From Rhodanobacter sp. Root480 (GTDB lineage: Bacteria > Pseudomonadota > Gammaproteobacteria > Xanthomonadales > Rhodanobacteraceae): 64,000 nt of DNA. The stretch is taken from the NCBI RefSeq assembly GCF_001426645.1, contig NZ_LMEX01000001.1, forward strand, positions 1,130,755 to 1,194,754, in the 5' to 3' direction. This document shows positions 1 to 64,000 of the stretch, in pieces (the stretch's first letter is position 1; each line of letters begins with the position of its first letter). The notes under the pieces are model-generated. The model was not told where the DNA came from. It ran no database searches and saw only the letters and a list, made by a program, of their open reading frames with translations. The translations under genes were made by a program, and so were the position numbers.

Positions 1-1346
<1,346 letters not shown>

Positions 1347-1379
1347 GCCGCGCGCAGGTGCGCTGACTGGCCGGCGCAG

Positions 1380-2231
1380 CTACTGCGCGGGTTGGCCCAG
1401 GCCGTCCGGCAGCGCGTGCTTTGCGACCGCTGCACCAGCATGCCCGCGCGCCCACCGCGCACCAGCCCAGAGCAGCAGCAAGGTCGCCGCGAAAAACAGC
1501 ATCTGCATGCCCGCCGGTTGCGCGTCGTAACCCACCAGAACGTGTGCCGCCTGCCCCGGCAACGAACCATTGGCGAGCAGCCACGAGCTGTCCCACAACC
1601 GGTAACCCAGGGCCGGCACGATGTTCGCCTGGATCAGGTAACGCGCCGCCGTGGATGCCAGGCCCGCGGCCAGCAACACCAGCATCGCGTTGGTGGCGCT
1701 GAAGAAATGCCGCAGGGGAATGCGCAGCAATCCGGCGTACAGCGCGTAACCCAGGGCCGCACCGGCGACCACGCCGACCGACAAACCTGCCCACAAGTGG
1801 TCCGCACCACCGGCGCGCATGCCGAACAGGAACAGCACGATCTCCGAACCCTCACGCAGCACCGCCAACGCCACCACCGCAAGCAGCATCACCATCGAAC
1901 TGGCACCCGCTTTCACGGCGCTGCCCATGGCCTGCATCTGCCGGCTCAACTCGCGGCCGTGGCTGGACATCCACACCACATGCCAGCCGATCATCAATAC
2001 GGCGGCCAGCAGCACGCCCGCGTTGAAAACCTCCTGGCCCGCGCCACTCACCGCTGCGGCGAGCCAGTCAGCCGACCAGGCGACGAGCGCCGCGCCGACC
2101 ACGCCCAGCGCAATGCCGCCGCCGATGAACAGGCCGCGCTGACGCACGCCGCGAGTGGCCGCAGCCACCACGCTGACGATCAGCGCCGCTTCCAGCACCT
2201 CGCGAAAAACCAGCAATGCGATAGCCCACAT
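1380..2231 (-). CDS. FTR1-family iron permease
   Basis: A predicted inner-membrane permease of the FTR1/EfeU/FtrC family, 283 residues, with about seven hydrophobic segments. Both iron-binding REXXE motifs of the family are present: REVLE at residues 10-14 in the first segment and REGSE at 126-130 in the fourth. It lies 5 bases downstream of a secreted cupredoxin-like protein, an arrangement like ftrB-ftrC of the Bordetella ferrous-iron system; no FtrA or FtrD homologue is next to it. The unit sits behind a Fur-box-like site, so iron-repressed expression is inferred. Transport of iron is inferred from the motifs; the exact partner set is not visible. Confidence 0.88.
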   Translation of the reverse strand: MWAIALLVFREVLEAALIVSVVAAATRGVRQRGLFIGGGIALGVVGAALVAWSADWLAAAVSGAGQEVFNAGVLLAAVLMIGWHVVWMSSHGRELSRQMQAMGSAVKAGASSMVMLLAVVALAVLREGSEIVLFLFGMRAGGADHLWAGLSVGVVAGAALGYALYAGLLRIPLRHFFSATNAMLVLLAAGLASTAARYLIQANIVPALGYRLWDSSWLLANGSLPGQAAHVLVGYDAQPAGMQMLFFAATLLLLWAGARWARGHAGAAVAKHALPDGLGQPAQ

Positions 2232-2236
2232 GCGCC

Positions 2237-2575
2237 CTACTCCACGATCAACGTGCCCTGTGCGGTGGGCTGATGGAAGTCACCAAAAAAGTGGTAGCGG
2301 CCGGCTTTCAACGGGCCCACGAAAAGTGTGGCGCTGCTTTTCGGCATGACGATTTTCTCGGCGGGAAAATCGTTGCTCTCGAACTCCTCCGGCGAGGGAT
2401 CCTTGTTGATCACTTCCAGTTTCACTCGCGTGTCGGCCGGAATGTGCAACTCCGTGGGCTGATAGCGGTGGTCCTGCAGCACCAGCGTGTAATCCTTCGA
2501 CTCGGCAGCCACGGCAAGCCCCGAGGTGGCGATCGACAGCAACACCCCAAACGCGATGGATCCTGTGTATTTCAC
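2237..2575 (-). CDS. periplasmic cupredoxin-domain protein, iron-transport partner
   Basis: About 112 residues from a GTG start at 2575: a signal peptide (VKYTGSIAFGVLLSIATSG, cleaved after AVAA) followed by a beta-rich cupredoxin-type domain. Small cupredoxin-like proteins accompany FTR1 permeases (FtrB; the N-terminal domain of EfeO) and probably bind or oxidise iron in the periplasm. The frame stays open upstream to an ATG at 2641, but that longer start would run through the Fur-box-like site at 2600-2619, so the GTG is preferred even though it lacks a strong ribosome binding site. It is co-directional with the permease 5 bases downstream. The family call is good; metal specificity is inferred. 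Confidence 0.75.
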   Translation of the reverse strand: MKYTGSIAFGVLLSIATSGLAVAAESKDYTLVLQDHRYQPTELHIPADTRVKLEVINKDPSPEEFESNDFPAEKIVMPKSSATLFVGPLKAGRYHFFGDFHQPTAQGTLIVE

Positions 2576-2599
2576 GACGATGTCCGACGACCTTGATCG

Positions 2600-2619
2600 G
2601 CTAATGATAATCATTCTCA
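2600..2619 (-). promoter_or_regulatory. Fur box upstream of the cupredoxin-FTR1 unit
   Basis: The plus-strand sequence GCTAATGATAATCATTCTCA contains the palindromic core of the Fur consensus (GATAATGATAATCATTATC) with only a few mismatches. It lies about 25 bases before the GTG start at 2575, so Fur bound with iron would block transcription of the cupredoxin and permease genes. A fur gene is present in this window at 40063-40488. Confidence 0.8.
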
Positions 2620-2671
2620 CAAACGAGCTCAAGCGGAACACGGCATCGGCAAGAAGGGCTCGATTTTCAGC

Positions 2672-2965
2672 CTAGCGCCGAGGCCTGAATTCCAGCGGCT
2701 GTGGTTCGACCTGCGCACCGGCTGGCGGCTTGGGTCCGCAGGCGCCGCAGGTGGCGCAACCGTCGCTGCAATCGCCGGTGGCTTCCTTCGGCTTCAGCCG
2801 GCGCCCGAACGCACGTACCCAGGCCGGCCGATCTTTCTGGTTGAAGCGGATGGACCCCGCCGCCAGCCAGCGGTTGGTGAGCTTGGGCGCCAGCTTGCGC
2901 AACACGATGAACACGCTGGCCAGCACGATCAGCCCCACGATCACGTATTGCAACCCCATGCTCAT
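2672..2965 (-). CDS. small membrane protein with Cys-rich C-terminus, feoB partner (DUF6587-like)
   Basis: A 97-residue protein with one N-terminal membrane segment (about residues 6-24), a basic middle part and a cysteine cluster near the C-terminus, CSDGCATCGACG. Its start overlaps the feoB stop by 4 bases, so the two are translationally coupled. Small Cys-containing proteins are often encoded next to feoB (FeoC in enterobacteria; an unrelated short protein in xanthomonads); I recall the xanthomonad type as DUF6587 but could not check. The cysteines could bind iron or an Fe-S cluster; that is inference. Confidence 0.65.
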   Translation of the reverse strand: MSMGLQYVIVGLIVLASVFIVLRKLAPKLTNRWLAAGSIRFNQKDRPAWVRAFGRRLKPKEATGDCSDGCATCGACGPKPPAGAQVEPQPLEFRPRR

Positions 2966-4797
2966 GCCAGTGCGCTCGCTACCTGGTAAACGACGAAAGA
3001 CGCTGCGTACGCCAGCACGAACATGTAGCCGAACGAGATGGCCACGTTGCGCCAGGAGTCGGTTTCACGGCGGATCACCGCCAGCGTCGACATGCACTGC
3101 GGCGCATACGCAAACCACACCAACAGCGACAGCGCGCTGGCCAGCGAGATCTGCCCCGCCAACGCCTGGCCCAGGCCGCTCGCCTCACCGCCGACCAGGT
3201 ACACCGTGGCCAACGCCGCCACCGCCGTTTCGCGCGCGGCGAAAGCCGGGATCAGCGCCAGGCTGATCTGCCAGTTGAAGCCGATCGGTGCGAACACGTA
3301 ATGCAAGGCGCGCCCGATATAGCCGGCGAAGCTGTACTCGATGGCCGCCCCCGTGGCCCCTTCCGGCGGCGACGGAAAGGTGGAGATGAACCACATCAGG
3401 ATGGTCAGGCCCAGGATCACGCCGGTCAGGCGCTTCATGAAAATCGCGCCGCGCTCGTACAGGCCGATCGCCACATCGCGCACCTTGGGCAACCGATACG
3501 ACGGCAGCTCCATCAGCAACGCGTGCTCGCTCTTGTCGCGACGGATGTGCTTCATCACCCAACCCACCGCCATCGCGCCCAGGATGCCGGCCAGGTACAA
3601 CGCGAACAGCACCACGCCCTGCAGGTTGAACACGCCGAACACGCGACGGGTGGGTATGAACGCGCCGATCAACAGCGCATACACCGGCAACCGCGCCGAG
3701 CAGGTCATCAATGGCGCGATCAGGATCGTGGCCAGGCGGTCGCGCGGGTCCTGGATGCTGCGCGTGCCCATGATCCCGGGGATGGCGCAGGCAAAGCTCG
3801 ACAGCAGCGGAATGAACGAGCGTCCCGTCAGCCCCACCGACAGCATCAGCCGATCGAGCAGGAACGCGGCGCGCGGCAGGTAGCCCGACTCCTCCAGCAC
3901 GATGATGAACAGGAAAAGGACCAGGATCTCGGGCAGGAAACCCAGCACCGTGCCGATGCCGCCGAACAGGCCGTCGGTCACCAGACTCTGTAGCGGCCCG
4001 GCCGGCATCAGCGCGGCGGCCTGCGCGCCCATCCAGCCGAAACCGTCGCCGATCAGGTCGGTCATCGGCTTGCCGATCGAGTACACCGCCTGGAACACCA
4101 GGAACATCACCACGGCCAAAATCATCAGGCCGAATACGGAGTGCAGCGTCCAGCGGTCCAGCGCATCGTCGATGACGGCCGTGGCGCGCGGCATCGTCAC
4201 CGTGGCCGCCAACAGTTCGCGTACTTGCGCATGCAGATCGGCGCGGCTGGCCGCATCGTCCGCTTGCACCGGCGCGGCAGCTGGCACCTCGCCATCCACG
4301 CGTTCGATCAACGCCCTGGCGCCGCCGCGCTTCACCGCGATGGTTTCCACCACCGGCAGGCCGAGCCGTTCCTGCAATTGCGGCACGTCGATGACGATGC
4401 CGCGCTGGCGCGCGGTGTCCATCATGTTCAACGCCAGCACCACCGGCCGGCCCAGCCGCTTCACCTCCAGCACGAAGCGCAGGTGCAGGCGCAGGTTGGT
4501 GGCATCGGCCACGCAGACGATCAGGTCCGGTGGCGTCTCGCCCGGGTAATTGCCGGCGCAGACGTCGCGGGTGATCTGCTCGTCCGGGCTGTTGGCCTCG
4601 AAACTGTAGGTGCCAGGCAGATCCAGCAATTGCAGCACCCGGCCGGACGGCGCGGTAAAGCGGCCTTCCTTGCGCTCCACCGTGACGCCGGCGTAATTGG
4701 CCACCTTCTGGCGGCCACCGGTGAGCTGGTTGAACAAGGCCGTCTTGCCGCAATTCGGGTTGCCGACCAGCGCGATCTTCAGCGTGGAAGCACTCAC
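2962..4797 (-). CDS. feoB: ferrous iron transporter FeoB
   Basis: Inner-membrane Fe(II) transporter with an N-terminal GTPase domain, 611 residues, at the short end for the family (E. coli FeoB has 773). The G-protein motifs are intact: GNPNCGKTALFN (G1) near the N-terminus, DLPGTYS (G3) and NMMD (G4). They are followed by two Gate-type membrane regions. The start codon overlaps the feoA stop and the stop overlaps the next small gene, giving a tight three-gene feoA-feoB-small protein operon. A Fur-box-like site precedes feoA, so iron repression is likely. Confidence 0.96.
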   Translation of the reverse strand: MSASTLKIALVGNPNCGKTALFNQLTGGRQKVANYAGVTVERKEGRFTAPSGRVLQLLDLPGTYSFEANSPDEQITRDVCAGNYPGETPPDLIVCVADATNLRLHLRFVLEVKRLGRPVVLALNMMDTARQRGIVIDVPQLQERLGLPVVETIAVKRGGARALIERVDGEVPAAAPVQADDAASRADLHAQVRELLAATVTMPRATAVIDDALDRWTLHSVFGLMILAVVMFLVFQAVYSIGKPMTDLIGDGFGWMGAQAAALMPAGPLQSLVTDGLFGGIGTVLGFLPEILVLFLFIIVLEESGYLPRAAFLLDRLMLSVGLTGRSFIPLLSSFACAIPGIMGTRSIQDPRDRLATILIAPLMTCSARLPVYALLIGAFIPTRRVFGVFNLQGVVLFALYLAGILGAMAVGWVMKHIRRDKSEHALLMELPSYRLPKVRDVAIGLYERGAIFMKRLTGVILGLTILMWFISTFPSPPEGATGAAIEYSFAGYIGRALHYVFAPIGFNWQISLALIPAFAARETAVAALATVYLVGGEASGLGQALAGQISLASALSLLVWFAYAPQCMSTLAVIRRETDSWRNVAISFGYMFVLAYAASFVVYQVASALA

Positions 4798-5039
4798 GCG
4801 GCTACCTCGACACGCACGCTGACCCGGGCCGCTTCGGCGCGACGCAGCGCAAAGCGGGTCGAGCCGATCTGGATCAGCAACGGATCACCGCCCATCGGGC
4901 CGATCGCCACCACCCGCAACGGCTCGCCGTCGACGAAGCCCAGGTCGCGCAAACGTTGTGCAATCGGGTCGGACGCGTGCGCATCGTCCACGCGGTCGAC
5001 GACGGCGGGAGATCCCTTGGGCAACTCGGAAAGGCGCAC
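4794..5039 (-). CDS. feoA: FeoA family protein
   Basis: A small SH3-like cytoplasmic protein of 81 residues that supports FeoB-dependent ferrous iron uptake. The family pattern is visible in QRLRDLGFVDGEPLRVVAIG and DPLLIQIGSTRFALRRAEA. A GTG at 5039 is taken as start because GAGAAAA lies just upstream and it gives a normal FeoA length; an in-frame TTG at 5051 is possible. A longer frame to 5471 would swallow the Fur-box-like site at 5051-5069 and is rejected. The stop overlaps feoB by 4 bases. Confidence 0.88.
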   Translation of the reverse strand: MRLSELPKGSPAVVDRVDDAHASDPIAQRLRDLGFVDGEPLRVVAIGPMGGDPLLIQIGSTRFALRRAEAARVSVRVEVAA

Positions 5040-5050
5040 GGCTTTTCTCA

Positions 5051-5069
5051 AATAAGAATTGTTCGCATT
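5051..5069 (-). promoter_or_regulatory. Fur box upstream of feoAB
   Basis: AATAAGAATTGTTCGCATT on the plus strand reads AATGCGAACAATTCTTATT towards feoA, close to the Fur-site form AATGAGAATNATTCTCATT. It lies directly before the feoA start, where it would block RNA polymerase. It is weaker than the site at 2600-2619. Confidence 0.55.
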
Positions 5070-5154
5070 GTATCCCCTCACGTGGCCGGTTGCACCGCAC
5101 GACACGGTCATCCGCGGGCAGCGTTTATGATGCGGTTCTTTGCCGGATGCACTC

Positions 5155-5949
5155 ATGACCGACTCGATCCTCAGCGAACGGCGCGACGGCATCTGCTGGC
5201 TCACGCTGAACCGGCCGCAGGTCCACAACGCGTTCGACGACGCGCTGATCGCCGCGCTCACCCTCGCCCTCGAACAGGCCGGTGCCGATCCGGCCGTGCG
5301 CGCCGTGGTGCTGAGCGGCAACGGCAACTGCTTCTCCGCCGGCGCCGACCTCAACTGGATGCGCGGCATGGCCGGCGCCAGCGAGGCAGAGAACCACGCC
5401 GATTCCCTGCGCCTGGCCCGCCTCATGCGCACGCTGCAATACCTGCCCAAACCCACCGTGGCACGGGTCAACGGCGCCGCTTATGGCGGTGGCGTGGGGT
5501 TGGTGGCTTGCTGCGACATCGCCATCGGCGTGGACGGCAGCAAGTTCGCCCTGTCCGAGGTGAAGCTGGGTCTGGTGCCGGCGGTCATCTCGCCTTACGT
5601 CGTCGCCGCCATCGGCTTGCGCCAGGCACGGCGGCTGTTCATCACCGGCGAAGTGTTCGACGCCGCCACGGCGGCCCGCATCGGCCTGCTTCACGCCAGC
5701 GTGCCGGCGGGTGAACTCGACGAAGCCATCGCACGCCAACTGCATCTGCTGGGCAAGGCGGGCCCGAACGCCCAGCACGAAGCCAAGCAACTGGCGCTGC
5801 GCATCGGTGGCGCGGACGCGGCGCAGGCCGAGCGCATCGATGAAGAGAATGCGGCGCTGATCGCCCGCCTGCGCGTTTCCGAGGAAGGCCAGCACGGGCT
5901 CGCCGCTTTCCTCGACAAGCGCGCACCGGCATGGGTAGGCGGCCTCTGA
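5155..5949 (+). CDS. liuC: enoyl-CoA hydratase family, probable methylglutaconyl-CoA hydratase
   Basis: A 264-residue crotonase-fold enzyme predicted to hydrate 3-methylglutaconyl-CoA to HMG-CoA, the step between the carboxylase and the lyase of leucine degradation. The oxyanion-hole region CFSAGADLNWMRGM, with the DLNWM form common in LiuC-type hydratases, and the second region GAAYGGGVGLVACCDIAIG are both intact. An ATG at 5155 is preferred over an in-frame TTG at 5140. It faces away from feoA and is followed by liuD after 155 bases. Pathway placement comes from the neighbours; the crotonase fold alone would not fix the substrate. Confidence 0.85.
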   Translation: MTDSILSERRDGICWLTLNRPQVHNAFDDALIAALTLALEQAGADPAVRAVVLSGNGNCFSAGADLNWMRGMAGASEAENHADSLRLARLMRTLQYLPKPTVARVNGAAYGGGVGLVACCDIAIGVDGSKFALSEVKLGLVPAVISPYVVAAIGLRQARRLFITGEVFDAATAARIGLLHASVPAGELDEAIARQLHLLGKAGPNAQHEAKQLALRIGGADAAQAERIDEENAALIARLRVSEEGQHGLAAFLDKRAPAWVGGL

Positions 5950-6104
5950 CGCGATGGACAAACCTTGCGGTCGTTGGCCACTGAAATCTTCTCTGCGAGC
6001 CGCTTGACCCACGTTCCCATGCTGCGCCGCGCATCGGTTGCCATGCGCCTATCTGTTAGCGTTACAAGCTTTGCACCACCATCAAACGGCTGCAGGAATA
6101 CCCC

Positions 6105-8111
6105 ATGTTCGAGCGCGTACTGATTGCCAACCGCGGCGAGATTGCCTGCCGCGTGATCCGCACCTGCCGGCGCCTGGGCATCCACACCATCGCGGTGTAT
6201 TCGGACGCGGACCGCGATGCCCAGCACGTGCGCCTGGCCGACGAGGCCTGGCCGATCGGCGGGCCGCGCCCGGCCGAGTCGTACCTGCGCGGCGACGTCA
6301 TTCTCGAGGTGGCGAAAAAATCCGGTGCGCAGGCGGTTCATCCCGGCTACGGCTTTCTTTCCGAAAACACCGGTTTCGCCCGCGCCTGCACCGACGCCGG
6401 CATTGTCTTCATCGGCCCCAAGCCCGAAAGCATCGACGCGATGGGCTCCAAGGCCGCGGCCAAGGCGCTGATGGAGAAACACGCCGTGCCGCTGGTGCCG
6501 GGTTATCACGGCGAAAACCAGGATGCGGCGTTTCTTGCGGAGCAGGCGCAAAAGACCGGCTTCCCGCTGATGATCAAGGCCGCCTCCGGCGGCGGCGGCA
6601 AGGGCATGCGGATCGTGCGCAATGCGGCGGAATTCGCCGATGCGCTGGCCTCGGCGCAGCGCGAGGCGACCAGTGCGTTCGGCGATGCGCGGGTGATCCT
6701 GGAGCGCTACGTCGAGCACCCGCGACACATCGAGTTCCAGGTCTTCGGCGACACCCACGGCCAGGTGATCCACCTCAACGAGCGCGAGTGCTCGGCGCAG
6801 CGCCGCTACCAGAAAGTGCTGGAGGAAACGCCCTGCCCGTCGCTCGACGACGCCACCCGCCAGGCCATGGGCCAGGCGGCGGTGGCGGCGGCAAAAGCGG
6901 TGGACTACGTGGGCGCCGGCACGGTGGAGTTCATCGTGGCGCGGCGGGCCGATGGCAGCCCGGGCGAGTTCTTTTTCATGGAGATGAATACGCGGCTGCA
7001 GGTCGAGCATCCGGTCACCGAGATGACGCTGGGGCTGGATCTGGTCGAATGGCAATTGCGCGTGGCCGCGGGCCAGCCGCTGCCGTTGCAGCAGGACCAG
7101 GTGCGCGCCCACGGCCACGCGATCGAAGTGCGGTTGTACGCGGAAGACCCGGACCAGAATTTCCTGCCCGGCTCCGGCAAGCTGCAAACGCTGCGCCTGC
7201 CCGAGCCGTCGCCGCATGTGCGCCTGGATGGCGGCGTGGTCGAAGGCGACACGGTGACGATCTTCTACGATCCAATGATCGCCAAGCTGATCGTGTTCGA
7301 TGCCACCCGTGCGAAAGCGCTGCAGCGATTGCGCGAAGCGCTGGCGGCCAGCGAGATCATCGGCCCCAAGTCCAACATCGGTTTTCTGGAGCGGCTGGCA
7401 CGGCATCCGGCTATCACCGAAGGGCGCATCGACACCGGCTATCTGGATCGCCACCTGGATGAATTCGTGGTGGGCGACGCGGCGCCAGGCGACCGCGTGC
7501 TGTTCGCCGCCGCCACCGCCGCCTTGCTGCATGACGAAGCGCATGTGGACAGCGCACCCGCCGACCCGCATTCGCCCTGGGCGCGCGCCGACGCCTGGCG
7601 CATCGGCCATGCCGGCAAACGAATCATCGCCTTGACCTGGCGCGAGCAACGCCACGACATCGAAGCCCATGGCGACGGCGGCGACTATCGCCTGCGTCAT
7701 GGTGAGGCCACCCGCGACGTGCGCGGCGCGCGGCTGCTGGAAAACGCGCTGAGCGCGCGCTTCGGCGGCGAGGCGCAGCGCCTGCCGCTGCGGGCCGATT
7801 CACGGCATGTCCTGCTGCACGACGCCGATGGCCAGCGCTACAGCTTCACCCGCGCCGTGGCGTTCGCCTGGGAAGCCAGCGATGCGGCCGGCGGCAACCA
7901 GGTGATCGCGCCGATGCCCGGCCGCATCGTGCTGGTGAAGGCGCAGGCTGGCGATCAGGTCGAACAGGGCCAGGATCTGCTGGTGATGGAGGCGATGAAG
8001 ATGGAACTGGCCTTGAAGGCGCCGCGCGCTGGCACCATCGAAAGCGTGAGCGCAGCGCAAGGCGAATTCGTCGAGGCCGATGCGGTGCTGGTGAAATTCG
8101 CCGAAACATGA
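6105..8111 (+). CDS. liuD: 3-methylcrotonyl-CoA carboxylase, biotin carboxylase/BCCP (alpha) subunit
   Basis: A 668-residue biotin-containing subunit that carboxylates its own biotin with ATP and bicarbonate. The order of domains is biotin carboxylase (FERVLIANRGEIACRVIRT at the N-terminus; ATP-grasp loop KAASGGGGKGMRIV; MEMNTRLQVEHPVTE), a linker domain, then a C-terminal biotinyl domain with EAMKME, the biotinylated lysine being about residue 632. The length fits methylcrotonyl-CoA carboxylase alpha subunits better than free-standing biotin carboxylase. The partner beta subunit is at 1-1346 and liuE follows after 86 bases. Confidence 0.94.
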   Translation: MFERVLIANRGEIACRVIRTCRRLGIHTIAVYSDADRDAQHVRLADEAWPIGGPRPAESYLRGDVILEVAKKSGAQAVHPGYGFLSENTGFARACTDAGIVFIGPKPESIDAMGSKAAAKALMEKHAVPLVPGYHGENQDAAFLAEQAQKTGFPLMIKAASGGGGKGMRIVRNAAEFADALASAQREATSAFGDARVILERYVEHPRHIEFQVFGDTHGQVIHLNERECSAQRRYQKVLEETPCPSLDDATRQAMGQAAVAAAKAVDYVGAGTVEFIVARRADGSPGEFFFMEMNTRLQVEHPVTEMTLGLDLVEWQLRVAAGQPLPLQQDQVRAHGHAIEVRLYAEDPDQNFLPGSGKLQTLRLPEPSPHVRLDGGVVEGDTVTIFYDPMIAKLIVFDATRAKALQRLREALAASEIIGPKSNIGFLERLARHPAITEGRIDTGYLDRHLDEFVVGDAAPGDRVLFAAATAALLHDEAHVDSAPADPHSPWARADAWRIGHAGKRIIALTWREQRHDIEAHGDGGDYRLRHGEATRDVRGARLLENALSARFGGEAQRLPLRADSRHVLLHDADGQRYSFTRAVAFAWEASDAAGGNQVIAPMPGRIVLVKAQAGDQVEQGQDLLVMEAMKMELALKAPRAGTIESVSAAQGEFVEADAVLVKFAET

Positions 8112-8114
8112 GCT

Positions 8115-8179
8115 GCAGGAGCGACTTCAGTCGCGATGCTCTTCGTAACGTAACGCATCGCGGCTGAAGCCGCTCCTGC
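8115..8179. repeat. REP-like inverted repeat between liuD and liuE
   Basis: Two 24-base arms (8115-8138 and 8156-8179) are imperfect reverse complements, starting GCAGGAGCGACTTCAGTCGC. The loop is about 17 bases. It belongs to the same family as the elements at 18951-19022 and 24201-24277, which have the core GGAGCGCACCCTGTGCGCGA. Confidence 0.8.
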
Positions 8180-8197
8180 ATCAATCCGGAGCTTGCC

Positions 8198-9100
8198 ATG
8201 ACCTCTTCCGACCACGTACGCATTGTCGAAGTCGGCGCGCGCGACGGGCTGCAGAATGAAAAGACGCTGCTGCCGGCGGCGGTGAAGATCGAACTGATCG
8301 ACCGGCTGTCGGATACTGGCTTGCAGACCATCGAGGCCACCAGTTTCGTCAGCCCGCAATGGGTGCCGCAGCTGGCCGACGCGGCGGAAGTGTTCGGCGG
8401 CATCCACAAGAAACCGGGCGTGAGTTATCCGGTACTGGTGCCCAACATGCAGGGCTACCAGCGCGCGCTGGCCGCCGGTGCCACCGACGTGGCCGTGTTC
8501 ACGGCCGCTTCGGAGGCATTCAACCGCCGCAACATCAACGCCTCCATCGACGAATCCATCGAGCGTTTCGCACCCGTGCTGGAACAGGCGCGGGTCGATG
8601 GCGTGAGCGTGCGCGGCTATGTGTCCACCGTGCTGGGTTGCCCCTACCAGGGCGACGTGCCGGTGAGCGACGTGGTGCGCGTGGCGCAGCGTTTGCACCG
8701 GATGGGTTGTCACGAAATATCGCTGGGCGACACCATCGGCGTGGGCACGCCGGCCAAGGCGCGGGCCATGCTGAAGGCGGTGGCCGGCGAGTTACCGATG
8801 GCGGCGCTGGCGGTGCATTTCCACGACACCTACGGCCAGGCGCTGGCCAATATCCTGGCCTGCCTGGAGGAAGGCGTACGCGTGGTCGACAGCGCCGTGT
8901 CCGGCACGGGCGGTTGCCCCTACGCCAAGGGCGCCACCGGCAACGTGGCCAGCGAGGACGTGGTCTACATGCTGCACGGCATGGGGCTGGAAACCGGCAT
9001 CGATCTCGACCTGCTGATCAACACCGGCGCGTGGCTGGCCACCCAACTCCACAAGGAAACCGCCAGCCGCGTGACCCGGGCGCGCACCGCCGCCGCCTGA
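8198..9100 (+). CDS. liuE: hydroxymethylglutaryl-CoA lyase
   Basis: A 300-residue TIM-barrel lyase that splits HMG-CoA into acetoacetate and acetyl-CoA, the last step of leucine degradation. The N-terminal VRIVEVGARDGLQNEK and the HMG-CoA lyase signature region SAVSGTGGCPYAKGATGN, with its catalytic cysteine, are both present, as is HFHDTYGQALAN, which supplies metal ligands. It lies 86 bases after liuD, separated by a REP-like hairpin that may set differential mRNA stability. No sequence oddity was seen. Confidence 0.95.
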   Translation: MTSSDHVRIVEVGARDGLQNEKTLLPAAVKIELIDRLSDTGLQTIEATSFVSPQWVPQLADAAEVFGGIHKKPGVSYPVLVPNMQGYQRALAAGATDVAVFTAASEAFNRRNINASIDESIERFAPVLEQARVDGVSVRGYVSTVLGCPYQGDVPVSDVVRVAQRLHRMGCHEISLGDTIGVGTPAKARAMLKAVAGELPMAALAVHFHDTYGQALANILACLEEGVRVVDSAVSGTGGCPYAKGATGNVASEDVVYMLHGMGLETGIDLDLLINTGAWLATQLHKETASRVTRARTAAA

Positions 9101-9138
9101 GCTACCATCCTCCACCGCCACTGCGGCGACCCCACGCC

Positions 9139-9627
9139 ATGACCGACACTTTCCTGATCCGCCCGATCCAACCCGACGACGACGCGGCCATGGCCGCGAT
9201 CATCCGCGCCGTGATGCCCGAGTTCGGCGCCGACGGCCCCGGCTTCGCCATCAACGATGCCGAGGTGGACACGATGTACACCTCCTACGCACAGCCGCGC
9301 AGCAGCTATTTCGTGGTCGAGCGCGACGGCGTGGTGATCGGTGGCGGTGGTGTCGCGCCGCTGCAGAACGCCGAGCCGGATGTGTGCGAACTGCGCAAGA
9401 TGTACTTCCTGCCCACCGCGCGCGGCATCGGCGCCGGCAGCGCGATGATCCAGCGCTGCCTCGACGCGGCCCGCGCGCATGGCTTCAAACGCTGCTATCT
9501 GGAAACCCTGACTGGCATGGATGCCGCGCAAGTGTTGTACAAGCGCAGCGGTTTCACCCCGCTATGCGCGCCGCTCGGTGGCACCGGCCATTTCGGCTGC
9601 GACCGCTACTTCATCCGCGACCTGTGA
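9139..9627 (+). CDS. GNAT family N-acetyltransferase
   Basis: A 162-residue GNAT-fold protein from an ATG at 9139. The acetyl-CoA binding loop is seen in ARGIGAGSAMIQRCLDAAR, preceded by the beta-strand CELRKMYFLPTA, and the C-terminal region is YKRSGFTPLC. The acceptor is unknown. It starts 38 bases after liuE on the same strand and may ride on the liu transcript, but nothing in the sequence ties it to leucine degradation. A second GNAT gene follows after 55 bases; the two are not close copies. Confidence 0.8.
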   Translation: MTDTFLIRPIQPDDDAAMAAIIRAVMPEFGADGPGFAINDAEVDTMYTSYAQPRSSYFVVERDGVVIGGGGVAPLQNAEPDVCELRKMYFLPTARGIGAGSAMIQRCLDAARAHGFKRCYLETLTGMDAAQVLYKRSGFTPLCAPLGGTGHFGCDRYFIRDL

Positions 9628-9682
9628 GCGCGACGATGCCCGACCACGATCCCTGCATCCCTGCGCGAAAGGCCGTCACCCG

Positions 9683-10264
9683 ATGATCCGCATTGCCCGC
9701 GACGGGGATGCCGCCGCCATCCACGCCATCTATGCGCCGTCCGTCACCGACGGCGTGGCCACCTTCGAAACCGAACTGCCCGGCGTGGATGCCATGGCCG
9801 GGCGCATCCGGGCCAAATTGCAGCATTACCCATGGCTGGTATGGGAAGAGGCCGGCGACGTGCTCGCCTATGCCTACGCCGGACGTTTCCGCGAGCGCGC
9901 TGCCTACGACTGGATCGCCGAAACCTCGATCTATGTGCACGGCAATGCGCAGCGGCGTGGCATTGCGCGACGGTTGTACGGCGTGCTGCTGGAGGTGATG
10001 CGTGAACAGGGCATCACCCAGGCTGTGGGCGTGATCACCCTGCCCGGCACGGTCAGCGTGGCGATGCACGAAGCCATGGGGTTCACCCCGGCCGGCGTGT
10101 GGCGCCAGAGCGGCTACAAGCTGGGCCAATGGTGGGACGTGGGCGTGTGGCAGAAGGAGCTGCAACCGGCGACAAACCCGCCCCGGCCGGTCACGCCATT
10201 TCCCCAGCTTGCGCCCGCAACGTTGCGGACATGGCTGGGTCACGGCGACGACGCGCTCGGTTAA
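9683..10264 (+). CDS. GNAT acetyltransferase, phosphinothricin/methionine-sulfoximine acetyltransferase-like
   Basis: A 193-residue GNAT protein of the Pat/MnaT type: IRIARDGDAAAIHAIYAP at the N-terminus, AETSIYVHGNAQRRGIARRL as the acetyl-CoA loop, and GFTPAGVWRQSGYKLGQWWD near the C-terminus, a pattern typical of enzymes that acetylate methionine sulfoximine, methionine sulfone or phosphinothricin. About 30 extra residues at the C-terminus after WQKEL look unstructured and may be non-essential. It lies between the other GNAT gene and an SDR, all on the plus strand. The substrate is inferred from family resemblance only. Confidence 0.8.
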   Translation: MIRIARDGDAAAIHAIYAPSVTDGVATFETELPGVDAMAGRIRAKLQHYPWLVWEEAGDVLAYAYAGRFRERAAYDWIAETSIYVHGNAQRRGIARRLYGVLLEVMREQGITQAVGVITLPGTVSVAMHEAMGFTPAGVWRQSGYKLGQWWDVGVWQKELQPATNPPRPVTPFPQLAPATLRTWLGHGDDALG

Positions 10265-10294
10265 GATGGCGGCCTTTCCCACTGGGGACGGCTC

Positions 10295-11062
10295 ATGCAG
10301 CTCAATCAGGTCAAGGCAATCATCACCGGCGGCGCTTCCGGGCTCGGCCTGGCGGTGGCGCGGCAACTGGTCGCCAGCGGCGGCAAGGTAACGCTGTTCG
10401 ACGTCAACGACGCCAACGGCCAGGCCGCCGCCAGCGAACTGGGCGACGCCGCGCGTTTCCTGCGCACCGATGTCACCTCCGAAGATGGCGTGGCCACCAA
10501 CGCCGCCGCCGCGCACCACGCGATGGGCGGGCTGAACGTGGTGATGAACTGCGCCGGCATCCTGGGCGCGGGCCGCGTGCTGGGCAAGCAGGGCGCGATG
10601 CCGCTGGCCAATTTCTCCGGCACCGTCATGGTGAACCTGGTCGGCAGCTTCAATGTCGCCAAGGCCGGCGCCGCGCTGATGCAGCACAACGACGCGGGCG
10701 AGGATGGCGAGCGCGGCGTGATCATCAACACCGCCAGCGTCGCCGCCTACGAGGGCCAGATCGGACAGGCTGCCTACTCCGCCTCCAAAGGCGGCGTGGT
10801 GGGCATGACCTTGCCGATGGCGCGCGAACTGGCCCGCTTCGGCATCCGCGTCGCCACCATTGCCCCCGGCATTTTCTGGACGCCGATGGTCGACGGCATG
10901 TCGGACGAGGTGCAGGCCTCACTGAGCGCGTCGATCCCGTTCCCCGCCCGCCTGGGCCAACCTGACGAATTCGCCAATACCGTGGCCTTCATCCTGGGCA
11001 ATCGCTATATCAATGGCGAGACGATCAGGCTGGACGGGGCGGTAAGGTTGCAGCCCAAGTGA
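10295..11062 (+). CDS. short-chain dehydrogenase, 3-hydroxyacyl-CoA dehydrogenase type 2-like
   Basis: A 255-residue SDR with the NAD(H) loop TGGASGLG near the N-terminus, the NCAGI strand, and the catalytic Tyr-Lys pair in YSASKGGVVG with an upstream Ser in NTASVAAYEG. The overall pattern, including the long insertion around residues 95-125, resembles the HSD10 type acting on short-chain or branched 3-hydroxyacyl-CoAs such as 2-methyl-3-hydroxybutyryl-CoA. That would fit a branched-chain degradation neighbourhood, but the substrate is an inference. A GGGAAT-type repeat begins directly after its stop. Confidence 0.82.
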   Translation: MQLNQVKAIITGGASGLGLAVARQLVASGGKVTLFDVNDANGQAAASELGDAARFLRTDVTSEDGVATNAAAAHHAMGGLNVVMNCAGILGAGRVLGKQGAMPLANFSGTVMVNLVGSFNVAKAGAALMQHNDAGEDGERGVIINTASVAAYEGQIGQAAYSASKGGVVGMTLPMARELARFGIRVATIAPGIFWTPMVDGMSDEVQASLSASIPFPARLGQPDEFANTVAFILGNRYINGETIRLDGAVRLQPK

Positions 11063-11168
11063 GGGAATAGGGAATGGGGAATAGGAAAAGCCGGCTCCCC
11101 ACCCTTTCCGCTTCCTTCGTTGTGAACAGATTGTCCGATTCCCCATTCCCGATTCTCCATTCCCGGTC
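11063..11168. repeat. GGGAAT-type dispersed inverted repeat between the SDR gene and efpL
   Basis: The left arm (11063-11085) consists of GGGAATAGGGAATGGGGAAT and the right arm (11136-11167) of the complementary ATTCCC series. They flank about 50 bases of AT-poor spacer. The element runs from the SDR stop codon to within about 10 bases of the efpL start, so it must lie in the efpL leader or in its promoter. Related arms occur at 27741-27772 and 28968-29105. Confidence 0.75.
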
Positions 11169-11174
11169 GAACCC

Positions 11175-11738
11175 ATGAAAGCTTCCGATACCAAGAAAGG
11201 CAACGTCGTCGAGCACGAAGGCACCGTGTATCAGGTGCGCGACATCGAGCGCAGCTCGCCCAGCGCGCGGGGTGGCAATGTCACCTATCGCTTCACCTTG
11301 TACTCGATTCCGGGCGGGCGCAAATACGACCTCAGCCTGCGCGCCGACGACGACATCAGGGAAATGGATCTGGTGCGCCGCGCGGCGAATTTCTCGTACA
11401 TGGACGACGGTGCGTTCGTCTTCATGGATGCCGAGGATTACACCCAATACCCGCTGTCGCCCGAGCTGGTCGGCGACAACGCCGGCTACATCGTCGAAGG
11501 CATCGAGGGCTACTACGTGCAGCTGATCGACGACGCGCCGGTGGGCCTGCAGGTACCCAGCAGCGTGATCCTCACCGTGGTCGACACCGCTCCCGAAATG
11601 AAAGGCTCCAGCGCCACCAAGCGCAACAAGCCGGCAAGCCTTTCGACCGGCATCGAGATCCAGGTGCCCGAGTACATCGCCAACGGCGAGAAAGTCTGGG
11701 TAAACACCCTGACCGGCGAATTCAGTGGTCGAGCCTGA
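11175..11738 (+). CDS. efpL: elongation factor P-like protein EfpL (YeiP)
   Basis: A 187-residue EF-P paralogue that binds the ribosomal E site and relieves stalling at certain motifs. It has the EF-P three-domain layout: KOW-like N-terminal domain ([20 protein letters not shown]), OB domain and C-terminal OB domain ending in a [13 protein letters not shown] signature. The tip loop is PSARGGN, so it carries arginine rather than the lysine that EpmA modifies; this is typical of YeiP. The bona fide EF-P modifier EpmA is encoded at 50839. Its stop codon lies inside a 20-bp perfect hairpin that probably ends the transcript. Confidence 0.93.
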
Positions 11739-11773
11739 CACGGAATGCCCAAAGGCATTCCGTGTCAGGCTCG
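11730..11773 (+). terminator. long perfect hairpin overlapping the efpL stop codon
   Basis: A 20-bp perfect stem (arms 11730-11749 and 11754-11773, left arm containing GAGCCTGACACGGAATGCC) closes a CAAA tetraloop. The efpL stop TGA lies within the left arm. No T-tract follows, so it may act as an mRNA 3'-end stabiliser or Rho-type end rather than a classic intrinsic terminator. It is also the first hairpin of the tandem array that follows. Confidence 0.6.
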
Positions 11774-12240
11774 GGCGAGGCAGGAAGCCGAGCGGCAGCA
11801 CTCCATGGACGGCTGCTTGCCTCAGCTCACCAACGCGTTTGCGGAATGCCCAAAGGCATTCCGCGCGTCAGGCTCGGGCGAGGCAGGAAGCCGAGCGGCA
11901 GCGCTCCATGGACGGCTACTTGCCTCAGCTCACCAACGCGTTTGTGGAATGCCCAAAGGCATTCCGTGTCAGGCTCGGGCGAGGCAGGAAGCCGAGCGGC
12001 AGCGCTCCATGGATGGCTGCTTGCCTCAGCTCACCAACGCGTTTGCGGAATGCCCAAAGGCATTCCACGCGTCAGGCTCGGGCGAGGCAGGAGCCGAGCG
12101 GCAGCGCTCCATGGACGGCTACTTGCCTCAGCCCGCCATCGCGTTTGCGGAATGCCCAAAGGCATTCCGCGCGTCAGGCTCGGGCGAGGCAGGAGCCGAG
12201 CGGCAGCGCTCCATGGACGGCTACTTGCCTCAGCCCGCTT
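11741..12240. repeat. five tandem ~102-bp repeats, each with two hairpins
   Basis: Units begin at 11741, 11842, 11945, 12046 and 12148, a period of 101-103 bases. Each opens with the hairpin GGAATGCC-CAAA-GGCATTCC, then has a second imperfect stem formed by GAGGCA...AGCCG and CGGCT...TGCCTC. Units differ by a few bases, mostly at the flanks of the first hairpin. All three plus frames stay largely open because the period is close to a multiple of three, but the peptides have no family pattern, so no gene is called. The stretch from 11739 to 12530 otherwise holds only the inverted repeat at 12287-12367. Confidence 0.9.
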
Positions 12241-12286
12241 CACATGAAGTGAGCGACATTTCGCGCCCCAGGACCTCCAAAAACCA

Positions 12287-12367
12287 CGTCATTCCAGCGA
12301 AAGCTGGAATCCAGTGACTTCCAGCCGCTGAAAGAGGCCCTGGATTCCAGCTTTCGCTGGAATGACG
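12287..12367. repeat. 28-bp perfect inverted repeat (CGTCATTCC type)
   Basis: Arms at 12287-12314 and 12340-12367 are exact reverse complements beginning CGTCATTCCAGCGAAAGC; the spacer is 25 bases. Repeats of this CGTCATTCC...GGAATGACG type are widespread in proteobacterial intergenic regions. It lies between the tandem array and the FUSC gene. Confidence 0.85.
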
Positions 12368-12530
12368 GGTCTGATGAGATTGTTCGCCCCCCATTGCGCG
12401 CATCAACCGAAGACGGGACGGAAACCAGGCGCGACGCGCACCCAACCCGCCCCCCACAACACCCAAAGCCTCGCCTCTCCTGCGCTACTCTCATCACGTG
12501 TAAACCCGAACCGTAGCGCCAAGGAACACC

Positions 12531-14648
12531 ATGTCCAGCAGTGCCTACTCGCTACGCGCCCACGCGATCGAGAGCCTGGTCCGCATCAAGCGACCCGATG
12601 TGCCGTGGCGGGTGGTTGTGCGCAATACGGCGGCGGTGGCGTTGCCGCTGGCAATCGGCTTGGGCACCGGCCATCCGCAGGTGGGCCTGGGCGTGGCCGC
12701 TGGCGCGCTCAACACGATGTTCTCCGATCAGCCCGGCCCGTACCGGCAGCGCATGCGCCAGTTGCTGCTGGCGTCGTTGGCAGCCGGCACGGCCTCGTTG
12801 CTGGGGTTCTTGATTGGCGGCCATCTGCTGCCGATCCTGCTGGCCACCGCGGCGTTCGGCTTCTGTGGCGGGCTGCTGGTGGTGTTCGGCACCGATACCG
12901 CCCGGGTCGGCATGACCAGCATGATCCTGCTGGTGATCACGGCGGCCACGCCGATGCCACTGGCACAGGCGGCCAGCGCATCGGCGCTGATCGTTTGCGG
13001 CGGCCTGTTGCTGGCGCTGTTTTCGCTGGCCGCGTGGCCGTTGCAGCGCTACTGGCCCGAGCGCCAGATACTGGCCACCGTGTACACCGGCCTGGCCGCT
13101 CAAGCCATGCAGCCATCACAGGACAACGCCGACGCGCCCGCCCTGACCGACGCGATGACCACCCTGCAGCACACCTTGCTGGGCCGGCACCGCTCGCATG
13201 GCCGGGCGATGGAGGCGTTCGGCGTGCTGCTGGAACTGGCCGAGCGGATGCGGCTGGAATTCGTCGCCATGGGCGAGTTGGACGCGGACAACGACGTCTA
13301 TCGCAAATTCCGCGAGCAGGCCGCCGAAGTGCTTTCGGGCATTGCCACGGCACTGGAAGAAGGCGAAACACCCACCCAGGCCACCCGCTCGCTGCAATGG
13401 TTGCAAGCGTGCGAGACCGAGATCGACGGCACCCAGCGCAGCGTCGGCATGAACCGGCACGTGCACGCGCTGACCGGCCAGCTGTCCGCCGCGGTGCGCA
13501 ACGCCGACTGGGCCGGCAGCCGGGGTGAATTGCGCGCGCGTGCCGCGGAAACGCAGTTGCCCCAGGCATTGCGCAGCAGCTCCACCGTGGCCACGTTGCG
13601 CGCCAACCTCACCGTGCACTCGGTGGCGTTCCGCCATGCCATACGCACGGCCGCGTGCCTCACGGCGGCACTGTGGCTTTCGCGCCTGCTGGACCTGCCG
13701 CATGGCTACTGGCTGCCGATGACGGCGGCGATCGTGCTGCGCCCGGACTTCGCCGCCACCTTCAACTTCGGCCTGCTGCGCATGCTGGGTACGGTGGCCG
13801 GCCTGGTGGTCACCACCGTCTTGCTGCATGTCACCCCCGACCAGCCGTGGGCGCATCTGCTGTTGCTGGCCATCCTGTGCATGACGTTCCGCTACCTGGC
13901 CAGCGCCCACTACGGCATCGCGGTGGCGGCGCTGACCGGCACGGTGGTGATTTTGCTGTCGTTCGATGGTGTAAATTCCGGCGTGGCGGTGATGGATCGC
14001 GTGATCAACACCACGCTGGGTTGCGGCATGGCCCTGTTCGCCTACGTTGCCTGGCCGACGTGGGAGCGCGGCCGCGCACGCGCCGCCCTGGCCCGGATGC
14101 TGGAGGGCTACGCCGACTACCTGGCCGCGCTGGCGCAACCCGGCCAGCGCACGGCCCATCACGAAACCCGCACCGCGGCGCGGACCCGGCGCAGCAACGC
14201 GCAGGCATCGCTCGAACGCATGCGCGCCGAACCGGCCACGCCGCCCGAGCTTCTGAAAGTGGCGCGCGCCCTGTTCGCCAACGGCAACCGGCTGGCCCGC
14301 ACGGCGATGACGCTGGAAGCCCTGATCGACGACAACGACGCCCTGCCCGAGCAAGGGGAAACCGGCAACTTCATCGAGCTGGTGGCGAACACGCTGCGCG
14401 AGATCGCCGATGCCCTGCGCGAACAACGCGCGCCCATCGACCTGCCCGACCTGCGCGCCCTGCAGCAGACGCTGGTGGTGTTGCTGCTGATGTCCGAGAA
14501 CCGCGCTGGCGCCGACCTGCTGACCCGTATCAGCGATCGCCTGGTCGACAACGTGAACACGCTGGCCCACGTGGTGCAGCAGAGTGTCACCACCTCGGAT
14601 GGCCAGCGCTTGCGCTCCCACCCGGGCAAACCCACCCAGGCAACCTGA
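12531..14648 (+). CDS. FUSC family inner-membrane protein (YccS/YhfK-like)
   Basis: A 705-residue protein with two clusters of membrane segments: one at about residues 27-165 and a second at about 365-510, separated by a helical cytoplasmic region and followed by another cytoplasmic tail. This duplicated layout is that of the FUSC/aromatic acid exporter group (YccS, YhfK, AaeB). The second cluster contains the FUSC-like stretch LPHGYWLPMTAAIVLRPDFA. The function is probably efflux of aromatic or other organic acids, inferred from the family. It is convergent with the sigma-factor gene, 26 bases away. Confidence 0.85.
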   Translation: MSSSAYSLRAHAIESLVRIKRPDVPWRVVVRNTAAVALPLAIGLGTGHPQVGLGVAAGALNTMFSDQPGPYRQRMRQLLLASLAAGTASLLGFLIGGHLLPILLATAAFGFCGGLLVVFGTDTARVGMTSMILLVITAATPMPLAQAASASALIVCGGLLLALFSLAAWPLQRYWPERQILATVYTGLAAQAMQPSQDNADAPALTDAMTTLQHTLLGRHRSHGRAMEAFGVLLELAERMRLEFVAMGELDADNDVYRKFREQAAEVLSGIATALEEGETPTQATRSLQWLQACETEIDGTQRSVGMNRHVHALTGQLSAAVRNADWAGSRGELRARAAETQLPQALRSSSTVATLRANLTVHSVAFRHAIRTAACLTAALWLSRLLDLPHGYWLPMTAAIVLRPDFAATFNFGLLRMLGTVAGLVVTTVLLHVTPDQPWAHLLLLAILCMTFRYLASAHYGIAVAALTGTVVILLSFDGVNSGVAVMDRVINTTLGCGMALFAYVAWPTWERGRARAALARMLEGYADYLAALAQPGQRTAHHETRTAARTRRSNAQASLERMRAEPATPPELLKVARALFANGNRLARTAMTLEALIDDNDALPEQGETGNFIELVANTLREIADALREQRAPIDLPDLRALQQTLVVLLLMSENRAGADLLTRISDRLVDNVNTLAHVVQQSVTTSDGQRLRSHPGKPTQAT

Positions 14649-14674
14649 GCCGAGGCCAGGTCGGTGCGCGGCCG

Positions 14675-15235
14675 CTAGCGCTCCAGCTCGCGCTGCAACC
14701 AGGCCCGCGCCACGCGCCACTCCCGTTGCACCGTGCTGGTGGAGATGTCCAGCGCCGCGGCAATCTGCTCGCCGGTCATGCCCATGAAAAAACGCATGGC
14801 CACGATGTTTGCCTGGCGCGGGTCCAGCGCAGCCAGCAGGTCGAGGCATTCGGCCAGCACGGCGTAGTCGACGTTGTCGGAAAGCTCGGCGGTGATCTCC
14901 AGCAACTGCATGCGGCCGGCTTCCTGCGGCCGCTTGGCGGCCTTGCGCCGGCGCGCCGAATCCACCAGCACTTCACGCATGGCACGCGCGGCCACGCCCA
15001 GCAGATGGTGCCGGTTGGCCCATTGCGGCGGTTCCGAACTACCGAAAACCTTCAGGTACGCCTCGTTGACCAGGGCCGTCGCGCTGAGCGTGCGCTCCAT
15101 CTGCTCGCGGTTGAGCTGGGCCTTGGCGATGCCATGCAGCGCCGCGTACATGTGGCGCAGCGCCTCGTTCAACGCCTGCGGGTTTCCCGACTGCGCAGAA
15201 TGCAGCAAGCGTGTGACTTCGGCTTGATCGCTCAT
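14675..15235 (-). CDS. ECF-like RNA polymerase sigma factor (Sig-70_X6 / TIGR02999-like)
   Basis: A 186-residue two-domain sigma factor. Region 2 is seen around SATALVNEAYLKVF and NRHHLLGVAARAMREVLVDSARRRKAAKR, and region 4 in MTGEQIAAALDISTSTVQREWRVARAWLQREL. The form ALVNEAYLK plus REVLVDxARRR is typical of the ECF-like subgroup that in xanthomonads is often paired with a Ser/Thr kinase. No kinase or anti-sigma gene lies beside it. ATG 15235 is chosen because GAGAGGCGG lies just upstream; ATG 15256 would place that motif inside the coding sequence. Confidence 0.85.
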   Translation of the reverse strand: MSDQAEVTRLLHSAQSGNPQALNEALRHMYAALHGIAKAQLNREQMERTLSATALVNEAYLKVFGSSEPPQWANRHHLLGVAARAMREVLVDSARRRKAAKRPQEAGRMQLLEITAELSDNVDYAVLAECLDLLAALDPRQANIVAMRFFMGMTGEQIAAALDISTSTVQREWRVARAWLQRELER

Positions 15236-15447
15236 CGGATTCCGCCTCTCGCGCATGGCGGCGGTTCGATGGCCGAAACCCCGACCTCACCCCGTCCAGA
15301 CTGCCGCATGCAAGCCCTTATCGTAGCCGGAAAGCCGTTTGGCGTCTGGATGGATGTCACTTCCTGGCGGCCTTTCTGCGCCATTCCAGCCACCGGATTG
15401 TGCGACCGCGGCACGACACCGCCGCGGCCCGGTTTTACACTGCCCGG

Positions 15448-16482
15448 ATGCTGAAGATTGACAGCCATGCGCACATTCTCCCCCGTGACTGGCCGAATCT
15501 GGCGGCCAAGTACGGCAACGACCGTTTTCCGGTGATGACCCATTCCGACGGGCGCCACCGCATCTACAAGGGCGGTCGCTTTTTCCGCGAAGTGTGGGAC
15601 TCCGCCTTCGACCCGCAGCAGCGTATCGACGATTACGCCCGCTTTGGCGTGGACGTGCAGGTGATCTCCACCGTGCCGGTGCTGTTCTCCTACTGGGCGC
15701 CGGGTTACCAGGCGTTGGAACTGCACCGCCATCTCAACGACCACGCCGCCAGCCTGTGCCGCGACTATCCGCGCCATTACGCGGCGCTCGGCACGGTGCC
15801 GCTGCAGGCGCCGGAGCTGGCGATCGCCGAGCTGGAACGCTGCATCGACGAGCTGGGGCTGCAAGGCGTGCAGATCGGCTCCCACTGCGGCGACTGGAAC
15901 CTGGACGCGCCGGAGCTGTTCCCGTTCTTCGAGGCCGCCGCCGATCTCGGCGCCGCCGTGATGGTGCACCCGTGGGACATGATGGGCACCGCCACCATGC
16001 CCAAGTACTGGCTGCCCTGGCTGGTCGGCATGCCGGCCGAGCAATCGCGCGCCGCCTGCTGCCTGGCGTTCGGCGGCGTGCTGGAGCGGCTGCCGAAACT
16101 GCGCGTGATGCTGGCCCATGGCGGCGGCAGTTTTCCCTACACCATCGGCCGCATCGAGCACGGCTTCCGCATGCGCCCGGACCTGGTCGCCACCGACAAC
16201 CCGCGCAACCCGCGCGACTACCTGAAGCGATTCTATTTCGACTCCTGCGTGCACGACGAACAGGCCTTGCGATATCTGCTGGATGTGACGGGCGTCGAGC
16301 AGGTCATGCTCGGTACCGATTATCCTTTCCCACTGGGGGAACAGCAGCCCGGCAGCGGCATCGAGGAACTGGCACGCGGCGACGCCGATCGCGCCCGCCT
16401 GTTCCACGGTACCGCGCTGGAATGGCTGGGCCTGCCCAAACACCGTTTCGCCCCTGACGCCCCACCATCGGAGCAAGCATGA
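15448..16482 (+). CDS. 2-amino-3-carboxymuconate-6-semialdehyde decarboxylase (ACMSD), amidohydrolase family
   Basis: A 344-residue metal-dependent TIM-barrel decarboxylase. The N-terminal metal motif DSHAHILP, the later HPWDMMG histidine, the LAHGGGSFPYTIGRIEHGF segment and the C-terminal GTDYPFP aspartate match ACMSD of the kynurenine pathway. The enzyme removes CO2 from the intermediate that otherwise cyclises to quinolinate, so it directs tryptophan carbon towards degradation rather than NAD. Kynureninase is encoded two genes downstream on the same strand. The stop overlaps the next start by 4 bases. Confidence 0.9.
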   Translation: MLKIDSHAHILPRDWPNLAAKYGNDRFPVMTHSDGRHRIYKGGRFFREVWDSAFDPQQRIDDYARFGVDVQVISTVPVLFSYWAPGYQALELHRHLNDHAASLCRDYPRHYAALGTVPLQAPELAIAELERCIDELGLQGVQIGSHCGDWNLDAPELFPFFEAAADLGAAVMVHPWDMMGTATMPKYWLPWLVGMPAEQSRAACCLAFGGVLERLPKLRVMLAHGGGSFPYTIGRIEHGFRMRPDLVATDNPRNPRDYLKRFYFDSCVHDEQALRYLLDVTGVEQVMLGTDYPFPLGEQQPGSGIEELARGDADRARLFHGTALEWLGLPKHRFAPDAPPSEQA

Positions 16483-16988
16483 TCTTCCCGCGTACCGTCC
16501 TTATCGCCAGCGCCATGCTGCTGGCCGCCAGCGTGCACGCCGCCGACGTGAGCATGGCCAATGGCCAGGTCCACTTCACCACCCCCAATGGCTGGCTGGA
16601 CATCATGGAAACCGAGGGCGACCCCGAGGCGCGCGTCTTCCAGGTGCCGGACCCCTCGCCCACCGCGCAAAGCAGCCTGGCCCGCGTCACCGTGACGGTG
16701 AAGCAGACCGCCGACATCCCCGCCTTCCAGCAGTACGTCGGCGAGGCCACCGCCAAGGCCGCCGCCCTGCCCGGCTACACGGCCACCGCCCACGGCGGCG
16801 CGAACAACACCTATACCTACACCGCGCAGGAAGCCGGGGCGCAGTTCAACTACAGCGAGCGCTACTGGTACAAGGGCAACCATTCGATCCAGCTGCGTTG
16901 CGTACGGCCGCAGCAGAGCCAGGCCGGTGCCACCTGGGCAGCGGCATTCGACAAGGGCTGCGATGCGATCGCCGCGCAACTGAAGTAA
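16479..16988 (+). CDS. hypothetical periplasmic protein
   Basis: A 169-residue protein with a clear Sec signal peptide (about residues 1-21, ending in SVHA) and a short mature alpha/beta part with one or two cysteines (LRCVRPQ and DKGCDA) that could form a disulfide. I do not recognise the family. It is translationally coupled to the ACMSD gene by ATGA overlap and lies 35 bases before kynU, so it is co-transcribed with the kynurenine genes; whether it takes part in that pathway is unknown. Confidence 0.65.
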   Translation: MIFPRTVLIASAMLLAASVHAADVSMANGQVHFTTPNGWLDIMETEGDPEARVFQVPDPSPTAQSSLARVTVTVKQTADIPAFQQYVGEATAKAAALPGYTATAHGGANNTYTYTAQEAGAQFNYSERYWYKGNHSIQLRCVRPQQSQAGATWAAAFDKGCDAIAAQLK

Positions 16989-17023
16989 CCGCGAAACGCA
17001 TCCGCCGCGAGGACAGTTCATCC

Positions 17024-18319
17024 ATGCACGATTACCAAGCCAGCGCCGCCTGGGCGCAGGCCCGCGACGCCGCCGATCCCCTGCGCCACTTCCGCGACGA
17101 GTTCCTGATTCCGCCGCACGAGGACGGCAGTGGCCGCGCGGTCGATTCCGTCTATTTCTGCGGCAACTCGCTGGGCCTGCAGCCTCGCGCCGTACGCGAG
17201 GCGGTCAACGCGGAGCTGGATTACTGGGGCGAGCTGGGCGTGGAAGGCCATTTCAAGGGCCGCCTGCCGTGGATGGATTACCACGAGTTCCTGCGCGACG
17301 ACCTGGCAGCCATCGTCGGCGCGCAACCGGGCGAAGTGGTGACGATGAACACGCTGGGCGTGAACCTGCACCTGATGATGGTCAGCTTCTACCGCCCCAC
17401 GCCCGCGCGTTCCGCGATCCTGATCGAGGCGGGCGCATTTCCTACCGACCGCTATGCGGTGGAGTCGCAGATCCGCTTCCACGGCTTCGATCCCGCACGC
17501 GACCTGATCGAGATCGAACCGGACGAACCCAACGGCACCTTGTCGCTGGCGGCGATCGAGCAGGTCCTGGCCGAGCACGGCGCGCGCACGGCCCTGGTGA
17601 TGCTGCCGGGCGTGCAATACCGCAACGGGCAGGCGTTCGACCTGGCGGCGATCACCGCGCTGGCGCATCGACACGGCTGCAAGGTGGGCTTCGACCTGGC
17701 CCACGCGGTGGGCAACCTGCCGCTGCAGCTGCATGACAGCGGCGCCGATTTCGCGATCTGGTGCAGCTACAAATTCCTCAACGGCGGACCTGGCGCCATC
17801 GGCGGCGCATTCGTTCATGCGCGCCACGCCAACGCCGTGCTGCCCCGCTTCGCCGGCTGGTGGGGCCACGACAAGGCCACGCGGTTCCAGATGGGGCCAG
17901 AGTTCATCCCCACGGCCGGTGCCGACGGCTGGCAACTGTCCAATCCGCCAATCCTGGCGCTGGCCCCGTTGCGCGTATCGCTGGAAGTTTTTCGCCGCGC
18001 CGGCATGGCCCGCCTGCGCGAAAAATCGGTGCGACTCACCGGCTATCTTGAATGGCTGGTGCACACGCAGTTGAACGACCTGCTGCACGTGGTGACACCC
18101 GAAGAACCCGAACGCCGTGGCGCACAACTGTCCATCCGCGTTACCGACGGCCGCGAGCGTGGCCGGGCACTGTTCGAGTACCTGATGCAACACGGCATCA
18201 TCGGCGACTGGCGCGAGCCGGACGTGATCCGCATCTCACCGGTGCCGCTGTACAACCGCTTTGCCGATTGCCTGGCGTTTGCACATGCGGTTCGACGCTG
18301 GCATGACGCATCCGCTTGA
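17024..18319 (+). CDS. kynU: kynureninase
   Basis: A 431-residue PLP enzyme that cleaves kynurenine or 3-hydroxykynurenine to (hydroxy)anthranilate and alanine. Family motifs: YFCGNSLGLQPRAV near the N-terminus, VGFDLAHAVGNLPL and WCSYKFLNGGPGAIGG, in which lysine 250 should hold PLP. The start ATG 17024 has GAGGACAG upstream; the frame is open further back without a better start. With ACMSD two genes upstream it forms a small kynurenine-pathway block. The remaining pathway genes are not in the window. Confidence 0.95.
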   Translation: MHDYQASAAWAQARDAADPLRHFRDEFLIPPHEDGSGRAVDSVYFCGNSLGLQPRAVREAVNAELDYWGELGVEGHFKGRLPWMDYHEFLRDDLAAIVGAQPGEVVTMNTLGVNLHLMMVSFYRPTPARSAILIEAGAFPTDRYAVESQIRFHGFDPARDLIEIEPDEPNGTLSLAAIEQVLAEHGARTALVMLPGVQYRNGQAFDLAAITALAHRHGCKVGFDLAHAVGNLPLQLHDSGADFAIWCSYKFLNGGPGAIGGAFVHARHANAVLPRFAGWWGHDKATRFQMGPEFIPTAGADGWQLSNPPILALAPLRVSLEVFRRAGMARLREKSVRLTGYLEWLVHTQLNDLLHVVTPEEPERRGAQLSIRVTDGRERGRALFEYLMQHGIIGDWREPDVIRISPVPLYNRFADCLAFAHAVRRWHDASA

Positions 18320-18414
18320 CCGGCAACACCATCCGACACTGCTGAACATCGATTTCATCGGACGTTGAGTTGCATTGCGCCATCGTGGAGCTTTCGACCA
18401 CGACGGAGTCCGCC

Positions 18415-18912
18415 ATGAAGAACGACGCGCCGAACCAGGGTGACCTGCGCAAGCTTGGAGAGCTCATCGACGATATCGAGGTGGCGATGCTGACCACGCG
18501 GGCCGCGGACAATTCACTGGTCAGCCGCCCGCTGGAAACGCTCAAGCTGGACGCGAACGGAGAGCTGATTTTCTTTACCGCCGCCAACAGCCACAAGGTG
18601 GCGGAACTCACCGACGACCATGAGGTGAATCTCGCCTACGCGCACCCGGGCGAGCATCGCTACGTGTCGGTACGCGGCCGAGCCCGCATGGATCGGGACG
18701 CCGACACCATCAATGAACTCTGGTCGCCCGCGCAAAAGGTGTTTTTCCCCGACGGCAAGGACGATCCCAACCTGATGGTGCTGCGCGTGCAGGTACGCGA
18801 TGCCAGTTATTGGGAGGCAGGGAATTTCGTCGAACGGGCGCTCGACCTGGCGCGCGGCATGATCAGCGACGCGCCCGGCGACATCGGCGAGCACGGCCAT
18901 CTGGAAGGCTGA
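18415..18912 (+). CDS. pyridoxamine 5'-phosphate oxidase-like (general stress protein 26 type)
   Basis: A 165-residue split beta-barrel protein of the PNPOx-like superfamily, resembling general stress protein 26: VAMLTTRAADNSLVSRPLE, ELIFFTAANSHKVAELTDD and VNLAYAHPGEHRYVSVRGRA. Such proteins bind FMN, FAD or F420; the ligand here is not determinable. The start ATG 18415 follows GGAGTCC. It stands alone between kynU and a REP-like element, 95 bases after kynU. Confidence 0.85.
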   Translation: MKNDAPNQGDLRKLGELIDDIEVAMLTTRAADNSLVSRPLETLKLDANGELIFFTAANSHKVAELTDDHEVNLAYAHPGEHRYVSVRGRARMDRDADTINELWSPAQKVFFPDGKDDPNLMVLRVQVRDASYWEAGNFVERALDLARGMISDAPGDIGEHGHLEG

Positions 18913-18950
18913 ATCACCGCGTCCGCCCCCATGCCCTACCAGGCGAGCGT

Positions 18951-19022
18951 GCAGGAGCGCACCCTGTGCGCGATGCTCTTCGTTACCCAACCAAAGGCAT
19001 CGCGCACACGGTGCGCTCCTAC
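18951..19022. repeat. REP-like inverted repeat downstream of proA
   Basis: Arms 18953-18975 and 18998-19020 are near-perfect reverse complements with the core GGAGCGCACCCTGTGCGCGA and a spacer of about 22 bases. It lies between two convergent genes (the stress-protein-like gene and proA), where it can serve as a two-way mRNA end. Confidence 0.85.
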
Positions 19023-19036
19023 AAATCCACGCGTCC

Positions 19037-20299
19037 CTACGCGCGACTTTGCGGATGCCGCACCTGGCCGTCCCCGCGCACCACGAAACGTTCGATAGTG
19101 AGCGACTCGGCACCCATCGGGCCGTAGGCGTGCAGGCGCGTGGTGGAAATGCCGATTTCCGAACCCAGCCCCAATTCGCCACCATCGGAGAAACGCGACG
19201 ACGCGTTGACCATCACCACCGCACTGCGCAGCGCGTGCACGAATGCGTCGGCCGTCCCCTGGTCGGTGGTGGCGATGACCTCGGTGTGATCGGAGCCGTA
19301 GCGGCGGATATGCGCGATGGCATCGTCCGCGCTATCCACCACACGAATGGCCAGGATCAGGTCGAGGAATTCGGCGGCGTAGTCGTCCTCGCTGGCGACG
19401 GCCATGTCCGGCACCTGCTCGCGGCTGCGTTCGTCGCCGCGCAGTTCGACACCGCGCTGGCGCAGCGCTGCCGCGGCCTTCGGCAGGAACTCGGCGGCCA
19501 CATCGCGATGTACCAGCAGCGTCTCCAGCGCGTTGCATACACCGGGCCGCGAAGTCTTGCCGTCGATCAGCAGATCCAGCGCGAGCGTGAGGTCCGCTGC
19601 CTTGTCCACGTAGAGATGGCAGACGCCCTTGTAGTGCTTGATCACCGGCACGCGCGCGTGTTCGGTGACGAAACGGATCAGGCCTTCGCCGCCGCGCGGG
19701 ATGGCCAGGTCGATGATGTCGGCCAGCTGCAGCAGTTCGACCATCGTCTCGCGGCGCAAATCTTCGACGAGAGTGACGGCCGCGGCGGGAATGCCATGCT
19801 TCTGCAGCGCCACATGCAGCGCTGCCGCGATCGCGGTGTTCGAATGCAGCGCTTCGGAACCACCGCGCAGGATCACCGCATTGCCGGCCTTCAGGCACAG
19901 CGCCGCGGCATCGGCGGTGACGTTGGGACGTGCTTCGTAAATCATCGTGATCACGCCCAGCGGAATGCGCACGCGCTCGATCGCCAGCCCGTTGGGCAGT
20001 TGATCGCGCCGCGTCACCTGGCCCACCGGATCAGGCAGGTCGGCCACCTCGCGCACGGCGTTGGCGATGGTCGCGACGCGCCCCGCATCCAGACGCAGCC
20101 GGTCGAGCATCGCGCCCTGCACGCCCTTGGCGGCGGCCTGCGCCATGTCCTTTTCGTTGGCGGCAAGGATGGTATCGGTCTGGCTGTCGATCGCCTGGGC
20201 CATGTCCAGCAGCAGCAGGCGCCGGGCAGTGTTGTCGAGCGCCGCGATGGCGGTGGCGGCGTCGCGGCAGGCCAGGGCCTGGGTACGGATGTCGCTCAT
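19037..20299 (-). CDS. proA: gamma-glutamyl phosphate reductase
   Basis: A 420-residue NADPH-dependent enzyme of the aldehyde dehydrogenase fold that reduces glutamyl 5-phosphate to glutamate semialdehyde in proline synthesis. The family segments [35 protein letters not shown] and the catalytic cysteine in [13 protein letters not shown] are all present, as is [17 protein letters not shown]. Its start overlaps the stop of proB1 by 4 bases, so the kinase and reductase, which act together on an unstable intermediate, are coupled. It is the last gene of the arg-pro run. Confidence 0.97.
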
Positions 20300-21474
20300 G
20301 CGTATTCTCCTGTCAGCAACCCGGTATCGCCCAGCGTGGCCAGGTCGTCGCGATGGACGACGTTTTCGCCATAGCTGTAACCGAGCCGGTCGCCGATGTC
20401 CCGGGTGTGGGTTCGTGCGATGCGATTGATTTCCGCCGCGCCATATTGCGCGATGCCGCGGGCGATGACGTGCAGCATGCCATCATCGCCGCCCGTGACG
20501 ATCTCGACCATGTCGCCACGCTGGAACATGCCATCCGCACGGATGATGCCCATGGGCAGCAACGATGCCCCCTCGCGCACGATGGCGTGCGCGGCGCCGG
20601 CATCGACGTGGATATGGCCCGTCACCGCCGGCATGTGCCGCAGCCAGTATTTGCGCGCATGCAGGCGGGTGGCGCTGGTATGCAGCAGCGTGCCGCGCAG
20701 CTGGCCGCGCGCAAGCAGGCTCACCACTTCGCTGTCGCGGCCGTTGAACAGCGCGGTCTGGATGCCCGCCGTCGCGGCTTTCTCCGCCGCCTCCAGCTTG
20801 GTACGCATGCCGCCCGTGCCTACGGACGATCCGGCGCAACCTGCCATCGCCATGATCCCGGTAGTGAGTTCGAGCACTTCGTTGACTGGCTCGGCATCGG
20901 GATTCGTGCGCGGGTCGGCCGTATACAGGCCGTCGATGTCGGTGGCGATCAGCAGCAGGTCGGCGTCGACCAGTGCCGCCACGATGGCCGCGAGATTGTC
21001 GTTGTCGCCCAGGGTGAGCTCGTCGATGGCCACGGTATCGTTCTCGTTCACCACGGGCATGATCTTGTAGTTGAGCAGCTCGCTCAGCGTGGCGCGCGCG
21101 TTGAGGTAGCGGCGCCGGTCGCGCAGGTCGTCATGGGTCAACAGCACCTGCGCCAGCGGATGGTCGAACAGGCGTTGCCACAACGCCACGGTCTGCGTCT
21201 GGCCCAGCGCCGCCATGGCCTGCCGGGCGGCATTGCTGGTGTCTTCGTGGGAATGGTCGCGCAGCATCAGGCGGCCGGCGGCGACGGCGCCCGACGACAC
21301 CAGCACGATCTCGCGACCGTCGGCGTGGCAGGCTGAAATGAATTGTGCAAGGCCCAGGGCGTAGCGCGTACTGAGTCCGCCAGTGTCGGCGGCGAGCAGG
21401 CTGCTACCCACTTTCAATACGGCGCGCCGCCATGGCGGCAGGGTTTGTGGTGTGAATGGTCGTGTCTGGGTCAT
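20296..21474 (-). CDS. proB: glutamate 5-kinase, copy 1
   Basis: A 392-residue enzyme that phosphorylates glutamate at the gamma carboxyl, the first step of proline synthesis. It has the amino-acid kinase domain ([57 protein letters not shown]) and a C-terminal PUA domain from about residue 290. The start has AGAGGACG upstream. It is coupled to proA. A second full glutamate 5-kinase gene lies 90 bases upstream; the two proteins are clearly homologous along their length but diverged. Confidence 0.95.
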
Positions 21475-21564
21475 CGTCCTCTACAAGTGGCCAAGGGAAA
21501 TGCAACGTCGTGAATCCCGCATTTTAACCGATGCCCGCCGAGGGGTCGGCGGGGTGACTTCCAG

Positions 21565-22734
21565 CTAGCGCTGCGGCAACGCATCGCCGGTGGCATCAGT
21601 GAGGGTCGCCATGTCGTCGCGGTGCACTACCTCGTCGCCATAGCTGTAGCCGAGCACGGTTTCAATCTCGCGGCTGTGCCGGCCCGCCAGGCGTCGCACC
21701 TCGGCGGCCGAGTACTGGCTCAACCCACGCGCCACCGATTGGCCGTCCATATCGATAATCTCGACCAGGTCGCCGCGATGAAACTCGCCCTCGGCTCCGG
21801 TCATGCCACCAGGCAGCAGCGAGGCGTGGCCGCCAGCCAGCGCGCGTGCCGCGCCTGTGTCGATACGGATGCTGCCGGGTGCGGCGGGCGCGTGACGCAG
21901 CCAGTGCTTGCGCGCATGCATGCGCGTGCTTGCCGCGGCAACAAGGGTACCGTGCAACACGCCATGCTGCAGCGCCTCTACCGTGGCGGCGTCGCGGCCG
22001 CTGAACAATGCGGTGGGAATGCCGGCGGTTGCCGCGCGCGCCGCCGCCTGCAACTTGGTACGCATGCCGCCGGTGCCAACCTTGCTGCCGCTGCCGCCGG
22101 CCATCGCCATGATCTGCGGGGTCAGGGCGGGAATCTGCGCGAACGGCACGGCATCAGGGTGATGCCGGGGATCGGCGCTGTACAGCGCATCGACGTCGGA
22201 CGCGATCAACAGCAGGTCGGCATCGACCAGGGTGGCCACGATGGCGGCCAGGTTGTCATTGTCGCCCAGCTTCAACTCATCCACCGACACGGTGTCGTTC
22301 TCGTTGATCACCGGCAACACATCCAGCGCCAGCAGCTCGCGCAAGGTGGCACGCGCGTTGAGATAGCGGCGGCGATTGCGCACATCGTCGTGGGTCAGCA
22401 GCACTTGGGCCACCGACTGCGACGCCAGCGATTGCCACAGCGCGATCATCGGCGCCTGCCCTAGCGCCGCCAGCGCCTGTCGCGCCGCGATATCCGGGCC
22501 CGCGCCCGACTTCGCCCGCAACATGGCCCGTCCGGCGGCCACGGCGCCCGAAGACACCAGCACCACCTGACGGCCCGCGCGATGGCTGGCCGCCATGAAA
22601 TCCGCCAGCGCGGCCGCGTACTGCGGCGTAAGCCCGCCGCCATCGGCCGCCAGCAGGTTGCTGCCGACTTTCAGCACGGCCCGCTTCCACGGGGGTAGCG
22701 GCTGGGCGGGCAAGCTTCGGGTTGCCGGATTCAT
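21565..22734 (-). CDS. glutamate 5-kinase, copy 2 (tandem paralogue)
   Basis: A 389-residue glutamate 5-kinase with the same kinase-plus-PUA layout as its neighbour: [42 protein letters not shown] and [15 protein letters not shown]. All motifs I can check are intact, so it is not an obvious pseudogene. By eye the two copies share well over half their residues. The start has GGGAAGCGAGCG upstream. Being uncoupled from proA, it may differ in proline feedback control or serve another pool; that is inference. Confidence 0.92.
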   Translation of the reverse strand: MNPATRSLPAQPLPPWKRAVLKVGSNLLAADGGGLTPQYAAALADFMAASHRAGRQVVLVSSGAVAAGRAMLRAKSGAGPDIAARQALAALGQAPMIALWQSLASQSVAQVLLTHDDVRNRRRYLNARATLRELLALDVLPVINENDTVSVDELKLGDNDNLAAIVATLVDADLLLIASDVDALYSADPRHHPDAVPFAQIPALTPQIMAMAGGSGSKVGTGGMRTKLQAAARAATAGIPTALFSGRDAATVEALQHGVLHGTLVAAASTRMHARKHWLRHAPAAPGSIRIDTGAARALAGGHASLLPGGMTGAEGEFHRGDLVEIIDMDGQSVARGLSQYSAAEVRRLAGRHSREIETVLGYSYGDEVVHRDDMATLTDATGDALPQR

Positions 22735-22891
22735 CGCTCGCTTCCCGACAGAACGATCGAGGTGGAACAGGCAAACATGCGGACGACCGGATGGACGCCT
22801 GGACGTCCATGATGCCGCATGCCCGCACGATGCAACGCCTTTGCCGAATGGACTGTGGACATCTCCCCTTCCCTCTCCATGCCGATCTTGT

Positions 22892-24187
22892 TCAGCCGCG
22901 TATGGCGTCGAGGCGCTGTTGCACCTGGTCGAGCTTCAGGTCATGGCCTGAACCGGGTGAGACGCGCGCTTCCAGGCTGGACTCGGGAGTGCGCCCGGCA
23001 CCGGCCGCGCTGGCGGCTTCGGCGGCGGCGCGATAGGCATCGCGAAACGGCACGCCAGCCGCTGCCTGCTCGATCGCCACGTCGGTGGCATACATCGACG
23101 GCTCGATCGCCGCGCGCATGGCCGGCTCGTTCCACTGGAAACGCGCCAGCAGGTCGGGCACCAGCTCCAGCGCCGACAAACCGTGCGTCACGCCATGAAA
23201 CAGCGAGCCCTTGGAAAACTGCAGGTCGCGCTGATAACCCGAGGGCAGCGACAGCAACTGCTCGATCTCGCAGCGCGCCGCCGCCACGCTGGCATAGCTG
23301 GCGCGCAGCAATTCGATCACGTCCGGATTGCGCTTGTTCGGCATGATCGAGCTGCCGGTGGTGTACTCGGCCGGCAGTTTCACGAAATTGAATTCGGCGG
23401 TGGTGAACAGCGACAGATCCCACGCCATGCGGCGCAGGTCCAGCAGTGCGCTGGCGATGGATTCCAGCACCGCCATCTCGAATTTTCCCCGCGACAGTTG
23501 CGCATAGACCGGCGACACCTGCATGCGGGAGAAGCCCAGCGCCTGCGTGGTGTGCGCGCGATCCAGCGGAAGATTCACGCCATAGCCGGCCGCGGTGCCC
23601 AGCGGGTTGGCGTCGATCCACACGGCGGTCTGCTGCGCGCGCAGCGCGTTGTCGGTGAAACCCTCGGCAAATCCGGCGAACCACATCGCGGTGGACGACA
23701 CCACGGCACGCTGCAAGTGCGTATAGCCCGGCAGCGGCAACGTCGGTTCCGCCGCACGATCCAGGCAGACCTGGGCGATGTCGTGGCACAGCGTCTGCAG
23801 CGTGGCCAGCTTTTCCTTCAGCCAAAGCCGGGTGGCCACCAGGATCTGGTCGTTGCGGCTGCGCCCGGTATGCACGCGGCGGCCGGCGTCACCGAGCCGT
23901 TCGGTAAGTCGCGCCTCGATCGCGGAATGGCCGTCTTCATGGCGCTCATCCAGCACGAACACACCGCTGCGGAAATCCTCGGCCAGCGCATCCAACTCGC
24001 GCTTCAGCGCCGCCGCCTCGTCCGCGCCGACCACGCCGATGTTCGCCAGGCCTTCCACATGCGCCTTGCTGGCGGTGATGTCATGCAGGAAAAACTCGCG
24101 GTCCAGCAACACGTCGTTGCCGGCCAGGAACTGCATGATCTTCGCATCGATCTTGATGCCGTCTTTTTGCCAGAGGGGCTGGGTCAT
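22892..24187 (-). CDS. argH: argininosuccinate lyase
   Basis: A 431-residue member of the aspartase/fumarase superfamily that splits argininosuccinate to arginine and fumarate. The conserved regions are [27 protein letters not shown] and the signature loop [12 protein letters not shown], which differs from the usual MPQKKNP form but keeps the catalytic serine. AGGA lies 11 bases before ATG 24187. It follows argC after 84 bases holding a REP-like hairpin and precedes proB2 by 157 bases in which I see no gene. Confidence 0.95.
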
Positions 24188-24200
24188 CGTAGGAAATCCT

Positions 24201-24277
24201 GTAGGAGCGCACCCTGTGCGCGATGGCTTGATGAGGCCTTGTGGAAGAGCTTTCGCGCACGGGGTGTGCTCCTACAC
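24201..24277. repeat. REP-like inverted repeat overlapping the argC stop codon
   Basis: The left part (from 24201) reads GTAGGAGCGCACCCTGTGCG and the right part (24254-24276) is its imperfect complement ending CTCCTACA. On the minus strand the TAG in TGTAGGAGC at 24274-24272 is the argC stop codon, so the repeat sets the argC C-terminus. Confidence 0.85.
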
Positions 24278-25225
24278 CGGTATGCCGGTGTACTCGTCCA
24301 CGCCCAGCACGCGGTTGATGTTCTGCATGGCCTGGGTGGCGGCGCCTTTCAGCAGGTTGTCCAGCGTCGCCACCACGACTACCCGCTTGCCATCGGCCGA
24401 GACCGCAAAACCGCCGACTTCGGCACGATGCGTGTGGGCCACGCGACTCACCCACGGCGCTTCGTCGGTGACATCCACCAGCTTTTCGCCGTCGTAGGCG
24501 GCGTGGAAGCGCGCCAGCACATCCTCGCGCTTCACCGAACGCGACAAGTACAGGTTGGTGGTGACGGTAAGCCCGCGGAAATGCGGTGCCACGTGCGGCA
24601 TGAATTCCACCGGCAGGCCGAGATGGCGACTGGCCTCCTTCTCGTGCATGTGGCCAGTCAATGCATACGGCATCAGGTTGTCGCGCAGCTTTTCCGGATC
24701 GTTCTTGTCCGACGGCGTGGTGCCGGCGCCGGAGTAACCCGATACGCCGAAGCACACCGGCGGCGCGGCCAGCAGATCCTTCAGCGGTGTTACCGAAAGC
24801 TCGATCGCGGTGGCATAGCAACCGGGGTTGCTGATGCGCTTTTCGCCGCGCCAGCGACCGCGGGTCAGCTCGGGCAGGCCATAATACCAATGGTCATCGA
24901 AGCGGTAATCCGCCGACAGGTCGAGCAGCAGCGTGTCGGGCCGGCTGGCCTCGATCGCGGCCACGTACGGCGCCGCCTTGCCATTGGGCAACGCCAGGAT
25001 CACCACGTCAGCCTTCTGCGCCGCCACGGCGTCGGCGTCGAGGCTGGCGTAGCGCAGCTCACCGGCAAAACCCTCGACGTGATCGGCCACGCGCTCGCCA
25101 TCGAGTTCGCGCGAGGAGACGAAGGACAGCTCCAGCGCCGGGTGCGCCGCGATGAGGCGGATCAACTCCATGCCGGTGTGGCCGCGTGCGCCCACGATGC
25201 CGATGCTCTTTTTTTCCGTGCTCAT
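24272..25225 (-). CDS. argC: N-acetyl-gamma-glutamyl-phosphate reductase
   Basis: A 317-residue NADPH-dependent reductase making N-acetylglutamate semialdehyde. The N-terminal Rossmann stretch [20 protein letters not shown], the catalytic cysteine in [15 protein letters not shown] and the segment [10 protein letters not shown] are typical. ATG 25225 overlaps the TGA of argB by 4 bases; an upstream in-frame ATG at 25276 lies inside argB and is rejected. Its stop codon falls within a REP-like repeat. Confidence 0.95.
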
Positions 25226-26544
25226 GATTCCCGATCCAGCAGTGTCGGCTGCCGCGTGGCGCAATGGGCCACGCAACGGCCGATGTCATCGAAATTGTCC
25301 AGCCCGTACCAGAACACCTTCCAGCGCTCCTGCTTGAGGCTGCCGTCGGACTCGGCGTAATAGAACGGGTTGATCGCGTTGCCGTGGCGCGAACGCCAGA
25401 ACAGCCGCGGATGCGCCTCGCGCATCACCTGCCACACGGCGCGACCCAGGCCTTCGCCCTGCGCGTCGTCGAGCACCGCGAATTTGTCGAGATACGGCAT
25501 ACCGCCCTCTTCGGTGAGGATCATCGCGGCGCGGTAATTCTCGCTGACGTAAACACAACGCGGCTTGGTGCGCTCGAAGTAGTCGGCCACCAGCATGCGA
25601 CCGAAACTGGACTCGATCAGCGCGCGCAGCCGATCCAGGTCGATGCCTTCCCACGAGTCGTATTTCAGGACGCGCTCACCGCGACGCACCAGCGTGCCCG
25701 AACCCTTGTGGGTGAACAGCTCCTTGGCCAGCTCGGACGGCCGCGTGATCGACACCGACGAGGTCAGCGGCAGGTCCGACAACAGGTCGGCGATCTGCTC
25801 GATCTTCAGCCGCATGCCGCCGTTGATCCACGGCTGCGCCATCAGGTGGTCGTACTCGGTGCTGAGGTTGATCGAATCGATCACCTTGCCCTTCTCGTCC
25901 AGCAAGCCGCCGGTGCCGGTGAGGAACACGATCTTGTACGGCTGCAGCACGCGCACCAGCTCGTTGGCAGCGAAGTCGGCGTTGATGTTGAGGATCTGCC
26001 CGCTCGGCGTTTCGCCGAGGCTGGCGATCACCGGGATCGAACCGGCACGCAGGCTGGCATCGATCGGTGCCAGGTTGATGCTGTCCACCTTGCCGACCAG
26101 GCCGTACACGGACTGATCCAGGTAGCTGGACGCGAACACGCCCGACGGCACCGAGGTGGCACGCGCGTCCATGCCTTGCAACGCTTCCACCAGCCGCAGG
26201 TTCTGCGCCTGGAACACCTTGCGCACGATTGCCAGCGCTTCGGGCGAGGTGACCCGCAGGCCGTTGACGGTCTCCTTCACGATGCCGGCGGCAGCCAGTT
26301 CCTCGTCCAGTTGCGGCCCGGCGCCGTGCAGCACGATCGGCGTCAAACCCACTTGCTGCAGGAAGGTCAGCGACGAGGTCAACGCGGACAGGTCGTCGCG
26401 CAGCACCGCGCCGCCGACTTTCACCACGGCAAAGCGCTTGGCGTCCAGCTGCGAGAAGCGCTTCAGGTACTGCTGAATTTCCTTCGCGCTGCCCATGCTC
26501 GAAAGCAGGCGCACGATGGTCTGACGGGTACTCTTGTTATGCAT
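25222..26544 (-). CDS. argB: bifunctional N-acetylglutamate kinase/synthase (fused ArgB-NAGS)
   Basis: A 440-residue fusion catalysing the first two arginine-specific steps. Residues from about 40 to 280 form the amino-acid kinase domain ([41 protein letters not shown]). From about 295 onwards lies a GNAT-type N-acetylglutamate synthase domain of the vertebrate-like kind ([38 protein letters not shown]). This bifunctional protein is known from xanthomonads. ATG 26544 overlaps the argE stop by 8 bases; a GTG two codons earlier is possible, and a much longer frame reaching 26874 is only an open antisense-type extension. Arginine feedback on such enzymes is known for the family. Confidence 0.95.
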
Positions 26545-27742
26545 TTCCACGATCGACGATCCGGTAGATGGTTTCTGCGTACTGCTGCAATTGGTCCAGC
26601 GCAACCCATTCGTCGGCGCTGTGCGCCTGGGCGATGTCGCCGGGGCCATAGACGAAGGCGGTATAGCCAGCGGCGGAGAACAGCGCCGCTTCGGTCCAGA
26701 AGTCCACCGCGTTGCCGACCGGGATACCCAGCTCGTCGGCCAGGTCGCGCGCGCGCAGGCGGCGCTCCTCGGCCCGCGCCGTGTCGCCTGCCGGCAGCGA
26801 AGGGCCGCGGAAGGTCTCCTCGAAATGCGCAGGCGCCGGTTCGGCCAAGGCGCGGAAGCTGTCCAGCAGGCCATCAGGCTGCATCGTGGGCAGCGGCCGC
26901 ATGCCGAAGCGCAGCTCGGCGCTGGGCGCGATCATGTTGGCCTTGATGCCGCCTTCGATACGGCCAATGTTGAAGCGCAGACCGGTGAGGCCGCCGAAAC
27001 GCTCATGCGACTGCGCGTCCACGAAATCCAGCGCCGCGTCACCCCAACGCACCGCCTGGTGCAGCGCGCTGTCGCTGGCCTTCTGCTCGCCTGACGCGTG
27101 GCCGGCATGGCCGGCGAAGCGCATCAGCACCGACTGGATGCCGCGATGCGCCAGCACGGCCTCACCCTTGGTCGGCTCGGCAATGATCACTGCTTGATAG
27201 CTCCCCTCTCCCTTTGGGAGAGGGGTCGGGGGAGAGGGTACGGCCGGAGTCATACCGTTCGCTCCACCCTCACCCCGACCCTCTCCCACAGGGAGAGGGG
27301 GAAAAGCACGGAGAAAACCCGCGATGCACCGCGGATCGTTGGCTTCCTCATCGGTGGAGAACAACAGCGCCATGTCGCCGTCGCTGGCATTGGCCACGGC
27401 CACCAACGCCGCCGCCGCGCCCTTGATGTCACAGGCACCAAGGCCGATCGCCCGATCCGACGTGACACGCAACGCATGCGGATCGGCCGTCCACGCCGGC
27501 GAATCCGGCACCGTATCCAGATGCACGTTGAACAGGTATTTCGGCGCGCCGCGCACGGCATGCAGGCTCACCGCGCCGGCGCCGTGATCGGTCACGGTCA
27601 CGTCGAAGCCGGGCAACTGAGCGCGCAGGTAATCGAAGATGCCGCCAGTGTCGACCACCCGCGGTGGGTTACGCGTGTCGAAACCCACCAGCGCACGCAG
27701 GTGCTCCAGCGTCGCCTCAAGCAGCGTATCGCTCTTGACCAT
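26537..27742 (-). CDS. argE: M20-family deacetylase, N-acetyl-L-citrulline (or acetylornithine) deacetylase, with repeat insertion
   Basis: A 401-residue zinc peptidase-like enzyme. Given the argF' upstream it should deacetylate N-acetylcitrulline to citrulline. Metal-site regions are visible: [27 protein letters not shown] and [11 protein letters not shown]. Between FLRAF and [19 protein letters not shown] sits about 35 extra residues rich in Pro, Gly and Glu ([12 protein letters not shown] ... [10 protein letters not shown]), encoded by a palindromic repeat at 27200-27303 and translated in frame. ATG 27742 is chosen; an in-frame ATG at 27763 would add seven residues derived wholly from a GGGAAT repeat that also ends argG. 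The gene overlaps argB by 8 bases. Confidence 0.88.
27200..27303. repeat. CCCTCTCCC-type palindromic repeat inside argE
   Basis: Two complementary composite arms, CCCTCTCCCTTTGGGAGAGG around 27204-27223 and CCCTCTCCCACAGGGAGAGG around 27280-27299, flank about 55 bases. Elements of this kind are common between genes in GC-rich proteobacteria; here the element lies within codons of argE and keeps the frame open. Confidence 0.88.
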
Positions 27743-27772
27743 TCCCGATTCCCTATTCTCCATTCCCGGTCC
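27741..27772. repeat. GGGAAT-type repeat arm at the argG-argE junction
   Basis: The plus strand reads as a series of ATTCCC units (ATTCCCGATTCCCTATTCTC and on). On the minus strand it encodes the last residues and the TAG stop (27755-27753) of argG and the two possible argE starts (27763 and 27742). Confidence 0.8.
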
Positions 27773-29012
27773 TGTTGACCTCGGCCCACAGCGTGCTGCT
27801 CATGCCGAACAGCTTGATGAAGCCTTCCGCCTCTGCCACGCCCCAGTCGGCCGACTGCGCATAGGTGGCGCCCTTGGCGTTGAGGATGTGCTTCGATTCG
27901 ATCGCCACCGCGTTGACCACGCCGCCATGCGTCTCCAGCGTCACTTCGCCATTGACGGTGGACTGGCTGGACGCAAGGAATGCTTCCAGGTCGGTCTTGA
28001 TCGGATCGTGGAAGAAACCCTCGTACACCACCTCCACCCACTTGCGCGCCACATCGGGCTTGAAGCGGTTCTGCTGCTTGCTGAGCACGGCTTCTTCCAG
28101 CGCGCGGTGTGCGGTCAGCAGCGAAATCAGGCCGGGCGCTTCATAGATGATGCGGCCCTTCAGGCCGATGGTGGTGTCGCCGGTGTAGAGGCCGCGACCC
28201 ACGCCGTAGGGCGCGAACAGGGCGTTCAATTTCGCCAGCAGCTTGTGGCCGGCGATCTTTTCGCCGTTCAGCGACACGGCTTCGCCATGCTCGAAGCCGA
28301 TCTTCACCTGCAGCGGTTTGGACGGCCATTCGGCGCGCGGCTTGCACCAACCCACCGCACCTTCGCCCGGCGCCTGCCACTTGTCGATCTCGCCGCCGGA
28401 CATGGTCAGGCCCAGCAGGTTTTCGTTGATGGTGTAGGCCTGCTGCTTGGCGCGCACGCCGAAGCCGCGCTCTTCCAGGAAGGCCTGCTCGTAGGCGCGC
28501 GTCTGCGTGTGTTCCTTCTGGATCTCGCGGATCGGCGCCACGATCTCGTAGTCACCCAGCGATTTCACCGCCAGGTCGAAGCGCACCTGGTCGTTGCCCA
28601 TGCCGGTGCAGCCGTGCGCGATGGCGCGCGTACCCAGCTCGGCGGCGCGCTTCAGCGCGGCCTCCACGATCAGGTAGCGGTCGGACACCAGCAACGGGTA
28701 CTGGCCCTGGTAGCCCTCGCCCGCCCATACGAACGGCTTGACGAAGCCGCTCCAGATCGCGGGGCCGCCGTCGACGGTGACGTGGCTGGCCACGCCCAGC
28801 TCCTTCGCGCGGTTCTCGATGAAGGCGCGCTCCTCGGCGTCCACACCGCCGGTGTCGGCGAACACGGTGTGCACGGCCCAGCCGCGCTCCTTGAGGTAAG
28901 GCACGCAGAAACTGGTGTCGAGGCCACCGGAGAAGGCAAGCACGATGTGCTTGCCTTCTCCGGTGGCGGGAATGGGGAATGGGGAATGGGGAATGGTAGA
29001 AGCGTTCGACAT
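27753..29012 (-). CDS. argG: argininosuccinate synthase with repeat-derived N-terminal extension
   Basis: A 419-residue ATP-dependent enzyme joining citrulline and aspartate. The PP-loop motif [33 protein letters not shown] and GGEIDKW are intact. The PP-loop normally starts a few residues from the N-terminus; here about 20 residues precede it, encoded by a run of ATTCCCC heptamers and one arm of a 21-bp perfect palindrome (28923-28967). The only usable start is ATG 29012, preceded by CAGGAAAACC, so the extension is probably translated. The last residues and stop also come from a repeat. Function should be retained. Confidence 0.93.
28923..28967. repeat. 21-bp perfect palindrome at the argG PP-loop
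   Basis: Arms 28923-28943 and 28947-28967 are exact reverse complements around a 3-base loop. On the coding strand the downstream arm encodes the conserved VLAFSGG and the upstream arm encodes part of the N-terminal extension (ATGEGKH), so the upstream arm looks like an inverted copy of the conserved one. Confidence 0.9.
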
Positions 29013-29105
29013 AATGGTTTTCCTGAAAAATGCGGACGTAGCAAAAACAGACGAGTTACGAAAAGCTGCTCTGGACGATTCCCTATTCCCGATTCTCTAT
29101 TCCCG
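28968..29105. repeat. GGGAAT-type element spanning the OsmC-argG junction
   Basis: The left arm (28968-28996) holds four GGGAATG heptamers, the right arm (29078-29105) the complementary ATTCCC series; about 80 bases lie between. The element contains the argG start codon, its ribosome binding site and the stop codon (29099-29097) of the OsmC-like gene. Confidence 0.75.
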
Positions 29106-29570
29106 GCTCACAACAATGCGCGGTTCGCAGCGCACCGGGAAATTCACGGAATTGGCAATGAAACAGGCATGGTGGGCCGACTCGTGAGCCGCTTCGGCCT
29201 TGGCTGCATCGCTGGCCGCGCTGATCGTGACGGTGGGGCGCAACACCACTTCGACGAAATGGCCGCCATCCCCTTCCATGGCCATGGTGCCCTCAGCCGC
29301 ATCGACATAGCCCGTCACCACCACACCGGCCACCGTCGCCATGTGGAGGTAGGACAGCATGTGGCAGGTCGACAAGGCGGTGACCAGCATGTCCTCGGGG
29401 TTGTGCTTTGCGGCGTCGCCCCGGAAGCTCGGGTCGGACGACCCGGCCAGCGGCGGCTTGCCCTCGATACGGATGACGTGGTCGCGACTGTAGTTGCGAT
29501 AGCCGTCCGTGCCGCTGCCGAGGTTGCCGGTCCATTCCACGTCGACGCGATAGTGATGCTGATGGTTCAC
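29097..29570 (-). CDS. OsmC family protein
   Basis: A 157-residue OsmC/Ohr-fold protein: NPEDMLVTALSTCHMLSYLH carries the first conserved cysteine and ESAHHACFIANSVNFPV the second, the pair used for peroxide reduction in this family. The start is GTG 29570, overlapping the upstream stop by 4 bases (GTGA). Its last residues and stop come from a GGGAAT repeat. It lies between argF' and argG, co-directional, with no evident biochemical link to arginine. Confidence 0.87.
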   Translation of the reverse strand: MNHQHHYRVDVEWTGNLGSGTDGYRNYSRDHVIRIEGKPPLAGSSDPSFRGDAAKHNPEDMLVTALSTCHMLSYLHMATVAGVVVTGYVDAAEGTMAMEGDGGHFVEVVLRPTVTISAASDAAKAEAAHESAHHACFIANSVNFPVRCEPRIVVSRE

Positions 29571-30190
29571 GATGCGGATTCCTCGCGTTGGTTCATCATG
29601 GCGGCCAGTTCCACATCGCCATCGCCGTCGCGCTGGCGCAAGCCGGCGATCACCCCTTCGCGGTTGCGCGCGGGATGGTTCTGGCTGAGCTTGAACTTGC
29701 CTTCGATGCGCTCGATCGTGACTTCGATACCGACGATCGCGCCCAGCAATTTCTCGACGTGATCCTCGGGCGCATCGCGGATTGTCCATGGCAGGGGCTG
29801 GCCGGATTCATGGTGATCGGTGAGCGCTTCCAACTGGCGGCGAACCCATGCCTCGTCGTCAACCACGCGAAGCCGGCCGTGCACGTGCACCACGGTGTAA
29901 TTCCAGGTCGGCACTTCGCGCCCGGTCTCGTGCTTGCTCGGATACCAGTTCGGGCTGATATAGCCCTGCGGCCCCTGGAACACCACAAGCACCGGGGCGC
30001 CATCCATCGCCACCAACTCGTTGCCACGGGCGACATGTGCCTGCAGCGCGTCGCCGTTCCATTCGAACGGCAGATGGTTTGCCGCCAGCCCGCCCTGCGC
30101 CTGCACGACCACGGTGGCGAACGGATAGGCACGAACCAGATCGCGCAGGACCTCGCTGCGTGTTTCGCGAAATGACTTGGGCGCGTACAT
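29567..30190 (-). CDS. FMN-binding negative transcriptional regulator, PaiB family
   Basis: A 207-residue PaiB-like split-barrel flavoprotein: MYAPKSFRETRSEVLRDLVR, NHLPFEWNG, GPQGYISPNWYPSKHETGREVPTWNY and the C-terminal EGKFKLSQNHPARNREGVI, all typical of the family. PaiB was described as a repressor in Bacillus, though the biochemical role is unsettled. It starts 10 bases after argF' and is coupled to the OsmC-like gene, so both would be expressed with the arg genes. Confidence 0.88.
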   Translation of the reverse strand: MYAPKSFRETRSEVLRDLVRAYPFATVVVQAQGGLAANHLPFEWNGDALQAHVARGNELVAMDGAPVLVVFQGPQGYISPNWYPSKHETGREVPTWNYTVVHVHGRLRVVDDEAWVRRQLEALTDHHESGQPLPWTIRDAPEDHVEKLLGAIVGIEVTIERIEGKFKLSQNHPARNREGVIAGLRQRDGDGDVELAAMMNQREESAS

Positions 30191-30200
30191 GGTGGTTGGC

Positions 30201-31208
30201 TCAGCCCTGGCCGATCAGCGAGGCCATGACCGCCTTCTGCACGTGCAGGCGGTTCTCGGCTTCATCGATGGCGATGCATGCGGGCGAATCCATCACCGCA
30301 TCGGTGGCCTTGATGTTCCGCCGCAACGGCAGGCAATGGCTGAACAGGCCGTTGTTGGTCAGCGCCATCTTCGCTTCGTCGACGATGAAGTGCTTGTTGG
30401 CTTCGCGGATGGGCTTTTCCTGCTCCCAGCGACCGAAATAAGGCAACGCGCCCCAGCTCTTGGCGTAGACCACGTCGGCGCCGCTGTAGGCCTCTTCGAT
30501 ATTGTGACTGACCTTGAGCGAGCCGCCGTTCTGCTCCGCGTTCAGACGTCCATACGCCATGTAGCGCTCGTCCAGCACGTAATCCGGCGTGGGGCACAGC
30601 AACGTGACGTCCATGCCCATCTTGGTGGCGATCAGCAAGGCGGAGTTCGCCACCGCGGTGTTCAGCGGCTTGGGATGGTAGGTCCAGGTCAGCACGTACT
30701 TCTTGTTCTGCAGGCTGCCCAGGTGTTCCTTCAGCGCCAGCGCATGCGCCAGCTCCTGGCAGGGATGGGTGATCGTTTCCATGTTGATCACCGGCACCTT
30801 GGCGTATTGCGCGAATGCCTTGATCACGGTGTCCTGGCGGTCCACCGCCCAGTCCTGGAATTTGGGAAACGCGCGCACGGCGATCAGGTCGACATAGCGC
30901 GAAAGCACGCGCGCCACCTCGGCGATGTGCTCCTCGGTGTCGCCATCCATCACGCTGCCGACTTCGAACTCGATCGGCCACGCATCCTTGCCCGGCTGCA
31001 ACACCACGGCATGCCCACCCAGCTGGAACGCACCCAGTTCGAAGCTGGTGCGCGTGCGCATCGAGGGGTTGAAGAACAGCAACGCGATCGACTTGCCGGC
31101 CATTTGCTGCCCGCCGGGCGAGCGCTTGAATTCGGCGGCTTGGGTCAGCAGCGCGTCGATCTCGGCGCGGCTGTAATCCTGGGTGGTCAGGAAATGTCGA
31201 GGTGCCAT
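30201..31208 (-). CDS. argF': N-acetylornithine carbamoyltransferase
   Basis: A 335-residue transcarbamylase that makes N-acetylcitrulline from N-acetylornithine and carbamoyl phosphate. The carbamoyl-phosphate motif SMRTRTSFELGAFQLGGHAV, the DAWPIEFE loop that sets acetylornithine specificity in the Xanthomonas enzyme, HPCQELAHALAL and the proline-containing HPKPLNTAVANSAL loop distinguish it from ordinary ArgF. ATG 31208 has AAGGT about 10 bases upstream; an open extension to 31271 would cross the upstream terminator and is rejected. It is the first enzyme gene of the arginine run, behind a putative attenuator. Confidence 0.95.
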   Translation of the reverse strand: MAPRHFLTTQDYSRAEIDALLTQAAEFKRSPGGQQMAGKSIALLFFNPSMRTRTSFELGAFQLGGHAVVLQPGKDAWPIEFEVGSVMDGDTEEHIAEVARVLSRYVDLIAVRAFPKFQDWAVDRQDTVIKAFAQYAKVPVINMETITHPCQELAHALALKEHLGSLQNKKYVLTWTYHPKPLNTAVANSALLIATKMGMDVTLLCPTPDYVLDERYMAYGRLNAEQNGGSLKVSHNIEEAYSGADVVYAKSWGALPYFGRWEQEKPIREANKHFIVDEAKMALTNNGLFSHCLPLRRNIKATDAVMDSPACIAIDEAENRLHVQKAVMASLIGQG

Positions 31209-31269
31209 GGGGCGATACCTTGAGTGAGAGTCAGCCAATAGATACGTGTGAAACCAATTCCGAAAACGC

Positions 31270-31298
31270 AAAAACCCGGCACGAGGGCCGGGCTTTTT
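31270..31298 (-). terminator. intrinsic terminator in the argF' leader (attenuator)
   Basis: On the minus strand CCCGGC-CCTCGT-GCCGGG is followed by TTTTTG; the opposite side also has a T run, so it can work both ways. It lies 62 bases before the argF' start and 32 bases after the stop of the Arg-rich leader ORF, the place of an attenuator terminator. Confidence 0.82.
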
Positions 31299-31340
31299 CG
31301 TCTATCCGCATAATTAACGTGCGCGACTGCCTACCCGGCC
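31286..31340 (-). promoter_or_regulatory. candidate antiterminator pairing for the arginine attenuator
   Basis: GGCCGGG at 31340-31334, which forms the last codons of the leader ORF just before its TAG, is exactly complementary to CCCGGCC at 31292-31286, the 5' arm of the terminator. Pairing of these two would prevent the terminator stem. A ribosome halted at Arg codons would leave GGCCGGG free; a ribosome at the stop codon would cover it. This is inference from sequence. Confidence 0.6.
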
Positions 31341-31471
31341 GAAAGTCGGTACCGCGGTCGGCGCGCGCGCGACGTCATGCCAGCGGCCATGCGGGCGCTG
31401 GTGAGGACGTTGGCGGTATAGACGGCTATGGACATGCGCGGAAATCGGTGATCAGCGTTGAACATGAACAT
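31331..31471 (-). CDS. putative arginine leader peptide
   Basis: A short ORF of up to 46 codons (ATG 31471; other in-frame ATGs at 31435, 31390 and 31378) ending 123 bases before argF'. Its last part reads MTSRARRPRYRLSAG: five arginine codons in eight (CGC, CGC, CGA, CGG, CGA) at 31346-31369. It is followed by an intrinsic terminator. No strong ribosome binding site is visible before any of the starts, which is the weak point. A possible promoter, TTGCAA and CATCAT 17 bases apart, lies at about 31502-31474, which would favour an internal start. Confidence 0.6.
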   Translation of the reverse strand: MFMFNADHRFPRMSIAVYTANVLTSARMAAGMTSRARRPRYRLSAG

Positions 31472-31544
31472 GCATGATGGCGGGAATTTCGCTGCCTTGC
31501 AACAAAAATCTGCCGCCAGCCGCACACGCGATGCAAACGAATAC

Positions 31545-31567
31545 GCCGCCCGAAGGCGGCGCATTCC
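31545..31567 (-). terminator. terminator-like hairpin after the glycine-zipper gene
   Basis: On the minus strand GCCGCC-TTCG-GGCGGC, followed by GTATTCGTTT, lies 20-40 bases past the stop of the gene at 31585. The T-run is weak. From here to the argF' leader ORF no other gene is seen. Confidence 0.5.
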
Positions 31568-31584
31568 GGTGACGCTGGCGCGGG

Positions 31585-32112
31585 TCAATCGGCCGGCTGC
31601 ACGTTCACCCGGACCCGAAGCCGTTCGCCCGGATCGTAATTGAGCCGGGACACGTAGACCTCGCCCCGATACTTGTATTCGACGTCGTAGCCAACGATAC
31701 GGCGCTGCTCGCTGACCGTGCTGACCTGCCGGCACTGCGTCTGCGTGGTTTCATACGTGCCGCCATGGTTGGACGCACGATTGCCCACGGCACCGCCCGC
31801 CACCGCGCCTGCCACGGTCGCCGCGCGGCGTCCATCGCCCTTGCCCACGGTGTTGCCCAGCACGCCACCGACGACGGCGCCGAGGATCGTGCCCGCGGTG
31901 CTGTTGCCGCGCTCCTGATGCACCACTTGCTGGTCGTAGCACTCCTGCCGCGGCACTTCGGTCTGGGTGATGGCCGACACCGGATCGACGCGCAATACGT
32001 CGGCCCAGCCGTAATGCGTGTTGTCGTCGCCATTGGCGTAGCGCCCGTCCTGGGCCTGGACGCCCGTCGTCGCCAAGGCCAGCAACAGCATGGGAAACAG
32101 CAGCTTGGTCAT
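31585..32112 (-). CDS. glycine-zipper 2TM domain outer-membrane-type protein
   Basis: A 175-residue secreted protein with a signal peptide (about residues 1-20, ending GVQA). A glycine-zipper segment GTILGAVVGGVLGNTVGKG and GAVAGGAVGNRA is typical of the 17-kDa surface antigen/2TM family. Two cysteines (QECYD and TQCRQ) flank the zipper. A beta-rich C-terminal part follows. Such proteins sit in or near the outer membrane; function is usually unknown. It is divergent from cysS. Confidence 0.82.
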   Translation of the reverse strand: MTKLLFPMLLLALATTGVQAQDGRYANGDDNTHYGWADVLRVDPVSAITQTEVPRQECYDQQVVHQERGNSTAGTILGAVVGGVLGNTVGKGDGRRAATVAGAVAGGAVGNRASNHGGTYETTQTQCRQVSTVSEQRRIVGYDVEYKYRGEVYVSRLNYDPGERLRVRVNVQPAD

Positions 32113-32290
32113 TACGAACTCCGATCAATAAGCACTGCAAGGATTGCGGTTGCTCCGTCATTGCAACAAATTCACGCTGAATAAACGCTTAGAATCAGCG
32201 GGTTCCGCCCGCCCCGCTTACACCTTGTTAAGATGCCGGGCTGCCGTAAAACGCCAGCACGCTTGTTCTCCATCGCGGATGCTCCAACCC

Positions 32291-33655
32291 ATGCCGATTT
32301 CGCTCTACAACGGCCTCACCCGCCGGCTCGAACCCTTTGTTCCGCTCGACCCGCAACGGGTGACGATGTATGTGTGCGGCCCCACCGTCTACAACTTCGT
32401 GCACATCGGCAATGCGCGCCCGCCGGTGGTGTTCGATGTGCTGGCGCGGCTGCTGCGGCGGCATTACCCGCAGGTGGTGTACGCCCGCAACATCACCGAC
32501 GTCGACGACAAGATCAATGCCGCCGCGCAGCAACAGGGCGTGCCGATCACCACCATCACCGACCGCTTCGCCCAGGCCTTCCGCGACGACATGGCCGGCC
32601 TCGGTGTGGCCCCGCCGGACATTGAGCCGCACGCCACCGCGCATATCGGCGAGATCGTCGCGATGGTCGAGCAGTTGCTCGCCAGCGGCCACGCATACGC
32701 CGCCGAGGGTCATGTGCTGTTCGATGTGGGCAGCTACCCGGCGTACGGCGAGCTGTCCGGCCGCGACACCGAGGAATTGATCGCCGGCGCGCGGGTGGAC
32801 GTGGCGCCCTACAAGAAAAGCCCTGGCGACTTTGTGCTGTGGAAGCCGTCCACCCCGGAACTGCCCGGCTGGGACAGCCCGTGGGGCCGCGGTCGTCCCG
32901 GCTGGCATATCGAATGCTCGGCGATGAGCGCCGCCCACCTGGGCGAAACCATCGATATCCACGCCGGCGGCATCGACCTGCAGTTTCCGCATCACGAAAA
33001 CGAGATCGCCCAATCCACTTGCGCGCATGGCGGCAAGGCGTTCGCCCGTTACTGGCTGCACAACGGCATGCTCACCTTCGGCGGCCGCAAGATGTCCAAG
33101 TCGCTGGGCAACGTGCTGCTGGTGCACGAACTCCTGCAGCAGCATCCGGCCGAGGCACTGCGCCTCATGTTGCTGCGCGGCCATTACCGCCAGCCGCTGG
33201 ACTGGTCCGAAGACGCCATCCAGCAGGCGGTAAACACACTCGATGGCTGGTACCGCGTGCTGCGCGACCTGGACGGGATCGACCTCCCCGAAGGCGCGCT
33301 GCCGGTGCCGCCCGCCGTCGAGGCCGCGCTGTGCGATGACCTCAATACCCCGCAGGCGCTAGCGGAGTTGTCGCAACTGGCCGATGCCGCGCGCCAGGCC
33401 GGCACGGCCGCGGCCAAGGCTGAGCTGCTCGGTGGCGGCGCCTTGCTCGGCCTGCTGCAGCAGGCACCCGAAGCATGGTTCCAGCGCGGCGGGGAAACGA
33501 TCGACGCCGTCCACATCGAAGGTCTGTTGCAGCAGCGCCGCGACGCCCGCGCCGCGCGCGACTTCGCCCGCGCGGACGCCATCCGCGCCGAGCTGGACGC
33601 GCTGGGCATCGTGATCGAGGACAGCGCCCAAGGAACCCGCTGGAGCGTCAAGTGA
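32291..33655 (+). CDS. cysS: cysteinyl-tRNA synthetase
   Basis: A 454-residue class I synthetase charging tRNA-Cys. The zinc-binding cysteine and HIGH-like motif occur in [18 protein letters not shown], further zinc ligands in [15 protein letters not shown] and [14 protein letters not shown], and the KMSKS loop in [11 protein letters not shown]. The start MPISLYNGL at 32291 matches the family N-terminus; ATG 32279 is possible, and the frame stays open to 32144 without family similarity. tRNA-Cys itself is at 58353. Confidence 0.95.
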
Positions 33656-33722
33656 GGGTTATGGATGCGCCGATGAGCCAGCCGCATCCCCCCGCCTCCA
33701 TCCGTTGCGCGATAATGAGCCG

Positions 33723-34148
33723 ATGAATACGCAAACCAGCGCCGACGAGGCGCAGCAGGAAATCGCCGAGGAATTCGCCTATTTCGGCGACTGGACCGAG
33801 CGTTACCAATACCTGATCGACCTGGGCAAGCAACTGCCGCCGTTTCCGGAGGAGCACAAGACCGAGGACTACCGCGTGCTCGGTTGCCAGTCGATGGTCT
33901 GGCTGGTTCCCAGCGGCGATGCCCAGTGCATGCATTTCGAGGCGATCAGCGATTCGGCCATCGTTTCCGGCCTGATCGCGTTGGTGCTGCGCGTGTACTC
34001 GGACCGCCCGGCACGGGACATCGTGGATACCGAACCCGCCTTCATCGGCACCATTGGCCTGGCCAAGCACCTCTCGCCCACCCGCTCGAACGGGCTGGCG
34101 TCGATGCTGGCGAAATTGAAGGGCTACGCCGCGCAGGCACTGGCCTAG
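33723..34148 (+). CDS. sufE: SufE family sulfur acceptor / Fe-S assembly protein
   Basis: A 141-residue protein that accepts persulfide sulfur from a cysteine desulfurase during Fe-S cluster assembly. The acceptor cysteine is in YRVLGCQSMVWL and the C-terminal segment HLSPTRSNGLASMLAKLK is typical. It stands apart from suf genes, following cysS by 67 bases, so it might be co-transcribed with it. A strong two-way terminator follows at 34202-34231. Confidence 0.92.
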   Translation: MNTQTSADEAQQEIAEEFAYFGDWTERYQYLIDLGKQLPPFPEEHKTEDYRVLGCQSMVWLVPSGDAQCMHFEAISDSAIVSGLIALVLRVYSDRPARDIVDTEPAFIGTIGLAKHLSPTRSNGLASMLAKLKGYAAQALA

Positions 34149-34201
34149 CCGCACGTCCACGACTGCGCATCGAGCGCACTCGCCGCGCGTACGCCGGCAA
34201 A

Positions 34202-34231
34202 GAAAAAGCCCCGCTTGAAGCGGGGCTTTTT
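34202..34231. terminator. bidirectional intrinsic terminator between sufE and dksA
   Basis: AAAAAGCCCCGC-TTGA-AGCGGGGCTTTTT forms a 12-bp stem with T runs on both strands, ending sufE (plus) and dksA (minus). Confidence 0.95.
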
Positions 34232-34252
34232 CATGTCATTGAACCAGAGTGA

Positions 34253-35470
34253 TCAATCGCCCATCTGCTTCTGCAGATGTTCGCGACGCTCCTGCGCATC
34301 GAGCGACAAGGTGGCGATGGGGCGGGCATCGAGCCGGTCCACGCCGATTTCCTCGTCGGTCTCCTCGCAGAAGCCGTAGCTGCCTTCCTCGATCCGGCGC
34401 AACGCCTTGTCGATCTTGGAAATCAGCTTGCGGTAGCGGTCACGCGTGCGCAGTTCCAGCGAGTTTTCGGTTTCGCGGGTGGCGCGCTCGGCCTCGTCAC
34501 CGACATCGCGCACTTCTTCGCGCAGGTTGTCCATGGTCTGGCGCGATTCTTCCACCAACTGGTCGCGCCAGTCGCGCAGCTTGTTGCGGAAGTAGGCCAG
34601 GTGCTGCGGGTTCATGTACTCCTCGTCGGAGGACGGACGATACCCCTTGGGCAAGGCGATGACGCTGGTGGAAGGCAGCGCGTAGCGCCCGTCTTCCCGA
34701 GTGACACCGTTTTCAAGCTTTTTTGTAGCCGATTTATTCATTGATGATGACGAATTTTTATGATTATGGTGAGAGGCATGGTGCGCGGGAGCCGGGGCCT
34801 TCCGCGGGGTCACCATGGCGATGGCACTTGCCACCTTGCCTTTGTAGAGCGCGGTGGTGGAAGCCGGAACAGCCTGTTTGTTGGGTGCAGCCACCGGTGC
34901 GGGCCGGGGAGCGGATTTGGCCGACACGGCAGCCTTTGCCGTTTTGTCCTTGGCCGGCAGCGGCGCCTTGGGTTTCGAAGCAGGCTTCGAAGCAACCTTC
35001 GCCGCGGGTTTTGCCGGTGGTGCAGACTTCTTCGCTACCGGCTTGATGGGGGTTTTCGAAACCGTCGAGCGCCTGGATGCTGGTTTCTGCGCCGACTTCT
35101 TTGCGACCGCCGGTTTGACCGACGCCTTCGTCACAGCTTGCTTCACGGGGGCTTTTTTTGCCACCCCTTTCTTCGGCGCGCTCTTTGCGCTAGCCGGTTT
35201 GGCAGACGCTTTCGCTGCCGGCCTGGCCGTGACTTTCTTTGCCGTCACAGCAGCCGACTTCGCCTTTTTCACGGTCGCCGGCTTGCGTGCCGCCGTGGTC
35301 TTTGCGGCGGGCTTCGCCGCAGCGGCCGGGCGCTTGGCGGTTGCCGACTTCGCCACGGGCTTGGCTTTGCCGCCCTTGACGGCGGCAGCCTTGGGCTTGC
35401 CGGCCGACTTGGTCGGAACCTTGTCCTTTTTAACCTTGGCAGCGGTCGAACTACGCGTCGTATTCGCCAT
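34253..35470 (-). CDS. dksA: DksA-type RNA polymerase-binding protein with long Ala/Lys/Pro-rich N-terminal tail
   Basis: A 405-residue protein. The C-terminal 150 residues are DksA: MNPQHLAYFRNKLRDWRDQL, a coiled coil with DVGDEAERATRETE at its tip (the DxxDxA motif) and the globular part YGFCEETDEEIGVDRLDARP. The zinc-finger cysteines are reduced to one (C, T, S, A at the four positions), as in zinc-independent DksA forms. The first 230 residues are low-complexity Ala/Lys/Pro repeats like histone H1 or AlgP tails. An internal ATG (MNKSATKKLENG) could start a normal-sized DksA, but I see no ribosome binding site. The region before it is notably AT-rich. Confidence 0.9.
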   Translation of the reverse strand: MANTTRSSTAAKVKKDKVPTKSAGKPKAAAVKGGKAKPVAKSATAKRPAAAAKPAAKTTAARKPATVKKAKSAAVTAKKVTARPAAKASAKPASAKSAPKKGVAKKAPVKQAVTKASVKPAVAKKSAQKPASRRSTVSKTPIKPVAKKSAPPAKPAAKVASKPASKPKAPLPAKDKTAKAAVSAKSAPRPAPVAAPNKQAVPASTTALYKGKVASAIAMVTPRKAPAPAHHASHHNHKNSSSSMNKSATKKLENGVTREDGRYALPSTSVIALPKGYRPSSDEEYMNPQHLAYFRNKLRDWRDQLVEESRQTMDNLREEVRDVGDEAERATRETENSLELRTRDRYRKLISKIDKALRRIEEGSYGFCEETDEEIGVDRLDARPIATLSLDAQERREHLQKQMGD

Positions 35471-35592
35471 ATTCCTTCACCGTTTTTGGCCGTGGCGGCC
35501 GGGAGTTATAGCCCATGTGCCCTACACCGGCAAGCTCGATTCTGGAATACTCGTGGCACTGAATTCCCCAGCTCGCCGCGGTTACGTCTGTC

Positions 35593-35856
35593 TTGACCCG
35601 ATTGATACTGTTGTTGCTCCGTTTCTACAAGCGTTGGCTCAGCCCACTGCTGGGACCGCGCTGCCGATTTCATCCCAGTTGCTCTGATTATGCACGTATC
35701 GCGGTGACGCGCTTCGGCCCGTGGCGTGGAAGTTTGTTGACCGGCTGGCGACTGCTGCGCTGCCAGCCGCTGTGCACGGGTGGTGAGGATCCGGTGCCCG
35801 AGCATTTCCACCTTGCCCGCTGCCGATCACACGACCACACCACCGGTCCCCATTGA
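35593..35856 (+). CDS. yidD: membrane protein insertion efficiency factor YidD
   Basis: An 87-residue member of the YidD family: [27 protein letters not shown] is the diagnostic stretch, with the conserved Cys-containing [10 protein letters not shown], followed by [19 protein letters not shown]. It starts at a TTG (35593), and no ATG gives the family N-terminus. YidD usually lies between rnpA and yidC; here it stands alone, as can occur in xanthomonads. Confidence 0.88.
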
Positions 35857-35915
35857 CCGTCGAGCGGCGACATTACCCGAGATCCAGCAACGCCGTCGCT
35901 GATCCCGCCCCTGCA

Positions 35916-37226
35916 TTAGATCGCGACCGTCGGCTCACCTGACGCAACGGGTTCGTGCGCGGAACGCGGCGTGATCAGCAAGGCCAGCAACGTCACCACC
36001 GCTGCCGCGGCAAGGTAATAGCCGACGTAGGCCAGGCCACGCGTCGCCGCCAGCCAGGTGGCGATATACGGCGCCAGCGACGCACCGAAAATGCCCGCCA
36101 TGTTGAACGCCAGCGATGCGCCGGTATAGCGCACCGCGGTGGGAAACATCTGCGCCAACGCCGTGCCCAGGGGGCCGTATGTCAGCCCCATCACACCCAG
36201 GCCCAGCGAAAGGAACAGGAGAACGCTGGTCATGCTGCCGGCCGTGAACAGCGGCGCGAAACCGATACCGAAAGCCAGGATCAGCAAGGTGGAAAGCACC
36301 ATCGCCAGACGCGCACCGTAACGATCGGCGAAGATGGCCGACAGGGGGATGGTGATACCGAACAGGATCACGCCGAGCATCTGCAGCAGCAGGAATTCTT
36401 CGCGCGAATAACCCAGCCGCGTGGTGGCCCAACTCAGGGCGAACACCGTCATCAGATAAAACAATACGAACGTGGCCAGCGCCGTGAAGGTGCCGGCCAG
36501 CAGTGCGCGCGGATGGTGGGCGAGCACGGTCAGCATCGGCATGCGCACGCGCTCATGGCGCGATATCGCGCGGGCGAAGTCGGGCGTCTCGTGCAGCTTC
36601 AACCGCATCCACAAGCCGATCACCACCAGCGCCGCGCTGCCCAGGAACGGAACGCGCCAGCCCCAGGCGAAGAATGCGGCCTCGCCGATACCCTGGGTCA
36701 GCCACAAGAACATGCCGGAAGACAGGAAGAAGCCGATCGGCGCACCGAGCTGCGGAAACATGCCGTACCACGCACGCTTGCCCGGCGGTGCATTCTCGGT
36801 CGCCAGCAACACGGCGCCGCCCCACTCGCCACCCAGACCCAGACCCTGGCCGAAACGGCACAGCGCCAGCAGCACGGGCGCAGCCACGCCGATGTCCGCA
36901 TAGGTGGGCAACAAGCCGATGGTCACGGTGGAAATGCCCATGGTCAGCAAGGCCGCCACCAGGGTCGCCTTGCGCCCGACGCGGTCGCCGAAGTGGCCGA
37001 ACACGGCCGAACCGATCGGGCGCGCGAAGAACGCCAGCGCAAACGTGGCCAGCGATTCCAGCGTGGCCGAGGTGGCGTCCGCCGCGGGGAAAAACAGCGT
37101 CGGGAAAATCAACACCGCCGCCGTGGCGTAGATGTAGAAATCGAAGAACTCGATCGTGGTGCCGATCAGGCTGGCAAAAAGAATGCGGCGCGGCGAATTG
37201 ACCGGCACGACCTCGGTGTCACTCAT
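35916..37226 (-). CDS. MFS transporter, metabolite:H+ symporter (MHS) type
   Basis: A 436-residue, 12-helix transporter. FFDFYIYATAAVLIFPTLFF in helix 1, FGHFGDRVGRKATLV in the loop between helices 2 and 3, and GQGLGLGGEWGGAVLLATENAP are the MHS (ShiA/ProP-like) pattern. The substrate cannot be read from sequence; MHS members carry dicarboxylates, shikimate, betaine and similar acids. ATG 37226 has AGGGGAG upstream, preferred to 37298. It lies next to an UhpA/UhpB-like regulatory pair, which might control it; that is inference. Confidence 0.88.
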   Translation of the reverse strand: MSDTEVVPVNSPRRILFASLIGTTIEFFDFYIYATAAVLIFPTLFFPAADATSATLESLATFALAFFARPIGSAVFGHFGDRVGRKATLVAALLTMGISTVTIGLLPTYADIGVAAPVLLALCRFGQGLGLGGEWGGAVLLATENAPPGKRAWYGMFPQLGAPIGFFLSSGMFLWLTQGIGEAAFFAWGWRVPFLGSAALVVIGLWMRLKLHETPDFARAISRHERVRMPMLTVLAHHPRALLAGTFTALATFVLFYLMTVFALSWATTRLGYSREEFLLLQMLGVILFGITIPLSAIFADRYGARLAMVLSTLLILAFGIGFAPLFTAGSMTSVLLFLSLGLGVMGLTYGPLGTALAQMFPTAVRYTGASLAFNMAGIFGASLAPYIATWLAATRGLAYVGYYLAAAAVVTLLALLITPRSAHEPVASGEPTVAI

Positions 37227-37334
37227 GCCATGGCTCCCCTGTTGGCTGGACGGCAATTCTGACAGAGCGCAGCCCACCGCGGCATCATCGCGGTTCATCG
37301 CGGATGGCCGTCCATTCGAGGGCTTGCTGGTAGG

Positions 37335-37967
37335 TCAGGCCGCCGGCAACAGGCTGCGTTCGCTGGCCATGCGGTAAAGCTCGAGCTCGGAACCGGCGCC
37401 GAGTTTCCCCATCACGCTGGCCCGATGGATATAGACGGTTTTCTGGCCAATGCCCAGCTCGGCAGCCACCTGTTTGGGCGCGCGCCCGGCGGCAAGCAGC
37501 AAAAAGACTTCGCGTTCGCGGGCCGTCAGCCGGTGGATGGGATCAAGCGCGTCGCCTGGCCGTTCCGCACGCCGCTTGCGGATATCCGAGCTCAGGAAGC
37601 TCTCGCCATTCATCACGGCGCGCAGCCCGGCCACCAGTTCCTCCGGCGCAACGCCCTTGGTCACGTAGCCGCTGGCGCCACGGCGCATGGCTTCGGAAAT
37701 GTACGGTTCGCCATCGTGCATGCTCAGCACCACGATGCGGGTCTGCGGCGCCACGCTCAGCAGATGCTCGATCAGCGGCAGCCCGCTGCCGTCAGGCAAC
37801 GACAGATCCAGCGCCACGAGATCGGGGAGCCACTGGGTTACCGCCTCCACCGCGTCGTCGGCGCAACGGCATTCGGCGATCACGTCCAGATCGGGCTCAA
37901 GCTCGATCAAGCGCTTGAACCCTTCGCGGACGATGGCGTGGTCGTCAACCAGAACGATACTGTGCAT
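37335..37967 (-). CDS. NarL/FixJ-family response regulator (UhpA-like)
   Basis: A 210-residue response regulator. Residues 1-120 are the receiver domain, with acidic residues in LVDDHAIVREG and the phosphorylation aspartate in VALDLSLPDGSG; the C-terminal LuxR-type HTH is LTAREREVFLLLAAGRAPKQ and following. It is divergent from the histidine kinase at 38063, 95 bases away, so the pair probably forms one system. The MHS transporter lies 108 bases downstream on the same strand and is a plausible target. Confidence 0.93.
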   Translation of the reverse strand: MHSIVLVDDHAIVREGFKRLIELEPDLDVIAECRCADDAVEAVTQWLPDLVALDLSLPDGSGLPLIEHLLSVAPQTRIVVLSMHDGEPYISEAMRRGASGYVTKGVAPEELVAGLRAVMNGESFLSSDIRKRRAERPGDALDPIHRLTAREREVFLLLAAGRAPKQVAAELGIGQKTVYIHRASVMGKLGAGSELELYRMASERSLLPAA

Positions 37968-38062
37968 GTCCCTACTTTACACACGCGCGTGCGCCACGGC
38001 ACGACTTCCACTTCCTAAGGAACCACCGCCGCGACATGGTGCCGCACATGTACCATCGCGCC

Positions 38063-39655
38063 ATGCTATCGAAGTCGTTCCTCACGTCATGTCTCGGCCC
38101 CATGCTGGGGCTCGCTTATTTCCTGGCGTGGATGGCGCTGTGGCCCACGGCGCAGCCATTCTGGATGTTGCCGTACGGGCTGCGATTCGGCGCCCTGCTG
38201 CTTGCACCCATGCGTTATTGGGGCTGGCTGCTGGGCGCGGAATGTGTCGCCTCGTTCGGCATCGTCATGAACCAGGGCGCGCCCGCCGGCTGGAACGGTC
38301 TCCTTTTCGGCGAACTGCCGGACATGCTGGTGATGGCCGGCGGCTTGTGGCTGGTGCGCCGGTTCGGCTGGCAGGTCACATTGAATACACCCCAGCAGAT
38401 GGCGCGGCTGCTGTTGATCGTGCTGGTGCTGGTGGCTGCCACCGCGATCACCGACGCCACGGCGCTCACCGCGCTCCATCGTGGCAGCGACCAGATGCTG
38501 AGGATCCTGGGCGAACAACTGCTCAGCCATTATCTGGCGATTCTCCTGCTGGTCCCCCTGATGGTGATGCTGTTGCAGGATCGACTGGACCGCGGGGCGC
38601 TGATCAGCCTGTTGATCGACGGCGTGCTGGTGATGCTGCCTTCGATGGCAATCCTGCTTCTGCTGTCGCGACAGGCCGCTCCCGAGCCGCAATTCGCCCG
38701 CGTGCTGTCTCTGGCACCGATCCTGTATTTCGCGTTCCGGCATGGCTGGCGCGGAGCCAGCCTGGCCATGCTGGTCACCAGCGCGGGCATTACCCTGGCC
38801 GAGCACCGCCTGGGCTATGCGCCCTCGACTGCATCGGCCTATCTGCTGCTGGCGGTGGCCGGTACCGGCGCCATCATGCTGGGATCGGCCACCGACGCCT
38901 TGCGCGAGAGCAGCGCGTACGTGGCCGAGCAGAACGCCTACATGGGGGCGGTCAATTACCACCTCGACCAGCTCACCGGCCAGCTGCGCAATGCCGCGCG
39001 CGGCAACCTGCGCGCCGACGAAAACCAGCGCAGGCACCTGGCCGCCGAACTCCACGACGAACTGGGGCAGAACATCACCGCCATCCAGACCCACGTGAAA
39101 CTGGCGGAAGCGCGTCTGCGGCAGGCCGGGCTGGAAGACATCAGCAGCTCGATCAACACCATCCTGGGGCATATGCGGCGGGCCCTGCATCGGCTGCTCG
39201 ACGACTTGCGCCCCGCGGTGCTGGACGAGTTCGGCCTGATGCGCGCGCTTGACGAAGGCCCGATACGCGACTTGCTGACCACCGCGGGCATCGCGTACCA
39301 CACGGACCTGTACGGCGATCCACGTCAGCTCGACGAGGACATCCGCACGGCGATCTATCGCCTGGCGCAGGAAAGCGCCACCAACGCCGTCAAGCACTCC
39401 GGCGCCACCGAATTCCGCTTGCGCCTGCGCATTGGCAAACGCCAGGGCATCGCGCTGGCACTGCTGGACCTGCGCGACAACGGTACCGGCCTGCCCGCTC
39501 GCGTACCTCGTGGCGGACGCGGCCTGCAGGGCATGCGCGACCGGGTGACCTCACTGGGTGGGGATTTCAGGCTGCACCCGCAGCAGCCCGGCGTTCACCT
39601 GCGGATCCTGCTGCGAAACAGCAACGGTGGCGCCGACCCTTCCGCGCTGGCGTGA
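38063..39655 (+). CDS. sensor histidine kinase with MASE1-like membrane domain (UhpB-like)
   Basis: A protein of about 530 residues. The first 290 residues form about eight membrane helices of the MASE1 type (YGLRFGALLLAPMRYWGWLL). Then follow a coiled linker, a HisKA_3 domain with phosphoacceptor histidine in HLAAELHDELGQNITAIQTH, and an HATPase domain (QESATNAVKHSGATEF, DLRDNGTGLPARV, GRGLQGMRDRV). ATG 38063 is taken as start; ATGs at 38036 and 38048 are also in frame and none has a clear ribosome binding site. Its partner is the divergent response regulator. The signal is unknown. Confidence 0.9.
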   Translation: MLSKSFLTSCLGPMLGLAYFLAWMALWPTAQPFWMLPYGLRFGALLLAPMRYWGWLLGAECVASFGIVMNQGAPAGWNGLLFGELPDMLVMAGGLWLVRRFGWQVTLNTPQQMARLLLIVLVLVAATAITDATALTALHRGSDQMLRILGEQLLSHYLAILLLVPLMVMLLQDRLDRGALISLLIDGVLVMLPSMAILLLLSRQAAPEPQFARVLSLAPILYFAFRHGWRGASLAMLVTSAGITLAEHRLGYAPSTASAYLLLAVAGTGAIMLGSATDALRESSAYVAEQNAYMGAVNYHLDQLTGQLRNAARGNLRADENQRRHLAAELHDELGQNITAIQTHVKLAEARLRQAGLEDISSSINTILGHMRRALHRLLDDLRPAVLDEFGLMRALDEGPIRDLLTTAGIAYHTDLYGDPRQLDEDIRTAIYRLAQESATNAVKHSGATEFRLRLRIGKRQGIALALLDLRDNGTGLPARVPRGGRGLQGMRDRVTSLGGDFRLHPQQPGVHLRILLRNSNGGADPSALA

Positions 39656-39860
39656 GGCGCAGCGAACAAAGAGCCTGCCTGACCGGATGCCACCGATGTC
39701 ATTCAGCTTCAAGGCGGAGGCCACGGTGAATCACCGCGTCACCTAGGAATTTTTCCAATATCCGGCCCGTGAAAGCTTCGTTAGTATCGTTCCATCGATG
39801 TGGGGGAGCCACCATCGCAAGATGGTGTATCGAAGCAACCGTGGGGACGGGCGCTTCGAG

Positions 39861-39886
39861 AAAAACGGCAGGATGCCGTTTTTGCC
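39861..39886. terminator. terminator-like hairpin with AGGAT loop
   Basis: AAAAACGGC-AGGAT-GCCGTTTTT is a perfect 9-bp stem with T runs on both strands. It lies in the non-coding region before fur. Confidence 0.75.
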
Positions 39887-39952
39887 GCGACTTGTGGCGT
39901 ACCCGATGCCAGCGAGCAATTCGCTGAATCGGAGCTCGACAGGTAACGGAAC

Positions 39953-39990
39953 AACCGCAGGCGGACAGGAGTCCAACTGCGGTTTTTTTT
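39953..39990 (+). terminator. intrinsic terminator with T8 run
   Basis: AACCGCAG (39953-39960) pairs with CTGCGGTT (39977-39984); an inner GGAC-AGGA-GTCC hairpin fills the loop, and eight T follow on the plus strand. It ends the candidate RNA; fur is convergent and ends at 40063. Confidence 0.85.
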
Positions 39991-40062
39991 GTGCTTTTTT
40001 TGTCCCCTACCCGGATCTTGCCGAGTGCCGCCAAGCGGCATCAGCGCCCGGGGACCGAAGGC

Positions 40063-40488
40063 TCAGGCCTTCCCGGCCCGCCGCTTGGGACGCACGTAGA
40101 GAACCAGGCTGTGGTCCTCGATAACGTAGCCATGCCGGGCCGCGATTTCGTGCTGCAGCCGCTCGATCTCCTCGCTGACGAACTCAATCACTTTTCCGCT
40201 GTCCACATCGATCATGTGGTCATGATGTTTGCCGCGGTCGAGTTCGTAGACAGCCTGGCCGCCCTCGAAATTGTGCTTGACGACGATGCCTGCTGCCTCG
40301 AACTGGGTCAGCACGCGATAAACCGTCGCCAGGCCGATGTCTTCCTGATGGGCCAGCAATTTCTTGTAGACGTCTTCGGCGGTGAGATGATTGCCCTCCT
40401 CCTCGTCGAAGATCTGCAGGATGCGCATGCGCGGATGGGTGACCTTGAGGCCAACCCGACGCAGTTCCCTGGTTTCCTGTTCCATCAC
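40063..40488 (-). CDS. fur: ferric uptake regulator
   Basis: A 141-residue Fur protein: winged-helix domain with HPRMRILQIFDEE and GLATVYRVLTQFEAAGIVVK, then the dimerisation and metal region GKHHDHMIDVDSGKVIEFVS with its histidines. It lacks the C-terminal CxxC pairs of some Fur proteins, as is usual for the Pseudomonas type. It is divergent from bamE, a conserved arrangement in gammaproteobacteria. The Fur-box-like sites at 2600 and 5051 are its likely targets in this window. Confidence 0.96.
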   Translation of the reverse strand: MMEQETRELRRVGLKVTHPRMRILQIFDEEEGNHLTAEDVYKKLLAHQEDIGLATVYRVLTQFEAAGIVVKHNFEGGQAVYELDRGKHHDHMIDVDSGKVIEFVSEEIERLQHEIAARHGYVIEDHSLVLYVRPKRRAGKA

Positions 40489-40508
40489 TGACCTCCAGGC
40501 GCACAGCG

Positions 40509-40523
40509 CTACCGAAACGGTAG
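40509..40523. promoter_or_regulatory. palindrome in the fur-bamE divergent promoter region
   Basis: CTACCG-AAA-CGGTAG is a perfect inverted repeat lying in the 74-base gap between the divergent fur and bamE starts, next to a TATCAT that could be the bamE -10 box. It could be an operator; the binding protein is unknown. Confidence 0.35.
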
Positions 40524-40562
40524 TGTATCATCCGACACCTTTATGATTGGGACGCACCACGC

Positions 40563-41033
40563 ATGCAAAAGCTGATCTCCCTGCTGGTTTTCACCATGCT
40601 GGCGGTCTCCATCGCCGGCTGCCACATCGTCTACACACCCGATGTGCAACAGGGCAACCTGCTCGACAAGAAGACGGTCGATCAGCTGAAGCCGGGGATG
40701 ACCAAGCGTCAGGTGCTGGTGCTGATGGGCACACCGTCGGTGGCCACGCCCTTCGAGCAGAGCCGCTGGGATTACGTGTCCACGCAGTCGCATCGCGGTG
40801 GCCCGATCAAGATACGCACCCTCACGCTGACCTTCAACAACGACACGCTGGTACGTACCGAAGGTGACTTCTTCCCGCAGGACGCGGAGAAGCTGCTGGA
40901 AGACAGCAAGAAGTATCACGCCGACTATCCGGTCAACGAAACCGAGGGCGACAAGAGTGAGAAGCCGAAACAGGACGACGGCGGTTTCGGCGCGGGCGCC
41001 AGCAGCGGCGGGGATAACGACGACGGTCAATGA
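40563..41033 (+). CDS. bamE: outer membrane protein assembly lipoprotein BamE (SmpA/OmlA)
   Basis: A 156-residue lipoprotein with a type II signal peptide and lipobox SIAGC; the mature protein begins at that cysteine. The BamE fold is seen in VDQLKPGMTKRQVLVLMGTP and DTLVRTEGDFFP. A low-complexity acidic and Gly-rich tail of about 40 residues follows, longer than in E. coli. It belongs to the BAM complex in the outer membrane. It is divergent from fur. Confidence 0.93.
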   Translation: MQKLISLLVFTMLAVSIAGCHIVYTPDVQQGNLLDKKTVDQLKPGMTKRQVLVLMGTPSVATPFEQSRWDYVSTQSHRGGPIKIRTLTLTFNNDTLVRTEGDFFPQDAEKLLEDSKKYHADYPVNETEGDKSEKPKQDDGGFGAGASSGGDNDDGQ

Positions 41034-41073
41034 CCGTGTGAAGTAACCGGCCGGGCACGCCCGGTACGGTTTC

Positions 41074-41373
41074 TCAGCGGCGCCGCGCCCGCCGCCGACG
41101 CGCTTCCATGGGGTCGAGCACGAGCGGCCGGTAGATTTCCACCCGGTCGCCTTGGCCAAGCACCTGATCTGGGGATACCCGACGCGAGAAAATACCCAAT
41201 CGCGTCGGGTCAATCGTGCCCACTGGCACGTCCCTTTCCAGTTCCGAAGCAGTGACCGCTTCCATCACCGTGGTGCCAGCCGGCAATTCCAGGCGACGAA
41301 CGATCTGCCGCGTTGCATCGGCATACGCCACTTCCACCGTAATCGCAGAGCCGTCTGGCGTGGCGTCATCCAT
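41074..41373 (-). CDS. rnfH: RnfH family Ubiquitin-like protein
   Basis: A 99-residue beta-grasp protein of the RnfH/UPF0125 family: ITVEVAYADATRQIVRRLEL, GIFSRRVSPDQVLGQGDRVE and IYRPLVLDPMEARRRRA are typical. It overlaps the ratA stop by 8 bases; ratA-rnfH pairs next to smpB are conserved across gammaproteobacteria. Its cellular role is not established. Confidence 0.9.
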   Translation of the reverse strand: MDDATPDGSAITVEVAYADATRQIVRRLELPAGTTVMEAVTASELERDVPVGTIDPTRLGIFSRRVSPDQVLGQGDRVEIYRPLVLDPMEARRRRARRR

Positions 41374-41797
41374 ACAGGCGCTCGGCCTCCCGGCAGAAGT
41401 CGTCGACCATGCGATTGCCCAGGCCCTGGAAACCCAGCTTGAGCAGGGTACCGCCGAAGCGGCCGGCGAAATCGAAATCCAGCGCCAGCGCCACCTTGCA
41501 ACCGGCATCGCCGAGCGCGGTGAAGGTCCATACGCCGTCGAGCGAGCGGAACGGACCACCCACCAGGCGGATGTCGATGCGCTGCGGAGGCTCGGCCGTG
41601 TTGCGGGTGGTGAAGCTATGCCGCAACCCGGCGAAGTTCAGATCCAGCCGCGCCTCCAGCACGTTGCCATCGCGCTCGATCACTTCCGACGAGGCGCACC
41701 AGTTGAAACGCTTTGGGTATGCTTCCACATCGTTGACCAGATCGAACATCTGCTCGGGCGTAAAGCGCACCAGCGCACTGCGACGAATTTCGATCAC
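41366..41797 (-). CDS. ratA: RatA / COQ10-like START-domain protein
   Basis: A 143-residue polyketide-cyclase/START-fold protein: IRRSALVRFTPEQMFDLVND, VEAYPKRFNWC and LGNRMVDDFCREAERLYG. E. coli RatA was described as a ribosome association toxin, while the fold resembles mitochondrial Coq10, which binds ubiquinone. The start is GTG 41797 with GGAAGAGG upstream; an in-frame TTG at 41812 precedes it. It is divergent from smpB, 82 bases away. Confidence 0.9.
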   Translation of the reverse strand: MIEIRRSALVRFTPEQMFDLVNDVEAYPKRFNWCASSEVIERDGNVLEARLDLNFAGLRHSFTTRNTAEPPQRIDIRLVGGPFRSLDGVWTFTALGDAGCKVALALDFDFAGRFGGTLLKLGFQGLGNRMVDDFCREAERLYG

Positions 41798-41879
41798 GGC
41801 AGCCTCTTCCAATCATCAATGGCCTGGCCCCTTCCGCGGTCGCGTCAGCAGCAGGCCGAAAGGCGAGAGTTTAACGGAC

Positions 41880-42368
41880 ATGGCCAAAACGAAGGACAAG
41901 GACACCAAGGGCAGCGGCACCATCGCGCTCAACAAGCGCGCGCGCTTCGAATACCACATCGACCAGCGTTTCGAATGCGGCGTGGCCTTGCAGGGTTGGG
42001 AACTGAAGGCCTTGCGCGCCGGCCGGATCAATTTCGGCGACAGCTACGCGGTGGTGCTGAAGAACGAGATCTTCCTGGTCGGCGCGTCGATCCCGCCGCT
42101 GATCAGCGCCTCCACCCACGTGATCGCCGAGGATCGGCGCACCCGCAAGCTGCTGCTGCATCGCAAGGAGATCGACCAGCTGGTCGGCGCCGTCGAGCGC
42201 AAGGGTTACACCCTGGTGCCCACCGCGATGTACTGGAAAGGCAACAAGGTGAAGGTGGAAATCGGCCTGGCCCGCGGCAAGCAGGAGCACGACAAGCGCG
42301 ATACCGAGAAGCAGCGCGACTGGCAGATCGAGAAGCAGCGCACCATGCGCGCGCACAACCGCGCCTGA
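41880..42368 (+). CDS. smpB: SsrA-binding protein SmpB
   Basis: A 162-residue RNA-binding protein that brings tmRNA to stalled ribosomes. The OB-fold stretch IALNKRARFEYHIDQRFECG, WELKALRAGRINFGDSYAVV and the basic C-terminal tail (ARGKQEHDKRDTEKQRDW) that enters the mRNA channel are all present. The tmRNA is at 57673-58027 in this window. Confidence 0.97.
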   Translation: MAKTKDKDTKGSGTIALNKRARFEYHIDQRFECGVALQGWELKALRAGRINFGDSYAVVLKNEIFLVGASIPPLISASTHVIAEDRRTRKLLLHRKEIDQLVGAVERKGYTLVPTAMYWKGNKVKVEIGLARGKQEHDKRDTEKQRDWQIEKQRTMRAHNRA

Positions 42369-42372
42369 GGGC

Positions 42373-43311
42373 TCAGCCGATCAGCTTGATCTCGCGCAAC
42401 CGCTGCATGAGGTACTCGTGCGCGGTGATCGAGGTGTCGTAGCGGCGCGGGTTGTCCGGCGTGATGCATGGTGCCAGCGGATCGAGCACCACGTCCGGGT
42501 TCGGGTGCAGGAAGAACGGCACCGAATAGCGCGGCTTGCGCGCATTCTCGTTGGGCGGATTGACCACCCGGTGCGAGGTGGACGGAAACACGTGGTTGGT
42601 CAGCCGCTGCAGCATGTCACCGATGTTCACCACGATGGCGTCGCCCTCGGTGGTGATCGGCAGCCACTGGCCGTGGCTCAGCACTTCCAGTCCCTCGGCG
42701 CTGGCGCCCACCAGCAAGGTGATGAGGTTGATGTCCTCGTGCGCGCCGGCGCGCACGTTCGGGATGTCGCTGGCGTCGTCGATCGGCGGGTAATGGATCG
42801 GGCGCAGGATCGAGTTGCCGGCGTCGATCTTGTCCTCGAAGAAGTTTTCCGGTTGTTCGATGTGCAACGCCAGCGCGCGCAGCACGCGGCTGCCCAGATC
42901 GTCCAGCGCCTGGTACAGGCCGTAGCCCCAGCGCTTGAAATCCGGCACCTCGGCCGGCCACACATTCGGTGGCATCACGTCGGCGAACTTCGAGTCGCGC
43001 GGAATCTCGCGACCGATGTGCCAGAACTCCTTGAGGTCGGCGTACTGGCTGCCCTTGGCCGTTTCCACCTTGAACGGGGTATAGCCACGCGCGCCGCCGC
43101 TGCCGGGGATGTGGTACTTCAGCTTGGTTTCGGTAGGTAGCGCGAAGAAGCGCTGGAAGGCGTCGTAGGCGCCGTCGATCAGCTCGCGGGCGATGCCGTG
43201 GCCGCTGATGCAGCAGAAGCCGAATTCGCGATAGGCCGCGCCCAGTTCGGCGACGAAGGCGTCGCGGTCGCTGTCGTAGCGGCGGATATCGAGCGTGGGA
43301 ACGTGTTGCAT
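42373..43311 (-). CDS. 2OG-Fe(II) oxygenase, isopenicillin N synthase-like
   Basis: A 312-residue non-haem iron dioxygenase: N-terminal DIOX_N region (YREFGFCCISGHGIARELID) and a C-terminal jelly roll with AHEDINLITLLVGASAEGLE (first His and Asp of the iron triad) and TSHRVVNPPNENARKPRYSV (second His and the RxS motif for 2-oxoglutarate). ATG 43311 is preferred over 43347. Substrate unknown. It is convergent with smpB, only 4 bases apart. Confidence 0.88.
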   Translation of the reverse strand: MQHVPTLDIRRYDSDRDAFVAELGAAYREFGFCCISGHGIARELIDGAYDAFQRFFALPTETKLKYHIPGSGGARGYTPFKVETAKGSQYADLKEFWHIGREIPRDSKFADVMPPNVWPAEVPDFKRWGYGLYQALDDLGSRVLRALALHIEQPENFFEDKIDAGNSILRPIHYPPIDDASDIPNVRAGAHEDINLITLLVGASAEGLEVLSHGQWLPITTEGDAIVVNIGDMLQRLTNHVFPSTSHRVVNPPNENARKPRYSVPFFLHPNPDVVLDPLAPCITPDNPRRYDTSITAHEYLMQRLREIKLIG

Positions 43312-43383
43312 GGCTGTAGTCCAGTTGGGCCCGCATGGGCGGTGCACGTCGGGCCTACCATGGCGACCCGTACAACTACAGGT

Positions 43384-44736
43384 TCACGAACGTTCGGCCA
43401 CCGATTTTACTATCCCCGCCAGCTTCTCCGCCAACGATTGCACCTCGTCGGCGTCGGCGCCCTCGATGGTGACGCGCACCAGCGGCTCGGTGCCCGACGC
43501 GCGCAAGACCACCCGGCCGCGGCCGCGCAGGATTTCCTCCACCTCGGCCTGCGCCTGGCGCACTTCGGCGCTGCCCAGGGATTCGCGGGCACCGTTGGCG
43601 CGCACGTTCAGCATCACCTGCGGCAGTTTGTTCAGTCCCGCGCGGGCGCCCACCAGGTCCTGGCCGGCTTCTCCGAGCGCTTCCAGCACGGCCAGCGCGG
43701 AGACGATGCCGTCGCCGGTGGTGGCGCGGTCCAGGCACAGGATATGGCCCGAGGTTTCGCCGCCGAGCATGCCCTTGTGCTGCTTCAGCTGCTGCATCAC
43801 GTAGCGGTCGCCCACGTTGGCGCGGATCAGCGGCACATCGATCTTGCCCAGCGCCAGCTCCAGGCCGTAGTTGCTCATCTGCGTGCCGACCACCGGGCCT
43901 TGCAGCAGACCACGCCGGCGCAGGCTGTGGGCCAGCACGTAGAGGATGTCGTCGCCATCGGCCAGCGTGCCGTGGCGGTCGACCAGCACCACGCGGTCGC
44001 CGTCGCCATCGAAGCCGATGCCGATGTCGGCGGCATGTTCAAGCACCGCCTGCTGCAGCGCCTGCGGGTGGGTGCTGCCCACGCCGTGGTTGATGTTGAA
44101 ACCGTCGGGCTTGTCGCCGATCGCCACCACCTCGGCACCCAGCTCCCTGAACACGCGCGGCGCCACCTGGTAGGTGGCGCCGTGGGCGCAATCGAGCACC
44201 AGCTTCAGCCCGCGCAGGCTGAAATCCTCGGGCACGGTGGCCTTGCAGAATTCGGTGTAGCGCGCCACCACGTCGGTGAGGCGGCTGGCCTTGCCCAGCT
44301 TCTCCGACGCCACGGTGACGAAGTCGGCATCCACTTCCTGCTCGATCGCCAGCTCCACCTCGTCGGACAGCTTCTCGCCGTCGGCGGAGAAGAACTTGAT
44401 GCCGTTGTCGTGGTGCGGGTTGTGCGAGGCGCTGATCACGATGCCGGCGCTGGCGCGCATCGAGCGGGTGAGAAACGCCACCGCGGGCGTGGGGATCGGG
44501 CCGAGCAGGCCCACGTCGACGCCCGCGGCCACCAGGCCCGCCTCCAGCGCCGACTCGAACATGTAGCCGGACACGCGCGTGTCCTTGCCGATCAGGACCA
44601 GCGGGCGGCCCTTGCTGTTGCGCGCCAGCACGCTGCCGGCGGCGCGTCCCAGGCGTAGCATGAAATCCGCGCTGATCGGCCACTCACCCACCATGCCGCG
44701 GATACCGTCGGTGCCGAAATACTTGCGTTGCGTCAT
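43384..44736 (-). CDS. glmM: phosphoglucosamine mutase
   Basis: A 450-residue alpha-D-phosphohexomutase making glucosamine-1-phosphate for peptidoglycan and LPS. The phosphoserine lies in [12 protein letters not shown] (Ser104 by the chosen start), the metal loop is [10 protein letters not shown], the sugar loop GGETSGH, and the phosphate loop [11 protein letters not shown]. It follows folP by 52 bases, the usual folP-glmM order. Confidence 0.96.
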
Positions 44737-44788
44737 GGGGTTTCCTTGTCCATTCCCGGCCATCCGGCCGGCGGAAGAAGTGGATGGA

Positions 44789-45697
44789 TCAATCGTCGTC
44801 GGGCCAGCGCGGCATCGCGCTCTTTTCCTCGCGGCGCGGCGCCGCGTCCAACGCCTGCACCGGCTGCCACACCGCCAGCGCATCCACCGTGGCAGCCACA
44901 TCATGAACGCGCACCATGCGCGCGCCGCGCTGTACCGCGATCAACGCGGCGGCGACCGAGCCGGCCACGCGCTCGGCGGGTACCTGCCGCCCGGTCAGCG
45001 TGCCGATCATCGACTTGCGCGACAAGCCCGCGTACACGCCGCTGCCCAGCGAGGTGAAGCGATCCAGCGCGGCCAGCAGCGCCAGGTTGTGCTCCAGCGT
45101 CTTGCCGAAGCAGAAACCCGGGTCGACCATCACGTTCCTGCGCTCGATACCGGCCAGCTCGCAGGCGAACAGCCGGTCGGTGAGGAAGCGATGCACCTCG
45201 CCGACCACGTCGTCGTAATGCGGCGCGTCCTGCATGCTGCGCGGCTCGCCCTGCATGTGCATCAGGCACACCGGCACGCGCAGCTCGGCGACGGCTTCCA
45301 TCGCGCCCTCGCGGCGCAGCGCGTAGACGTCGTTGATCATGCCCGCGCCGGCGGCTACCGCCGCGCGCATCACCTCGGGCTTGGACGTGTCGATGGCGAT
45401 GGGCACCTCGCTGCGCGAGGCCAGTTGTTCGATCACCGCGATGACGCGGTGCAGCTCCTCGTCCACCGGCACATCGGCCGCGCCCGGACGGGTGGATTCG
45501 CCGCCCACATCGATCATGTCGGCGCCCTCCTCCACCATCTGCAGCGCGTGCGCCACGGCAGCGTCCACGCTGTCGTGGCTGCCACCGTCGGAGAACGAAT
45601 CGGGGGTGAGGTTGAGAATGCCCACCACGCGTGGGCGATCCAGCCGCAGTGGCCGGCCGTGGCAATCGAGTACGGGCGCCAGCAGATCCATCGACAT
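44789..45697 (-). CDS. folP: dihydropteroate synthase
   Basis: A 302-residue TIM-barrel enzyme joining p-aminobenzoate to dihydropterin pyrophosphate in folate synthesis, the target of sulfonamides. Signatures [27 protein letters not shown] and [14 protein letters not shown] are intact. It is the first gene before glmM. A short charged C-terminal tail ([16 protein letters not shown]) is not part of the family core. Confidence 0.96.
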
Positions 45698-45733
45698 GCA
45701 ATTACCTCGTGGTGACGCCGCGCCGGGGCGACG

Positions 45734-46300
45734 TCACGGCGTGTGCAGCCCGCCCAGCTGGCCCATGAACTGGCGATAGTGGCGCAGTTCGCTGATGGAG
45801 TCGCGGATGTCGGACAGCGCCGTGTGCGCCGATTCCTTGCCGAAACTCTTGGCGATATCGGGCGCCCAGCGCCGCGCCAGCTCCTTCAGCGTGGACACGT
45901 CCAGGTTGCGGTAATGGAAGTAGCGCTCCAGCCGCGGCATCTCGCGATGCATGAAGCGGCGGTCCTGGCAGATGGAGTTGCCGCACATCGGCGACTTGCC
46001 CGGCGGCACCCAGGCGCGCAGGAAATCCACCGTGGCCTGCTCGGCCATGGCGTGGTCGGTTTCGGAAATCAGCACCTGCCGCCACAAACCGGATTTGTGA
46101 TGCTGGTTCCGGTTCCAGCTGTCCATCGATTCCAGCTGGTCGATCTCGTGGCGGATGGCGAACACCGGGCCATCGGCCAGCACGTTCAAATCCTTGTCGG
46201 TAACCACCGTGGCGATCTCCAGGATGGAGTCGTTGTCGGTGTCGAGGCCGGTCATCTCCAGATCGATCCAGATCAGGTTCTCGTCGTTGGCTTGGCTCAT
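45734..46300 (-). CDS. orn: oligoribonuclease
   Basis: A 188-residue DEDDh 3'-5' exonuclease that degrades 2- to 5-mer RNAs, including pGpG from c-di-GMP turnover. Exo I motif [20 protein letters not shown] and Exo III region [18 protein letters not shown] are intact. It is divergent from sbcB and upstream of folP on the same strand (36 bases). Confidence 0.96.
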
Positions 46301-46375
46301 GGGTCCTCCTTGGGAGCGCCAGTTTATCAGCCTTGCCTCCGCTTGCCCGTGATCGGCGCGTGAGATGATTCATCC

Positions 46376-47824
46376 ATGCAGACCTTTTTCTGGCACGACT
46401 ACGAGACCTTCGGCGCCGACCCGCGGCGCGACCGGCCGGTGCAGTTCGCCGGTATCCGCACCACGCTGGAGCTGGAGGTCATCGGCGAGCCGGTGATGTT
46501 CTACGGCAAGCCGCCGCGGGAAATGCCGCCCCATCCCGACGCATGCATGATCACCGGCATCACGCCCCAGCTGGCTGAGCACGAGGGTGTGATCGAGGCC
46601 GAGTTTGCCGCCCGTGTGCACGAGCAGCTGGCCCAGCCCGGGACATGCGGCGTGGGCTACAACTCGCTGCGCTTCGATGACGAGATCACGCGACAGATGC
46701 TGTACCGCAATTTCTACGAGCCGTATGGGCGGGAATGGGAAAACGGCAACTCACGCTGGGACCTGATCGACCTGGTGCGCCTGTGCCAGGCGCTGCGACC
46801 GGAAGGCATCGTGTGGCCGACCCGCGAGGACGGCTCGCCCAGTTTCAAGCTGGAGCACCTGGCCCAGGCCAACCAGTTGAAACAGGAACGTGCGCACGAT
46901 GCGTTGTCCGACGTCTACGCACTGATCGACTTGGCGCGGCTGATCCGCGTACGCCAGCCGCGGCTATGGGACTGGTATTACGCCCTGCGCCGCAAGCAGA
47001 AGGTGTTCGAGCTGCTCGACGTGGTGAATCGCACGCCGATGGTGCACGTGTCCTCGCGCTACCCCGCCAACCGGCATTGCCTGGCGCTGATCGTGCCGTT
47101 GGCGACGCATCCGACGCGTGCCGGCGAGATCATCGTGTACGACCTTTCCACCGACCCGGCCGAATGGCTGGCGCTGGACGAGGACGACATCGCCGACCGC
47201 ATCTTCACCGCCCGCGCCGACCTGCCCGAAGGCATCGAGCGCATCCCGCTGCGTACCGTCCGCGCCAACCACGCGCCCGCGCTGGCGCCGCTATCTGTCT
47301 TGCAGGGCGTGGACACGGCGCGGCTGCAACTGGACGTCGATCGCTGCCTGGCCCACCGCGACGTCCTGCACGCGGTGGACGGGTTGGCGGAAAAGTTGCG
47401 CCGCGTATTCCAGCGCGCCAGCGTGTTGCCGCCGCCGGAAGACCCCGAGCTTGCCCTGTATGGCGGCGGTTTCCTGCCCGATGCCGACAAGCGCCTGCTG
47501 GCCCAGGTGCGCGCCACACCGCCGGAACAGTTGGGCGAGCGCGCATTCCCGTTTCGCGATGCGCGCTACCCGGAGCTGCTGTTCCGCTACCGCGCCCGCA
47601 ACTGGCCGGACACGCTGGATGCGGACGAGCGCGAGCGCTGGCGGCAGTTCTGTCACAACCGGCTCACCCGCCATACCGCGCTGACCGGTTTGACCCTCGA
47701 CGATTACTTCGCGCGTCTGGCCGAACTGCGGGCCGACCCTGCCGCCCAAGGCAAATTGACCCTGATCGACCAGTTGCAGGCCTGGGGCGAACAGCTTGCC
47801 CTCGACTTGCCGCTGTCTGCCTGA
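46376..47824 (+). CDS. sbcB: exodeoxyribonuclease I
   Basis: A 482-residue 3'-5' single-strand DNA exonuclease of DnaQ type. FFWHDYETFGADPRRDRPVQ holds the first two acidic residues, GYNSLRFDDE the second motif and KQERAHDALSDVYALIDLAR the HxxxxxD motif. The C-terminal SH3-like and helical domains follow. It acts in mismatch repair and recombination. The next gene starts 44 bases later. Confidence 0.95.
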   Translation: MQTFFWHDYETFGADPRRDRPVQFAGIRTTLELEVIGEPVMFYGKPPREMPPHPDACMITGITPQLAEHEGVIEAEFAARVHEQLAQPGTCGVGYNSLRFDDEITRQMLYRNFYEPYGREWENGNSRWDLIDLVRLCQALRPEGIVWPTREDGSPSFKLEHLAQANQLKQERAHDALSDVYALIDLARLIRVRQPRLWDWYYALRRKQKVFELLDVVNRTPMVHVSSRYPANRHCLALIVPLATHPTRAGEIIVYDLSTDPAEWLALDEDDIADRIFTARADLPEGIERIPLRTVRANHAPALAPLSVLQGVDTARLQLDVDRCLAHRDVLHAVDGLAEKLRRVFQRASVLPPPEDPELALYGGGFLPDADKRLLAQVRATPPEQLGERAFPFRDARYPELLFRYRARNWPDTLDADERERWRQFCHNRLTRHTALTGLTLDDYFARLAELRADPAAQGKLTLIDQLQAWGEQLALDLPLSA

Positions 47825-47868
47825 TTCCTGTCTGCCCGACCGCGACTCACTCTCCCCAACGAAACGCC

Positions 47869-48552
47869 ATGCCCACAAGCTATTTCACCCCCGCCACCTT
47901 CCGCTTCCTGCGCGCGCTCGACCGTCACAACGAGCGCGCGTGGTTTCACGCGCACAAGGACGACTACGAACGCCACGTGCGCGAGCCGTTCCTGCAACTG
48001 ATCACCGACATGCAGCAACCGCTGGTGACCATCAGCGAGCACTACCGTGCCGATCCGCGCAAGAACGGCGGCTCGCTGTACCGCATCTATCGCGACACCC
48101 GCTATTCCAACAACAAGCTGCCATACAAGCCCTGGCAGGGCTCGCGCTTCTTCCACGTGCGCCGCCACGAAATCCAGGCGCCGGGCTTCTACCTGCACAT
48201 CGAGCCGGGCGACTGCTTCGCCGGCGGCGGCATGTGGCACCCCGAACCGGATGCGCTGAAGCACATCCGCGGGTTTCTGGTCGACAACCCGGCAGCATGG
48301 AAACGCGCCACGCGGGGCAAGGCATTTGGCGATCTGCAATTGGGCGGCGAATCGCTGATCCGGCCGCCACGCGGCTACGACCCCACGCACGAGTTGATCG
48401 ACGACCTGAAGCGCAAGGACTTCATCGCCTCCGCGCCCTTCAGCGAGGAACTGGCCTGCTCCAGCGAACTGCTGCCCTGGACGGTCGCCACCTTCAAGCA
48501 GGTCGCGCCGCTGGTCGACTACCTTTGCGCCGCGCAGGAACTGGAATTCTGA
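47869..48552 (+). CDS. DUF2461 (TIGR02453) family protein
   Basis: A 227-residue protein of the DUF2461 family: FTPATFRFLRALDRHNERAW at the N-terminus, DPRKNGGSLYRIYRDTRYSN and GFYLHIEPGDCFAGGGMW are the conserved blocks. The function is unknown. Its 3' end overlaps the convergent MFS gene by 34 bases. Confidence 0.88.
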   Translation: MPTSYFTPATFRFLRALDRHNERAWFHAHKDDYERHVREPFLQLITDMQQPLVTISEHYRADPRKNGGSLYRIYRDTRYSNNKLPYKPWQGSRFFHVRRHEIQAPGFYLHIEPGDCFAGGGMWHPEPDALKHIRGFLVDNPAAWKRATRGKAFGDLQLGGESLIRPPRGYDPTHELIDDLKRKDFIASAPFSEELACSSELLPWTVATFKQVAPLVDYLCAAQELEF

Positions 48553-49862
48553 ACCGCCATGGCGCTGCCCCGGGCCAGCAGCCATAGCGCCACGGCCGCA
48601 CCGATCAACGCGGTGAACGCCACGTAATGCGCCGGCGCCAGCACCCCGGCGTGGCGCACCAGCAAACCGATCAGCGGCGGCGTCAGCCCGCCGAACAGCG
48701 CATAGGCGATGTTGTACGAAAACGACAGGCCCGAAAAACGCACGGCCGGCGGAAACGCCGCCACCATCACCGCCGGCACCACGCCCACCACGCCCACGGC
48801 GAAACCGGCCAGCGCATACAGCGCGATGAAATGCGCGCCGCCCGCCTGCAGATCCAGGTACAGCACATAATTGCTCAGCAGCAATCCGATCGCCCCCGGC
48901 AGCAGGGCGCGCGCATACCCGACGCGATCGGCCAGCCAGCCGTGAAACAGGCAACCCAGCGCCAGCGCGAACGAGGCCACGCTGTTGCCCAGGAAGGCGC
49001 GCGCCGGCGCGATATGGAAGGCCGACTGCGCCAGCGATGGCGTCATCAGGATCACCACCACGATCGCCGCCGTGAGCATCCAGGTCACCAGCATCGACAG
49101 CAGCACGCCGGGCAAATGCCGCTCCAGCACCCGCTTCAGTGGCAGGCCGGAAACCAGTTCCTTGCGTGCCTGCATCGCCTCGAACACGGGCGTCTCGCTG
49201 AGCCATCGGCGCAACCAGACTGCAAGCAGGCCGAACACACCGCCGATCAGGAACGGCAATCGCCAGCCATAGTCGAGTACCTGCGCCGGCGTCATGCCGC
49301 GGTTGATCGATGCCGCGATCAGCGAACCGATCAGGATGCCGACGGTCAGCCCCGAGGTAAGACTGGCGCAGGCGAATCCGGTCCGCCGCGGCGGTACATG
49401 CTCAGCCACGAACACCCACGCACCGGGCACCTCGCCCCCCACCGCAATGCCTTGCACCACCCGCAGCAGCAGCAACAGCAACGGCGCCAGCATGCCGATC
49501 TGCGCGTACACCGGCAGCAGGCCGATGCACAGCGTGGGCACCGCCATCAGGAACACGCTGAGCATGAACATCCTCTTGCGCCCCAGCGTGTCGCCGTAAT
49601 GCGCCATCACGATGCCGCCCAGCGGCCGCGCCAGGTAGCCGGCCGCGAAGATGCCGAATACCTGCAACTGCGCCAGCCAGGGCGCCGTTGCAGGGGGAAA
49701 GAACAGATGACCGAGGGGAATCGCGAAAAACACGAACACCACGAAATCGTAGAACTCCAGCGCACCGCCCAGCGCCGACAGGCCCAGCGTGCGGATGTCA
49801 CGGCGATCAAGAGTCCGGTCGGCGCCAGGGTCGCGGAAGAATTCGGGAGGTTTTGTTGCCAT
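48519..49862 (-). CDS. MFS transporter, metabolite:H+ symporter (MHS) type
   Basis: A 447-residue, 12-helix transporter of the MHS/ProP-like type: ALEFYDFVVFVFFAIPLGHL in helix 1, MAHYGDTLGRKRMF in the helix 2-3 loop and VVQGIAVGGEVPGAWVFVAE. Substrate unknown. It is the second MHS-type gene in the window but not a close copy of the one at 35916. ATG 49862 is used; a TTG directly before it is ignored. The 3' end overlaps the DUF2461 gene. Confidence 0.86.
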   Translation of the reverse strand: MATKPPEFFRDPGADRTLDRRDIRTLGLSALGGALEFYDFVVFVFFAIPLGHLFFPPATAPWLAQLQVFGIFAAGYLARPLGGIVMAHYGDTLGRKRMFMLSVFLMAVPTLCIGLLPVYAQIGMLAPLLLLLLRVVQGIAVGGEVPGAWVFVAEHVPPRRTGFACASLTSGLTVGILIGSLIAASINRGMTPAQVLDYGWRLPFLIGGVFGLLAVWLRRWLSETPVFEAMQARKELVSGLPLKRVLERHLPGVLLSMLVTWMLTAAIVVVILMTPSLAQSAFHIAPARAFLGNSVASFALALGCLFHGWLADRVGYARALLPGAIGLLLSNYVLYLDLQAGGAHFIALYALAGFAVGVVGVVPAVMVAAFPPAVRFSGLSFSYNIAYALFGGLTPPLIGLLVRHAGVLAPAHYVAFTALIGAAVALWLLARGSAMAVQNSSSCAAQR

Positions 49863-50058
49863 CAATCAGCACCTGATACCCGGCGGGGCGTCGCGCAAGA
49901 TGAGCAAGAATATCCGAGCTCGGTGATGGATCGCGGCACCCCACGCAAGTTGATTTGCTACGCTCTGGTCGCCGCCGACCAAGGCTTGGGGAGCAGCGGC
50001 GCCTGATGGTTCACGTTGACCGGGCTTTTCCTTTCACACCGTTGCAAGGAGCATTTCA

Positions 50059-50790
50059 ATGAACATGGGCAAACGTATGACGGCCGAATTCTTCGGTACG
50101 TTCTGGTTGGTTCTGGGTGGTTGTGGCAGTGCGGTGCTGGCTGCCGGGTTTCCCCAACTGGGTATCGGCTTCGCCGGTGTGGCACTGGCGTTTGGCCTGA
50201 CCTTGCTGACCATGTGTTACGCCATCGGCCATATTTCCGGCTGCCACATCAATCCGGCGGTGACCTGCGGCCTCGCCGCCGGCGGCCGGTTTCCGCTGAA
50301 GGAAGTGATCCCGTACATCGTGGCGCAGGTACTCGGCGGCCTCCTCGCGGGGCTGGTCCTGTACGTGATCGCCTCGGGCAAGCCCGGCTTCGATGCCGCG
50401 GCCAGCGGTTTTGCTTCCAATGGCTTCGGCGCGCATTCGCCGGGCGGCTATTCGATGGGCGCGGCCGCGCTGTGCGAACTGGTGATGACCGGTTTCTTCA
50501 TCTTCATCATCATGGGCGCAACGCACCGGAGTGCACCGGTGGGTTTTGCCGGCATCGCGATCGGCCTGGCGCTGACCCTGATCCACCTGATCAGCATCCC
50601 GGTCACCAACACCTCGGTAAACCCGGCGCGCTCCACCGGCGTGGCGTTCTTCCAGGGCGACTGGGCCGTGCACCAGCTGTGGTTCTTCTGGGTGATGCCC
50701 ATCATCGGCGGCATCATCGGCGGGCTGATCTACCGTTATCTGTGGAGCGATCGGGACGCCCTGCCGGACATCAAGGGCGATACGGTCTGA
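50059..50790 (+). CDS. aqpZ: aquaporin Z
   Basis: A 243-residue water channel with six helices and two half-helices bearing the NPA motifs, HINPAVTCG and VNPARSTGV. The residues around the pore ([12 protein letters not shown]-type; arginine after the second NPA) match AqpZ rather than glycerol facilitators. GCAAGGAGC lies before the start region (an in-frame ATG at 50065 is also possible). It stands alone between convergent or divergent neighbours. Confidence 0.95.
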
Positions 50791-50838
50791 GTTGATCCGG
50801 GCGCACGACGCGCAGCCCATGGGCCGCGCGTCATGCGC

Positions 50839-54208
<3,370 letters not shown>

Positions 54209-54269
54209 TTAGCGAGGCCGCGTGAACCCGCCGAGTCGCCGCTTCGGCGGCGACCCGGCAACGACATGC

Positions 54270-54680
54270 TCAGCGATGGAAGTGGCCAGCGGCTTCGGGC
54301 TGGTAGTCGATACCCAGCACGCGCAGCCGACGCTGATGGCCATCCGGCGTGGGCCAATCGATATGCTGGCCAAGCGACAAGCCGAGCAGCGCACTGCCCA
54401 CCGGCGCCAGGATGGAAATGGTGCCTGGCGCGCCGGCGGCATTGGGGTAAACCAGGGTCAGGGTGAGCTTCTCGCCGTTGTGCTCGTCTTCGAAACTGAC
54501 GGTGGAGTTCATCGTCACCGTGTCGGCGGGCATGGCGGTGGGCTCGACCACCTCGGCGCGATCCAGCTCGGAGATCAGCGCGGCACAACGGGCCGCTTCG
54601 GCGGCGGGCAGCCGTTCCAGCAACGCTTCGATGCGTTCCATGTCGATGCGGGAGACAGTAATCGGTGGCTTGTTGCTCAT
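54270..54680 (-). CDS. rnk: nucleoside diphosphate kinase regulator Rnk (GreA/GreB C-terminal fold)
   Basis: A 136-residue protein: short N-terminal coiled coil (DMERIEALLERLPAAEAARC) and FKBP-like C-terminal domain (TVSFEDEHNGEKLTLTLVYP, ILAPVGSALLGLSLGQHIDW), the Rnk layout. Rnk binds RNA polymerase and competes with GreA, GreB and DksA; dksA is also in this window. ATG 54680 is preferred over 54722. It is 86 bases downstream of the start of ligA's convergent neighbour and divergent from the MFS gene at 54844. Confidence 0.88.
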   Translation of the reverse strand: MSNKPPITVSRIDMERIEALLERLPAAEAARCAALISELDRAEVVEPTAMPADTVTMNSTVSFEDEHNGEKLTLTLVYPNAAGAPGTISILAPVGSALLGLSLGQHIDWPTPDGHQRRLRVLGIDYQPEAAGHFHR

Positions 54681-54711
54681 GGCTCTTCCTGGTGCAGGCG
54701 GCGTTGCCGCA

Positions 54712-54752
54712 CAAAAGCACACGCCGGAACGAAACCGCCCCGGCGCGTGTGG
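54712..54752 (-). promoter_or_regulatory. terminator-like hairpin in the rnk leader
   Basis: CACACGCCGG (54718-54727) pairs with CCGGCGCGTGTG (54740-54751, one bulge); on the minus strand the stem is followed by CTTTTGT. It lies about 32 bases before the rnk start, so it could attenuate rnk transcription. Confidence 0.4.
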
Positions 54753-54843
54753 TCATTGTATGGCCGTCAGGACCTATGTAGTCACGATCGGCGGATGAAA
54801 CAAGGGTAACTCTGCGCAGGACGCTCACGAAAAGCAAGCCGTC

Positions 54844-56337
54844 ATGGCGGATACCATGCACCGCATGTCTGCCCCAGCGCCTGTGGATTCCCCGTCCGAC
54901 CCTGCTTTCGCCCCGTCTGCGGCCGCTGTCGGCGAGCCGCCGCGGCTGTCGTCCCGCGTGCAGTTTCGCGGCCTGTTGTACCTGGTGGCCGCGGCGTTCT
55001 TCATGCAATCGCTGGATTCCACCGTGGTCAACACGGCGGTGCCGGCGATGGCCGGGGCGCTGGACGTGACGCCGCTGGGCATGCGCACGGCGTTGACCAG
55101 TTATGTGCTGACGCTGGCGATCCTGATCCCGGCCAGCCCGTGGCTCTGCGATCGCCTGGGCACGCGGCGGGTGTTCGGCATCGCGATCATGGTGTTCGGG
55201 CTGGGCTCGCTGTTGTGCGGGCTGGCGCAGACGCTGCCGCAACTGGTCGGCGCCCGCGTGCTGCAGGGCGTGGGCGGCGCCTCGCTGATGCCGGTGGGCC
55301 GCTACGTGCTGGTGCGCAGCATCGAGAAACGCGAATTCGTGCGTGCCATGAGTACGGTGTCCACCTTCGGCCTGCTCGGCTCGGTGCTGGGCCCGTTCAT
55401 GGGCGGTGCGCTGGTCGAGTACACCTCGTGGCGGCTGATCTTCCTGATCAACGTACCGGTGGCGATCGCCGGCTACTGGATGAACCGCCGCGACATGCCC
55501 GACTACCGGCTGGAACGCGCCAACCGCTTCGACTGGCGCGGCTTCATGATGTTCGCCGCGGCCTCGGCGCTGCTGCTGGTCGCCTCGGAGCTGGCCGGCA
55601 GCACGCCGGTGCCGTGGTCGCGCATCGGCTTGTACACGCTGGCGGCGGTGGCGCTGGGCGCCCTGTATGTATGGCACAGCCGGCGCACCGCGCATCCGGT
55701 GGCCGACCTTAACCTGCTGCGCGTACGCAGCGTGCGCGTGGCGCTGGCCGGAGGCTTGTTCACCCGGCTGGGCATCTCGGGCATGTTCCTGCTGCTGATG
55801 TTGTTTCTGCAGATCGGATGCGGCTGGTCACCGCTGGCGGCGGGCCTGATGATGGTGCCGCAGGCGCTGGGCTCCATCATCGCCAAGTGGGCGATCAACC
55901 GGGTACTGGTGCATTTCGGCTACCGCCGGCTGCTGCTGGGCAACACCTTGATCGTGGCCGCGCTGCTGGCCATGTTTGCCCTGCTGGGCCCGACCACGCC
56001 GGTATGGGCCATCGGCCTGCTGGCGTTCTTCTATGGCGCTTTCGCCGGCATGCAATACACCGCGATGAATACGCTGATCTACACCGACCTCGACATCAAG
56101 CATGCATCGATGGCCTCGTCGATGGCCTCCACCGCGCAATACCTGGCGATGAGTTTCGGCATCGCGCTGGCCACCTTGTTGATGCAGGCGATGCTGGACG
56201 GCCACGCCCACGAGCAGTACGTGGTGGCGTTCCGCTGGACGGTACTGATCCTCGCGGCGATCACCGCCGGGGCCAGCCGCGTGTTCAGCCAGTTGCGGCA
56301 CGATCGCCCGCCCGCCGGCGCCCCAGCGGCGGGTTGA
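54844..56337 (+). CDS. MFS drug/solute exporter, DHA2 (EmrB/QacA) type
   Basis: A 497-residue transporter with 14 predicted helices: FFMQSLDSTVVNTAVPAMA is the DHA2 motif in helix 1, WLCDRLGTRRVFGIAIMVFG the loop 2-3 motif, and LQGVGGASLMPVGRYVLVR the helix 4 region. About 40 extra N-terminal residues rich in Pro and Ala precede helix 1. Such proteins export drugs or metabolites with protons. No membrane-fusion partner (EmrA-like) is adjacent. Confidence 0.88.
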   Translation: MADTMHRMSAPAPVDSPSDPAFAPSAAAVGEPPRLSSRVQFRGLLYLVAAAFFMQSLDSTVVNTAVPAMAGALDVTPLGMRTALTSYVLTLAILIPASPWLCDRLGTRRVFGIAIMVFGLGSLLCGLAQTLPQLVGARVLQGVGGASLMPVGRYVLVRSIEKREFVRAMSTVSTFGLLGSVLGPFMGGALVEYTSWRLIFLINVPVAIAGYWMNRRDMPDYRLERANRFDWRGFMMFAAASALLLVASELAGSTPVPWSRIGLYTLAAVALGALYVWHSRRTAHPVADLNLLRVRSVRVALAGGLFTRLGISGMFLLLMLFLQIGCGWSPLAAGLMMVPQALGSIIAKWAINRVLVHFGYRRLLLGNTLIVAALLAMFALLGPTTPVWAIGLLAFFYGAFAGMQYTAMNTLIYTDLDIKHASMASSMASTAQYLAMSFGIALATLLMQAMLDGHAHEQYVVAFRWTVLILAAITAGASRVFSQLRHDRPPAGAPAAG

Positions 56338-56395
56338 CGACCACCGCACGGCACCGCGCATGTAGCATGTCCGCTTCACCACGCGGACGTGTCAC

Positions 56396-57586
56396 ATGCA
56401 TGACCCCAGCAGCATCCTGTTCACCCTGTTCATCGTTTTTGTGGCGGCCCAGATCGGTGGCGAAATTGCCCAGCGGCTGAAATTGCCCGGCGTGGTGGGC
56501 GAGATCGCGGCCGGTTGTGCCGTCGGCCCCTCGCTGCTCGGCTGGATCACTCCGGCGCAGATACTCCCTGGCACGCCGCTGGACGTGCTGGCCGAGGTCG
56601 GCGTGATCCTGCTGCTGTTTGCCGTGGGCCTGGAGACGCGGCTGGAGGATCTGAAAAAGGTCGGCAAGATTGCATTCGCGGTGGGCGTCATCGGCGTCAT
56701 CGTGCCGTTCGCGATGGGCAGCGTGTGGGCCCACGGCAACGGTTTCGACTGGGACCGTTCGCTGTTCGTGGCCGCCGCCTTCGTCGCCACCTCCGCCGGC
56801 ATCACCGCCCGCGTGCTGCAGGAGCTGGGCGCGCTGCAACGGGTGGAAAGCAAGGTGATCCTGGGCGCCGCCGTGATCGATGACATCCTCGCCATGCTGC
56901 TGCTGGGCGTGGTGGTGTCGCTGCAGGGCGGCGGCTCGTTCGACGCGCTGCACCTGCTGATGGTGCTGGCCGGCGCCGTAGGCTTCATCGTGGTGATCGG
57001 CTGGGGCGGCGCCCGCGTGATGCGCTGGAATTCGCGCTGGCTGGATACGCCCATGGGCCCGCATTCGCCCCTGATGATTGTGCTGGCGCTGTGCCTGGGG
57101 CTGGCCTGTTTGTCCACCGTGTTCGGCCTGGCAGCGATCATCGGCGCCTTCCTGGCCGGCATGATCGCCTCGGAAACCCGCCAGCAGCACACGCTGGAAC
57201 AACAGGTGAAACCGCTGCTGGCGTTGCTCACGCCGTTCTTCTTCGTGGTCACTGGCAGCAAGATCGACCTGCATGAACTGGCCGACGGCGACACCCTGAT
57301 GATGCTGGCCGTGGTCACCGGGATCGCGGTGATTTCCAAGTTGGTCGGCGGCTGGCTGGGTTCACTGCCGCTGGGCACGCGCAGCGCCACCATCATCGGT
57401 TTCGGCATGGTGCCGCGCGGCGAAGTGGGCATCGTGGTGGCCACCCTCGGTCTCGCCGCCGGCGTGTTCGACAACCGCATCTACGCGTTGATCGTGGCCA
57501 TGTCGCTGCTCACCGCCATGGTCACCCCACCGATCCTGGCGTGGTTGCTGAAACGGTCGGAAGTCAGCGACGGCACACCTTCGTAA
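56396..57586 (+). CDS. cation:proton antiporter (CPA2 / KefB-type membrane domain)
   Basis: A 396-residue antiporter with 12-13 helices: LPGVVGEIAAGCAVGPSLLG, EVGVILLLFAVGLETRLEDL, the ion-site pair in VIDDILAMLLLGVVV and MVPRGEVGIVVATLGLAAGV. It consists of the Na/H exchanger domain only; the C-terminal TrkA-N domain of KefB/KefC is absent. Ions exchanged are probably Na+ or K+ against H+. A terminator follows at 57613. Confidence 0.9.
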   Translation: MHDPSSILFTLFIVFVAAQIGGEIAQRLKLPGVVGEIAAGCAVGPSLLGWITPAQILPGTPLDVLAEVGVILLLFAVGLETRLEDLKKVGKIAFAVGVIGVIVPFAMGSVWAHGNGFDWDRSLFVAAAFVATSAGITARVLQELGALQRVESKVILGAAVIDDILAMLLLGVVVSLQGGGSFDALHLLMVLAGAVGFIVVIGWGGARVMRWNSRWLDTPMGPHSPLMIVLALCLGLACLSTVFGLAAIIGAFLAGMIASETRQQHTLEQQVKPLLALLTPFFFVVTGSKIDLHELADGDTLMMLAVVTGIAVISKLVGGWLGSLPLGTRSATIIGFGMVPRGEVGIVVATLGLAAGVFDNRIYALIVAMSLLTAMVTPPILAWLLKRSEVSDGTPS

Positions 57587-57612
57587 GCGTCACGCGTACG
57601 TGATACCAGGCA

Positions 57613-57649
57613 CAAAAAAAGCCGGAATCCTTGGGGATTTCGGCTTTTT
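57613..57649. terminator. bidirectional terminator between the antiporter gene and ssrA
   Basis: GCCGGAATCC-TTGG-GGATTTCGGC with A7 before and T5 after; it ends the antiporter transcript on the plus strand and the tmRNA transcript on the minus strand. Confidence 0.93.
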
Positions 57650-57672
57650 CTGGACTGCGTTGTTGCTTGTAT

Positions 57673-58027
<355 letters not shown>

Positions 58028-58118
58028 GGGGAAAACGATATGACCAGACAAGTATATGGGGTCGCCGCGCGCGGCATCAATGCAAATCGCAGGCGTTTGC
58101 CGGTGCCGTTCAGGACGC

Positions 58119-58205
58119 TGGTGCCCGGGGCGGGGATCGAACCCGCATCGCCTTGCGGCGGAGGGATTTTAAGTCCCTTGCGTCTACCAGTTTCGCCACC
58201 CGGGC
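58119..58205 (-). tRNA. tRNA-Leu (TAA)
   Basis: An 87-nt class II tRNA with encoded CCA: acceptor GCCCGGG/CCCGGGC, long variable arm, T-arm with GGTTCGATCC-type core, anticodon loop CTTAAAA giving anticodon TAA. It lies 91 bases upstream of ssrA on the same strand. Confidence 0.95.
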
Positions 58206-58301
58206 GCGGATGTCGGGTCATGCCGGACGCATCGGCCGGCGGCGCGAATCGTAACATGCGCGGTCCGCGATCCATGGCACTCGAAGCGGCGGCCGCGGCA
58301 A

Positions 58302-58325
58302 CAAAAAACCCGCCATCGGCGGGTT
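58302..58325 (-). terminator. intrinsic terminator after tRNA-Cys
   Basis: On the minus strand AACCCGCC-GAT-GGCGGGTT is followed by a further run of T (six in all). Confidence 0.9.
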
Positions 58326-58352
58326 CAAGTGGGCGTGCAACGTGCTGCGCAA

Positions 58353-58426
58353 TGGAGGCCAAGGTCGGAATCGAACCGGCGTACGCGGATTTGCAGTCCG
58401 CTGCATGACCACTCTGCCACCTGGCC
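58353..58426 (-). tRNA. tRNA-Cys (GCA)
   Basis: A 74-nt tRNA with encoded CCA, acceptor GGCCAGG pairing with CCTTGGCC-type 3' side, anticodon loop ACTGCAAAT (GCA). It follows tRNA-Gly on the same strand, separated by a terminator-like hairpin. Confidence 0.95.
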
Positions 58427-58441
58427 GTTGCGCAATTGCTT

Positions 58442-58478
58442 CTTAAAAAACAAAACCCCGGTGAACCGAGGCTTTGCA
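58442..58478 (-). terminator. terminator-like hairpin between tRNA-Gly and tRNA-Cys
   Basis: On the minus strand CCTCGG-TTCA-CCGGGG is followed by TTTTGTTTTTT. It lies between two co-directional tRNAs, so the tRNAs may be separate transcripts. Confidence 0.65.
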
Positions 58479-58482
58479 AAAC

Positions 58483-58558
<76 letters not shown>

Positions 58559-58735
58559 ATCTGAGCCGCGAATGATAGCAGAACGAGGGCCGATGTGAAG
58601 TCACCTTTGTGCAACGTCGGCGCCGTGACACCGACTTCGCGCAAGGACGGAGCCCGAACGGCCGCGGACAGCGACGATCCCGCCGTGTGCGGCGCTTACA
58701 ATGTGTGCTCCCCCCGTCGTGAGCGGCGAACCGTG

Positions 58736-60157
58736 ATGAGTGTCCTGGATACCCTGCGTGCCACCGTGGGTGACGCACATGTACGCGAAGGCACCGACGC
58801 CGCTCCCTATCTGACCGACTGGCGCGAGCGCTACCGCGGCCACGCGCTAGCGGTGGTGAGCCCCGCCTCCACCGACGAAGTCGCCGCCGTGGTGCGAACC
58901 TGTGCGACCGCCGGCGTGCCGATCGTGCCGCAGGGCGGCAATACGGGATTGTGCGGCGGCGCCACGCCGGACGATTCGGGCCGCGCCGTCGTGCTCTCGC
59001 TGCGGCGCATGAATCGCATCCGCGCCATCGACCCGTACAACGACACCATGGATGTGGAGGCCGGCTGCGTGCTGCAGTCGGTGCAGGACGCCGCGCGCGA
59101 GGCCGGCCGGCTGTTTCCGCTGAGCCTGGGCTCCGAGGGTAGCTGCACCATTGGCGGCAACCTGGCGACCAATGCCGGCGGAACCCAGGTGCTTCGCTAC
59201 GGCACGATGCGCGAACTGGCCCTGGGGCTGGAGGTAGTCACGGCACGCGGTGATATCTGGTATGGCCTGCGCGGCTTGCGCAAGGACAACACCGGTTACG
59301 ACCTGCGTGATTTGTTCATCGGCAGCGAGGGGACGCTAGGTGTCATCACCGCCGCGACGTTGCGGCTCTACCCGCTGCCCGTGGCGAGCTGCACGGCGCT
59401 GGTGGCGCTGTCTTCGATCGACGATGCCGTCGCGCTGCTGTCGCTCGCGCGGCGCGGTCTCGGCGCCTCGCTGACGGGCTTCGAGTTGATGGCCGGCGAC
59501 TGTCTCGCTTCGGTCACGCGTGCTTTCCCCGCCCAACGACTGCCCTTCGAGGGCAATGCCGCGACGCTGCCCTGGTATGTGCTGCTGGAGCTTTCCGACA
59601 GCGAAAGCGAGGCGCATGCGCGAGAGCGGTTCGAGACCGTCCTGGGCGACGCCGTCGCCAACGACAGTGCCCGCGACGTGGTGATCGCCAGTTCGTTCGC
59701 CCAGAGCCGGGCCTTGTGGCATCTGCGCGAAAGCATTCCGCTGGCGGAAAAGGCGGCAGGCAAGGCGGTGAAACACGACATCTCGATTCCCGTGTCGCGC
59801 ATGGCCGAATTCGTGCGCGACACGAACGAAGCCCTGCAACACATCTTTCCCGGCGTGCGCCATGTCATCTTCGGCCATCTGGGCGATGGCAACCTGCATT
59901 ACAACGTCGCCCCTGGTGCCGGCTGGACCGATATCGCCTTGCTGGCACGGCAGGAGGCGATCTTCGACGTGGTGCACGCCCACATAGGCCGCGTTGGCGG
60001 ATCGATCAGTGCAGAGCATGGCATCGGCCAGCTCCGACGCGACGCGCTCGCGCAATTCAAGGATCCGATCGAGCTCGCCTTGATGCACACGATCAAGCAC
60101 GCGCTGGACCCGCACGGCACCATGAACCCCGGCAAGGTGCTGATCGCCGATTCGTGA
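58736..60157 (+). CDS. FAD-binding oxidase, D-2-hydroxyacid dehydrogenase (GlcD/D2HGDH) type
   Basis: A 473-residue flavoprotein: the PCMH-type FAD domain with VPIVPQGGNTGLCGGATPDD, SLGSEGSCTIGGNLATNAGG and LFIGSEGTLGVITAATLRLY, and the C-terminal FAD-oxidase domain with VIFGHLGDGNLHYN and SAEHGIGQLRRDAL (histidines for metal/substrate). This is the VAO-type D-2-hydroxyglutarate/D-lactate dehydrogenase group; the substrate is not fixed by sequence alone. ATG 58736 is taken, a GTG at 58733 is adjacent. Confidence 0.9.
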   Translation: MSVLDTLRATVGDAHVREGTDAAPYLTDWRERYRGHALAVVSPASTDEVAAVVRTCATAGVPIVPQGGNTGLCGGATPDDSGRAVVLSLRRMNRIRAIDPYNDTMDVEAGCVLQSVQDAAREAGRLFPLSLGSEGSCTIGGNLATNAGGTQVLRYGTMRELALGLEVVTARGDIWYGLRGLRKDNTGYDLRDLFIGSEGTLGVITAATLRLYPLPVASCTALVALSSIDDAVALLSLARRGLGASLTGFELMAGDCLASVTRAFPAQRLPFEGNAATLPWYVLLELSDSESEAHARERFETVLGDAVANDSARDVVIASSFAQSRALWHLRESIPLAEKAAGKAVKHDISIPVSRMAEFVRDTNEALQHIFPGVRHVIFGHLGDGNLHYNVAPGAGWTDIALLARQEAIFDVVHAHIGRVGGSISAEHGIGQLRRDALAQFKDPIELALMHTIKHALDPHGTMNPGKVLIADS

Positions 60158-60189
60158 ACGCCACTGCGCAACGGCGGCTCGACGTTCGA

Positions 60190-60906
60190 TCAGGGCGCTG
60201 GTGGCAGCCAGGGTCCAAGCACCTGCTCGGCCAGCGCGGGCCAGTTCCGGTTCGCCGCCGGATTGGCCGGGCTGGGGTGAAGCAGATAGCGCACATCCGC
60301 GTCCGCGCCGAGTACGGCGGTGGCGCGCTGCTGCGCATAGCGTCCGATGCCCACCACAACGGATGGCTTCAATACATGGACCACGGCTGCCAGCGCGCTG
60401 TCGCACAGCGCCATCAGGGCGTCGGCTTCTGCCTTGTCCAGCCGCTCCGGAATGAGGTTGCGTCCATCCTTGAGAAAAAGCAGCGGACAGTAGTTCCAGA
60501 CGAAAAAGCGCTCGAAGAACGCCTCGGGCGTACCCACGCGCGCCTGCGCCCAACGCCAGACGCGCGAGCCGCTGCCCTCGTTGCGATGGCAGGCCATGCC
60601 GAGGATCGGATAGCGGGGATGCTGTGGCGGCAGCGGTTCGCGCAGTCGCGACGCGATGTGGAACCAATCACGTACCATCGCCACGTCACCGAACGGCACG
60701 CCTGTCTGCGCCATCCCCCACGGTCCCGGATTCATGCCCAGCAGCAACACGCGCCCGCGTACGGCGCCGTAGCGCTGAAGGTATTCGCGGTGCGCGCTCC
60801 ACGCATACACGAGCGGGTTATAGACATGGCTGGGCGTGTTCCAGCGCAACTGGTCGATGTCCCGCGCGAATTTTCGGACGATATTGATCAGGCCGGTGGT
60901 GGTCAT
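60190..60906 (-). CDS. single-strand-selective monofunctional uracil-DNA glycosylase (SMUG1 type)
   Basis: A 238-residue DNA repair enzyme. Motif 1, LLLGMNPGPWGMAQTGVPFG, with catalytic Asn in GMNPG, and motif 2, LLHPSPANPAANRNW, are those of SMUG1 (family 3), a family best known from animals and found in a minority of bacteria. It should remove uracil or hydroxymethyluracil. It is divergent from a 3-methyladenine glycosylase, 121 bases away. Confidence 0.92.
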   Translation of the reverse strand: MTTTGLINIVRKFARDIDQLRWNTPSHVYNPLVYAWSAHREYLQRYGAVRGRVLLLGMNPGPWGMAQTGVPFGDVAMVRDWFHIASRLREPLPPQHPRYPILGMACHRNEGSGSRVWRWAQARVGTPEAFFERFFVWNYCPLLFLKDGRNLIPERLDKAEADALMALCDSALAAVVHVLKPSVVVGIGRYAQQRATAVLGADADVRYLLHPSPANPAANRNWPALAEQVLGPWLPPAP

Positions 60907-61027
60907 CTGTGGGGTGGAACGCAGCGGATAACGTGGCAGTGTAACGCTGGGGTAGGCAGTCAGCCGCCCGATATGTGCCTTCGGCTACGCTGGCGGGTGA
61001 CACCCGCTGTCTGCGGGCAACGAGGAT

Positions 61028-61624
61028 ATGGACAGCATGTCCAGCTGCATTTTGCTTGACCGGGGGTTCTACCAGCGCGACCCGCGCGAGGTGGCGCCGG
61101 CTTTGTTGAACAAGGTATTGCTGCGCGACGACGGGCGCAGCGGCCGCATCGTCGAGGTGGAGGCTTATTGCGGCGCCAACGACGCGGCCGCGCATACCTA
61201 CCGCGGCAAGAGTCGGCGCAATGCCAGCATGTTCGGGCCAGCTGGACATATGTATGTGTACTTCACCTACGGCATGCACTGGTGTTGCAACGCCGTTTGC
61301 GGGGAAGTGGATGAAGGCGTGGGCGTGCTGCTGCGGGCGTTGGCGCCATTGACCGGCCTGGAGCGGATGCGCGCGGCGCGTGCGGCCTGTCGGCGCGACC
61401 GGGATTTGTGTCGCGGGCCTGCCCGCCTGTGCAAGGCGTTCGACATCGACGGAAGCTGCGATGGCCTCGACCTCGTCGGCGGGCTCGGCAGCCTGACCAT
61501 CGTCGATGACGGCACGCCGCCACCGGCCAAGCCGATCGAAACCTCACGCGTAGGGGTTTCCCAGGCCGCCGACGAGCCATGGCGCTGGTACGTCGCCGAT
61601 GAGCCCCACGTCTCGCGTCGGTAG
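61028..61624 (+). CDS. 3-methyladenine DNA glycosylase (AAG/MPG family)
   Basis: A 198-residue base-excision enzyme of the AAG type: APALLNKVLLRDDGRSGRIV, EVEAYCGANDAAAHTYRGKS with the catalytic Glu, NASMFGPAGHMYVYFTYGMH with the base-inserting Tyr, and CRGPARLCKAFDIDGSCDG. It is of the short bacterial length. ATG 61028 or 61037 (next in-frame) may be used. It sits back to back with a SMUG1-type gene. Confidence 0.93.
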   Translation: MDSMSSCILLDRGFYQRDPREVAPALLNKVLLRDDGRSGRIVEVEAYCGANDAAAHTYRGKSRRNASMFGPAGHMYVYFTYGMHWCCNAVCGEVDEGVGVLLRALAPLTGLERMRAARAACRRDRDLCRGPARLCKAFDIDGSCDGLDLVGGLGSLTIVDDGTPPPAKPIETSRVGVSQAADEPWRWYVADEPHVSRR

Positions 61625-61802
61625 GTCGATGTCGCGCAGGCGCGCGTCATCGAGACCGGTGGCGGCGGGAGATTCGTGAAAGCTGCCTCGTCGTAGCCGT
61701 TCTCGCGAGCCGCGCAGGACCCAGCCAGACGTGTCGATCGCAGATACAGGGACCAGGGCAGCGCGGCGAACGCCGCTTTCACCGAGCCCAGATCCGGAAA
61801 CG

Positions 61803-61827
61803 AAAAAGGGAGCTTTCGCTCCCTTTT
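61803..61827. terminator. terminator downstream of tRNA-Gly copy 2
   Basis: AAAAGGGAGC-TTTC-GCTCCCTTTT has T runs on both strands; on the minus strand it ends the pgsA-tRNA-Gly transcript. From the end of the AAG gene (61624) to here I see no gene. Confidence 0.92.
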
Positions 61828-61870
61828 CGAGGAATCCGCGAGGGGCCCATCGGCCCGGCGGATCGAATTC

Positions 61871-61946
<76 letters not shown>

Positions 61947-61983
61947 ATTGGAGCCGCGCATTCTAATACGTGAATCCGGAGCG

Positions 61984-62589
61984 TCAAGCGTTTTTGCTTT
62001 TTGCCGCTGATTGCGTGTCGGCGCTGAGGATCGGCCACGCCGCGCGCAGGTAATGCAGGCCCGACCAGATCGTGAGCACGCCTGCGATCACCAGCAGCGC
62101 TTCGCCGATGTGGTACAGCCGCAACGCCTCGGCGGCTTTCTCGTGCTGCACGATCAGCACCACCAGCGCCACCATCTGCATGACGGTCTTCAGCTTGCCG
62201 ATGAAAGCCACCTTGACCGTGGCGCGCATGCCGATTTCAGCCATCCATTCGCGCAACGCCGACACGCTGATTTCCCGCCCCACGATCACCGCCGCGGTCA
62301 CCGCCATCAGGATGCCGGGCCAGCCGCCGCGGTGCGATTCCACCAGCAGGAACAGCGTCACCGCCACCATCAACTTGTCCGCCACCGGGTCCAGGAACGC
62401 GCCGAAGGCGGAGGTGAGGTTCATGCGCCGCGCGAGGTAGCCATCCAGCCAGTCGGTGAACGCGGCCAGCAGGAAAACAACTGCCGCGGTGGCATTGTGG
62501 CCGGGGAACGGCAGGTAGAACACGACGACCATGACCGGCAGCAGTGCAACACGGAACAAGGTCAGCCAGGTCGGCAGATTGATGCGCAT
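61984..62589 (-). CDS. pgsA: CDP-diacylglycerol-glycerol-3-phosphate 3-phosphatidyltransferase
   Basis: A 201-residue inner-membrane enzyme making phosphatidylglycerol phosphate. The CDP-alcohol phosphotransferase motif D-x2-DG-x2-AR-x8-G-x3-D-x3-D is present from TDWLDGYLARR to FLDPVADK. Four to six membrane helices. ATG 62589 (MRINLPTWLTLFR) matches the family N-terminus; an open extension upstream lies antisense-like over uvrC and is rejected. It follows uvrC by 71 bases. Confidence 0.96.
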   Translation of the reverse strand: MRINLPTWLTLFRVALLPVMVVVFYLPFPGHNATAAVVFLLAAFTDWLDGYLARRMNLTSAFGAFLDPVADKLMVAVTLFLLVESHRGGWPGILMAVTAAVIVGREISVSALREWMAEIGMRATVKVAFIGKLKTVMQMVALVVLIVQHEKAAEALRLYHIGEALLVIAGVLTIWSGLHYLRAAWPILSADTQSAAKSKNA

Positions 62590-62660
62590 GATTCGATCCA
62601 GTGATTTGTCACAGTGTCTCACGCACGCGCGCAGTCGGTGAGTGAAAACTGCTGCGGTGT

Positions 62661-64000
62661 TCAGCCGTGCAACATGGCGTAGATGCGTTCGGCCAGCCCG
62701 CGATCGATGCCCTTCACCTGCATCAGCTCCTCGACACCGGCGGCTTCCACGCCTTGCATGCCGCCGAAAGTCTTCAGCAGCGCCGAGCGGCGGCGCGCGC
62801 CGATGCCCGGCACGTCCTCCAGCACGCTGCGCTCGCGTGCCTTCTCGCGCCGCTTGCGGTGGCCGCTGATGGCGAACCGGTGGGCTTCGTCGCGTACTGC
62901 CGCCACCAGATGCAGCGCGGGCGATGAGGAACCGGGATGCAGTTCGCCGCCGAGGGTGCGATCGTCGCGCGCCAGCACCAGGGTTTCCTCGCCGGCGCGC
63001 CGGCCCGGCCCCTTCGCCACGCCGACCACCACGATGCCGCTGACGCCCAGGTCGTCCAGCACAGCCAGCGCCTGCGCCACCTGGCCACCGCCACCGTCGA
63101 TCAACAGGATGTCTGGTCGCGCGCCCTCGCCTTCGGCCAGCTTGCGGAAGCGGCGGGTGAGCGCCTGGTGCATCGCCGCGTAGTCGTCGCCCGGCGTGAT
63201 GCCGGCGATATTGAAGCGGCGGTAGTGGGATTTTTCCGGGCCCTCGGGGCCGAACACCACGCACGAGGCCACGGTGGCCTCGCCCATGGTGTGGCTGATG
63301 TCGAAGCATTCGATGCGCCGCGGCGGCTCGTCCAGGCCCAGCACCTTCTGCAGGTCGTCGAAGCGCGTACCCAGCGTCTGCCGACTGGCCAGACGACCCG
63401 TCAGCGAGGCCTGCGCGTTGCGCTGGGCCATCTGCAGGAAGCGCGCCCGTTCGCCGCGCACGCTGGCCTTCAATTCCACCGGATGGCCCGAGTGCTGCGC
63501 CAGCATGTCGCCCAGGATCTGCTGGTCGGCCAGGTCTTCCCCCAGCACCAGTTCGCGCGGTACCGGCCGGTCGAGGTAGTACTGCGCGATGAACTGGGTG
63601 AGCACGTCGGCGGGTTCGGCATCCAGCGGCAGGCGCGGGAAGAAATCGCGCGTACCCAGGCTGATGCCGTTGCGGAAAAACAGCACGCTGACGCAGGCCA
63701 TGCCTGCCTCGATGCAGCAGGCGAGCACGTCCATGTCGGCGCTGGCGCCCTGCACGTGATGCTGCGCCTGCAACTGGCGCAAGGTGGCGACCTGGTCGCG
63801 CAGTTTGGCCGCGCGCTCGAAGTTCAAGGCCTTGCTGGCCTGCTCCATCGCCTCGGCCAGCTCGTCGATCACGGCGCTGCTGCGGCCTTCCAGAAACATC
63901 TCGGCATGCCGCACGTCCTGCGCGTAATCGGCCACGCTGATCAGGCCGACACAGGGCGCGCTGCAGCGACCGATCTGGTACAGCAGGCAGGGCCGCGAAC
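62661..64000 (-). CDS. uvrC: excinuclease ABC subunit C, 5' end cut by the window
   Basis: The frame continues through the window edge; about 446 C-terminal residues are visible of roughly 610. Seen are the Cys-rich region RPCLLYQIGRCSAPCVGLIS, the UVR motif (AEAMEQASKALNFERAAKLRDQ), the RNase H-like 5'-incision domain (RIECFDISHTMGEATVASCV, DILLIDGGGGQVAQALAV) and C-terminal HhH repeats (LEDVPGIGARRRSALLKTFG). UvrC makes both incisions in nucleotide excision repair. The gene leads into pgsA and tRNA-Gly. Confidence 0.97.
   Translation of the reverse strand, partial: SRPCLLYQIGRCSAPCVGLISVADYAQDVRHAEMFLEGRSSAVIDELAEAMEQASKALNFERAAKLRDQVATLRQLQAQHHVQGASADMDVLACCIEAGMACVSVLFFRNGISLGTRDFFPRLPLDAEPADVLTQFIAQYYLDRPVPRELVLGEDLADQQILGDMLAQHSGHPVELKASVRGERARFLQMAQRNAQASLTGRLASRQTLGTRFDDLQKVLGLDEPPRRIECFDISHTMGEATVASCVVFGPEGPEKSHYRRFNIAGITPGDDYAAMHQALTRRFRKLAEGEGARPDILLIDGGGGQVAQALAVLDDLGVSGIVVVGVAKGPGRRAGEETLVLARDDRTLGGELHPGSSSPALHLVAAVRDEAHRFAISGHRKRREKARERSVLEDVPGIGARRRSALLKTFGGMQGVEAAGVEELMQVKGIDRGLAERIYAMLHG

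What the first reader, a model, noticed from the sequence alone, without database searches (positions are those of the whole stretch)
31270..31471. Putative ribosome-mediated arginine attenuator in front of the argF'-argGEBCH-pro genes
Seen directly: a short ORF whose C-terminal part is MTSRARRPRYRLSAG (five Arg codons in eight, including two CGA and one CGG), followed 32 bases later by a 6-bp GC stem with T5, 62 bases before argF'. GGCCGGG in the last codons of the leader is exactly complementary to the 5' arm (CCCGGCC) of the terminator, so terminator and antiterminator are mutually exclusive. Known principle: his, leu, trp and ilv leaders work this way. I do not know of a described arginine leader of this design in Lysobacterales; bacterial arg genes are usually discussed with ArgR. 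Weak point: no clear ribosome binding site for the leader ORF.
Basis: partly seen in the sequence, partly recalled or inferred. Interest (0 to 1): 0.85.

Follow-up and report, generated by a model that had tools for sequence, protein, structure and literature searches.

The report
Arginine leader-peptide switch before arg genes
A short arginine-rich peptide gene and an RNA stop signal in front of the arginine genes almost certainly switch them on when arginine runs low, and many related bacteria that lack the usual arginine repressor carry the same kind of switch.

Summary
The leader ORF on the minus strand is 34 codons (31435-31331), MSIAVYTANVLTSARMAAGMTSRARRPRYRLSAG. It lies between a predicted promoter and a terminator 61 nt before argF' (N-acetylornithine carbamoyltransferase). 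In 135 of 135 loci of four families the motif MTSRARR is present; six other families of the order have different Arg-run leaders. Terminator and antiterminator change together in those four families (CCCAGC with GCTGGG 23 of 23; CCCGGC with GCCGGG 98 of 107). Three alternative folds form as in his/trp attenuators. ArgR was found in 5 of 150 genomes of the order, all of one family whose argF follows an argD-like gene directly. Best reading: ribosome-mediated transcription attenuation by arginyl-tRNA supply. Unexpectedly, the peptide itself is under selection: codons -3 to +7 show 72 synonymous and 0 nonsynonymous changes in Rhodanobacteraceae, while threonine leaders in a sister family vary. 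The nascent chain may therefore take part in the stall. Ten full-text searches of open-access papers listed no arginine attenuator of an arg operon. Nothing was tested at the bench.

The parts
31497..31502 (-). predicted -35 hexamer TTGCAA
   Evidence: consensus only; a TTG-N16/18-xAxxxT element before the leader start was found in 72 of 81 Rhodanobacteraceae loci, window included
31474..31479 (-). predicted -10 hexamer CATCAT, spacer 17
   Evidence: the stricter scan found no promoter
31331..31435 (-). leader ORF, 34 codons + TAG: MSIAVYTANVLTSARMAAGMTSRARRPRYRLSAG
   Evidence: in-frame upstream ATGs at 31465 and 31471 exist in the window but are GTG in R. fulvus L031
31358..31396 (-). conserved peptide block A-R-M-A-A-G-M-T-S-R-A-R-R, ending in the CGA Arg codon; presumed stall site
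   Evidence: MTSRARR in 135 of 135 f1-f4 loci; codons -3..+7: 72 synonymous, 0 nonsynonymous changes
31315..31377 (-). 1:2 protector hairpin (Arg codons paired with the region around and after the stop)
   Evidence: RNAfold
31333..31340 (-). antiterminator strand 2, GGCCGGGT, overlapping the last codons and the stop
31286..31293 (-). strand 3, GCCCGGCC, shared by antiterminator and terminator
31270..31292 (-). intrinsic terminator, 6-bp GC stem, loop CCTCGT, T5
30201..31208 (-). argF', N-acetylornithine carbamoyltransferase, first gene of the arg cluster
   Evidence: E 5.9e-186 to 3kzc N-acetylornithine carbamoyltransferase; Pfam OTCace_N and OTCace
19037..30190 (-). downstream genes, probably one operon: FMN_bind_2, OsmC, argG, argE, NAGS-kinase, argC, argH, proB, proB, proA
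   Evidence: domains; gene names by eye; proA was not scanned; co-transcription not tested
31542..31563 (-). terminator-like hairpin after the preceding gene, so argF' probably needs its own promoter

Best explanation
It is a ribosome-mediated transcription attenuator of the argF' operon that senses arginine through charged tRNA-Arg. RNA polymerase starts near 31467 and a ribosome translates the 34-codon leader. When arginyl-tRNA is short, the ribosome stalls in RARR, most likely at the slow CGA codon 31360-31358. Its footprint then ends before GGCCGGGU, which pairs with GCCCGGCC, so the terminator cannot form and the operon is transcribed. When arginine is plentiful, the ribosome reaches the UAG inside GGCCGGGUAG and covers that strand; the terminator forms and transcription stops. 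If the leader is not translated, the Arg-codon strand pairs with strand 2 and the terminator also forms. Shown: sequence elements, their conservation and covariation, predicted folds, no ArgR found. Inferred: transcription start, stalling, its place, footprint size (recalled), the sign of the response, co-transcription. Possibly added to the classical scheme: the conserved nascent peptide A-x-G-M-T-S-R-A-R-R helps to hold or tune the stall.
For: MTSRARR in 135 of 135 loci of four families (112 distinct 75-nt stretches). A leader with 3 or more Arg in 8 codons next to a terminator in 179 of 197 loci examined across the order; outside f1-f4, in 33 of 45 loci with a terminator and ORF at most 5% of dinucleotide shuffles do as well (mean 4.3 Arg vs 1.5). 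Co-change in f1-f4: CCCAGC/GCTGGG 23 of 23, CCCGGC/GCCGGG 98 of 107; pair 42-108 of alignment A1 is U-A in 22, C-G in 21 and U-G in 2 of 46, and 108-119 of the terminator follows. Folds with ribosome footprints masked: 2:3 in 122, 3:4 in 123, 1:2 in 123 of 123 loci folded, 12 of 135 dropped. CGA at codon 6 in 110 of 112 against 7 of 268 Arg codons in 11 window genes; CGA is read slowly in Salmonella his-leader tests (PMC4046918, passages). ArgR in 0 of the 145 genomes outside f12. Motif once per genome and only at argF'.
Against: No transcript, footprint or arginine-response data. No Shine-Dalgarno seen before the leader. Twelve of 22 f10 loci and the one f6 locus have no leader with terminator by my script, although no ArgR was found in those families, so the switch is not universal. 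The antiterminator helix in f1-f2 has only one pair with frequent two-sided change; pair 39-111 is unpaired in 18 of 46, and on the measures that count pairs or pair types the shuffles do as well in 33 and 37 of 500, for the terminator in 349 and 500 of 500. Nineteen of 133 f1-f4 and 9 of 36 other loci do not reach the 5% level for the antiterminator. In f8, 3 of 13 CCCAGC terminators go with GCCGGG and 2 with neither; in f10, 5 of 6 with neither. Strand 2 itself has 5 or more of 6 bases paired in the ribosome-free fold in only 74 of 123 loci. A codon-only attenuator does not explain why A, G, M, T, S, A are fixed.
Confidence: 0.9

Rival explanations
1. Arrest peptide that senses free arginine (like fungal AAP) or ornithine (like SpeFL): the metabolite binds the ribosome-nascent chain complex and stalls it at RARR(P).
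For: Peptide sequence fixed up to RARR, constraint ends abruptly after it, as expected of arrest peptides (recalled).
Against: A ribosome stalled at codon 6 leaves strand 2 free to form 2:3 (footprint assumed), so an arginine-induced stall would turn biosynthesis on with arginine, the wrong sign. Distant families use plain Arg runs with other sequences.
Confidence: 0.05
2. The leader peptide or the terminated leader RNA acts in trans, as peTrpL/rnTrpL do in Sinorhizobium, and that is what conserves the peptide; attenuation is an additional role.
For: Amino-acid-level selection also further upstream in f1 (codons -15..-9: 54 synonymous, 26 nonsynonymous, omega about 0.22); precedent in PMC7298713 (passages).
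Against: In f2 the N-terminus varies (codons -8..-4: 13 synonymous, 17 nonsynonymous) and the constraint stops at the presumed stall codon.
Confidence: 0.1
3. The hairpin is only the terminator of the preceding gene or a two-way terminator, and the Arg-rich ORF is a chance product of high G+C.
For: The hairpin has T-tracts on both sides and CGN codons are common in G+C-rich DNA.
Against: The preceding gene has its own terminator-like hairpin at 31563-31542. The synonymous/nonsynonymous pattern, covariation and single genomic occurrence speak against chance.
Confidence: 0.01
4. Regulation by ArgR or another DNA-binding protein at the promoter, with the leader of minor importance.
For: Usual in Gammaproteobacteria (recalled).
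Against: PF01316 matches in 0 of the 145 genomes outside f12, while the same search finds it in E. coli. An unrelated repressor was not searched for.
Confidence: 0.05

Closest known systems
his, trp, leu, thr leader-peptide attenuators of Proteobacteria
   Same: leader ORF with a run of cognate codons, 1:2 / 2:3 / 3:4 alternative hairpins, intrinsic terminator before the first biosynthetic gene (scheme recalled)
   Different: amino acid is arginine; peptide sequence fixed beyond the cognate codons (block identity 0.96, against 0.49 in thr leaders of the same 10 genomes); several families have the start codon 6-10 nt after the predicted -10 box
speF leader orf34 / SpeFL (Salmonella, E. coli)
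   Same: 34-codon leader, conserved peptide core with consecutive Arg codons, ribosome pausing under low arginine (PMC6386406, abstract and passages)
   Different: controls ornithine decarboxylase via Rho, RBS access and RNase G, not an intrinsic terminator of arg genes; no Pfam match of three of our leaders at E up to 10, DUF2618 being a Pfam family
rbfL of Staphylococcus aureus
   Same: leader with rare Arg codons senses arginine limitation (PMC13009471, passages)
   Different: blocks translation initiation of rbf; not biosynthesis
arginine T-boxes
   Same: RNA-level control of arginine genes (named in PMC1262725, passages)
   Different: direct tRNA binding without a leader peptide (recalled); the Rfam scan listed only tmRNA and tRNAs in the window
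trpL / peTrpL of Sinorhizobium meliloti
   Same: leader RNA begins with the start codon of the leader ORF (PMC7298713, passages), as predicted here in several families
   Different: tryptophan; reported role in trans

Membership tests
ribosome-mediated (his/trp-type) transcription attenuator | short translated ORF between promoter and first gene | tested here: met
   ORF conserved with synonymous changes dominating; promoter predicted only; translation itself not measured
ribosome-mediated (his/trp-type) transcription attenuator | run of codons for the pathway's end product | tested here: met
   Arg codons
ribosome-mediated (his/trp-type) transcription attenuator | intrinsic terminator before the first gene | tested here: met
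ribosome-mediated (his/trp-type) transcription attenuator | antiterminator exclusive with the terminator, freed by a stall at the cognate codons | tested here: met
   by prediction and covariation:
ribosome-mediated (his/trp-type) transcription attenuator | read-through responds to the amino acid | not testable with these tools
   needs bench work
codon-only attenuator | residues other than the cognate ones are free to vary | tested here: not met
   72 synonymous to 0 nonsynonymous changes in AAG-MTSRARRP; control thr leaders vary
arrest-peptide (nascent-chain) regulator | conserved residues directly N-terminal to the stall site | tested here: met
   the stall site is presumed
arrest-peptide (nascent-chain) regulator | stall caused by the peptide rather than by an empty A site | not testable with these tools
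   needs in vitro translation
SpeFL / DUF2618 (PF10940) | sequence match to the family | tested here: not met
   no Pfam match at E up to 10 for three leaders, the window's included
Rfam leader families | covariance-model match | tested here: not met
   only tRNA/tmRNA hits in the window at gathering score

The most novel reading that the evidence does not exclude
In the families with GMTSRARR the leader is a hybrid sensor: a fixed nascent peptide slows peptidyl transfer at a slow CGA codon, so that a small fall in charged tRNA-Arg gives a long stall. The order would then hold a natural series at one locus from plain Arg-run counting (VVVRRRRP, RRLRRPGF) to nascent-chain-assisted attenuation, in lineages in which no ArgR was found.
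Probability: 0.4. Interest if true: 0.85.

Novelty: new variant of a known kind. Interest (0 to 1): 0.68.

Why it matters
Arginine synthesis in Gammaproteobacteria is usually explained by ArgR; here nearly all sampled genomes of an order lack it and most carry an arginine-specific attenuator instead, which gives a testable answer to how these bacteria regulate the pathway. The fixed peptide lets one ask directly whether codon counting and nascent-chain arrest can be combined in one switch, with sister families as natural controls. The conserved block could also be used to annotate this small ORF in many genomes.

Tried and rejected
An Arg leader before carA: in 22 of 25 loci with a readable carA start (turned to the coding strand; first look) the 350 nt upstream hold no recurring Arg-rich ORF. 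The window's genome (L244) has at most 2 Arg in 8 codons; scattered values of 4-5 (L237, L240, L242, L256, L257) are unrelated peptides without a common motif, and no shuffle test was made.

A second TSRARRP peptide near hisG was an artefact: those loci lay on the other strand and the peptide is antisense within hisG. his and thr leaders as controls in the window's genus: none found, but the hisG loci on the other strand were not turned and the aspartokinase locus taken may not be thrA. The thr control was therefore taken from f2: 18 of 20 loci have a Thr/Ile-rich leader, 11 of them the anchor VRxVVF used for comparison, 10 of these from genomes whose arg leader I also hold; the other 7 were dropped for lack of the anchor.

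A motif hit outside the order, in G340, lies in a frame other than the rpsB-like coding frame nearby: taken as chance.

Failed scripts: an N in one locus; start motif not found; both were rerun with fixes. In one search the best ORF holds the block in 126 of 135 f1-f4 loci; in the other 9 a wrong frame or ORF with more Arg was chosen, so the 179 of 197 counts loci, not correct peptides. L207 and L209 (f9) are misses, probably because their terminators are poorer in G+C; one search shows Arg leaders there. Loci of f1 partly duplicate the named loci (for example L133 and L037 appear to be one genome), so counts of loci are not counts of species.

Papers: searches (open-access PMC only). I saw passages, not whole papers, of PMC4997734, PMC2965389, PMC6386406, PMC13009471, PMC4046918, PMC1262725, PMC7298713 and PMC1865377; of all others only search listings. 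PMC2965389 (attenuator survey) has no 'arginine', 'argF' or 'argG' in its main text. PMC1865377 describes the X. campestris arg operon; 'ArgR' and 'repress' do not occur in its main text.

Full report
Setting. The window comes from a Rhodanobacter or close kin: its argF' product is 99% identical to that of R. fulvus Jip2. On the minus strand argF' (30201-31208) encodes N-acetylornithine carbamoyltransferase; the best solved relative is 3kzc, E 5.9e-186. Downstream on the same strand are FMN_bind_2, OsmC, argG, argE, the NAGS-kinase, argC, argH, two proB copies (domains, names by eye) and proA (19037-20299, by eye). The gene upstream on the same strand is followed by a terminator-like hairpin at 31563-31542. 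The arg genes therefore probably need a promoter in the interval 31541-31436, where TTGCAA-N17-CATCAT lies. This is a consensus argument only; the stricter scan listed no promoter.

The observation. The true leader is longer: conservation places its start at ATG 31435, giving 34 codons, MSIAVYTANVLTSARMAAGMTSRARRPRYRLSAG. GGCCGGGT at its end (31340-31333) pairs with GCCCGGCC (31293-31286). The terminator is CCCGGC/GCCGGG with T5. Plain folding of the whole 215-nt leader is only modestly better than shuffles (z -1.36), so the case rests on comparison.

Conservation. I took the argF' upstream regions of 80 named loci (mostly Rhodanobacter, Dyella, Frateuria and Luteibacter, one Fulvimonas, some MAGs) and of 120 further loci of the order (20, 100). 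Of the 136 genomes with a match, 14 were not fetched and 4 were already held. Four f12 loci could not be placed by script, leaving 197 loci with the window. Families f1-f4: 135 of 135 loci carry ATGAC.TC.CG.GC.CG.CG. (MTSRARR), 112 of them distinct over 75 nt; the residue before M is G in 110 and S in 2 of the 112. Families f5, f7, f8, f9, f10 and f11 have other leaders with runs such as RRRR, RRLRRP, VVVRRRRP. f10 has a leader with 3 or more Arg in 9 of 22 loci, 1 has two Arg, and 12 have none; the single f6 locus has none; f8 misses 1 of 21 (L200, only 150 nt held) and f9 2 of 11. Over all, 179 of 197 loci have an ORF with at least 3 Arg in 8 codons next to a terminator; in f1-f4 that ORF holds the block in 126 of 135. 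Of 45 loci outside f1-f4 with terminator and ORF, 33 have a p of 0.05 or less against dinucleotide shuffles. The motif occurs exactly once in 43 of 60 genomes, each time 112-403 nt upstream of argF' on the same strand (compared by eye); the f1-f4 genomes without it are G010 (no argF' found) and G034 (argF' cut by a contig end). In 276 genomes of the class it occurs in 4 of the order and in 1 other, a shadow frame.

Codons. Codon 6 of the block (counting M as 0) is CGA in 110 of 112 distinct f1-f4 sequences; codons 3 and 5 are CGT or CGC except for one CGA at codon 3. In the Arg runs of 43 loci of the other families 178 of 189 codons are CGC, CGA or CGT, 56 of them CGA. In 11 window genes CGA is 7 of 268 Arg codons; codon usage of the other families was not measured. 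That CGT, CGC and CGA share tRNA agrees with passages of PMC4046918, where Arg-Arg pairs with CGA strongly relieve his attenuation in Salmonella.

Alternative structures. In f1-f4 leader and terminator change together: 23 of 23 CCCAGC terminators go with GCTGGG in the leader, and 98 of 107 CCCGGC terminators with GCCGGG; one further locus has the core CCCGG with GCCGGG, 2 had no terminator by that script and 2 another core. In the other families it is looser: f8 CCCAGC with GCTGGG 8, GCCGGG 3, neither 2 of 13; f10 CCCAGC with neither in 5 of 6. In an alignment of 46 distinct sequences (the window, 20 chosen named f1 loci and 25 of the 30 f2 loci; L366 had no terminator by script, L347, L362, L365 and L370 I did not give), pair 42-108 is U-A in 22, C-G in 21, U-G in 2 and unpaired in 1; 0 of 500 shuffles reach the covariation score, but 33 and 37 of 500 reach the number of changed pairs and pair types. 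The terminator pair 108-119 follows, G-C 24 and A-U 22. This is one covarying position shared by three strands, and relatedness inflates it. In f9 a different solution is used: TCTTTGG in the leader pairs with CCAAAGA in the terminator arm and loop, in 6 of 9 f9 loci tested. Antiterminators reach p 0.05 in 114 of 133 f1-f4 loci and in 27 of 36 others with 4 or more Arg. With ribosome footprints masked, 2:3, 3:4 and 1:2 helices of 5 or more pairs form in 122, 123 and 123 of 123 loci; 12 of 135 were dropped because the script found no strand 2 or no terminator in range. In the ribosome-free fold 5 or more of the 6 strand-2 bases are paired in only 74 of 123.

Regulator. PF01316 (ArgR) is found in 2 of 60 and 5 of 150 genomes of the order; all are f12, and the 150 drawn held five f12 genomes. 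Those five argF genes start within a few codons of the end of an argD-like reading frame (frames printed, named by eye), leaving no room for a leader. Outside f12 it is 0 of 145. Other repressors were not searched for.

The surprise. Parsimony on an argF' tree of 81 Rhodanobacteraceae loci (window included) gives 72 synonymous and 0 nonsynonymous changes in codons -3..+7, 54 to 26 (omega about 0.22) in codons -15..-9, and 15 to 94 in codons 8..12; codons 14-15 never change and codon 13 changes once. In 30 f2 loci (the 30 best of 45 genomes; all 30 hold the block) it gives 22 to 0 for codons 0..6, 41 to 3 for -3..6, 13 to 17 for -8..-4 and 11 to 86 for 7..12; Pro at codon 7 is 24 of 30. The regular expression fixes residues 0-6 but missed none of the loci. 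As a control, threonine leaders in 10 of the same f2 genomes share 49% identity in the 12 residues before VRxVVF, while the arg block shares 96%, 94% when its Arg positions are left out. A pure codon counter should look like the thr leaders. Constraint that ends at the presumed stall codon is what one expects if the nascent chain in the tunnel matters. Geometry argues against a stall induced by arginine: it would free strand 2 and give the wrong sign (footprint size recalled).

Start of translation. In f2, f3, f5 and f10 most start codons lie 6-10 nt after a TTG-N16/18-xAxxxT element (19 of 23 f2, 3 of 3 f3, 3 of 3 f5, 6 of 6 f10 loci with 4 or more Arg), which predicts leaderless or nearly leaderless RNAs. 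f8 is mixed (5 of 15), f9 has 2 of 9 at 6-7 and 5 at 25-26, f4 gave 1 of 6, f7 and f11 none. In the named Rhodanobacteraceae set with the window 68 of 81 have 23-26 nt; the window has 38 nt (sequence). This is consensus matching without a shuffle control. No Shine-Dalgarno was seen by eye.

What is known. Ten full-text searches listed no arginine attenuator of an arg operon. The library is open access only and I looked into eight papers by passages, so older or subscription papers may hold one. Arg-codon leaders exist for speF (PMC6386406) and rbfL (PMC13009471), with other mechanisms. P. aeruginosa carAB is said to have a leader peptide and possibly attenuation (PMC4997734, passages). The leader gave no NCBIfam or Pfam match and the window no Rfam match but tmRNA and tRNAs.

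Verdict. A real, conserved arginine attenuator (0.9). Mechanism of the known his/trp kind; new, as far as I could search, in amino acid, operon and breadth; a variant because the peptide itself is conserved. Whether the peptide adds nascent-chain stalling is open (0.4).

Noticed in passing
window 20296-21474 and 21565-22734 (-): Two tandem proB-like genes (AA_kinase + PUA) precede proA.
   Followed up: no
window 29097-30190 (-): An FMN_bind_2 (PaiB-like) gene and an OsmC-like gene lie between argF' and argG.
   Followed up: no
L034, L066 (upstream of argF', after the terminator): Palindromes such as GCGGATCCGTCCGC and CCGGCCATCCATGGCCGG sit between terminator and argF' in several Rhodanobacteraceae; possibly REP-like elements.
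   Followed up: no
L267, L274, L276, L281 (upstream of hisG): The his genes follow a small TrpR/YerC-like gene (named by eye) with a palindrome-like GTATTAACGCATTAGTACAT before it; no His leader was seen in these loci, so his control may use this protein.
   Followed up: partly
L295, L300, L323-L332, L335-L340: Threonine leaders before the aspartokinase gene occur in 18 of 20 f2 loci but were not found in the f1 loci examined.
   Followed up: partly
L212, L216, L217, L221, L224, L232 (f9): The antiterminator pairs with the terminator loop (TCTTTGG with CCAAAGA) instead of only the stem, a different solution to the same switch.
   Followed up: partly
L122, L128, L201-L205, L211, L213, L215, L219, L220, L226: Loci of f6 and f10 without a detected arginine leader, in families where no ArgR was found; how they control argF' is unknown.
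   Followed up: no
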